Below, piece by piece: positions 1 to 34,111 of a stretch of 34,111 nt of DNA; the first letter of the stretch is position 1, and the number at the start of each line of letters is the position of its first letter. Made by a program: the position numbers and the translations under genes. Source of the stretch: Candidatus Diapherotrites archaeon (lineage in GTDB: Archaea; Iainarchaeota; Iainarchaeia; Iainarchaeales; 1-14-0-10-31-34); assembly GCA_040755695.1 (NCBI GenBank), contig JBFMAK010000004.1, forward strand, positions 1 to 34,111, given 5' to 3'. The notes beneath the pieces are model-generated. The model searched no databases, was not told the DNA's origin, and was given only the letters and a program-made list of their open reading frames with translations.

Positions 1-111
1 GACAAAAGAAAGTTCGGTCAAATAAGACAAAAGATAAATGTGAGGAGAATAACAGCAGCACTCACAAGAGCAATACTACACAACTTCTCAATGAAACACC
101 TTTACAGCTGA
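1..111 (+). CDS. C-terminal end of an unidentified protein (partial)
   Basis: An open frame enters from the left edge and runs 36 codons to a TGA at 109-111. The visible tail is basic (RKFGQIRQKINVRR, then a helix-like stretch ending in MKHLYS). It is too short to assign to a family. The tail is followed by about 75 bases with no clear gene before the next start. It could be the end of a DNA-binding or transposase-like protein, but this is only a guess from the charge. Confidence 0.35.
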   Translation, partial: DKRKFGQIRQKINVRRITAALTRAILHNFSMKHLYS

Positions 112-187
112 TTTTTGTCCCAAAGCCCCTGCATTCAATAAGAAATAAATACTGCCTTGAACTAATTCTTTTAAAGTGGTTTAATAT

Positions 188-1210
188 ATGGCAAAAAAAC
201 CCGCAACTGAACTAAGACATGTAGGCATTGGAAGGCTGCCTAGAACAAAAGCTGTTCCAAGCAGGGGAATGGCTGAATTGGGAATGGAATATTGGAAGAC
301 TCCTCTCACAGTAAAGATAAGGCGTTGGCCTAAGACACTTGAACCAGAAAAATTCGAGAAAAGAAAGTCTGAAACTTTAGGAATCAAAAGAGCAGTAACT
401 AGAGAAATGCATATTCAAGGAAAAATAGAAAAAGAATTAATGAGAAACAGGCAAATAATCAAGAAACTGTTGTTAGATCGAAGAATAACTTCCCCTAAAT
501 TATACAGCAACAAAGAAATTCGAATAAAGGCCGCAAATGTCTTGGAAAAACAAATAAAAAGCATTGGAAAAATTGACGATAAATATAATAAAAAAATGGC
601 TGAGGCAAGAGACTCAATAAAAAAAGCAATTGAAGCATTAAACAAAAACATGGTTGGAACAGCAAGAGACTACATTAAAAAAGCAGTAATTGGTTTAAAG
701 GAGAGAAATATCAACTTAATTGATATGACGAGAATAGAGAGAGAAAGGGAGTTCCTGCTAAGAGCAAAAGACTTAGAGAATGCAAGAAATGCAAACAGCC
801 AAGCATTAAATCTCATAAAATATAATGTCATAAATCAACTGCAAGAAAAAACTGTAATCCCAGAATCTCTGAGGAAAGAATACACAAAAAAAATCAGAGA
901 AGCCATCACAAAAATAAGACCTCAATTAAGAAAGGAATGGATTGAAGAAATGAGCAGGATAGGAGAAAAAGAGTTCAGAGAAGAACAATTGCTTAGGCAT
1001 GAAAAAGCAACAAGAATTTACAGGCATAGAACAAGAGGATTCTACTACCCTGAATACATCCAAATAAGAAAAAACATGTGGTACATACTTCAAGCAGTAA
1101 ACAGGGGAGACATTAAAGCAGTTTTCAAATACTATGCTGAAGTACAGAAAAGATTGAATGCAATAAACGAAGAAATTAAAAATAGATTAGCATTGCCTAA
1201 AAATGCATGA
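188..1210 (+). CDS. Basic helical protein of unknown function
   Basis: A 340-residue protein with no family that I recognise. After an N-terminal stretch rich in G, P, R and K (about residues 1-60) it is almost wholly charged and helical, with long K/R/E runs that suggest coiled coils or a nucleic-acid-binding bundle. There is no signal peptide or membrane segment. ATG at 188 is the first start and has no clear Shine-Dalgarno sequence. It lies 15 bp before a gene with a PD-(D/E)XK nuclease core on the same strand, so the two probably form a unit and this one may be a partner or DNA-binding subunit; that is inference from position. A viral or mobile-element origin is possible but unsupported. 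Confidence 0.7.
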   Translation: MAKKPATELRHVGIGRLPRTKAVPSRGMAELGMEYWKTPLTVKIRRWPKTLEPEKFEKRKSETLGIKRAVTREMHIQGKIEKELMRNRQIIKKLLLDRRITSPKLYSNKEIRIKAANVLEKQIKSIGKIDDKYNKKMAEARDSIKKAIEALNKNMVGTARDYIKKAVIGLKERNINLIDMTRIEREREFLLRAKDLENARNANSQALNLIKYNVINQLQEKTVIPESLRKEYTKKIREAITKIRPQLRKEWIEEMSRIGEKEFREEQLLRHEKATRIYRHRTRGFYYPEYIQIRKNMWYILQAVNRGDIKAVFKYYAEVQKRLNAINEEIKNRLALPKNA

Positions 1211-1225
1211 AAAGAAATGATTTGA

Positions 1226-2935
1226 ATGCCGTCGTTGATTCAAAGGGGAATTGCAAGAGAGGCTGGAGGCAAGCTTAAAATAACTGATTCTGCACTCAAA
1301 GAAAGATTCTGGCGCATTGCAAGGCTTCAGAGCAAAAGAAGAGCAAAAGAAAAAGCAAAGCATATTTCTTGGGGCAAGCAACTCCTCTTTCCATTGCTTG
1401 ACATTGCCCTCAATAGAATCAACTCAGGAAAAAAATTTGACGCAAAAGAAATGTTCATTGAATACAGAAGCAAAGGCGGCAGAGCAGGAATACACCAATT
1501 CATTCATGCAATCGATTTATTCAAAAACGCCAAAACAAAAGAAGAATTGTTTCATTTAATGGAAAGGCACAGGACTTTCAGTGATGCAGCCAAAGACTAT
1601 TGGGAAAGACTTCCAAAAGAATTAAAGATGTCAAGGTCAGGGCAGTTAGCGCAGGCGAGAATTGAATGGTGGGAGAACCTCTCCTTAGAAGAAAAAGAGG
1701 GATTAAAGAGAAAAATACTGGAAAGGCAAAACCTTTCATTTAATAGAATTGCCCTAGAAACAAGAGAAAAGATAAGGAAAGCAGTTGAGTTAGACAATAA
1801 AATCAAATTCATTGAAAACGCAAATTTTGCAGGAAAATTAAAGCATTATCCTGGCATTCCAGAATTAATGCGTTCAAGCTGGGAGGCAGCATATGCCAAA
1901 ATGCTGATGAAGGCAGGAAGAACCTATATTTACGAGCCAATAGGCTTTCCGATGATTGACCCACGCAATGGAGCTATAATTGCGTATCACCCGGATTTCA
2001 TTGAATTCAAGCCATTAAAAGAAAAGGGTTTTAGTGCAAGATTCACTGAAGTAAAAGGCTTCCTGACAGATTACGGACTAAAAAAAATTGAATTATTCAA
2101 AAAGTATTATGTTGATAATGACCTGAGTGGCTTGAATGAAGAGCAAAAAAGAAGGATGAGGCATTATATTAAAAGTCAAAGAAACCTTTTGTTTTCATAT
2201 TACAGGATTCCAGTAAACCAGAAAATAAATTTTTCTGTTGTGGGAGAAAAGGCGTGGAACCCAAAAACAATGGAATTCAATAACAGGAAAGGATTAATTG
2301 AAAGAATAATAAATAGGTTTCCCGAGCTAAAAAAAGAAGTTTCCTTGATTCCCTCAAACACGCAGCTGGAAAAAGAGTCAAAGAAGGCCTCGAACGGGAA
2401 AATTAAGCTGAAAAAAGTTGAAGAATCAAAGGGAAGAACAAGGATTGGCAGAAAACAAACAAGAATATTCCAAGCGGGTGTAGCAAATCTCGTAGATAAA
2501 TGCACCAATTCACTTATAACTATGTTGAATTCAGTGCGCTGGACAAAAAAAATAGAACCCCGTCAAATTGAATTGTGGGTGATGGCCCTAATAAAATTTT
2601 ATGATTTGATGAGCAAGAAAGAAAAAAGATTCTATTTAAATCGTTTAAGAGAAGAAGCAGCAATAGCTGATACGCCGGCAGTTGTTTTGACTGGGTTAAG
2701 CCTTACAAAAGGGTTATGTAATCTATTTGAACAAGAAATAAGACACAGAGAAGAACCTTACATAAAAGAGGTAACAAAGCAATTAGAAATAATAAAAAAT
2801 AATTGCGATAAAATTAACTCTGATATTAAAAACACTGTTAGCAACGAAACCTATGTAATCCAATATAGGATTGCACAAGGCATATCAAAGATGTATGAAG
2901 AAAGCTTAAAAGAAAAAGAAGAGGAAATAAAATGA
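1226..2935 (+). CDS. Large protein with a PD-(D/E)XK nuclease core
   Basis: The 569-residue protein has a recognisable nuclease core around residues 215-295. It shows MRSSWEAAYAKML (E220), YEPIGF, YHPDF (D257) and FTEVKGF (E275, K277), then a KKIELFKKYY helix. This order (RSSWE, then PDF, then E-x-K-G) is typical of PD-(D/E)XK nucleases in phages and intron-encoded endonucleases. The flanks are not recognised: residues 1-210 are basic and helical, and residues 370-569 are helical with charged ends. Cutting DNA at specific or branched sites is the family-level expectation; the substrate is unknown. The gene follows the basic helical protein by 15 bp and overlaps the downstream glycosyltransferase start by 4 bp (ATGA), so co-transcription is likely although functions differ. 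All metal-binding residues expected of the fold are present. Confidence 0.72.
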   Translation: MPSLIQRGIAREAGGKLKITDSALKERFWRIARLQSKRRAKEKAKHISWGKQLLFPLLDIALNRINSGKKFDAKEMFIEYRSKGGRAGIHQFIHAIDLFKNAKTKEELFHLMERHRTFSDAAKDYWERLPKELKMSRSGQLAQARIEWWENLSLEEKEGLKRKILERQNLSFNRIALETREKIRKAVELDNKIKFIENANFAGKLKHYPGIPELMRSSWEAAYAKMLMKAGRTYIYEPIGFPMIDPRNGAIIAYHPDFIEFKPLKEKGFSARFTEVKGFLTDYGLKKIELFKKYYVDNDLSGLNEEQKRRMRHYIKSQRNLLFSYYRIPVNQKINFSVVGEKAWNPKTMEFNNRKGLIERIINRFPELKKEVSLIPSNTQLEKESKKASNGKIKLKKVEESKGRTRIGRKQTRIFQAGVANLVDKCTNSLITMLNSVRWTKKIEPRQIELWVMALIKFYDLMSKKEKRFYLNRLREEAAIADTPAVVLTGLSLTKGLCNLFEQEIRHREEPYIKEVTKQLEIIKNNCDKINSDIKNTVSNETYVIQYRIAQGISKMYEESLKEKEEEIK

Positions 2936-3903
2936 TTTCTTTTTCTGTCATAATTCCTGCATTCAATGCAGAGAAAACAATTGCAAGAACATTGGATTCT
3001 GTTCTGGCGCAGAAGGGAAAGGATTTTGAGGTTATTGTAGTAGATGATGCAAGCACTGATGGAACCAGAAGGATTCTTGAGGGATACAAAAAGAAAATTA
3101 AGATAGTTCGCAATGAAAGGAATAAGGGCAGGAGCTATACAAGGAATTCGGGGGCAAGAAAAGCAAGAGGGAAAACAATAGTATTCCTTGATAGCGATGT
3201 TACTGCGGAAAAGGGATGGCTCAAGAAACTGGTTGAGCCTTTTGAAGAAGAAAAAGAATTATTTGCAGTGAGCGGAGAGGTTTGCGGAACAAGTGACGGA
3301 AGCATTTCATCTGATTTCTTCTGCTTTGCGATTGGGGCATCAAAATTTCAAGGATATAATGTGGCGTTCGACAGGAAGAAGTTTCTTGAAATGAAAGGCT
3401 TTAATGAGAAACTAAGAAATTTCGAGGACCCTGAATTAACATGGAGGGCATTCAATAAAGGCCTTAAATTAAAGAAGGTTGAAGCAAAAGCATTCCATCA
3501 AGCGTATCATTTCACTGAAAGAATAAAATCAAACTTCTATTACGTTTTCTATGATGCAGCAGTAATAAAAAAATACTTTTATTCAGTAATTGAAAATTTA
3601 AGCAGTTTTGTTTTTAATGCGCCAAACAATCTGAGGCAGACAGTGGGCTTTTATGTGCTCTTCATTGCCTCACTGCTTCTTGCAGTTCTTTCGCTAATTG
3701 CCACGGAAAACATTTTTTCCCTGCTATTTTTTTTCCTGCCAAGCCTTTTCGGCGAGGTAAGAATTATTTCCTTGAGAAAAAGAGTTCAATACAAGAACAA
3801 TTTTGCTTTGATTATGTTTTACGCTTTCTTTGCGTTGCTGGCTTTCTCTTTGGTGAAAGGCTTTGTTTTCCTTTACGCTTTGATTTACTCGCCTAAAATT
3901 TGA
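2932..3903 (+). CDS. Family 2 glycosyltransferase with C-terminal membrane segments
   Basis: A 323-residue GT-A fold enzyme. The N-terminus reads SVIIPAFNAEKTIARTLDSV, followed by VIVVDDASTDGT (nucleotide-sugar site) and FLDSDV (the DXD-type metal motif). A later NFEDPELTWRA supplies the ED acceptor-side motif. From about residue 235 to the end there are three hydrophobic segments, so it is probably anchored at the inner face of the membrane. It should transfer a sugar from an NDP or dolichyl-phosphate donor to a lipid-linked or glycan acceptor; the sugar cannot be told. Its start overlaps the preceding stop by 4 bp. Its 3' end overlaps the convergent YjbQ-like gene by 19 bp. Confidence 0.88.
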   Translation: MISFSVIIPAFNAEKTIARTLDSVLAQKGKDFEVIVVDDASTDGTRRILEGYKKKIKIVRNERNKGRSYTRNSGARKARGKTIVFLDSDVTAEKGWLKKLVEPFEEEKELFAVSGEVCGTSDGSISSDFFCFAIGASKFQGYNVAFDRKKFLEMKGFNEKLRNFEDPELTWRAFNKGLKLKKVEAKAFHQAYHFTERIKSNFYYVFYDAAVIKKYFYSVIENLSSFVFNAPNNLRQTVGFYVLFIASLLLAVLSLIATENIFSLLFFFLPSLFGEVRIISLRKRVQYKNNFALIMFYAFFALLAFSLVKGFVFLYALIYSPKI

Positions 3904-4304
3904 ACTATTACTTCCCTGTTCCTTGGCCTGACATCCAATTCAATGAATGTAATCTGCTGCCAGGTGCCAGTTGCAAGCCTTCCTTCATTAAATGGAATGA
4001 CAAGGTCTGTTTTAAGGAGGGAGGAGCGAACATGACTATGACCATTGCCGTCCTCCCAGGCAAGCTGATGTTCATAATGCCCTTTTTTTGGAATAATTCT
4101 TTCAAGAAAGCTCGGGAAGTCTTTGAGGAGGCCAGATTCAAATTCTATTGTGGTTAAGGCGCAGGTGCTTCCCACAGCAAAGAGGCAGGCAATGCCTTTT
4201 TTTAATTTTGAATTAGAGAGAATTTTTTCCAGTTGGTCTGAAATATTGGTTAATTCCAATTCCTTTTTTGTGTGGAGCTTAATTGAATCAGAATAAACCT
4301 TCAT
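3885..4304 (-). CDS. YjbQ/UPF0047 family protein
   Basis: The 139-residue length is normal for this family. The family signatures are present: GIACLFAVGSTCALTTIEFE in the first half, the His-rich HSHVRSSLL in the middle, and GTWQQITFIELDVRPR near the end. Members have been reported to show weak thiamine-phosphate synthase activity in vitro, but their cell role is not settled. It is cytosolic, without signal or membrane segment. It is the last gene of a minus-strand group, 14 bp after the Trm112-like gene. A housekeeping protein at the end of a glycan operon may only reflect tight packing. Confidence 0.9.
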   Translation of the reverse strand: MKVYSDSIKLHTKKELELTNISDQLEKILSNSKLKKGIACLFAVGSTCALTTIEFESGLLKDFPSFLERIIPKKGHYEHQLAWEDGNGHSHVRSSLLKTDLVIPFNEGRLATGTWQQITFIELDVRPRNREVIVQILGE

Positions 4305-4318
4305 TTATTTCACTTTAA

Positions 4319-4501
4319 TTAATCTTCCAAAAGCATTACTGGAATGCCGTCTTCAATTTTGTATTCGCGCTTGCATTTGACGCACTTGAGCTTGTTTTGT
4401 GCCTTCAAGTATTTTAGGTCTGACTTGCATGCAGGGCAGGCTAATACTTCCAATAATTCCTTGCTTAATTCTTTGTGTTTTTCTTTTTTTGCTTTCTTCA
4501 T
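4319..4501 (-). CDS. Trm112-like small zinc protein
   Basis: A 60-residue protein whose core LLEVLACPACKSDLKYL, then KLKCVKCKREYKIEDGIPVML, is the Trm112/UPF0434 signature. The two CxxC pairs (ACPAC and KCVKC) would hold one zinc. In archaea and eukaryotes Trm112 is a small activating subunit of several methyltransferases for tRNA, rRNA and release factor. The start ATG overlaps the stop of the GT4 gene upstream by 4 bp (ATGA), so the two are translationally coupled. The locus holds several methyltransferases, so a partner could be near, but the true partners may be elsewhere. The first 12 residues are Lys-rich and not part of the usual fold. Confidence 0.88.
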   Translation of the reverse strand: MKKAKKEKHKELSKELLEVLACPACKSDLKYLKAQNKLKCVKCKREYKIEDGIPVMLLED

Positions 4502-5571
4502 TTCCTTGCCTCCAGAACTTCCCTGTACAATGATTCAATTTTCCCTGCAATTATTTGTGCATCGAATTCCTTTAATGCCTTATGCCTTGCATTCCTGCCT
4601 AATTCTCTTGCTTTGCCTTCATCTTTGAGGAGCGCCTTAATTTTCTGCTTTAATTGTCTTGCATTCCCTTTCCTGAATATTAGCCCGTTTTTTTCATTGT
4701 CTATCTGGTCTCTTATGCCGAAGGCGTCTGAGGCGATTACAGCGCAACCTGAAGCCATTGCCTCTAATATTACTACAGGCATTACCTCGAAATAGGACGG
4801 AAGGACAAAAATTGAGGCAGAAGAGAAAAGTGCGGGAAGTTCCTTGTGCGGCACAAAGCCAAGGAATTTTGCTTTGATTTTGTTTCTTGAAGCCAATTGC
4901 TCTAAGGCCTTTCTTTCAGGGCCTTCGCCTGCAATTATTAATTCATAATCTTTTTCTGCTTTCAATGCGTTCAATAGGAGGTCAAGGCCTTTTTCTTTTG
5001 CCAGCCTTCCAGCAAAGAGAATCCTGTTTGGAATCTTTTTTTTTGGGGCAAAAATTTTTGTGTTCACAAAGTTTGGAATGAATTCAACTTTCTCTTTCTC
5101 CCGGACTTTGGATTGGATTATTTTTTTTATTTCAGAGCTCAATGCAATTATCCTGTCTGCTTTATCATAGACTTTTTTCTGGGCTGAATCAAATAAGTGC
5201 GTGAAGAAAGTCCTATGAAAATCCATACCTGGCAGGTTGTACCAATTATGCTCTGTGTACACTAAAGGCCTTAAGCCGAGGAAAGGCACTGCTGTGAGGG
5301 CGTAATGGCAGTGAATTATTTGGCCTTTTACAAGGGATTTTTTTGTGTGGCAGTTCAGCATTGAAGTTAAAGTATGAAGCCTTTCATTTCTGATCCAGTT
5401 GAATCCTATGTTCACTGAATTTGAAATTGAGCTGTGAGATGCAAATAATTGGCTTTCATGGCCTCTTCTTTTGAGTGCTTTGATTAATTCGAATTCTAAT
5501 ACTTCAATGCCTCCTCCTTTTGGGGGAAAGCAGTCAATTACTGTTCCTGTACTCACAAAAGTGATTTTCAT
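4498..5571 (-). CDS. Family 4 glycosyltransferase
   Basis: A GT-B fold enzyme of 357 residues. The N-terminal Rossmann strand is MKITFVSTGTVIDCFPPKGGG, with the Gly-rich loop expected near the acceptor. The C-terminal donor domain has RILFAGRLAKEKGLDLLL, IIAGEGPE, and PSYFEVMPVVILEAMASG, which contains the E-x7-E motif. The start is ATG at 5571. A longer frame reaches 5688, but it would overlap the upstream gene and adds an unrelated Cys-rich tail. The gap to the upstream GT2 stop is 5 bp and the 3' end overlaps the Trm112-like gene by 4 bp, so it lies in one operon with both. It should transfer a sugar from an NDP donor; the sugar is not predictable. Confidence 0.9.
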   Translation of the reverse strand: MKITFVSTGTVIDCFPPKGGGIEVLEFELIKALKRRGHESQLFASHSSISNSVNIGFNWIRNERLHTLTSMLNCHTKKSLVKGQIIHCHYALTAVPFLGLRPLVYTEHNWYNLPGMDFHRTFFTHLFDSAQKKVYDKADRIIALSSEIKKIIQSKVREKEKVEFIPNFVNTKIFAPKKKIPNRILFAGRLAKEKGLDLLLNALKAEKDYELIIAGEGPERKALEQLASRNKIKAKFLGFVPHKELPALFSSASIFVLPSYFEVMPVVILEAMASGCAVIASDAFGIRDQIDNEKNGLIFRKGNARQLKQKIKALLKDEGKARELGRNARHKALKEFDAQIIAGKIESLYREVLEARK

Positions 5572-5576
5572 TTCAG

Positions 5577-6716
5577 TCACTTGACTCTTTTCTCGTATAA
5601 TTCTTTTAGTATCCTCACAATCATTGAGCTTACAATCAATTGGACTGCAATTGAGATGAAGAGCAGGCCTGTTATTGGGACAATCCAATGGAATCCAGGC
5701 CTTGTGAAGAAAATTATTGAGAGGCCTGCAATGAATAGAATTAATCCAATTACGATGTAGCGTGTGAGGAGGAATCTATCGTAAGCCCACTTGTAGGCTA
5801 TTGCTGTGTGCAGTTGGTCATATAATAATTTCACTATGAAGTTTGCGAGAAAGCCGAAGAATATAAGGTTGACTCCAATCAAAAGGAATGCTATAATGAA
5901 AATAATTCTCCTTAAACCGAATTCAATGAATGGCACAGAATTGAAAATCAAGGGATGAAATAATGAGAGGCCTATTGCAATGAAAATTATTCCGAGGCCA
6001 CCGAACAACCTGAAAGGATTGTATAATTTGGTTATATCAAGGATTGAAAGAAAGAATTTGAGGCCGTGGCCCACACTGCTTAGTTTAGAGGAGCCAATCC
6101 TGCCCTTGTAAGGAATTGCCTGAAATAAAATATTCCAGCCTTCATGGATTGCCTTTGTGGTCATTGCAGGCGTGAACTCCAAGCCGCCTGGAAGCGAAAC
6201 AAGTTTTGGAATCAATTTTCTTTTGAAGACCCGCATTCCAGAAGCAGTGTCTTGTACTTGCCCTCCACCCAAAAGCTTCAGCATTAATACAAAGAGTTTG
6301 TTTCCGTAAAGCCTCTGCTTAGGCATTTTAGTGCCTTTCCCGAGCCTTGAGCCTATCACCATGTCTGCATTCTTTTTCTGCATTACCTGGACTAATTCAT
6401 GCAGTCTGTTTATTGGATATGTTGCATCTGCATCATAAAATGCAATTATGTCTCCCTTGCTATGAGAGAAGCCTGTCTTGAGTGCAGAGCCGTAACCGGA
6501 ATTTTTTTTGTGGGAAATAATTTTTACGCCTTTGCCCCTGAATTTCTTTGCTTTTTCTGCTGTTGAATCAGTGCTTCCATCATCAACCACAATAACTTCT
6601 GCTTCTCTTAATGGAAGAATTGCTTTTATTTTTTTTGTTTCAGTCAGGGTTTCTTTCAGGGTTTTCTCTATTGCTTTCTCTTCATTAAAGGCAGGGATTA
6701 CGACAGACAATTTCAT
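5577..6716 (-). CDS. Dolichol-phosphate-sugar synthase-like GT2 with membrane domain
   Basis: 379 residues. The first two thirds are a GT2 domain like polyprenyl-phosphate glucose or mannose synthases (DPMS/GtrB type): KLSVVIPAFNEEKAI, VIVVDDGSTDST, SGYGSALKTGF, IIAFYDADATYP (DXD) and DTASGMRVFKR. The C-terminal part has four hydrophobic stretches from about residue 235. Such enzymes load a sugar onto a polyprenyl phosphate at the cytosolic face, giving donors for glycosylation on the outer face. The gene heads a four-gene minus-strand operon and diverges from the ABC exporter genes across a 91-bp gap. GT-C type users of lipid-linked sugars are also encoded here (22348-24204), so it may feed them; this is inference. 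Confidence 0.9.
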   Translation of the reverse strand: MKLSVVIPAFNEEKAIEKTLKETLTETKKIKAILPLREAEVIVVDDGSTDSTAEKAKKFRGKGVKIISHKKNSGYGSALKTGFSHSKGDIIAFYDADATYPINRLHELVQVMQKKNADMVIGSRLGKGTKMPKQRLYGNKLFVLMLKLLGGGQVQDTASGMRVFKRKLIPKLVSLPGGLEFTPAMTTKAIHEGWNILFQAIPYKGRIGSSKLSSVGHGLKFFLSILDITKLYNPFRLFGGLGIIFIAIGLSLFHPLIFNSVPFIEFGLRRIIFIIAFLLIGVNLIFFGFLANFIVKLLYDQLHTAIAYKWAYDRFLLTRYIVIGLILFIAGLSIIFFTRPGFHWIVPITGLLFISIAVQLIVSSMIVRILKELYEKRVK

Positions 6717-6775
6717 TTATTATTTTACCCCCAAAATAATTTTTCAGCGATTCATTTTAATATTAAATCAGCGTA

Positions 6776-6786
6776 ATATTTAAAGA
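6776..6786 (+). promoter_or_regulatory. Probable TATA box for the ABC exporter genes
   Basis: AATATTTAAAG is centred about 26 nt before the TTG start at 6808. This is the spacing expected for archaeal TATA to initiation, so the transcript would be leaderless. No Shine-Dalgarno sequence lies before the TTG, which agrees. Transcription start was not measured. Confidence 0.45.
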
Positions 6787-6807
6787 ATTGTTTAAAAGTG
6801 TTAAAAA

Positions 6808-7542
6808 TTGCAGAAGCCAATAATTGAATTAAAAAATGTGGTAAAGGAATTCCACAGCAGGATAAGGCCTCATTCTTCCATGGATGTTTTGTTTCCAAAA
6901 TACAGGACAAACATTGCAGTAAACAACATTGGTCTGGACGTGTTTGAAGGAGAAATCTTTGGATTGCTTGGGCCTAACGGCGCAGGAAAAACCACCCTGA
7001 TTAAATTAATTACAGGCATACTTTCTCCAACAGATGGAAGTATTTTAATTGAGGGAAGTTCGGTAGACAGCAAAAAGAGGGACATGGGCTTAATGCTGGG
7101 CTATGAAATGATTTATTACAGGATTACAGGCTATGACAACCTCAAGTATTTCGGGAGATTGTATGGAGTGCAAAAGCTTGAGGACAGGATTGTTGAATTA
7201 AACAATCTGTTTGGATTAAAAGAATCACTCTTTGATTACGTTGAAAACTATTCTATTGGGATGAAGTCAAAGCTTGCGCTTGCAAGGGCTTTGATCCATA
7301 ACCCTAAAATTCTTTTTTTGGATGAGCCTACCTTAGGCTTGGATCCTAATATTTCACAGAAAATAAGAGAGGAAATAAAGAACATGAAAAAAACTGTGAT
7401 TCTTACAACGCATTACCTAGATGAAGCCCAGGAGCTCTGCGACAGGATTGCTTTAATGAGTGAAGGAAAAATTATTGCCTTGGAGAGAAAAGAAAATTTC
7501 GGCAAGATAATTGAATTGTTCTCTTCTTTGGGGGAAAAATAA
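6808..7542 (+). CDS. ABC-2 type exporter ATP-binding protein
   Basis: A 244-residue ATPase with Walker A GPNGAGKTT (55-63), a divergent signature YSIGMKSK (148-155) in place of LSGGQ, Walker B ILFLDEPTLGLDP (168-180) and the switch His in TTHYLDEA (H202). The N-terminal stretch before the Walker A is longer than in typical ABC-2 ATPases (FHSRIRPHSSMDVLF, about residues 15-30). It pairs with the permease that starts on its last base. It would power export of a lipid-linked glycan or a drug-like compound; the glycan reading rests on the neighbours. The start is TTG at 6808, since no ATG or GTG in frame lies between the upstream TATA-like box and the conserved residues. Confidence 0.88.
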   Translation: MQKPIIELKNVVKEFHSRIRPHSSMDVLFPKYRTNIAVNNIGLDVFEGEIFGLLGPNGAGKTTLIKLITGILSPTDGSILIEGSSVDSKKRDMGLMLGYEMIYYRITGYDNLKYFGRLYGVQKLEDRIVELNNLFGLKESLFDYVENYSIGMKSKLALARALIHNPKILFLDEPTLGLDPNISQKIREEIKNMKKTVILTTHYLDEAQELCDRIALMSEGKIIALERKENFGKIIELFSSLGEK

Positions 7543-8339
7543 TGAAAAAGTTTGTTCTTGAAGTTTTTGCCATAATGGTAAAGGAATTAAGGCTTGCGAT
7601 AAGATTTAAGTTGGGCTATTTCCTATCCAACCTCGTGAATCCTGTGATTGGAATGATTCCGGTTTTCCTTATATATTATGGGTTCCTTCATTACAGTGGA
7701 GCTCAAAACTTTGCCGACATAGGTTTAAATAATTACATAAACTTTCTTGTTTTTGGAATACTCGCACATGCTTTTTTTGCTGTAGGGGTAACAACTTTTT
7801 CTGCTAGGTTCAAGGAAGAAAAATACTGGAAGACTATTGAAGCAATATTTGTTGCCCCGATAAATTATGTTTCCATAATTATTGGAGCCGGCTTGAGCGA
7901 ACTGCTAAGACTCACCCCCACAATGTTTCTCTTTTTGGGCATAGCAAGCATTTTTATTTCTCCAACACTAATTACTTTTGTTCTTGTTATAATAATTCTT
8001 CTTTTAATGTTTCTCTTATGCTTGAGCGTTGGCTTGATTAATGGAAGCATTGGCTTAAGCAATGAAAATTACGATCCCTTGTTCAACTATTTCTTTGCTG
8101 GCTGGTCTTTGATAAGCTGTTTCATTTATCCTATAGGCATTGTACCAAAAGAGTTCCAGTTCATTATTTTGGTTAATCCAGTGTATCATGCAGTCAATTT
8201 CATTAGGGTGGCATGGATCAACAATGTTCTCTTATGGGATTCATTGATTTACTTGATTGGTTTTGCATTGATAATGCCAATAATAGCTGTTACTGTATTC
8301 AAGTTTGCCTGGAAGAGGCTTGGAGTGCACGGTTATTGA
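7542..8339 (+). CDS. ABC-2 type exporter permease
   Basis: A 265-residue membrane protein with about six hydrophobic segments spread along its length. The N-terminal cytosolic stretch (KKFVLEVFAIMVKELRLAIRFK) is followed by the first membrane segment, as in ABC-2 permeases. The region with QFIILVNPVYHAV resembles the short NP-x-Y loop before the last segments of polysaccharide exporters. The ATG shares one base with the stop of the ATPase gene (TAATG), so the two are coupled and likely form a 2+2 exporter. The likely substrate is a surface glycan, as glycosyltransferases flank it on both sides. Confidence 0.87.
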   Translation: MKKFVLEVFAIMVKELRLAIRFKLGYFLSNLVNPVIGMIPVFLIYYGFLHYSGAQNFADIGLNNYINFLVFGILAHAFFAVGVTTFSARFKEEKYWKTIEAIFVAPINYVSIIIGAGLSELLRLTPTMFLFLGIASIFISPTLITFVLVIIILLLMFLLCLSVGLINGSIGLSNENYDPLFNYFFAGWSLISCFIYPIGIVPKEFQFIILVNPVYHAVNFIRVAWINNVLLWDSLIYLIGFALIMPIIAVTVFKFAWKRLGVHGY

Positions 8340-8380
8340 ATTAAACCTTAAATACTGGTCATTGGAATAAATTAATCAGC

Positions 8381-9541
8381 ATGAAGATATGCATTGTTTC
8401 CCTTTTTTATGAGAGAGATTACGGCCAAGGCCTGTGCGTAAAAGAAACTGCAGAAAATCTGGCTGAATTAGGCCATGAAGTTCTTGTACTGCACGGGCAG
8501 AGAAAGGCTTCAAAGCCTAATAACAAGAATATCAGGCTGCATTACATTAAGCACTCAGAGGCACCTGGCTTGAACATGGTTTCCTTTGCGTTCAATTTAA
8601 GGAAAAAAGTATATGAATTGAACAGGAAAGAAAAATTTGATTTGTTTTACCCTCAATCCTATGAGTTCGGCTTGGTTGAATTCAAGGAACTTAAAGCTCC
8701 TGTTGTGTACCACGCGCGGGGGACAGTGAAAGGTAACATTGTACACAGGCCCAAAACAAATGCTTTGAATGAATTGTTGCGCTCCATATCAATGCCTTTT
8801 TTTGTCGGCATGGACAGGAAATGCTACAGGAATTCTTCATTTATAATTGCTGATTCAAGGAAAGTGAAAAAAGAAATTGCAGGCTATTACGGTGTAAAGC
8901 CTGAAAAGATTTTTGTTGTGCCTGACGGGATTGACCTCAAAGAATTCAATCCAAAAATTAGTGGAAATAAAATCAGGGGGGAGTACGGCTTGAAAAGCAG
9001 CAGGGTAATGCTTTTTGCAGGCCGCATGGTGCCCCAGAAAGGCCTGCAGTATTTAATCCAAGCAATGCCCTCAATAGTTAAAAGAATTCCAAACGCAAAA
9101 CTGTTGGTTGCAGGGGCAAATACTGCTGAACCTTACTGTGAAAAAATAAAAAAATTGGTTGAAGAGAGAGAATTAAAAGAAAAAGTTGTTTTTGCAGGCT
9201 TTGTTGAACACAAAAAAATGCCTGAATTCATTGCTGCAGCCGACGTGGTTGCTGTGCCTTCAACCTATGAGCCATTCGGGATAATTAACCTTGAGGCAAT
9301 GGCCATGGGAAAGCCTTTGATCACAACAAGCGCTGTAGGCTCAATTGATGTAGTTAAAGGCTACGCTGAGATAATCAAGCCGAATTCAGTCAAGACAATT
9401 TCAAGGGCTGCAGTAAAAATTCTTTCAAGGAAAATTTTTAAGGCAAAGAAAAAAAACTTGAAAGAATATGAGTGGAGAAATTCAACAAAAAAAATCTACA
9501 AAATTATAAGGGAAGAATTATTTGCCAAGCAAATACTTTAA
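8381..9541 (+). CDS. Family 4 glycosyltransferase
   Basis: 386 residues. The N-terminal half begins MKICIVSLFYERDYGQGLCVKETAENLAELGHE, as in many GT4 acceptor domains. The C-terminal half has MLFAGRMVPQKGLQYLI, LLVAGA, and PSTYEPFGIINLEAMAMGKP with the E-x7-E motif. It lies 41 bp after the permease gene, so it may be its own unit: CTTAAATACT (8346-8354) fits a TATA box about 30 nt upstream. The last 24 bp overlap the convergent GT2 gene. It may act on the glycan exported by the ABC pair. Confidence 0.88.
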   Translation: MKICIVSLFYERDYGQGLCVKETAENLAELGHEVLVLHGQRKASKPNNKNIRLHYIKHSEAPGLNMVSFAFNLRKKVYELNRKEKFDLFYPQSYEFGLVEFKELKAPVVYHARGTVKGNIVHRPKTNALNELLRSISMPFFVGMDRKCYRNSSFIIADSRKVKKEIAGYYGVKPEKIFVVPDGIDLKEFNPKISGNKIRGEYGLKSSRVMLFAGRMVPQKGLQYLIQAMPSIVKRIPNAKLLVAGANTAEPYCEKIKKLVEERELKEKVVFAGFVEHKKMPEFIAAADVVAVPSTYEPFGIINLEAMAMGKPLITTSAVGSIDVVKGYAEIIKPNSVKTISRAAVKILSRKIFKAKKKNLKEYEWRNSTKKIYKIIREELFAKQIL

Positions 9542-10303
9542 TTTCAAATAAATTGCAGCAATTACTGCTTCATGAATGCCTTTGTGCTTTTTAAGGAAAA
9601 CGTAATTGCTTTTAATAGTGTTTTCTTTAATGTATTCAAAGCCTTTTTTGTTTATGGCTCCGCCTTGAAAGTGAATTATTGAAGCGCTTGGAACATATAG
9701 GGTAAGAAGGCCTTTCTTCTTCGCCCTATAACAATAATCAACCTCTTCATTGTAGGTCTCAAAGCCTTCATCAAACAGGCCAATTTCTTTTATTGTCTTT
9801 CTTTTTATTAAAAAGCATGCCGCGCAAACCCAGTCAACAGCAAAAGGCTCATTTTTTTCCTTTAACCTGAAACCAAAAATATTCCTTTTAATAAAAGTTG
9901 AGAAGAAAGGGAAATAACCGAAAGTGAATTGCACTGAATTGTCTTTGTTCAAAAGCCTGCAGCCTGCAATTCCTGCCTTGCTGTTGCATTTCAGTGCAGA
10001 AATCATTCCATTAATTGAATGAGGCAGAAGCAAAGCATCAGAATTGAGAAACAAAACAAAACTGCCTTTGCTTTCTTTTATGCCCTTGTTCAAGGACTTT
10101 GAGAAACCCAAATTTTTTTCATTAGTTATTAATTTAACCTCCCTGAATTTTTTTTTAATCATTTCAACGCTGTTATCTCTTGAGGCATCATCAACCACAA
10201 TTACTTCGTGAGAGCACGAGGGGGCATTCTTTTTTATTGAATTAAGGCATTTCTCCAGGTAACCTTTTGTATTGTAATTTGGGATTATTATTGAAAGCTC
10301 CAT
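9518..10303 (-). CDS. Family 2 glycosyltransferase, rhamnosyltransferase-like
   Basis: A soluble 261-residue GT2 whose order of motifs matches the WbbL/rhamnosyltransferase-like group: LSIIIPNYNTKGYLEKCL, VIVVDDASRDNS, NLGFSKSLNKGI, VLFLNSDA (D-x-D variant NSD), VDWVCAACFLIKR, and GLFDEGFETYNEEVDYCYRAKKKG. No membrane segment is seen. The start ATG at 10303 lies close to a divergent methyltransferase-like gene, and both could use one TATA-like box at 10328-10336. The donor sugar is unknown. The 3' end overlaps the GT4 gene by 24 bp. Confidence 0.87.
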   Translation of the reverse strand: MELSIIIPNYNTKGYLEKCLNSIKKNAPSCSHEVIVVDDASRDNSVEMIKKKFREVKLITNEKNLGFSKSLNKGIKESKGSFVLFLNSDALLLPHSINGMISALKCNSKAGIAGCRLLNKDNSVQFTFGYFPFFSTFIKRNIFGFRLKEKNEPFAVDWVCAACFLIKRKTIKEIGLFDEGFETYNEEVDYCYRAKKKGLLTLYVPSASIIHFQGGAINKKGFEYIKENTIKSNYVFLKKHKGIHEAVIAAIYLKLKYLLGK

Positions 10304-10327
10304 AATAGGAATTCTTGTGCTGGATTA

Positions 10328-10336
10328 CTTTAAAAG
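10328..10336. promoter_or_regulatory. Possible shared TATA box for two divergent genes
   Basis: CTTTAAAAG is nearly palindromic and sits about 27-29 nt from the ATG of each divergent gene (10303 on the minus strand, 10359 on the plus strand). That is the TATA-to-start spacing of leaderless archaeal mRNAs in both directions. It is inferred from spacing only. Confidence 0.35.
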
Positions 10337-10358
10337 ACTAATCAAAACAAATTTTTAT

Positions 10359-10853
10359 ATGGAATTAGAGGAAGTAAATTGCCCGCTGTGCGATTCTAAA
10401 TACTACAAAAAAATTTTTTCAGCAAAAGACATAAACAGCGGAATAAAAGGAAGATTCAGTTATGTTAAATGCAGCAACTGCGACCTTGTTTTCATGAATC
10501 CAAGACCAAAGAAAAAATTCATTCCCTTGCTTTACCCAAAAGATTATTATGCCTACAGCGAAAAACCCTCAAACTTGAAGCGTTCATTCAATTCTTTCGT
10601 TTACAGAAAAAAGCAAGAAGCTTTAAGGCTGTTTTCACAAGAAGGATTTTCATTAAGAAAAATAATCAATTATCCATTCTATGCCCTGCTCAAAGAATTT
10701 GACCATACCTTTATTGCATTAAAACAGAAAGGCAGTATACTGGACGTAGGTTGCGGTACAGGAACCTATTTGCTTGGCTGGCGAGAGCAGGGCTGGAATG
10801 TTACAGGAATTGAATTAAACAAAAGTGCAGCAGAATACGCCAGAAAAAAATAA
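10359..10853 (+). CDS. Truncated zinc-ribbon SAM methyltransferase
   Basis: 164 residues. The N-terminal zinc ribbon has CPLC and CSNC followed by DLVFMNPRPKKK. Then comes the start of a class I methyltransferase domain: SILDVGCGTGTYLLGWREQGW (SAM motif I) and GIELNKSAAEYARKK (motif II), where the frame stops. Homologues of this kind run about 100 residues more, as in the C-terminal half of the fusion at 18846-20447. The catalytic fold is therefore incomplete and this is probably a pseudogene remnant. ATG at 10359 is preferred because a TATA-like box lies 26 nt upstream; a GTG at 10317 would add 14 residues. The last 88 bp overlap the C-terminus of the minus-strand methyltransferase gene. Confidence 0.7.
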   Translation: MELEEVNCPLCDSKYYKKIFSAKDINSGIKGRFSYVKCSNCDLVFMNPRPKKKFIPLLYPKDYYAYSEKPSNLKRSFNSFVYRKKQEALRLFSQEGFSLRKIINYPFYALLKEFDHTFIALKQKGSILDVGCGTGTYLLGWREQGWNVTGIELNKSAAEYARKK

Positions 10854-11563
10854 TTCTTCATAAGGTGGTTTTTGATGAATAAAGCCTTAACCTTTAATCC
10901 AATAATTGTCTTTCTTACCATAAAATAAAAATTTTTTGATTTATCTGCCAAGGTAATTGAGCCAACCTTCTCTGCGCTTGTAATTGAATCAACCAATCTG
11001 AATTCCCTGAATTTTTTTGAGCCCAAAATAATTTCATTAATTACTTTTCTTGGACCTCCAAACATTAAGGTGTCATGGAATGCTATCGTGCCTCCTTCAA
11101 TCAAATGCTTGGACCAACTTAAAAAATCCTTTTTTGCGAATTCATATTTATGGCTGCCGTCAACGAAAAGAAGCTCTATTGGTTTATTCCAGCCTTTTAC
11201 TGCTTCCATTGACTCTTTAACAATAGGTATTACAATTCCATTCAATTTTGCCTTCTGAATGTTTTTATTGAATTCACTTAAAGTATTCACTTTGCCGTAA
11301 ACGTCTAGATCTGCGCCTGCATTGTGCGGGTCTATAGCATAAACCTTTGTTTTAGTGCCCTGATTTGACCCAAAACCAAGCCACACTGTAGATTTGCCCT
11401 TCCATGACCCTATCTCCACTATTACGCCTTTCCCAGTGCAGACCTTTGCTTTATTGTAAAGGAATTCACCTTCTATGTCGCTCAGCCAGCCGTCAATTTT
11501 TCTTGCAAGTAGTTTGACTGAATTAATATTATTATTTATTTTCCCTTCCTTTGGTTTCTTCAT
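10766..11563 (-). CDS. Class I SAM methyltransferase (Methyltransf_24-like)
   Basis: 265 residues. GVIVEIGSWKGKSTVWLG is the SAM-binding motif I, VYAIDPHNAG carries the acidic residue of motif II, and ELLFVDGSHKYEFAKKD with GGTIAFHDT are the motifs IV-VI of O-methyltransferases that act on sugars. Residues from about 237 to the end (FFLAYSAALLFNSIPVTFQ) are simply the antisense of the truncated methyltransferase gene, so the native C-terminus appears to be replaced. It overlaps the upstream GT4 gene by 32 bp and is the last gene of the long minus-strand operon. It likely methylates a glycan or its lipid carrier; this is inferred from the locus. Confidence 0.75.
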   Translation of the reverse strand: MKKPKEGKINNNINSVKLLARKIDGWLSDIEGEFLYNKAKVCTGKGVIVEIGSWKGKSTVWLGFGSNQGTKTKVYAIDPHNAGADLDVYGKVNTLSEFNKNIQKAKLNGIVIPIVKESMEAVKGWNKPIELLFVDGSHKYEFAKKDFLSWSKHLIEGGTIAFHDTLMFGGPRKVINEIILGSKKFREFRLVDSITSAEKVGSITLADKSKNFYFMVRKTIIGLKVKALFIKNHLMKNYFFLAYSAALLFNSIPVTFQPCSRQPSK

Positions 11564-12788
11564 TATAAACTTTTATCATATTATTTGAAACAACATTCCA
11601 ATTAAGTAATCTATTAAATTTATTTTTTGAATTTTTTTTAAGTTTTTGTAACTTTTTTCTGTGAGCAAACAATAAATTAATCTTTTCAGCTAATTCAATT
11701 GAATTGCCCGCCTTAAACAGAATTCCATCTGTTTTATCTTCAATTAAATCCTTGAAGCCCCCTATCCTTGAAGCAAGAATTGGAATGCTTGCACTCATGG
11801 CTTCTGTTACAATGGTGCTGCAGGGTTCAGGCCAGAGAGAAGGCAGCACAATTAAATCGCTTGCAGGAATGAATTTTCTTCTCACTTCCTTATTGGGAAC
11901 CTTATAATGAAAATACACTTTATTTAAAATCTTTTCTTTATTAACGTAATGCTTTATTTTTTTCAAATAATCTATATCATAAAAATTGTAAATTAAATGA
12001 AGTTCAACATCATTGTTTTTGTCTAGAATATGTTTCGCTGCCTTCAGTAAAACCATTGCTCCCTTTTCCTCTAATAATGATCCTATGAATGTAATTATCT
12101 TATTTTTTTCATTCCACTTCAAAGCCTTCCTTGCAGCCATTTTGCTTAAGTCTTTTGCTTTAGAACTCACGTTTGGAATTACTTTAATGCGAGCTTTTTT
12201 GTTCAATTTAATTGAATTTTTTACATCAGAGCTTACAGCAATCAAGGCGTCACATTGCTCGGCCAAATTTCTCAATATGTATTGCTTTAATTTGATTTTT
12301 GTGGTCCCTTGGTTGAGGCATCTTGAGCAGCGTTTTGCATTGGAATAATCTTTTTTTGTGCATACTCTGCCTTCAAAGTATCTTCTCCCCTTAATGCAGT
12401 TAATCCAATTGCCGTGGATTGTTGTAATTGCTGGTATTCCATAAAAGAATTTTGCTGGAATGCATGCAGCTAGAGTGAACGGACAGTGGGCATGCAGTAA
12501 ATCATAGTTTTCTTTTTCCATTAACTGGAAAAGCTTTTTTGTTAAAGGCCAAATCATCATGCTTCCTTTCAGTGCAAGGTCACTGTTATCTTTTAGTCCT
12601 GCTTTTACTCGGAAAATATTTATTCCATTAATTTCTTGTTTTTCCCTGAATTTTTTTAAGCCGACTTCTGTAGTCAGAACATCTGCATGTATCCCTTTTG
12701 CTTTTAATTCCTTGGCTAAATTGAATACGTGCTGTTCAATGCCTCCAATAGCAGGAGGAAAAACAGGTGTTACTAATAATATCTTCAT
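11532..12788 (-). CDS. Family 4 glycosyltransferase with Cys insertion
   Basis: 418 residues. The acceptor domain starts MKILLVTPVFPPAIGGIEQHVFNLAKEL, and the donor domain has ITFIGSLLEEKGAMVLLKA and LPSLWPEPCSTIVTEAMSAS (E-x7-E). Between them lies a Cys-rich stretch with INCIKGRRYFEGRVCTKK and AKRCSRCLNQG, which occurs in a subgroup of GT4 enzymes and could bind a metal. The ATG at 12788 overlaps the TGA of the shifted radical SAM frame by 4 bp (see 12785-12846), which supports coupling to that gene. It likely adds a sugar to the operon's glycan. Confidence 0.88.
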   Translation of the reverse strand: MKILLVTPVFPPAIGGIEQHVFNLAKELKAKGIHADVLTTEVGLKKFREKQEINGINIFRVKAGLKDNSDLALKGSMMIWPLTKKLFQLMEKENYDLLHAHCPFTLAACIPAKFFYGIPAITTIHGNWINCIKGRRYFEGRVCTKKDYSNAKRCSRCLNQGTTKIKLKQYILRNLAEQCDALIAVSSDVKNSIKLNKKARIKVIPNVSSKAKDLSKMAARKALKWNEKNKIITFIGSLLEEKGAMVLLKAAKHILDKNNDVELHLIYNFYDIDYLKKIKHYVNKEKILNKVYFHYKVPNKEVRRKFIPASDLIVLPSLWPEPCSTIVTEAMSASIPILASRIGGFKDLIEDKTDGILFKAGNSIELAEKINLLFAHRKKLQKLKKNSKNKFNRLLNWNVVSNNMIKVYNEETKGRENK

Positions 12789-12846
12789 CTTTTTTCAATC
12801 TTCCCAGAGCAAAGCCTGCAGATTTCAAGGTTGAATAAGCCTTTCC
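12785..12846 (-). other. Shifted-frame tail of the radical SAM gene
   Basis: In the frame one base off from the preceding gene, these bases read IRKGLFNLEICRLCSGKIEKR and end in a TGA that overlaps the next ATG. The CxxC and its surroundings match the end of a SPASM domain. A run of six T at 12862-12867 (A in the mRNA) is the likely site: a seventh would join the frames. The homopolymer may be a true mutation, a slippage site, or an assembly error. Confidence 0.72.
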
Positions 12847-13581
12847 TTATGCCTCCCCTAATTTTTTGTAATTTTTACTTTTCCAAATGTCCATTAATTT
12901 ATTTTTTTTCAGGTCACCTAAAACATGCTTGCAGAAATAATCGTTGCAGCAGAGGATGATCTCGCCCTTCCAGTTTATTACAATTGAAGTTGAGGGAAAA
13001 GAACAGAAATTAAATTTTTTGGAATCTAATTTCAGCAAGCCGCCTCTGTTGAATGTGAATGTATCTTTGTCGCCAAATACCCTTACAGTAATCCTTTTCT
13101 TTTCTTTTTCATTTAGAGAATTCATTAATCTTTTCAAGCCACTGCCTAATTCCTTGCCGTGTTGAGTGACAAAAAAATTGTCTGCACCTGACTTAATGAG
13201 CTCATCAAACAATTTTCTGTCCAATAAGTCTCCATTAGTGTAAATGCAAATAAAGGCTTCAGGCAATTTCTCTCTTGCATAATTTATGAGCAATGGAAGC
13301 CTTTCATCAAGTAATGGCTCATTATAAAAGTGGGGTGAAAGCCTTCCATTGAATTTTATTCGGCTTAATTCACCTATTATTTTCTTGTAGAGCCTTAATT
13401 CCATTGAATGTCTTCCTCTCCTGTAGAGGCTGTTTGGACAGTAAAGGCATTTCCTGTTGCATTCTGTGTTTGTCTCTATTTCCACTGCATCAAACATGTC
13501 CAATGTCCTGTATTTGAGTAACCTGTTGGCTCCAAGCAATACTTTTGCTTTTAATTTATTGAAATCAATAAGCAAATTCAT
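12847..13581 (-). CDS. Radical SAM enzyme with SPASM domain (frame-shifted at the end)
   Basis: 244 residues as read. CNRKCLYC (C41, C45, C48) holds the SAM-binding 4Fe-4S cluster, and SPHFYNEPLL and IYTNGDLL are usual radical SAM barrel segments. The SPASM part has CSFPSTSIVINWKGEIILCC and CKHVLGDLKKNKLMDIW (C193, C211, C212, C217), which ligate auxiliary iron-sulfur clusters. The expected last cysteines (ICRLC) are found in another frame just downstream, so the true gene probably ends at 12785. Radical SAM/SPASM enzymes often act in peptide or sugar modification; the substrate here is unknown. It is placed between two GT4 genes in a tight operon and overlaps its upstream neighbour by 4 bp. 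Confidence 0.85.
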   Translation of the reverse strand: MNLLIDFNKLKAKVLLGANRLLKYRTLDMFDAVEIETNTECNRKCLYCPNSLYRRGRHSMELRLYKKIIGELSRIKFNGRLSPHFYNEPLLDERLPLLINYAREKLPEAFICIYTNGDLLDRKLFDELIKSGADNFFVTQHGKELGSGLKRLMNSLNEKEKKRITVRVFGDKDTFTFNRGGLLKLDSKKFNFCSFPSTSIVINWKGEIILCCNDYFCKHVLGDLKKNKLMDIWKSKNYKKLGEA

Positions 13582-14663
13582 TTTAATTCCCTGTAAACTT
13601 TCAAGTAATTTTTTGCTGTCTTACCCCAAGAAAACCTCCTTGCTGTTTTCAGGGCATTTCCACCCAACCTTTTTCTTTCACCGGCATTATCACGTAAGTA
13701 CACTATTTTTTCCTTTAATTCATTCTCATTGAATGGATTGAATAGTAAGCCGTTTTTTCCGTCCTGGATTAATTCAGGAATTCCAGATACATTTGCTGCA
13801 ATTACTGCCTTACCGCAGGCCATTGCCTCCAATACAACCAAAGGAAAGGGTTCATAGGTTGAAGGACAAACAAGGAAAGAGCATTCCTTGAATTGCCTTG
13901 CTAGTTTTTTTCCTTGAAGCCATCCAAGCAACTTAATTTTTTCTTGCAAATCGCTTTTTTTAGTGAATTCAATTATCTTTTGTTTTAGTTCGCCGTCTCC
14001 AATTATATGCAATCTTGCTTGTGCTCCTTTGATTGCTTTCAGTAAGTTAAATGTGCCTTTTCTTTGGCTTAGCCTTCCAACAAACAAAATGTAGCCTTCG
14101 TCTTTGCTTGAATAATTAAATAAGTCTTTGTTGAATCCGTTGTAAATTACTTCTGGCTTTTTTGATAAAAAATAATCTTTCTCAATTTCAATTGCAGTAG
14201 ATTTACTTATGGCAATTATTCTTTTTGCCCTTTGATAAGAATACAATTCCAAGAAATAGGAATTAATCAAACGTTTTATTGATGAAAAATAAAAATTTTT
14301 TTCTTTTAACAATGTCTTTAATTCGCTTAAGGCACTGCCATTAGAGGTAATCAGCAATTTGTTTTTTGGCAAGAAAAAAGAGATTCCAGCAGAACACGAA
14401 TGAATTACATCAAATTCTTTTCTTTCGATTTCTTTTGGAATTCTTTTAATAAATTCCAAAAACCCCACAGAACTTGAAGGGGAATTATTTAATTTAATTC
14501 TTTTTACTTCAAATTTTTCTTCTTTAATTTTTTTGCCTAAATCCATTGTAAAAACTGTCACATGGTGCTTTTCTGATAATTCTTTTGCTAGATTGTAGGC
14601 AAGCATTGTGCCACCCCCAGAAGAAAATGGCGGGAAACGGTCATTTACAATACATAAATTCAT
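13578..14663 (-). CDS. Family 4 glycosyltransferase
   Basis: 361 residues with the complete GT-B pair of domains. The N-terminus is MNLCIVNDRFPPFSSGGGTMLAYNLAKEL, a Gly-rich loop close to the acceptor site. In the donor domain YILFVGRLSQRKGTFNLLKA, LHIIGDGELKQ and CPSTYEPFPLVVLEAMACGKA (E-x7-E) are seen. There is no membrane segment. It overlaps the upstream methyltransferase gene (ATGA) and the downstream radical SAM gene by 4 bp each, so it is in the same operon. It may add a sugar that one of these enzymes then modifies. Confidence 0.9.
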   Translation of the reverse strand: MNLCIVNDRFPPFSSGGGTMLAYNLAKELSEKHHVTVFTMDLGKKIKEEKFEVKRIKLNNSPSSSVGFLEFIKRIPKEIERKEFDVIHSCSAGISFFLPKNKLLITSNGSALSELKTLLKEKNFYFSSIKRLINSYFLELYSYQRAKRIIAISKSTAIEIEKDYFLSKKPEVIYNGFNKDLFNYSSKDEGYILFVGRLSQRKGTFNLLKAIKGAQARLHIIGDGELKQKIIEFTKKSDLQEKIKLLGWLQGKKLARQFKECSFLVCPSTYEPFPLVVLEAMACGKAVIAANVSGIPELIQDGKNGLLFNPFNENELKEKIVYLRDNAGERKRLGGNALKTARRFSWGKTAKNYLKVYRELK

Positions 14664-15340
14664 TTTCTCGCCTTCAAGACAAGATTTAAGGAAAGCGTTG
14701 GAAAGATTTTTGCAAGAATTTTTTCAAGAAAGTAGAGTGGAGCCACTTCAATTTTATCTGAAAGCCTTAATAAGTCTGCCTTTCTCTCTTCAACCTTAAA
14801 TCCTTTCTGCTTTAACTGCTTTTCAAGTAATTCCATTGTGTATGCTCTTATGTGCCCCCCGCCTTTAGTGTAATCCAAATTCAATGGCTTTTTTCCCATC
14901 AGCAAAAGTATTCTGTTCGGCAGTGAAGCAGTGTTTGGAGTTGAGATTACAAGGAAGCCTTTTGGCTTAAGTATTCTGTGCAATTCATTCAAGAAATTTT
15001 CTGTGTCAAAAATATGTTCTATTACATCTCCAACTATTACTCCATCAAAGAAATTGTTTGGATAAGGAAACCTGCCTTCAAAGTCAAATTTTTTGCATTT
15101 AATGCCTTTTCTTTCGGCTTTCCTTATTGAATCTGAAATATCGCAGCCGTAGGCATTCCAGCCCTCTTTTTTGAATTCTAATGTAAAGCTTCCATCTAAG
15201 CAGCCTACATCGAGTATTCTGCCCTTCTTTTCTGTCTTCACTAAATCAAAAACCACTTTAAGCCTTTCATTTGAAAGCATGTCAGGGCTTAAATTTTCAT
15301 ATCTTTTGCCCTGAAATTCTTGTGCTTTAATAATATTCAC
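14660..15340 (-). CDS. Class I SAM methyltransferase
   Basis: 226 residues with all core motifs of a class I methyltransferase: RILDVGCLDGSF (motif I), YGCDISDSIRKAERKG (motif II), FFDGVIVGDVIEHIFDTENFLNELHR (motif IV region) and LKPKGFLVISTPN. This is the Methyltransf_11/23 pattern of O- and N-methyltransferases for small molecules and sugars. The C-terminal third has a hydrophobic stretch, possibly for lipid contact. It overlaps the GT4 genes on both sides by 4 bp. A role in methylating the glycan is inferred from position. Confidence 0.88.
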   Translation of the reverse strand: MNIIKAQEFQGKRYENLSPDMLSNERLKVVFDLVKTEKKGRILDVGCLDGSFTLEFKKEGWNAYGCDISDSIRKAERKGIKCKKFDFEGRFPYPNNFFDGVIVGDVIEHIFDTENFLNELHRILKPKGFLVISTPNTASLPNRILLLMGKKPLNLDYTKGGGHIRAYTMELLEKQLKQKGFKVEERKADLLRLSDKIEVAPLYFLEKILAKIFPTLSLNLVLKARK

Positions 15341-16500
15341 CCGTTTTTTGAGCTCACTTCATTAAAAAATTCAATATATTTTTTTGATATGGCCTTCCAG
15401 TCGTAAAACCTTTCTATTTTCTTTTTTGCATTAATGCCCATTGCTTTTGCTTTTTCAGGGCTTTCAAGCATAAAAATTATTGCATCAACCAATTTTTCAA
15501 TGTTGCCCGAAGGAATTTTAATTCCAACTTTTTCGTCTACAGCCTCTTTAATGCCGCCCACATTTGAAACAATCACAGGCTTAGAGCACGCCATTGCCTC
15601 AAGCACTGAAATAGGCATTGGGTCAAAAAGTGAAGACAAAACATACATACTGCACGAATGAAGTAGTGCTTTTTTCTCTGTGCCTTTCTTCCATCCAAGA
15701 ACTTTTACTCTTTCAGTTAAATTTAATTTATGAATCTCTTTTTCAACTGCCTTTCTCATTGGACCATTGCCTGCAATCAAGAAGAAAGCCTTGTGCCTTT
15801 GAAGAACTTTTCCTGCAGCCCTTACAAAATCAAGGGGAGCTTTCTGAAGTTCAAGCCTTGCCATGAACAATACAATTGGCCCGGGAAATACCTTTTTTAT
15901 TTTTTTTATTTCTTTTCGCGTATTTTTATCCAAGGAAAATTGCTTTGAATTCACTCCGTTTGGAATTGCCTTTGCCAGTGCCCTTGTTTTACCATTAAAT
16001 TCTTTTTTTGATTCGTTGTTCACAAACACAATTCCATCTGCCTTTTTAAGGGAATTCAACTGAAAGAGGTAATCGATTTTAACGCCAATTTTAGTGTACT
16101 CAGGCAAGGGAATAAAACCATATTTTATTTTAAACATGCCAAACCACGGCGTGAACTGAATCCTTTTTTTTAAGTCATCTTGCAACATGACAATTTTAGG
16201 TATCTTTAAGTCGCCCAAAAAACAAATGGATTCAGGGAATGAACCAAAAATAAGGTCTATATTCATCTTTTCAATTATTTGCCTTGCTTTGGCGCTGAAT
16301 AAAATTTTATTGAATGCCCCTGAAGGATAATCTGTCACGTGCGCCGGAGTGCACTTGATTGCTTTCAAATTTCCAAAAGAGCCATTCTCATTCAGTACAA
16401 TTATCTCGTGACCTTGCCTTTTCATTTCATTGACTAACTCAAAATAGCAGGGCGAAACAATCTCATTCAATGATTCTCTAATCAAATAAGCTATTTTCGT
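15337..16500 (-). CDS. Family 4 glycosyltransferase, probable ACG start
   Basis: A 387-residue GT4 if read from the ACG at 16500. That start gives the normal first strand (x)KIAYLIRESLNEIVSP and lies 5 nt after GAGGTGAT, an 8-base match to the archaeal Shine-Dalgarno consensus. The next usual start, TTG at 16485, would cut off the first strand and be 20 nt from this site. The donor domain has IVLFMARLELQKAPLDFVRA, FLIAGNGPM and SSLFDPMPISVLEAMACSKP. The first residue of the E-x7-E pair is Asp (FDPMPISVLE). It overlaps the methyltransferase gene downstream by 4 bp. The unusual codon could be a mutated ATG or an error. Confidence 0.82.
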   Translation of the reverse strand, partial: TKIAYLIRESLNEIVSPCYFELVNEMKRQGHEIIVLNENGSFGNLKAIKCTPAHVTDYPSGAFNKILFSAKARQIIEKMNIDLIFGSFPESICFLGDLKIPKIVMLQDDLKKRIQFTPWFGMFKIKYGFIPLPEYTKIGVKIDYLFQLNSLKKADGIVFVNNESKKEFNGKTRALAKAIPNGVNSKQFSLDKNTRKEIKKIKKVFPGPIVLFMARLELQKAPLDFVRAAGKVLQRHKAFFLIAGNGPMRKAVEKEIHKLNLTERVKVLGWKKGTEKKALLHSCSMYVLSSLFDPMPISVLEAMACSKPVIVSNVGGIKEAVDEKVGIKIPSGNIEKLVDAIIFMLESPEKAKAMGINAKKKIERFYDWKAISKKYIEFFNEVSSKNG

Positions 16501-16505
16501 TGAAA

Positions 16506-16513
16506 ATCACCTC
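16506..16513 (-). promoter_or_regulatory. Strong Shine-Dalgarno sequence before an ACG codon
   Basis: On the minus strand the bases read GAGGTGAT, complementary to eight bases of the anti-Shine-Dalgarno tail. The upstream gene's TGA stop (16507-16509) lies inside it. The spacer to the ACG at 16500 is 5 nt (TTTCA), ideal for initiation there. This decides the start chosen for the downstream GT4. Confidence 0.7.
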
Positions 16514-17682
16514 AAAACAATTCCCTTAATAAATCTGTTTAATTTAAGCGAATTTTTCTTTAAATCAAAATCTTTTTCAGCGATCTCACAAGCTTTATTT
16601 GAAAGTTTCCTTCTGAAATTTTCTGAAAGCAGTGAATTGATTTTTTGAGCATTTTCTTCACTGTCTTCACTTAAAACAATTCCAGCACGTCCTGCCTGTT
16701 TGATTGGTCCTGACATTTCAGGAACAATTACTGGCAGCCCGGAAGCCATGTATTCAGAGATCTTTACCATAAAGCTTGCGTCGCCCAAAGGCAGATTAAA
16801 TTTTTTGAGGTAGACACCAGCCTTGCAGTAGCTCATTAAAGGTATTACCTCTCCATCAGGGATTTTTCCAATGAATTTTACTCTTTCAGCAACCTTCTTT
16901 TTTTCTGCAATCAAAAGCAATTTTGGTGTTGGGTTTGAATTTATAATCAAATTAACTTCCTTGGAGGTCAATGCAAGAACATCAAAAAACCTTTCAAGTT
17001 CTTTTCCGTCTGCAGTTGAACTAAAATAAAGCAGACAGAATTCAGGCAAATAATATTTTTGTTTTATGAAATTATTTCTTTTAATTTTCCTAAATTTTTG
17101 TGTATCAACGCTTGGGGGAAATGCAAGGAATTCATTGCTAACATTATATTTTTCTTGCAATATCCTGTCCTGGGCTTTGCTTAAGGTGACTATCCCATCG
17201 CATTTGTTCAGTTCATTTAAATGGGCTTCCTTTGTGGAACCAGCAAAAAAGGCAGGGAAAGAATTCCTTTCAGTTATGCCTTCAATCCTGTAAAAAAGCT
17301 TTATGCCTTTCTCTTTTGCCTTCATTCTAATATGCTTTAGGTGTGCTGATTCCTTTAATGTGAAGGGCTGAGGAAGCCTGTACCAAAAGTTGTCTCCAGT
17401 GCAAATGAGGTTGCAGACAAATAATGCATCAAAATTTTTCTGATTTATTATTGCATCAACATTTTTTTTGACCAGGTGATTGGCTACAGGAATTGTTTTA
17501 ATTTGAGTGAAATATTTAAAAGACCCCGGAGAGTGCATTTTTATTCCTTTTAATTTGCCGTGCGCAATGCACTCAATTTGATTGCCTGCTTCTTTTAATC
17601 CGTAAATAAATCTCTTGCAGTAGACGGAGTCGCCTTGAAGTAGACTGAAGTTCACTCTCTCGAGAAGAAACAATAAATTCAT
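16507..17682 (-). CDS. Divergent family 4 glycosyltransferase
   Basis: 391 residues that look like a GT4 but are less typical than the neighbours. The first strand is MNLLFLLERVNFSLLQGD, the donor domain has LLYFSSTADGKELERFFDVL, VKFIGKIPDGEVIPLMSYC and GDASFMVKISEYMASGLPVIVP. The usual E-x7-E pair is not intact: the first Glu is missing and the second survives in SEYMASG. The fold should persist, but donor use may be altered or activity reduced. It ends in a TGA that lies within the ribosome site of the next gene, so the two are coupled. It is separated from the upstream GT4 by 40 bp. Confidence 0.75.
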   Translation of the reverse strand: MNLLFLLERVNFSLLQGDSVYCKRFIYGLKEAGNQIECIAHGKLKGIKMHSPGSFKYFTQIKTIPVANHLVKKNVDAIINQKNFDALFVCNLICTGDNFWYRLPQPFTLKESAHLKHIRMKAKEKGIKLFYRIEGITERNSFPAFFAGSTKEAHLNELNKCDGIVTLSKAQDRILQEKYNVSNEFLAFPPSVDTQKFRKIKRNNFIKQKYYLPEFCLLYFSSTADGKELERFFDVLALTSKEVNLIINSNPTPKLLLIAEKKKVAERVKFIGKIPDGEVIPLMSYCKAGVYLKKFNLPLGDASFMVKISEYMASGLPVIVPEMSGPIKQAGRAGIVLSEDSEENAQKINSLLSENFRRKLSNKACEIAEKDFDLKKNSLKLNRFIKGIVLR

Positions 17683-17722
17683 TCAACCACTATAATAACC
17701 TTGAACCAAAAAAGAATAAAAA

Positions 17723-18868
17723 TCACTGCACAAGCGATTTATAAAGCGCAAGAAATTTCCTTGAATTTTTTGCTATAGAATGGTATTTCACTATCCTCCG
17801 CCTGCTTTTTCTTCCCAAAGCCCTGCACAAGATTTTGTTGTCAATCAAAAAAGAAATTTTTTCTGCAAGTTCATCAGAATTTCCTGCAGTGAAATGCAGT
17901 TCAAGCGGGGCTATTTCAGCCATTCCCTCAACCCTTGAAGCAATTACAGGCTTGCCGCAGGACATTCCCTCAAGCAACACGTAACACGCAGACTCAGAGA
18001 AGGAAGGCACCACAATCAAGTCAGCTTCATTGTATGCATGAATTAAATCTTTCTCTTTAATAAAGCCCAAAAAATTAATTGAATGCTTTTTGTTTTCTTT
18101 AATGCTTTCAATTATTTTTTTGTGGTAAGGAAGTTCTTTGTTGAGTCTGCCTCCAGCTACAGACAATTCAATGCTTTCATTCAATTGCTTTAATGCTTCA
18201 AGCAATACCTTCAATCCTTTTTTTGGTTCAATCCTTCCAACATACAGTAATCTTTTTTTGTTTTGCTTGAAAAACATTTTTTCTTTTGTTTTAATTGGCT
18301 TGAATTTGCTTGTTTCAATGCTTTGACGTACGAGCAAACAATTCTCTTTCCTGCCATAATAGTTCTTTATTAGTTCATTCAGAGTAAATTTTGAGTTGGC
18401 AATAATTTTGGCTGAATTCTTCAATAAACTTTTTTCTGCATTGAAAACAAGCGTTCTATCCAAAAACATGGAATCAATGCCAAAAACAGAAAAAGCGCCT
18501 TTCAATTGTTTCGAAGCAGGAGAAACCACATCAGTCATAACAGGAATTTTGCCTTCCTTTGCAATGTAATAGGCATCCAGCGAAGACAGCGGCGCCTCAA
18601 TTAAATCACACCCTATTTTTTTTGATTTGTCATAAAAGTTTTTCGCGAATGCAAGGTTTGTTGTAATACAACTGAGTGGCCAAAAAGAACCTTTTGCACC
18701 ATCAATTCTGTGAAAAAAAATTCTATTGTTGTTCTCGATATCATCACAGCAAAAAACATTCACTTCAATCTCTTTTTTCAAGGCATTGATCAATGTTTCG
18801 TAATACCTTGCAATTCCCCCTCCAAAACTATCTTGTTTCAGGGTTCTAACCAGAAACCCTATCCTCAT
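17723..18868 (-). CDS. Family 4 glycosyltransferase
   Basis: 381 residues. It begins MRIGFLVRTLKQDSFGGGIARYYETLINAL, a clear GT4 acceptor domain. The donor domain has LLYVGRIEPKKGLKVLLEAL, LSVAGGRLNKE and PSFSESACYVLLEGMSCGKP, with the E-x7-E pair intact. No membrane segment is present. The start overlaps the end of the GT2-methyltransferase fusion by 23 bp, and the 3' end is 40 bp from the next gene, the only gap over 20 bp between 11532 and 22303. It is a member of the large operon. Confidence 0.88.
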   Translation of the reverse strand: MRIGFLVRTLKQDSFGGGIARYYETLINALKKEIEVNVFCCDDIENNNRIFFHRIDGAKGSFWPLSCITTNLAFAKNFYDKSKKIGCDLIEAPLSSLDAYYIAKEGKIPVMTDVVSPASKQLKGAFSVFGIDSMFLDRTLVFNAEKSLLKNSAKIIANSKFTLNELIKNYYGRKENCLLVRQSIETSKFKPIKTKEKMFFKQNKKRLLYVGRIEPKKGLKVLLEALKQLNESIELSVAGGRLNKELPYHKKIIESIKENKKHSINFLGFIKEKDLIHAYNEADLIVVPSFSESACYVLLEGMSCGKPVIASRVEGMAEIAPLELHFTAGNSDELAEKISFLIDNKILCRALGRKSRRRIVKYHSIAKNSRKFLALYKSLVQ

Positions 18869-20447
18869 TTTTTTGCCTCTCCTTTAATTCGCATACACAG
18901 AAGATTGTTTCAGTTAAACCAAAAAAAGAAATTATGCTGTGAAGGAATCCCTTAAAAGGGTTTTTCCTTATAATGCCGTAATCATAAACTGTAGGGAACT
19001 TAATTGATTTCACCCTGAAACCTGCGTCATTCAAAACCATAGAAATGCTTTTTGAATCAAAATGAAACAAGTGCTCTTGGGGTGAAAGCAGATACCAGTC
19101 CTTTCCTTTAAATAACCTGAAGATGCTGTTAAAATTGGGGACGTCAATTACGATTATTGAGTTCTTGTGCATAAAATTCCTTAATTTTTTTAATAATACA
19201 GAAGGCTCCTGTATGTGCTCGAAAACAGACTGCATGAATACGACATCAAACTTTTGCTTTGGCAGTTCATCTAACGAGGGATAAACCTTCAAATTAAATT
19301 TTTTTTTTGCCTTTCCCGCCATTAACCTTGAAGAATCAACGCATGTTACCTTCCAGCCTTCTTTTTTTGCATTGAAAAAGAATATGCCTATCCCGCAGCC
19401 AAAATCCAGCAATTTCCCTTTCTTAGGGAAAATTTTGTTCAGCTCGTTAATATAATACAAAGCAATCTTCGAAAACAATTCAACCCTTCCGGAATAATAA
19501 TCATATTCTTCTGAACCGTAAAAACTCCTCAACTTCTGAAGCGAAGGCTGAGGGAAAGAAAAAACAAGCCCGCAACGGCTGCACTTGGCAATGCTTGTTC
19601 TGTCAAACCGCACTCCCTTAAGCCTTCTTTTGCCAAACTCATAAAAAATTTTGCTGTCAATTGAACCGCAGTAAGTGCAGCAGACCCTGTTTTCTGTTTT
19701 GTTGAAGAACTTGAATTTTAATGCCTTAAAATTTTTAAGCAGGCCAAAGTAGATGACAACAAAACAAAAATACGCCGCATCAAAGTTCCTGGGAATTTTT
19801 TTCTCTGTAATAATCTCTCTGAACTTGTCATAAGAAAGCATTATTAACTCAAACAGCATTTTCTGCAGAATAAACAAATAATCTTTTTTTGATAACTCTA
19901 TTGCATTTATTTCTGTATAAAAATTATTTTTTTTAAAACACTCCCTCCAAGAAGAGTAAGTGAAATGAAGGAGGGGTGCCGAAAGAGAACCTGTTTTTCC
20001 TTCTACCTTTACTGCTTCATGAACCTTGCCTGCAAAAAAACCCTTGGTTTTTTTAAATAATCTTACGTGCCTGCTTATATAAAAAGGCCTGTTTCCAACA
20101 AAACTTTTACGCGAAATAACAAAGGCATCACTGCCAGATCTTGGCGAATTGATTGCTTCAAGTATTTCTTTCTTTAAATCATCTGAAACAACTTCATCTG
20201 CGTCAATGCTTAAAACCCATTCACTTTTTGCCTTTGAAATTCCAAAATTTTTGGAACTCGAATAATCAATAAATTCTTTAAGGAAAACCTTTGCTCCAAG
20301 GCTCTCTGCTATATGCACAGTGTCATCACAGCTGAAGCTGTCCACTAAAATAATTTCATCTGCCCAGGAAACGCTTTTAATGCAGCCAGCGATTTTTTCT
20401 TCTTCATTTTTTGTTATTATTACAGCCGATAGACTCAAAAAAATCAC
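18846..20447 (-). CDS. GT2 glycosyltransferase fused to zinc-ribbon methyltransferase
   Basis: 533 residues in two enzymes. Residues 1-230 are a WaaE/KdtX-like GT2: LSAVIITKNEEEKIAGCI, SWADEIILVDSFSCDDT, and VLSIDADEVVSDD (D82, D84 as DXD). A hydrophobic linker (about 225-240) follows. Residues 255-533 start with a zinc ribbon (C257, C260, C289, C292, then GLVFSFPQPS), followed by a class I methyltransferase with LLDFGCGIGIFFF (348-360), VTCVDSSRLMAG and VVFMQSVFEHIQEP. One chain would thus add a sugar and methylate it or a neighbour. The start is GTG overlapping the preceding TGA (GTGA). The zinc-ribbon methyltransferase is the same architecture as the broken gene at 10359-10853. Confidence 0.87.
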   Translation of the reverse strand: MIFLSLSAVIITKNEEEKIAGCIKSVSWADEIILVDSFSCDDTVHIAESLGAKVFLKEFIDYSSSKNFGISKAKSEWVLSIDADEVVSDDLKKEILEAINSPRSGSDAFVISRKSFVGNRPFYISRHVRLFKKTKGFFAGKVHEAVKVEGKTGSLSAPLLHFTYSSWRECFKKNNFYTEINAIELSKKDYLFILQKMLFELIMLSYDKFREIITEKKIPRNFDAAYFCFVVIYFGLLKNFKALKFKFFNKTENRVCCTYCGSIDSKIFYEFGKRRLKGVRFDRTSIAKCSRCGLVFSFPQPSLQKLRSFYGSEEYDYYSGRVELFSKIALYYINELNKIFPKKGKLLDFGCGIGIFFFNAKKEGWKVTCVDSSRLMAGKAKKKFNLKVYPSLDELPKQKFDVVFMQSVFEHIQEPSVLLKKLRNFMHKNSIIVIDVPNFNSIFRLFKGKDWYLLSPQEHLFHFDSKSISMVLNDAGFRVKSIKFPTVYDYGIIRKNPFKGFLHSIISFFGLTETIFCVCELKERQKNEDRVSG

Positions 20448-21187
20448 TTTTTTTCAGCCAAAATAATTATAACAGAACTGAACTGTTTTGCTAAAATGCA
20501 GGATAAAAGATTGCTGAAAACAAGAACCCCGTTATAAATAAAGGCTCTTAATGTTTGAAGGGAAAAAGAAGGATTATAAAGTCTTGTTTCAGCGCCAATT
20601 CCTTTCACTTTTATTATTCTAAAATTGCTGTTTTCAATCAAGGATTTAAGCTCCTTTAAAGAAAAAAAACTTATGTGGGTCGAGTGCCCAAAAGCACTAC
20701 TTAAACTTAATCCTTTCCTGTAATATTGCTTGAAAAAATAATTTGGCCACCAGTCTTTATTTGGAGTTGAAATAATCAGCCGGCCGCCTTTTTTTATTAT
20801 TTTTTTTGTCTCTAAAATAAATTTTTTTGGTTCAGGCAGGTGCTCTAAAAGTTCTCCGACCAAAACCAAATCAAATTTCTGGCTTAATTTTCCTGAAAAA
20901 TTTTTGCTTAAATCCAGTTTTATTACATTGAAACCTTCCTTGGAAAGATTTTTTACTGCTGTCTGACTGTAGTCCACCCCATACAAATTATAAAATCCCA
21001 TTTCCTTTAATTTCTTTAAAAAGACGCCATTGCCGCAACCCAAATCAATAACCCTGGCCGCCTTATTTCCGCCAGCCATAGACACCATTAAATTAACCCT
21101 AAAACTTTCTTCTGCAATCCAGTGCTTAGCCCACCACCTATCAAAAAAAATTTCATCCTTATTCACTGCATTACTCAAGCCAATCAC
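20444..21187 (-). CDS. Class I SAM methyltransferase (UbiG-like)
   Basis: 247 residues. Motifs are ARVIDLGCGNGVFLKKLKEMG (I), LYGVDYSQTAVKNLSKEG (II), FDLVLVGELLEHLPEPKKFI (IV) and IKKGGRLIISTPNKDWW (V-VI), as in UbiG and related small-molecule methyltransferases. The C-terminal 45 residues are hydrophobic (VLVFSNLLSCILAKQF), which may dock it to the membrane. The GTG at 21187 follows the upstream TAA with no gap, and the stop overlaps the next GTG; an internal GTG after NAV is an alternative start. It is part of the large glycan operon and likely methylates a sugar or lipid intermediate. Confidence 0.86.
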   Translation of the reverse strand: MIGLSNAVNKDEIFFDRWWAKHWIAEESFRVNLMVSMAGGNKAARVIDLGCGNGVFLKKLKEMGFYNLYGVDYSQTAVKNLSKEGFNVIKLDLSKNFSGKLSQKFDLVLVGELLEHLPEPKKFILETKKIIKKGGRLIISTPNKDWWPNYFFKQYYRKGLSLSSAFGHSTHISFFSLKELKSLIENSNFRIIKVKGIGAETRLYNPSFSLQTLRAFIYNGVLVFSNLLSCILAKQFSSVIIILAEKK

Positions 21188-22303
21188 TTAATTTAGTTTA
21201 TTAAAATACCAGACAAATTTACTTACCTGCCTTTCAAGAGCGAATTTTTCTTCCGCTGTTTTTCTTGAATTCAAGCAGAAGGCAGTTCTCTTGTTCTCGT
21301 CTTCAATTAATTCGTGCATTCTCATCGTAAGCTCTTTTTGGTCTCCCTGCTTTACAACAAAACCATTCCGGTTGTTTTCAATTATTTCCCTTGTTGCCCC
21401 TGCATCAAATGCAATGCAAGGTGTCCAGCATGCCATTGCTTCTATTAACACTAACCCGAATGCTTCATTTGAAGAAGGCAGCACAAGAACAGAGGAAGTG
21501 CTCACCTCTCTTATTAATTCGCTTCTTGAAATCTGGCCTTTAAACAAAACCTTTCCTTTTAGGGAATAATCCTTAATCATCTTTTTTATTCTGAGAAAAT
21601 AGTCTCTGTGTTCTTTATTGAATTCCCCTTTAGGTCCAATTACAACCAAAACCCATTCAGGATTCTTTGCATTAAATTCTTTCATTGACTCAATCAAGTA
21701 ATGCAATCCCTTGTGCTCAAGGAGCCTTCCAACAAAAACAATCTTTTTTTCTTTTTTCGGAATTCTTACAGGAAATTCTTTCAAGTCAAGAGAGTGATGA
21801 ATTGCAACAACCTTTTTCCTTGCCGAAGAAATTTTTCCAGTAATTTTATTCTTGATGAAGTCTGACGGCGTTATAACCAAGTCAGCTGATTCAATGCTCT
21901 TCTTGGCCAGCCAGTCAAACAAAAAGCTTTTTCCTCTAACCCAAGGATTGTGATTGAATTCATGGTAAAGCAAAGGGAGCCTCTTAACCTTTGCCAAAAG
22001 AAATGCTGCGGGAAGCACTGAACAACCACTAAAATAAACCAAATCAAAATCTCTTGTTAACGCACTAAAAAAAACAAACAGGTTGAAGATAAAACCATTA
22101 ATTCTTCTTGCTGGAAATCTTACAACACGCAAATTTTTTAATTGAATTTTTTCATTTCTTTCAGTTAAAACAGAATAATAGGTTATACAGTAACCTTTCT
22201 CTGAAAGAACTTTAGCCAATTCAAAAGAGAGATACTCGATTGCCCCTCCTTTTCGGGGTGGAACACCAAGGTAAGGAGTTCCAATCATGCAAACCTTTTT
22301 CAT
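21188..22303 (-). CDS. Family 4 glycosyltransferase
   Basis: 371 residues. The N-terminus MKKVCMIGTPYLGVPPRKGGAIEYLSFELAKVLSEKG is a textbook acceptor domain. In the donor domain KIVFVGRLLEHKGLHYLIESM, LVVIGPKGEF and PSSNEAFGLVLIEAMACWTP are seen; E-x7-E is intact (EAFGLVLIE), while the usual Gly of the AxG turn is Trp. It follows the GT-C-like gene by 44 bp and is directly joined to the methyltransferase. It is likely part of the same pathway, acting on the cytosolic face. Confidence 0.9.
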   Translation of the reverse strand: MKKVCMIGTPYLGVPPRKGGAIEYLSFELAKVLSEKGYCITYYSVLTERNEKIQLKNLRVVRFPARRINGFIFNLFVFFSALTRDFDLVYFSGCSVLPAAFLLAKVKRLPLLYHEFNHNPWVRGKSFLFDWLAKKSIESADLVITPSDFIKNKITGKISSARKKVVAIHHSLDLKEFPVRIPKKEKKIVFVGRLLEHKGLHYLIESMKEFNAKNPEWVLVVIGPKGEFNKEHRDYFLRIKKMIKDYSLKGKVLFKGQISRSELIREVSTSSVLVLPSSNEAFGLVLIEAMACWTPCIAFDAGATREIIENNRNGFVVKQGDQKELTMRMHELIEDENKRTAFCLNSRKTAEEKFALERQVSKFVWYFNKLN

Positions 22304-22347
22304 ACAACCAATCTAATTAAGGGCAAAAAAATTCTTTAAACAAACAG

Positions 22348-24204
22348 TTAAGGCTGCATTCTTGCCAGATCAGCTGACCTGATAAGGTATGCATTGACCT
22401 GTTCATTTCTATAAACCAGTTTACCTATCCCCCCAATCCTTGCCATGTCATCGCATCTTATAAGCAAATAATCAAAATAGATTTCTTTTGGTTTGCCATA
22501 AGAGCAGGGGACAATATAATCTGAGGCGGGATTTACTTTAATTATGTTCTCGCTTTCATTTACTACAATCAAGTTTTGCCCCAAAAATTTCTCGTTAGAA
22601 AGATACTGCCCTAACTCAACAGATGATTCACCATAATAATTGTTTGCATAATAGCTTATCCCTGTATAACCTACAAGCATAAATAAAATTAAGAAAATTA
22701 ACAGAAAGCTTCTCTTGAACAAAGCAATCAAACACACACTAAAACTCAAGGTAAGCATTTCAAGTGTTGCATGAACACCTTCCTGGAACCTTATGACAAG
22801 CAAGCCGCCTGCAAGCATAATTACGGCCAGACTGTAAATTAATACATTCTTATAATTAGATTTCTCTAAAAAGAAAAACAACAATAAAATGACCAAAACA
22901 AATAAATAATAAACCAGCCTGTGATAGAATTGCCTGAAACCAAAAACAGCTATATAAGAAGAAATGAAATCTCTGATCCTGCTTGAAGGAATTATGTAAA
23001 TCAAAGGGGCACTAAAATTCCTTAAGCTTTCCTCTGAAATAACTGCAACCTCCTGTTTTTTAGGCGGCTCAATCACTATTGCCTTTGCTCGAACGATCTG
23101 TTCCCCTGAAACAGGCTCTGCAGTAATTGTTCCCTCCGCCATCACAGGCTGCTCCTGCTGGAATCCAGGAATCCTTTCAGAAGAAACCTCCAGAAGATTA
23201 ATTGAGGTAAGATAAGTAAAAACAAGCAATACAAACAAGCCCAAGGTAACCAAGTCAATCAAATACATCTTCTTCTTTATTACCCCAAAAAAGAAATAAA
23301 ACCAGACAAAAAAACCGAACAAAATCAGGGAAAGATATAAAGTAGTGAGATTAATGTATACAAGCAATACCATAAGCAAAATTAAAAGTATCCTGGAAGA
23401 ATTGCTCTTTAAATATTTCAAGTAAATGTAAAGGAAAACCATAAGCAAACCATATTTTCCAATCATTTGAGGGGCAAAATGCAAGTTCATCAAAGGGAAA
23501 AAAGCAATTAAAGCAGCAAGCAACCCTGTTCTCCTATCAGATAAAAGAGATGCAATCAAATAAATTCCAATAAAAATCAATAGAACGAAAAGCAGCTTCA
23601 AAGCAAAAAATACTTCAATAACAGAAGTGCCAAGAAGCTTTGCAATTATCGCCAAATAATAAAAGTAAACAAAACTTACATTCACATAATTCCCTGCCCC
23701 AAAATCTGAAGGTTTATATAATCCTGTCTCAAGAGCTCCCAAGTTCTGCAGATGGCCTCTTTCGTCGCCAATGGGAATCCTAAGCGTTAGAGGGATAGCA
23801 GAAGCAGCGATTACCGCAAGCAAAGCCAACCAGAAAACAGTATATTTCTCTTTTATTACTGCATTAACAGCTGAACCAAAAAATATGCCGAAGCCAATAT
23901 AATAAGGCAAGGTCAAGTTAACACCCAAAGAAAAGTCCTGATTCCAGAAAGAGTGAAACAAGAGAAAAGAAGAAAGACCAATAAAAGGAAAATAATATTT
24001 TGATTTTGATTGAACAAAAAAAACGATTAAGGCAACAGCAAAAGCAAACAAACCCAAGAGCACTTTCTGCATTACCCCGCCGAAAAAAAGCAGGTCAAGG
24101 AACTGCATGACAATTGCAGCAAAAAACAATGGCAGCAAATACTTTGATGCAATCCTCCTGCCAATTGACTCCCTTAAATTATAAATCCTTGATTTTAATG
24201 ACAT
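22348..24204 (-). CDS. Polytopic GT-C-like membrane glycosyltransferase
   Basis: 618 residues from ATG at 24204 (a TTG one codon earlier is in frame), with at least ten hydrophobic segments. After the third or fourth comes a loop with LRIPIGDERGHLQNLG, whose Asp-Glu pair matches the catalytic first loop of GT-C enzymes such as ArnT and PMT. A long hydrophilic loop around residues 345-400 and a soluble C-terminal domain (about 535 to the end, with KVNPASDYIVPC) lie outside the membrane. GT-C enzymes use dolichyl-phosphate sugars on the outer face, which suits the polyprenyl-sugar synthase at 5577-6716. The upstream gene's last 26 bp overlap its start. GT-C assignment is probable, not certain. 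Confidence 0.72.
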   Translation of the reverse strand: MSLKSRIYNLRESIGRRIASKYLLPLFFAAIVMQFLDLLFFGGVMQKVLLGLFAFAVALIVFFVQSKSKYYFPFIGLSSFLLFHSFWNQDFSLGVNLTLPYYIGFGIFFGSAVNAVIKEKYTVFWLALLAVIAASAIPLTLRIPIGDERGHLQNLGALETGLYKPSDFGAGNYVNVSFVYFYYLAIIAKLLGTSVIEVFFALKLLFVLLIFIGIYLIASLLSDRRTGLLAALIAFFPLMNLHFAPQMIGKYGLLMVFLYIYLKYLKSNSSRILLILLMVLLVYINLTTLYLSLILFGFFVWFYFFFGVIKKKMYLIDLVTLGLFVLLVFTYLTSINLLEVSSERIPGFQQEQPVMAEGTITAEPVSGEQIVRAKAIVIEPPKKQEVAVISEESLRNFSAPLIYIIPSSRIRDFISSYIAVFGFRQFYHRLVYYLFVLVILLLFFFLEKSNYKNVLIYSLAVIMLAGGLLVIRFQEGVHATLEMLTLSFSVCLIALFKRSFLLIFLILFMLVGYTGISYYANNYYGESSVELGQYLSNEKFLGQNLIVVNESENIIKVNPASDYIVPCSYGKPKEIYFDYLLIRCDDMARIGGIGKLVYRNEQVNAYLIRSADLARMQP

Positions 24205-24613
24205 CAAACTCCACCAGCGCTAACGCTATAATAATTATAATAATGGCAAAACCGAGGTACGGGCTGTAATCAGTTCTGACCACAAAAGAAGTGAAATAAA
24301 AGTCGTTCTTGTCTGCATCCAGCACAACCTTCACCAAATAATTCCCTGGCCTGGCATTAATTAAAGTGATTTTATGTTCTTCTCCGGATTGAACGCTCAA
24401 CGATTGGTTATCAAAGAAAGGGCAGGTGGAAGGCTTGCATTCAACCAATTCCTTCAAATTATAGTAAGCGTAAATGGAAATCTTCTGGTAAGGCTCATCT
24501 GCATGCATGACCAGTTTACCGTTAGGCACTGAAACAAAAGGCTCAATGCTCACTTCAGCGCTCACAAAACAAATAAATAAAACAAGAAACAACAAGACAA
24601 AAAATTTTTTCAT
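24179..24613 (-). CDS. Exported single-domain protein with C-terminal membrane anchor
   Basis: 144 residues. A signal peptide (MKKFFVLLFLVLFICFVSAEV, cleavage near SA-E) is followed by about 95 residues predicted beta-rich, with one Cys pair (VECKPSTCPF), and by a C-terminal membrane segment (GFAIIIIIIALALVEF). The start ATG at 24613 overlaps the TGA of the upstream gene (ATGA) and gives the only sensible signal peptide. It lies between a DUF1616-like gene and the GT-C-like gene, so it may be an accessory subunit of the membrane enzyme. I do not recognise its family. Confidence 0.75.
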   Translation of the reverse strand: MKKFFVLLFLVLFICFVSAEVSIEPFVSVPNGKLVMHADEPYQKISIYAYYNLKELVECKPSTCPFFDNQSLSVQSGEEHKITLINARPGNYLVKVVLDADKNDFYFTSFVVRTDYSPYLGFAIIIIIIALALVEFDVIKIKDL

Positions 24614-24972
24614 TGCAGGGCCCACCTCACGTAATGAATGCCCAAAAGAATCACACAAGGAAGCAGTGAAGCCTCCACAATTGTCCCCCTGTCCAAAGGA
24701 AAGCCAAGCAAGGTCTGCAAGAAGAGTGTACTAAAAGCAATGAGACCCATGCTCAGGAAAACACTCAAAGCAATTACCTCAAATATGTTCATCTTCTCAA
24801 TTATAAGGCCTGCAAGAAGATAGCCTGGAAGAAAGAGGGCAGTGGCAACATAAAATAGGGGGCCGAAAAAAAGATTGAAATACAAGCTAAGGGCAGTCAG
24901 GATAATCCACAAGAAAATCCAGAAATACCTGTTGGTTTTCTTCAAGAACAGCAAAAAATTCTTGTAATTCAT
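24610..24972 (-). CDS. DUF1616-like small membrane protein
   Basis: 120 residues with four hydrophobic segments. The stretch YVATALFLPGYLLAGLII, then FEVIALSVFLSMGLIAFSTLFLQTLLGFPLDRG, matches the N-terminal pattern of DUF1616 proteins (LPGY then ALS-GLS), which in archaea lie near glycan genes. It is the first gene of the minus-strand operon, and a TATA-like box lies about 30 nt before the ATG. Function is unknown; a role with the downstream GT-C enzyme is inferred from coupling. Confidence 0.65.
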   Translation of the reverse strand: MNYKNFLLFLKKTNRYFWIFLWIILTALSLYFNLFFGPLFYVATALFLPGYLLAGLIIEKMNIFEVIALSVFLSMGLIAFSTLFLQTLLGFPLDRGTIVEASLLPCVILLGIHYVRWALQ

Positions 24973-24998
24973 AATCCAGTAAAGAATATGCTTAAACT

Positions 24999-25008
24999 AT
25001 TTAAATTA
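24999..25008 (-). promoter_or_regulatory. Probable TATA box of the long glycan operon
   Basis: On the minus strand the bases read AATTTAAATA, centred about 31 nt before the ATG at 24972, so initiation would fall about 4 nt before the start codon. It is the only strong box upstream of the 14-gene block, and internal gaps are 44 bp or less. Confidence 0.45.
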
Positions 25009-25035
25009 TTTCTTATTTATAGAGTCAATTCTTTG

Positions 25036-25064
25036 ATTGTACCAATCTTTGCGAATTGTACCAA
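25036..25064. repeat. Direct repeat ATTGTACCAA, likely operator
   Basis: ATTGTACCAA occurs at 25036-25045 and again at 25055-25064, a 19-bp period, close to two helical turns. The second copy ends 6 bp before the TATA box at 25071-25080. It lies between the divergent starts of the glycan operon and the small membrane protein/regulator pair. A repressor or activator site is likely; the two-domain winged-helix protein at 25546 is the first candidate. Confidence 0.5.
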
Positions 25065-25070
25065 AAAGCC

Positions 25071-25080
25071 TTTATAAATA
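25071..25080 (+). promoter_or_regulatory. Strong TATA box (TTTATAAATA)
   Basis: TTTATAAATA is near the archaeal consensus, preceded by purine-rich bases that could be a BRE. Initiation is expected near 25105, giving a leader of about 120 nt before the GTG at 25227. The leader is very pyrimidine-rich and contains TCCTCC (25117-25122), which could pair with the GGAGGA ribosome site at 25215-25220. Confidence 0.6.
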
Positions 25081-25226
25081 CGCAAAAGCATTATATGCAG
25101 AAAGAGGCTTTATCTCTCCTCCATTTCACCTCACATTTTTGCCCTCTTTCTTTTTCTTTTTTATCCTCTTTCTTTAAATTCTTTTTCAACTCTAAATTAA
25201 TTAACCTAATCAAAGGAGGAATTAAT

Positions 25227-25535
25227 GTGGAATGGCATTGGTGGGACATGCTAAGGCCTGTAACAGAACACGCGGAAGCCTTGGACATATATACAAGATA
25301 CTTAGTTCTAATTTTTTCTTTCATAATTTTTGTAATAGCACTAAAAGCATACTTGAAGAAGAAAAACCAGAAACTGCTCTTAGTGCTAACAGCATTCACT
25401 TTATTCTTTGTGAGAGGCCTGCTGAGAGTTTTAGACTTGTACTTGAGCCCTGGAGACTTCTTCTCAAAGGCATCACAAAACGTATTCGAATTATTAATTC
25501 TATTGGCATTGGTGATGGCAATCTTCCGCAAGTAA
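25227..25535 (+). CDS. Small membrane protein of unknown function
   Basis: 102 residues with three hydrophobic segments (about 21-39, 48-66 and 82-99). The N-terminus is MEWHWWDMLRPVTEHAEALD. GTG at 25227 is chosen because GGAGGA (25215-25220) lies 6 nt upstream; a longer frame from 25056 would start before the TATA box. It is 10 bp upstream of a winged-helix regulator, and such pairs of small membrane protein and regulator occur in archaea. It could sense a membrane signal, but no evidence shows this. Confidence 0.7.
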   Translation: MEWHWWDMLRPVTEHAEALDIYTRYLVLIFSFIIFVIALKAYLKKKNQKLLLVLTAFTLFFVRGLLRVLDLYLSPGDFFSKASQNVFELLILLALVMAIFRK

Positions 25536-25545
25536 AGGTGCTCCA

Positions 25546-26085
25546 ATGCAATACCAAGACGAACTAGAACAATCACTGCAGCTGGAAACAAGAAAAAAAT
25601 TGTATGAAGCAATAGAAGAAAACCCAGGCCTGCATTTCAGAGAGCTTCAGAGAAGGGTGAACCTTGCCACAGGCAGCCTTCAATACCATCTTGAATTCCT
25701 CCAGAAAAAACATTTAGTGAGAATAGAAAAGCAAGGAAAATTCAACAGATACTACACTGTAAGGGGAAGGCAGTTCGGAGAAGACAGCAAACTCATGTCC
25801 ATCCTCAGGCAGGAAAGCATGAGAAAAATAATTGTTTTTTTGCTCCAGAAAAAAGGTGCAAACAACTCAAAAATAGCAGAAAACATAAGCCTCTCGCCCT
25901 CAACAACCTCATCCCACCTAAAAAAACTGATTGAACTGAATTTAATCCAAAAGAAAAAGAAAGGAAAAGAGAAAGTATACTACATCACAGAACCAGACAA
26001 GATAGCCTTAATGCTTGTTGAGTACAAGAAAAGCTTCCTGGACGAAATGGTGGAAGGGTTTGCAGACATCTGGCAGCAACTATAA
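25546..26085 (+). CDS. Two-domain winged-helix transcription regulator
   Basis: 179 residues with two winged-helix domains. The first (about 15-75) has LYEAIEENPGLHFRELQRRVNLATGSLQYHLEFLQKKHLV, the second (about 85-150) has RKIIVFLLQKKGANNSKIAENISLSPSTTSSHLKKLIELNLI; each carries a clear recognition helix. ArsR/MarR-like domains of this order act as archaeal repressors or activators. The start ATG follows AGGTG with 5 nt spacing. It likely forms an operon with the membrane protein and may control its own promoter and the divergent glycan operon through the ATTGTACCAA repeats; this is inference. Confidence 0.83.
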   Translation: MQYQDELEQSLQLETRKKLYEAIEENPGLHFRELQRRVNLATGSLQYHLEFLQKKHLVRIEKQGKFNRYYTVRGRQFGEDSKLMSILRQESMRKIIVFLLQKKGANNSKIAENISLSPSTTSSHLKKLIELNLIQKKKKGKEKVYYITEPDKIALMLVEYKKSFLDEMVEGFADIWQQL

Positions 26086-26099
26086 AAACAAAAAAAGAA

Positions 26100-26107
26100 T
26101 TTATAAA
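26100..26107 (+). promoter_or_regulatory. TATA box upstream of the tRNA-Asn locus
   Basis: TTTATAAA lies about 110 nt before the tRNA and 44 nt before the tRNA-like hairpin at 26144. Initiation near 26127-26130 would put the hairpin in the transcript leader. No closer box is seen for the tRNA. Confidence 0.5.
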
Positions 26108-26143
26108 CATTTTACACTAAACTTTCATATTAAAAAGAAAAAT

Positions 26144-26197
26144 GCCCTGGTAGCTCCAGCAGCCTTTTAAGAAAAGGCTGGCGAAAAGCTATCAGGC
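26144..26197 (+). ncRNA. Partial tRNA-Asn copy folding as a hairpin
   Basis: The first 13 bases (GCCCTGGTAGCTC) equal the 5' end of the tRNA-Asn at 26214. After a deletion of the D-loop, CAGCC and GGCTG of the tRNA recur, but split by TTTTAAGAAAA. The piece folds into a perfect 9-bp stem with a 3-nt loop (26160-26180), and the ends 26144-26155 and 26187-26197 pair with one bulge. It is either a decayed tRNA copy or a leader element. No anticodon or T-arm remains. Confidence 0.45.
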
Positions 26198-26213
26198 GAA
26201 AAACAGGCAAAGT

Positions 26214-26358
26214 GCCCTGGTAGCTCAGTGGTAGAGCAGCCGGCTGTTATTCCAAGCCTTTTTCTTTTTAGGAAAAAGAAAAAGTCTACGGTCTGTCCAA
26301 AAAGAAAAAACTTGGAGCCGGAACCGGCAGGTCGTCGGTTCGAGTCCGACCTAGGGCG
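26214..26358 (+). tRNA. tRNA-Asn (anticodon GTT) with intron 26250-26322
   Basis: The acceptor stem GCCCTGG pairs with CTAGGGC (26351-26357) with one G-U, the D-arm is GCTC-GAGC, and the T-arm is GTCGG-TTCGAGT-CCGAC. Removal of 73 bases joins CCGGCTGTTA to ACCGGC, giving loop CTGTTAA with anticodon GTT. The junctions fit a bulge-helix-bulge: 3-nt bulges TAT and GAA, a central 4-bp helix with one mismatch and one G-U, and an intron stem TCCAAG/CTTGGA. The intron holds a perfect 12-bp hairpin (26258-26284). No CCA is encoded. The 3' end is the integration site of the element that follows. Confidence 0.9.
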
Positions 26359-26361
26359 TAA
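26348..26361 (+). repeat. Left attachment site (attL) in tRNA-Asn 3' end
   Basis: GACCTAGGGCGTAA covers the last tRNA bases and three bases beyond. The same 14 bases recur at 32471-32484 in direct orientation. An intact tyrosine recombinase gene starts 58 bp downstream. This is the standard arrangement for integration into a tRNA gene. Confidence 0.8.
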
Positions 26362-26378
26362 CACCCACGGTATAAGAG

Positions 26379-26397
26379 CCCCAAAAACTTTTTATAT
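26379..26397 (+). repeat. Left terminal repeat with integrase promoter
   Basis: CCCCAAAAACTTTTTATAT differs at one base of 19 from the copy at 32373-32391. Its 3' part is a TATA-like box about 26 nt before the integrase ATG. It may also be an arm site bound by the recombinase. Confidence 0.5.
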
Positions 26398-26418
26398 TCC
26401 AAAGGGAGGGGTTCTTGT

Positions 26419-27678
26419 ATGGAGAACCGAATTGATATTCATAATTACAGGAAACGCTTGAATTGCGCTCTTTCTTGGATTAAGTCAAAAGCAAAGCTTA
26501 CCCCTGCTAACAGGACGCTTTTATTGAAGTGGTATGAGTGTTTGGTTAATGACGGATTGACTGTGCCTAGAATGGAGAAGCTTGTTTCTCAGGTTTGCAG
26601 GATCGGGGAATGGCTTGAAAAAGACTTTGAGAAGGCAGGACAGAATGACATTGAAAGGATCGTTTCAATCATTCAGTCTAACCAAAAGTATGCTGACTGG
26701 ACCAAGCACGACTACAAGGTTACCGTAAAAAAGTTTTGGAAGTGGTTAAACGGAAACAAGGAGCTGCCTGAAATAGTTAAATGGGTTTCCACTAGAATGG
26801 GAGTAAAGAACAGGATGATTCCAGAAGAACTGCTTACAGAAGAAGAGGTATTAAAATTGATTGACTGCTGTGATCATCCTCGCGACAAAGCCTTGACTGC
26901 TTTACTTTACGAGACTGGAGCCAGAATAGGGGAAATAGGTTCTATTAGATTGAAGCATTTGACTTTTAATGGCTGTGAAGGCCAGGTTGTCTTGAACGGC
27001 AAGACTGGAATGAGGAAAGTATTCATTGTTACCAGCGTTCCTTTCCTGAAGAAATGGATTGAACTGCATCCCAGAAGGAAAGACAAGGAAGCCCCGTTAT
27101 TTGTTCGAATTACTTCAGGCAAAGGCCAGGCAATGACCTATGCAGGAATAAAAAAGATTTTAGGCAATGCAATGAAAAAGTCTGGAGTAAACAAAAAGTA
27201 TAATCCTCACTTGTTCAGGCATTCGAGAGCCACTTATTTGGCTGGATACTTGACTGAAAGCCAATTAAATTATGTTATGGGATGGATTCAAGGAAGCGAG
27301 ATGGCTGCAACCTATGTTCACTTGAACGGAAAAGAAGTGAATGATGCTCTAAGGAGAATGTATGGCTTAGGAGAAGAAAAAAAGCTAGAGGAAAGCAAGT
27401 TTATTTCAAGGAAATGCCCTATATGCAATACAATGAATGAACCCAAAGCAGAATTATGCTGTAACTGCAGTAATCCTTTAACTTACAAGGCTGCAATAAA
27501 AAAGTTCCAGAAAACAGAAGATGAAAGGTTTGAAGAAATACTCAAAGAATTGTTCTGGGAGAAATTCAGAAACCAATTCAAAAACACTGTCTCACCAGAA
27601 GAAGCAAAACAACTAATAGAAGAAGCAGAAGAAAAAGCCCGTAGGACAAGAGAAAGTGAAAGCATTGCTGGAACGTAG
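26419..27678 (+). CDS. Tyrosine recombinase/integrase with C-terminal zinc ribbon
   Basis: 419 residues. A SAM-like core-binding domain (about 10-130) is followed by the catalytic domain with R169 (ETGARIGEI), K195 (NGKTG), H264 and R267 (HLFRHSR), W289 in the H/W position, and the nucleophile Y299 (ATYVHL). A zinc ribbon follows (C333, C336, C347, C350), then a charged helical tail of 65 residues. This order is known in archaeal integrases. All catalytic residues are present, so it should be active. The ATG lies in the 7-nt loop of a 6-bp inverted repeat (26410-26428), with GGGAGGGG just upstream. It surely drives integration of the element at tRNA-Asn. Confidence 0.93.
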   Translation: MENRIDIHNYRKRLNCALSWIKSKAKLTPANRTLLLKWYECLVNDGLTVPRMEKLVSQVCRIGEWLEKDFEKAGQNDIERIVSIIQSNQKYADWTKHDYKVTVKKFWKWLNGNKELPEIVKWVSTRMGVKNRMIPEELLTEEEVLKLIDCCDHPRDKALTALLYETGARIGEIGSIRLKHLTFNGCEGQVVLNGKTGMRKVFIVTSVPFLKKWIELHPRRKDKEAPLFVRITSGKGQAMTYAGIKKILGNAMKKSGVNKKYNPHLFRHSRATYLAGYLTESQLNYVMGWIQGSEMAATYVHLNGKEVNDALRRMYGLGEEKKLEESKFISRKCPICNTMNEPKAELCCNCSNPLTYKAAIKKFQKTEDERFEEILKELFWEKFRNQFKNTVSPEEAKQLIEEAEEKARRTRESESIAGT

Positions 27679-27734
27679 TGCCTAAAAGAAAACATTAAAG
27701 CAACAACATTTATCTTTCATTTTTTAGGCACTAC
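27675..27734 (+). terminator. 13-bp inverted repeat after the integrase
   Basis: GTAGTGCCTAAAA (27675-27687) and TTTTAGGCACTAC (27722-27734) are a perfect inverted repeat with a 34-nt loop. The integrase stop lies in the left arm, and ACTTTTTTG follows the right arm. It may end the integrase transcript. The long loop makes a protein-binding site an alternative. Confidence 0.4.
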
Positions 27735-27793
27735 AAAGACTTTTTTGTTGGGTGGGGTTTAAATTTATTTACTCTTATAATATAAATGTTTCT

Positions 27794-28198
27794 ATGCTGA
27801 AAGTAAAACCTACAACAACTTTGGAAAGAATTAATTTAAGCAGACAGCAAAAGAAAATAAATCCTTTAACTCCAATTGAATTCCTTGGAACAAAAAAGCA
27901 TCGCCAATGGATTTTTGGTTATAAAACTAGAAAAGGAGAGAAAATTCTTGAAGGACTGGGATTAACAAAATTGGGTTTGATTGACAAGAAAAGAGAAAAA
28001 TTCAAGTTAGGCGAATTTGAGGTCTGCTTAGATAAAGTTAAAGGAATTGGTTCTTTTGTTGAAGTTGAAACGCAGGGAAATACAAAGAATTGGAAGCAGA
28101 AGAGAATGGAATGCATTGAATTACTGAAAAAAATTGGCTTAAACGAAAAATCTCTTACTAATGAATTCTTGTGTGATATTGCTACAAGAAAAGTTTAA
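27794..28198 (+). CDS. C-terminal half of a CYTH-domain protein
   Basis: 134 residues from ATG at 27794; a GTG at 27752 is ruled out because it precedes a TATA-like box (27758-27767) that lies about 30 nt before the ATG. From about residue 45 it matches the C-terminal half of class IV adenylate cyclase/thiamine-triphosphatase (CYTH) proteins: GLIDKKREKFKLGEFEVCLDKVKGIGSFVEVE, then a helical end. The first half lacks the hallmark ExExK motif and instead has an unrelated basic stretch. CYTH enzymes use triphosphates, but without the first beta half the tunnel is incomplete. It may be a remnant or a repurposed fragment. Confidence 0.62.
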   Translation: MLKVKPTTTLERINLSRQQKKINPLTPIEFLGTKKHRQWIFGYKTRKGEKILEGLGLTKLGLIDKKREKFKLGEFEVCLDKVKGIGSFVEVETQGNTKNWKQKRMECIELLKKIGLNEKSLTNEFLCDIATRKV

Positions 28199-28199
28199 T

Positions 28200-29030
28200 T
28201 TATTCCAAGTGTTTTTTCAGTTTTTCTTTGAGGAAGTTTGCAAGGACAGGATTGTATGCTGTTAACAAGATTATTTCTGTTTTTTTGTCGAAAAACTTCT
28301 TGTTGAATTCAACTAAATCCAGTTTTTTTATGCTTTGAGTTTTAGAGTAAATTTCTTCAAGGCCATCCATTAAGGTTTTCTCAAAGAAAGATTGAACGAC
28401 ATAATTTCCGTAAATGCTGAAACTGTAAGTGTCATCGAATTCTTTGCTTACGCCAACCTTTTCCCCCAGTCTTTTAAGGTAATTAATGCAGTATTTATCC
28501 AAAGGGTATTTGTCGCTGCACACAACAATTTTTTCTGTTTTGGTGGAAGAAGAGTAATCAATTATTTTTTCTGTGTGAATCAAAGGAAACCATACATGTT
28601 TTACGTAAGAATAAAATTCTTTTTCTTGGCTCATAAAACTTAATAGCAGGTCATCCAATTCCTTTATTGAATTCAGTTTGTTCACTACTACATGAGAGTC
28701 TGAATCGCTTAAGTACAAGAGTTTTTTCAGCAAATTCTTCTCTTTGGAGTATTTTAATTCAATGTTGTTGATGAAGCTTTTAACTGAACTGATCCAAGTA
28801 GGACTTATGCGGAAATTCTTTTCGGTTTTCTCCAGAACGCCAGCTCCAAGCAATTGCAGTACAGTTTTATGCACTGCCTGATAAGTTACATTAAGGCCGT
28901 GCTCTTTCAGGATCCTGTGATGAATTTGTTTTACGGTTAAAGGGAAATCAAAAGATAAAATGTAAATAATTAGGTCTTTAGCCTTCTTGCCTTCCCCTTC
29001 AATTCTAGGCAAAACAATTTTTATAGACAT
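28200..29030 (-). CDS. Winged-helix regulator with unknown C-terminal domain
   Basis: 276 residues. The N-terminal part (about 20-80) is winged-helix: FPLTVKQIHHRILKEHGLNVTYQAVHKTVLQLLGAGVLEKTE. The rest (about 90-276) is a mixed alpha/beta domain with KIVVCSDKYPLDKYCINYLKRLGEKVGV, which could sense a ligand or be a degraded PLD-like TrmB effector part. It is not assigned to a family. It ends one base after the CYTH-like gene in the opposite sense and diverges from the TrmB-like gene. It may control genes of the element. Confidence 0.68.
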   Translation of the reverse strand: MSIKIVLPRIEGEGKKAKDLIIYILSFDFPLTVKQIHHRILKEHGLNVTYQAVHKTVLQLLGAGVLEKTEKNFRISPTWISSVKSFINNIELKYSKEKNLLKKLLYLSDSDSHVVVNKLNSIKELDDLLLSFMSQEKEFYSYVKHVWFPLIHTEKIIDYSSSTKTEKIVVCSDKYPLDKYCINYLKRLGEKVGVSKEFDDTYSFSIYGNYVVQSFFEKTLMDGLEEIYSKTQSIKKLDLVEFNKKFFDKKTEIILLTAYNPVLANFLKEKLKKHLE

Positions 29031-29198
29031 AAAAAGACTTGTACATAAAAGAATTTAAAAAAGCAACTTATTAGTTGAATTCCTTTCTACTTTAATTATA
29101 TTAACTGCATTTGAAGAGTATTATTTATTTGGTGGGATTTTAAAGGCTGAGATAATTGGCCTTTGAGTTATTGTCTTCCGGCGGGGTGTTTTCTTGTA

Positions 29199-29726
29199 AT
29201 GGAAGGGGAACTAGAGGAAATTAGGGATGTATTGAATTTTTATGATTCAAGGTTTGATCGAAGCCACGCTAAAATTTATTTGTGTTTGCTTTCAGGCGAA
29301 GTAAAGACAGGAAAACAGGTTGTAGAGGAAACAGGATTATACAAGCAGACCACCTACAATTACTTGAATCAGTTAATTAAGACAGAGCTGGTTAAGAAAA
29401 CTAAAAGCATTCCAGCACATTTTTTTATTGAGAACCCTTTAAGGGAATTAAACTATTTTTTGACTCAGTACCTTAAAAAGCAAACGAAATTAATTGAAGA
29501 AAAAAAAGCTGTATTAAAGGAGATAATCAATCACAAAAACAGTGAATTCAACGAGCACTGGGAAATCAAAGCAAAAGAAGACAGCATAACAATAATAGAC
29601 AAAAAAGAAAACAGGGCTTTAAGCGACAAATTTGAGGCAAGACAAGTAAAAGAAACAATAGAAAAATTCATTAAATCATTACCAGAAGAAAACAAATACC
29701 TGATAGCATACGCAAGAAAAAGATAA
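29199..29726 (+). CDS. TrmB-like HTH protein
   Basis: 175 residues from ATG at 29199; an in-frame TTG at 29163 would add an unlikely Cys-rich tail. The N-terminal 75 residues match a TrmB-type helix-turn-helix: RSHAKIYLCLLSGEVKTGKQVVEETGLYKQTTYNYLNQLIKTELVKKT, then PAHFFIENPLRELN. A helical linker (about 90-130) leads to a short C-terminal part too small for the usual sugar-binding domain. It is probably a DNA-binding regulator that dimerises through the linker. It diverges from the winged-helix gene upstream. Confidence 0.75.
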   Translation: MEGELEEIRDVLNFYDSRFDRSHAKIYLCLLSGEVKTGKQVVEETGLYKQTTYNYLNQLIKTELVKKTKSIPAHFFIENPLRELNYFLTQYLKKQTKLIEEKKAVLKEIINHKNSEFNEHWEIKAKEDSITIIDKKENRALSDKFEARQVKETIEKFIKSLPEENKYLIAYARKR

Positions 29727-29729
29727 TAA

Positions 29730-30155
29730 TTAGGGTTCTTCTATTGGATGGCCCAAACAAGGCTCCTTGAAAGTCTTTGAAACAATGTACTGGCACATGT
29801 TTTTGTCATTGTTTTTCACGGCAAAATCAAGGTAACATCTATCTTTTAGGGCTTGAGAGTTTAGAATCTCGCATTGCGAATAATTAGTAATTATTGACAT
29901 TTTGTCAACACAGGTGTTTTCAAAACAACTGCAACCGTAACTCTGCCCATCGCACATTGCTCCAATCAAAGAATTAAAGACGTCACCAAAAGTAAATGAA
30001 CCCTTGCCCCCGCAACCCCTACACATTTTAAGCTCACAATCAGAATCTTTATTGCAATACCTTGAGGAAGACTCTAATAAGCCCCCAGCAATAATAATTA
30101 AAACAATCAAAACAAACCCTACAACAATAACTATTTTTGCTTTTTTTTCAATCAT
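29730..30155 (-). CDS. Cys-rich membrane-anchored exported protein
   Basis: 141 residues. An N-terminal hydrophobic anchor (IVIVVGFVLIVLIIIAGG) is followed by a domain with 12 cysteines, among them CNKDSDC, CRGCGG and CSCFENTC. The spacing suggests disulfides outside the cell. It is like Cys-rich proteins seen in DPANN archaea, but no named family is recognised. A perfect inverted repeat ACCTAT-ACAC-ATAGGT lies 16 bp before its ATG. It stops 4 bp from the TrmB-like gene, which reads the other way. Confidence 0.66.
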   Translation of the reverse strand: MIEKKAKIVIVVGFVLIVLIIIAGGLLESSSRYCNKDSDCELKMCRGCGGKGSFTFGDVFNSLIGAMCDGQSYGCSCFENTCVDKMSIITNYSQCEILNSQALKDRCYLDFAVKNNDKNMCQYIVSKTFKEPCLGHPIEEP

Positions 30156-30170
30156 TAATTATTATCTACT

Positions 30171-30186
30171 ACCTATACACATAGGT
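30171..30186. promoter_or_regulatory. Palindrome near the start of the Cys-rich gene
   Basis: ACCTATACACATAGGT is a 6-bp inverted repeat with a 4-bp spacer, 16 bp before the minus-strand ATG at 30155. It could be an operator for a regulator of the element. Confidence 0.35.
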
Positions 30187-30331
30187 TAAATTAATAAAAA
30201 TATTCTTTTTTTCATTTATTTTTTTAGAAAAAATAGCTTGCATATTTTATTAGTAACTTCGTTGATTAGCGTAAGCATTTCTTTAAGTATTCTTTCTTAC
30301 TTATTTTTATTGTTTCTGTTGGGGGAACTTA

Positions 30332-30916
30332 TTGATTTTCAATAATAAATTATTAATAATGGGATTCATTTTTATTCTGTTTTTTGGATTAGGTCATGCT
30401 GTTTATTCTTTGGTTGACAATGGTTCTTTTGAAGAAGGATGTAAACCCAATAGTGAATTTAATAATTGTTTAATTGAAAATTCTGATCCTATTGATTGGT
30501 CTTATTCTAGTACTATTGATGGTTGTAGGTTTTATGTAGCAAGTGATACTAAAGGCTACATTTCATCTACAAAGTGCAATGGATTTCACACTCATGGAAC
30601 TTATTGCTGGACATCTCTTCCGTATTGGAATGCCCCCGCATCATGTGAGTACTGGAGTGATTACTTTAAACTAGAAGAGGGGGGAATATTACTTTTCGAC
30701 CTTAATGTGCAGGCCATGACTGATTGTAATCAATGCATTGGTCACATAGGGCTCAGTATAGGAACAATTGCTAACCAAGACATGAATACTTATTATTGCC
30801 AAAATTACGAACAAGTTTTCTATAATGAAAAAATAATTGTTGTTTTTTGGAGCAACATTAATTCTATTATTGGTTATGGGGTGCACTCAGCAAACAGGAC
30901 AAGTTGTATTAACTAA
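30332..30916 (+). CDS. Secreted Cys-rich protein, possibly carbohydrate-binding
   Basis: 194 residues. From TTG at 30332 a typical signal peptide is read (KLLIMGFIFILFFGLGHA, cleavage near HA-V); GGGGG lies 6 nt upstream. The mature part starts YSLVDNGSFEEGCK, like the first strand of CBM/DUF642-type jelly rolls (NGSFE-G with a later DWSY), and has about 11 cysteines. A role in binding glycans is a weak inference. The last 80 bp overlap the following lipoprotein gene in another frame, and its C-terminal residues (WSNINSIIGYGVHS) are not beta-like, so the end may be an artefact of truncation. Confidence 0.55.
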   Translation: MIFNNKLLIMGFIFILFFGLGHAVYSLVDNGSFEEGCKPNSEFNNCLIENSDPIDWSYSSTIDGCRFYVASDTKGYISSTKCNGFHTHGTYCWTSLPYWNAPASCEYWSDYFKLEEGGILLFDLNVQAMTDCNQCIGHIGLSIGTIANQDMNTYYCQNYEQVFYNEKIIVVFWSNINSIIGYGVHSANRTSCIN

Positions 30917-31778
30917 CTCTAATAAACAAATGCATGTTTGTTCAACCGGGGATGTTGTCTCTAATCCTGCCCTTTGCCCTACTGTGACGGCTCAGCAAAC
31001 TGAAGAACCAAAAGTAGGTAATGATGGTGCATTAACTGAAACGCCTCAAAGCGAATTCAAAGTTTCCGAAGTTTTAGACGGCGATTCTATTGTTTTGGAA
31101 AATGGTAGCGAAGTGCGACTAATTGGCATCAATGCCTCTGAAGCTGGCCAGCAATGTTACAGTGAGGCAAAAAGCAAATTGGAAGAGCTTGTGAAAGGAA
31201 AAACTGTTCGCTTGGAAAAAGACATTTCAAATAAAGACCAGTATGAACGCCAATTAAGGTATGTTTATGTCGGCAACGTTTTTGTAAACAAGGAGATGGT
31301 GCGACTTGGTTATGCAACTGCTTACGAATATCCACCAGATACTAAATACTCACCACAGATAGCCCAAGCAGAGAAAGAAGCAAAGCAAAACAAGGGCTGC
31401 CTGTGGCAAACCTCTGAAGCAAATTACATTAAGGACAAGTGTATTCAAATCATGAATTTTCATTTCAATGCTTCAGGTAATGATAACTATAATTTGAATG
31501 ATGAATATGTTTCCTTCAAAAATGCTTGTGCCTATCCTATTGAAATGAGTGGCTGGTCAATAAAAGATGAAGCAACTAATACATACACCTTCCCTTCTTT
31601 CATCCTTAAGCCAAATTCCATATTTACTTTATACACTGGTTCTGGAACGAATACCGAAACACAACTGTTTTGGAGGAGAAGCGGTTATGCTGTCTGGAAC
31701 AATACGGGAGACACTATGTATGTGAGGAATTCAAGTGGGGGTTTAGTGCTAAATTATAGCTATGCAGGATACGATTAA
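30837..31778 (+). CDS. Lipoprotein nuclease: SNase domain plus lamin-tail domain
   Basis: 313 residues. The signal MLFFGATLILLLVMGC has a lipobox with C16. The staphylococcal-nuclease (SNase) domain (about 73-192) has VLDGDSIVL (D81, D83), R94, E102 and R138 (QYERQLRY), matching D19/D21, R35, E43 and R87 of the S. aureus enzyme. D40 is Asn (N99) and T41 is Ala (A100). A lamin-tail domain (about 205-313) follows: YVSFKNACAYPIEMSGWSIKDE and TGSGTNTETQLFWRRSGYAVW. It should cut nucleic acids outside the cell, perhaps to scavenge nucleotides. The start is TTG at 30837, within the end of the previous gene. Confidence 0.87.
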   Translation: MLFFGATLILLLVMGCTQQTGQVVLTNSNKQMHVCSTGDVVSNPALCPTVTAQQTEEPKVGNDGALTETPQSEFKVSEVLDGDSIVLENGSEVRLIGINASEAGQQCYSEAKSKLEELVKGKTVRLEKDISNKDQYERQLRYVYVGNVFVNKEMVRLGYATAYEYPPDTKYSPQIAQAEKEAKQNKGCLWQTSEANYIKDKCIQIMNFHFNASGNDNYNLNDEYVSFKNACAYPIEMSGWSIKDEATNTYTFPSFILKPNSIFTLYTGSGTNTETQLFWRRSGYAVWNNTGDTMYVRNSSGGLVLNYSYAGYD

Positions 31779-31861
31779 ATAAACTGGGCTTAAAATAAGT
31801 GTTTTGTTTCTTCTCATCTTTTTTTGCCTTCTTTTTTAAGCTTTAAATAAAGGAGTAAAAT

Positions 31862-31972
31862 GTGCAAAAAAATGAACTCCTACTGAAAGTCTTACGCCAC
31901 AATATGGTTGTTGTAATTCACGAAATGTATGAACTCAGAATAGAAGCAAAATTTAGAAACAATATATCTTAA
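31862..31972 (+). CDS. Possible 36-residue small protein
   Basis: GTG at 31862 is 6 nt after GGAG (31852-31855), and a TTTAAATA box lies just before. The 36 codons end at TAA 31970-31972. The peptide is amphipathic (LLLKVLRHNMVVVIHEMYELRIEAKFRNN). It is too short to be sure, but the signals fit a real gene. Confidence 0.28.
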   Translation: MQKNELLLKVLRHNMVVVIHEMYELRIEAKFRNNIS

Positions 31973-31997
31973 AAACCACATATTTAAATATCTTACT

Positions 31998-32007
31998 ATT
32001 TATATAA
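31998..32007 (+). promoter_or_regulatory. TATA box for the small HTH-like gene
   Basis: ATTTATATAA lies about 35 nt before the ATG at 32038. GGGGGGTGGA just before the ATG can serve as ribosome site. A 12-bp palindrome ATATTTAAATAT (31980-31991) lies just upstream and could be an operator. Confidence 0.45.
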
Positions 32008-32037
32008 CTATATAACAAACTACTGGGGGGTGGAATT

Positions 32038-32304
32038 ATGAAAAATCATGAAATGCCAATGGAAGAATTTTATAAATTAGAAGATACTCCAAAAAACCGA
32101 ATAATAGACAAAATAGTCAGAGCTCTCAAAAAAGAACAGAAAGCAATGAGGGTGCGACACCTTGCTCACAAAATAGGAATCCAAAACGTGGGAATGGTTA
32201 GCAACGTAGTTAAGCAACACAATGGAAAGGAAGTTCTAAAAAAACGGGTTGGCAAAGAAGCTTGGGTAGGACTAAACCCAAGCTACAAACCAAAAAAGAA
32301 ATAG
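32038..32304 (+). CDS. Small winged-helix-like DNA-binding protein
   Basis: 88 residues, basic. After 18 acidic residues a helical core has IIDKIVRALKKEQKAMRVRHLAHKIGIQNVGMVSNVVKQH, a likely helix-turn-helix, and ends KRVGKEAWVGLNP, like a wing. It has no membrane or signal. It is the last gene before the right end of the element. It could be a recombination directionality factor or a repressor; neither is shown. TGTAAAAAGT occurs at 32307-32316 and 32327-32336, just after its stop, and may be its target or an integrase arm. Confidence 0.55.
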   Translation: MKNHEMPMEEFYKLEDTPKNRIIDKIVRALKKEQKAMRVRHLAHKIGIQNVGMVSNVVKQHNGKEVLKKRVGKEAWVGLNPSYKPKKK

Positions 32305-32306
32305 TA

Positions 32307-32336
32307 TGTAAAAAGTATTGCTTCTGTGTAAAAAGT
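32307..32336. repeat. Tandem TGTAAAAAGT near the right end
   Basis: Two exact 10-bp copies start 20 bp apart, a helical phase, and AAAAAGT recurs at 32341-32347. They lie between the last gene of the element and its right end, and fit binding sites for a recombinase or accessory protein. Confidence 0.35.
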
Positions 32337-32372
32337 CACAAAAAAGTAAGACTATTTATACAAAGCTAATTT

Positions 32373-32391
32373 CCCCTAAAACTTTTTATAT
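32373..32391 (+). repeat. Right terminal repeat, promoter-like
   Basis: CCCCTAAAACTTTTTATAT matches 18 of 19 bases of the copy before the integrase gene (26379-26397). It too has a TATA-like end, but no gene follows before the convergent Dph6-like gene. It could be an arm site or start a small RNA. Confidence 0.5.
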
Positions 32392-32470
32392 AACTTACTG
32401 CATTATTTTAGTATAAGGTTTGGGTGTTTGAACCATAACGCCTAATATTTTTTGTAAAAAAAGAGGGACA

Positions 32471-32484
32471 GACCTAGGGCGTAA
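32471..32484 (+). repeat. Right attachment site (attR)
   Basis: GACCTAGGGCGTAA repeats the 3' end of tRNA-Asn without the rest of the tRNA. It ends 12 bp before the stop codon of the convergent Dph6-like gene. Confidence 0.78.
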
Positions 32485-32495
32485 TAATATTAAAA

Positions 32496-33182
32496 TTATT
32501 TTTCTTTAAGCCTTGCCTTCTTTATTATGAAGACGCCGGAATTATGTTTTACTTTAATTTCGGATTCAATTACTTCAATCCTCTTTTTGAAGAAGGGGGT
32601 ATCCAATACTGTCGTCTCTATTTCTCCTCCTTCGCCTGAAGGGCTTAACTTGAATTTCTCTTGCAGTCCAACCAATTCCTTTACTGTCCATTCATCTAAT
32701 TCTCTTCCCAGCCATTTCTCGTTTAAAGGGAAGGCAAAGATGCCGGAAATGATTACCTTGAAATTGTTCTCCAAAAGTTCTTCAAGCAATTGCTTCTGGC
32801 TTTTCTTCCACAAAGGATTAATGCACTTCAAATTCAATTCACTGCAAATCTTCTGGATCCTCTGAGACTGATAAACAGACTCTATTGCACCAGTAACAAT
32901 TCCCTCAAGCTTAAATTTCTTTTTTGCCTTTTCAATTGCCTTCTTTAAGTCCTTTAATTCCTCTTCCTTTACACCTGCAGTCTCCTGCTTTACCAAAGGC
33001 AGCCCAATAGCTTGAGCCTGAAGTTCTGTAACCCAAATGTTTGGAGTGTGAAACATGAAGCTCTCGGGATTTCTGGATATAATTGAAATAAGGCAGACTA
33101 CCATGCTCTCTTTTTCTTGCATTGCCTTGAACAAGGCATAACAGGAATCCTTTCCCCCAGAAAATAAAACCCCAACATTCAT
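32496..33182 (-). CDS. dph6: Diphthine-ammonia ligase (Dph6-like)
   Basis: 228 residues, normal for archaeal members. The PP-loop SGGKDS (8-13) binds ATP, and the conserved GEGGEIETTVLDTPFFKK (183-200) is the family's own C-terminal signature; TGAIESVYQSQR is also typical. The enzyme adds ammonia to diphthine on the conserved histidine of translation factor aEF2, the last step of diphthamide synthesis, a modification limited to archaea and eukaryotes. It overlaps the upstream GT4 by 4 bp (ATGA). Before insertion of the element it probably lay directly beside tRNA-Asn, convergent. Confidence 0.92.
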   Translation of the reverse strand: MNVGVLFSGGKDSCYALFKAMQEKESMVVCLISIISRNPESFMFHTPNIWVTELQAQAIGLPLVKQETAGVKEEELKDLKKAIEKAKKKFKLEGIVTGAIESVYQSQRIQKICSELNLKCINPLWKKSQKQLLEELLENNFKVIISGIFAFPLNEKWLGRELDEWTVKELVGLQEKFKLSPSGEGGEIETTVLDTPFFKKRIEVIESEIKVKHNSGVFIIKKARLKEK

Positions 33183-34111
33183 AAAAAAACCTTAGGAAGG
33201 CTTTCATTATTCAGAATGCACTTGTAGAAAGACTCATAATTCAAGGCAATCTTATCCCAAGTCAAATTCTTTAATACATGCTCTCTTGCCTTCAGACCGG
33301 CAGAAATCCTTGCTTTTTTGTCTTCAATGAATTCACTTAAAGCAGAAGCCAGCTTTCGACTGTCTGCGGCAGGAACAATGCTTGTTTCAGTGGCAGCAAT
33401 TTCCTTCATTCCTCCAGCATCAGTGATAACGCAAGGCAGCGCGCAAGCCATTGCCTCAACAAAAGCAATTCCCAAAGGCTCCCAGATAGAAGGCATTACA
33501 AAAAGGTCAGCAGCATTATAGTATTGGAGAAGTTCTTCATCAAATTTTCCTGCTCCAGCAAAAATTATTTCCTTCTCTACACCCAAAGATTTTGCCTGCG
33601 CCTTCAATTCATTCAATAAATTGCCGTGCCCAATAATTATAATGGAGAAACTTCTTCCATCAGCCTTCAGTTTGCATGCAGCATCAATCAAGTAATTCAA
33701 GCCTTTCTGCTTGACAAGCCTTGCATTCGCTAGAATAATTATGTCAGAATCAATTGAATGCTTTCCCCTGATTTCAGCGACAGCCCTCTCTTTTTCTGTC
33801 TTGCTGAAAGGCCTGAAGACCTTTTCTTCAATTCCATTGTATATTACAGTAGTCCTTGCAAGGCAGTCTCTTGGAACAGTAATGTCTCTGGTGTTAAGGC
33901 TTACAGCGCTTATGCCATCACAGGAACGCATTACCTGCTTTCCCCACACGTCATCGTAAATTCCCCCAAAGAAATCTGTTGCCTTTGAAATGCCCTTAGG
34001 CCTTGCGTTATGCAAAGTCAAAGCCAATTCCTTTTTTTTTGCCTTGAGTGCAGCAAGGGTGAAAAAATAATACCAAAAGCGGTTATGCAAGTGAAATATG
34101 TCTGCTTCTGC
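33179..34111 (-). CDS. Family 4 glycosyltransferase (N-terminus outside the window)
   Basis: At least 310 residues; the frame continues off the right edge (codons AEADIFHLHNRFW precede any start), so the first part of the acceptor domain is missing. The donor domain has IILANARLVKQKGLNYLIDA, IIIGHGNLLNE and PSIWEPLGIAFVEAMACALP with intact E-x7-E. It is coupled to the Dph6-like gene. Whether it works with the glycan locus on the other side of the element is open, but the two were about 6 kb nearer before integration. Confidence 0.88.
   Translation of the reverse strand, partial: AEADIFHLHNRFWYYFFTLAALKAKKKELALTLHNARPKGISKATDFFGGIYDDVWGKQVMRSCDGISAVSLNTRDITVPRDCLARTTVIYNGIEEKVFRPFSKTEKERAVAEIRGKHSIDSDIIILANARLVKQKGLNYLIDAACKLKADGRSFSIIIIGHGNLLNELKAQAKSLGVEKEIIFAGAGKFDEELLQYYNAADLFVMPSIWEPLGIAFVEAMACALPCVITDAGGMKEIAATETSIVPAADSRKLASALSEFIEDKKARISAGLKAREHVLKNLTWDKIALNYESFYKCILNNESLPKVFL

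Follow-up and report, generated by a model that had tools for sequence, protein, structure and literature searches.

The first two genes of this contig raise the question of what kind of module they form and how they came to lie between the end of an insertion sequence and a glycosyltransferase gene. A sequence-only reading of the DNA had described them as a pair, a basic helical protein followed by a protein with a small phage-type nuclease core, and had proposed defence, homing or a viral origin for them. The stretch studied, called the window here, covers positions 1 to 34,111 of contig C4 (154,759 bases), in a genome of 1.30 Mb in 42 contigs, rated 99.85% complete. The explanation that we prefer, and to which we give about an even chance of being right, is that the second protein, P2, is a DNA endonuclease of the homing type encoded by a free-standing gene, with the strongly basic first protein, P1, as a possible companion.

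Two intact reading frames at the start of the contig

The 340- and 569-residue proteins were both confirmed as open-reading frames (Table 1), each intact, with a spacing of 15 bp between them. When the stretch was resampled 300 times with a first-order Markov model, the maximal stop-free run was 254 codons and the median 112, so the lengths of the P1 and P2 frames are not a chance result here, and the codon usage of both is like that of the adjoining genes. P1 is very basic, as claimed earlier, with 82 lysine and arginine residues to 43 aspartate and glutamate residues, and P2 is likewise very basic at 115 to 73, while the helical character of P1 is suggested by the look of its sequence.

Table 1 Features of the P1–P2 locus, in window coordinates
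Feature	Position	Strand	Basis
Insertion-sequence tail: last 36 transposase codons and stop (1-111), element end (about 108-127)	1..127	+	Identity to C3
Leader between insertion-sequence end and P1, 60 bp, opening with CCTGCATTCAAT at 128-139	128..187	+	
P1, basic 340-aa protein, proposed DNA-binding companion	188..1210	+	ORF listing, composition
P2, 569 aa, with predicted T7-endonuclease-I-type PD-(D/E)XK core	1226..2935	+	ORF listing, sequence and model comparisons
P2 N-terminal part, residues 1-135	1226..1630	+	No credible match; modelled
Helical motif 'EWWENLSLEEK', P2 residues 140-168	1643..1729	+	Common to RfcS-intein endonucleases
P2 nuclease core, residues 207-305	1844..2140	+	Invariant columns, phrog_9019 match
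P2 C-terminal part, residues 335-569 (about 235), predicted helical	2228..2932	+	No credible match; modelled
Glycosyltransferase family 2 (GT2) gene	2932..3903	+	Pfam E 1.1e-39

The nuclease core of P2

The RSSWE, PDF and EVKG motifs noted earlier in P2 are real and the numbering of D257 and K277 was exact, the motifs reading R216-S-S-W-E220, P256-D257-F258 and E275-V-K277-G278, with the codons for E220, D257, E275 and K277 at 1883, 1994, 2048 and 2054. The catalytic order E, D, E-x-K is therefore present within the core, and we take this order to be that of the E, D, E, K active site of T7 endonuclease I. PHROG 9019, named Holliday junction resolvase, matched P2 residues 211-329 at E 7.6e-9. 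Comparison of P2 with 28 nuclease ORFs gave 33.5-57.4 bits, and since the best score among 1000 block shuffles of P2 was 32.0, the core motifs are beyond chance. A tblastn search with the core returned 47 phage records at E ≤ 10 (best E 2e-4); matches below E 0.01 in Bacillus and Geobacillus phages and haloviruses had identities of about 29-35%. A four-sequence core alignment used as query found 17 loci in IMG/VR and 8 in GTDB contigs, and 19 of these 25 loci were aligned with P2 to give a core alignment of 20 sequences. P2 is about 21-31% identical to these relatives over the aligned parts, and ten columns, including E220, D257, E275 and K277, are invariant, the catalytic residues being kept in 20 of 20. 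On its motifs and alignment, the core is thus predicted to be of the T7-endonuclease-I-type of PD-(D/E)XK nuclease and has the expected catalytic residues.

The curated models were less inclusive. P2 had no match to Pfam Phage_endo_I (PF05367) at E ≤ 1 and is therefore not placed in that family, which several core relatives matched weakly and one (L046) above the cut-off. P2 also had no Pfam match at E ≤ 1 to NUMOD3 or to Intein_splicing, the latter reached at E 5e-15 or better by four intein ORFs, and no match worth keeping in NCBIfam or in PADLOC, the library of which dates from 2023. PHROG 9019 was matched in 16 of 389 archaeal genomes (own included), and among these 16 ORFs only L008 is close to P2; the others, several of them helicase-like or short nucleases with other motifs, were set aside.

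A model of P2 from the single sequence was discarded (mean pLDDT 38.9), and one built with alignment A3 had a mean pLDDT of 66.6, with the core blocks at 72-93 and residues 1-135 mostly at 68-92. A fold search of this model against a viral library gave 9 matches at E ≤ 0.001, including Endonuclease I and Holliday junction resolvase. The same search against the PDB gave none at E ≤ 0.001; TnsA, at the top of the list, had E 0.15, and T7 endonuclease I, ranked 28th, had E 1.8. The TnsA alignment covered 107 residues with a Z of 7.0 and an rmsd of 3.8 Å (second entry, Z 6.9 and 3.5 Å). Two mitoribosomal chains that aligned to this part of P2 reached Z 8.0 and 7.6, a level also seen with unrelated chains. 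The model is supportive, and not decisive, of a PD-(D/E)XK fold for the core. Rows resembling 14-3-3 proteins for P2 residues 337-551 were rejected as long-helix matches below the tool's stated noise level.

The closest relatives of the core are nested in inteins

The top match of P2, scoring 57.4 bits, was L067 from Halapricum sp. CBA1109 (E 1e-13 for the two sequences compared alone), in which the nuclease sits inside the ORF of the replication factor C small subunit (RfcS). L066, L069 and L071 are alike in this respect, and L065 is a bacterial DnaE ORF with an intein-nested endonuclease. In L065, L067, L069 and L071, Pfam recognised domains of the host protein and an intein splicing domain that encloses the nuclease. 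The RfcS-intein matches start at P2 residue 140-141, ahead of the core, and the 140-168 region compared with L067 without the core gave E 1.6e-5. NUMOD3, a module of homing enzymes, is carried by L008 and by halovirus HCTV-5 gp38. A review (PMC3943268) counts PD-(D/E)xK among the homing endonuclease families, of which there are at least six, and states that homing endonuclease genes may be free-standing, and for RfcS of the Halobacteria two intein alleles, rfc-a and rfc-d, are given in a survey (PMC4071816).

Two further observations concern these ORFs and their like. The L067 ORF additionally contains a LAGLIDADG domain, apparently as part of a second intein. In the order to which the source genome belongs, three ORFs of about 243-269 aa (L015, L017 and L021, in genomes G015, G061 and G004) share a mutually similar N-terminal helical part. 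At their C-terminal ends they carry a related nuclease-like core in which IEC or IEA takes the place of E-V-K, and they form another free-standing nuclease group.

Because the best-scoring relatives of P2 are endonuclease domains nested in inteins, homing is directly supported and is the best supported of the roles proposed earlier. P2 is read as a free-standing homing-type endonuclease on the strength of this intein-nested kin, the start of the match ahead of the core, the NUMOD3-bearing relatives, the invariant catalytic residues, the standing of PD-(D/E)xK as a homing family, the sporadic occurrence of the gene, and the insertion-sequence tail and rearranged neighbours beside it. Under this reading, residues of about 207-305 would fold as a T7-endonuclease-I-like PD-(D/E)XK domain, which would cut DNA with a divalent metal by way of E220, D257, E275 and K277. 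The extensions on both sides of the core, and possibly the very basic P1, would keep the enzyme bound to a long target. When a DNA copy without the module is broken and then mended with the module-bearing copy as template, the gene or the gene pair would spread. DNA cleavage, site specificity, homing and the cooperation of P1 with P2 are what we infer from these comparisons, P1 being possibly tied to P2 through the adjacency of the two genes. Together the two genes probably make up a mobile module for cutting DNA, familiar in its general kind but carrying extra parts that are not. Against this reading stand the low identity of P2 to its relatives, its missing NUMOD3 and Phage_endo_I matches, the resolvase annotation of many virus relatives, the absence of a PDB fold match at E ≤ 0.001, the failure to find an empty site or a second copy, and the large share of the pair, most of P2 and all of P1, that no relative explains.

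The same relatives bear on a second explanation, in which the pair is the remnant of a virus or plasmid, P2 being a junction-resolving or DNA-processing endonuclease that would cut branched DNA in replication or packaging and P1 another protein of the element. The earlier suggestion of a viral origin draws on the core, which is shared with tailed viruses and whose PHROG bears the resolvase name, an annotation carried, rather than that of homing enzyme, by many of its virus relatives; the resolvase and Endonuclease I hits of the viral fold search point the same way. It does not extend to the rest of the pair, since phage records gave no match to P1, and IMG/VR gave no relative of P1 or of P2 taken whole. 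The virus relatives are, moreover, mostly short (about 140-310 aa) and none has the flanks of P2, no other virus gene adjoins the pair, and intein domains outscore virus proteins against P2, which leaves a virus or plasmid remnant rather unlikely.

Flanking parts, P1 and their distribution

The core is small compared with the parts around it, as had been noted, and neither the N-terminal nor the C-terminal part of P2, nor any of P1, had a credible match among the 28 nuclease relatives. Searches of 389 archaeal genomes (own included), of phage records and of IMG/VR yielded nothing credibly related to P1. Full-length relatives of P2 were absent from IMG/VR and GTDB contigs and from 75 genomes of its order (own included), at the sensitivities of the tools used, and P2 is likewise sporadic among the 389 archaeal genomes, reaching a credible score in one, its own. 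These comparisons place the core in a kind already known and make the flanks of P2 and the partner P1 new to the collections searched.

Several weaker matches were rejected. Those of P2 in 7 other archaeal genomes (E 0.006-0.07) were not accepted as relatives; L034, L036, L037, L038 and L040 were, judged from their sequences, coiled-coil-like, repeat-like, ligase-like or unrelated proteins, and L035 and L039 contain internal stops. Four other genomes gave P1 matches at E ≤ 0.01 (best 3.9e-6); these were attributed to composition and appear to lie in the helical stretch of a kinase-like protein and in unrelated or broken ORFs. P1 and the C-terminal part of P2 also had matches in PHROG, in Pfam (E 0.02-0.9) and in NCBIfam (E 0.001 and 0.06), which were rejected because they were partial, far under the cut-offs or in low-complexity helices; PDB sequence matches to Spindly, Apolipoprotein A-I and Sir2 were rejected on like grounds.

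A rearranged joint beside an insertion sequence

Contig C4 begins inside an insertion sequence. Bases 1-127 are identical to C3:1-127 and the two diverge from 128, a pattern like that left where an assembly breaks within a repeat. The peptide of the transposase tail recurs in 3 other genomes of the 73 searched (own included). L075 has a 326-aa relative of the transposase with a match, under the cut-off, to a model of IS5 transposases (E 1.8e-4), and also an element end similar to that at 108-127. The tail, element end included, stops 60 bp upstream of P1. Scans for promoters and terminators returned fewer sites than in shuffles. A possible related element end at G000:C4:58184-58203, with 3 mismatches to window 108-127, is the only, and weak, candidate for the other end. 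A near-match of window 120-145, which spans the element end, to C2:98117-98141 (25 nt, 92%, E 0.005) was taken as chance; the gene at C2:98117 reads like an RNA polymerase subunit.

On the other side, P2 overlaps the GT2 gene by 4 nt, the GT2 start codon, in ATGA, supplying the P2 stop. Homologues of GT2 stand after a GT4 in G001 and G002, and others, in G001 and G003, stand after an unrelated 497-aa ORF with the same ATGA overlap. The overlap thus belongs to the GT2 start codon, as it is kept in these paralogues with an unrelated upstream ORF, and since it is GT2 that supplies it, it is weak evidence for an operon with P2. No empty site and no second copy of the pair were found, the neighbourhood in related genomes being rearranged. 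The pair lies at a rearranged joint beside an insertion sequence, and its surroundings are mobile or shuffled. The link to the glycan locus, pointed out earlier, is loose, the pair standing at this joint next to the insertion-sequence tail.

Elsewhere in the window, a 419-aa tyrosine recombinase is encoded at 26419-27678 (Phage_integrase, E 8.8e-20), with archaeal XerA_Arch as its best NCBIfam match (E 3e-30, under the cut-off) and a C-terminal stretch that is weakly zinc-ribbon-like. A protein with an HVO_0163-type HTH domain is found at 25546-26085, and on this and the XerA match we take the source to be an archaeon with a small genome. One ORF at 30837-31778 joins a Staphylococcal-nuclease-like domain to a lamin tail domain, and a 619-aa ORF at 22348-24207 has a weak DUF4131 match only (E 0.0049, under the cut-off).

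The setting bears on two explanations that give the pair a role in the cell. In one, P1 and P2 are a lineage-specific cellular pair, an old nuclease domain put to a housekeeping use such as DNA repair, resident in the genome and co-transcribed with the glycosyltransferase. Intact frames, native-like codon usage and the 4-nt overlap with a resident gene would fit such a pair; however, the overlap is accounted for by the start codon of GT2, as in the paralogues of G001 and G003, and the pair is absent from all related genomes examined. Neither gene was in fact present in any other genome examined, the opposite of what core, always-present genes would give, and we regard a resident cellular pair as improbable. 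The other explanation is a two-gene defence or toxin-antitoxin-like module, in which P1 would sense or bind and P2 would degrade invading or own DNA. It draws on the adjacent gene pair, the nuclease core, the sporadic occurrence and the insertion sequence next door, yet PADLOC gave no match for P2 and, for P1, an AbiTi match at chance level (E 0.88), the pair does not recur among the other genomes of the 389 searched, and no defence gene was recognised nearby, the flanking genes checked being glycosyltransferases, UPF0047 and ABC-type. A role in defence, also proposed earlier, is accordingly quite improbable.

The 12-nt sequence CCTGCATTCAAT occurs in the window at 128-139 and 2956-2967 only, one copy directly after the end of the insertion sequence and the other past P2 inside the GT2 gene, where it encodes a PAFN stretch. 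At least 12 nt in common with the first 100 nt of GT2 were found in 3 of 2000 other 60-nt windows, and with the whole gene in 89 of 2000, statistics computed after the repeat had been seen; since it was noticed after the fact, its weight is small. The repeat may be a scar of the arrival of the pair at this site, or chance. The copies of CCTGCATTCAAT on either side, which look as though the target of the pair flanked it twice, suggest one further reading: P1 and P2 would make up a homing module of a new, two-protein kind directed at the conserved 5′ end of glycosyltransferase genes, with P1 as a dedicated DNA-binding partner. This reading is very improbable.

Comparison with known systems

Taken as a homing-type endonuclease, P2 can be compared with several known enzymes. 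Bacteriophage T7 endonuclease I (PF05367; PDB 1fzr, 1m0d) appears to have the same type of PD-(D/E)XK core, with a Foldseek identity of 24-26% but E-values of 1.8 and 2.1. TnsA of Tn7 (PDB 1t0f, 1f1z) may resemble the P2 core in its PD-(D/E)XK fold, a general similarity near the noise level of the tool and one not accompanied by a sequence match in PDB searches. The tailed-virus endonucleases of PHROG 9019, including Bacillus phage Eoghan gp73 and that of Geobacillus phage GBK1, have RSxWE, PDF and EVKG as in P2, but the Eoghan and GBK1 proteins are about 160 aa long, with no P2-like flanks and no P1. Halovirus HCTV-5 gp38 and the archaeal chromosomal ORF L008 (241 and 286 aa) are free-standing, like P2, and combine a P2-type core with a modular DNA-binding part ahead of it, although that part carries NUMOD3, which was not detected in P2.

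The best-scoring relatives, the haloarchaeal RfcS inteins (L066, L067, L069 and L071) and the DnaE intein L065, have the same catalytic residues as P2, and the RfcS inteins also share the helical motif before the core. In contrast to these intein-nested domains, P2 is free-standing, is without a splicing-domain match and has long flanks that they lack. With P2, a group represented here chiefly by small virus proteins and by domains nested in inteins would gain a free-standing endonuclease from an archaeon, and within this group its own large flanks and its possible partner protein are distinctive. If P1 is needed for the choice of target, the pair would be a two-protein form of homing enzyme, and if it is not, P2 would be one more lineage-specific selfish nuclease gene.
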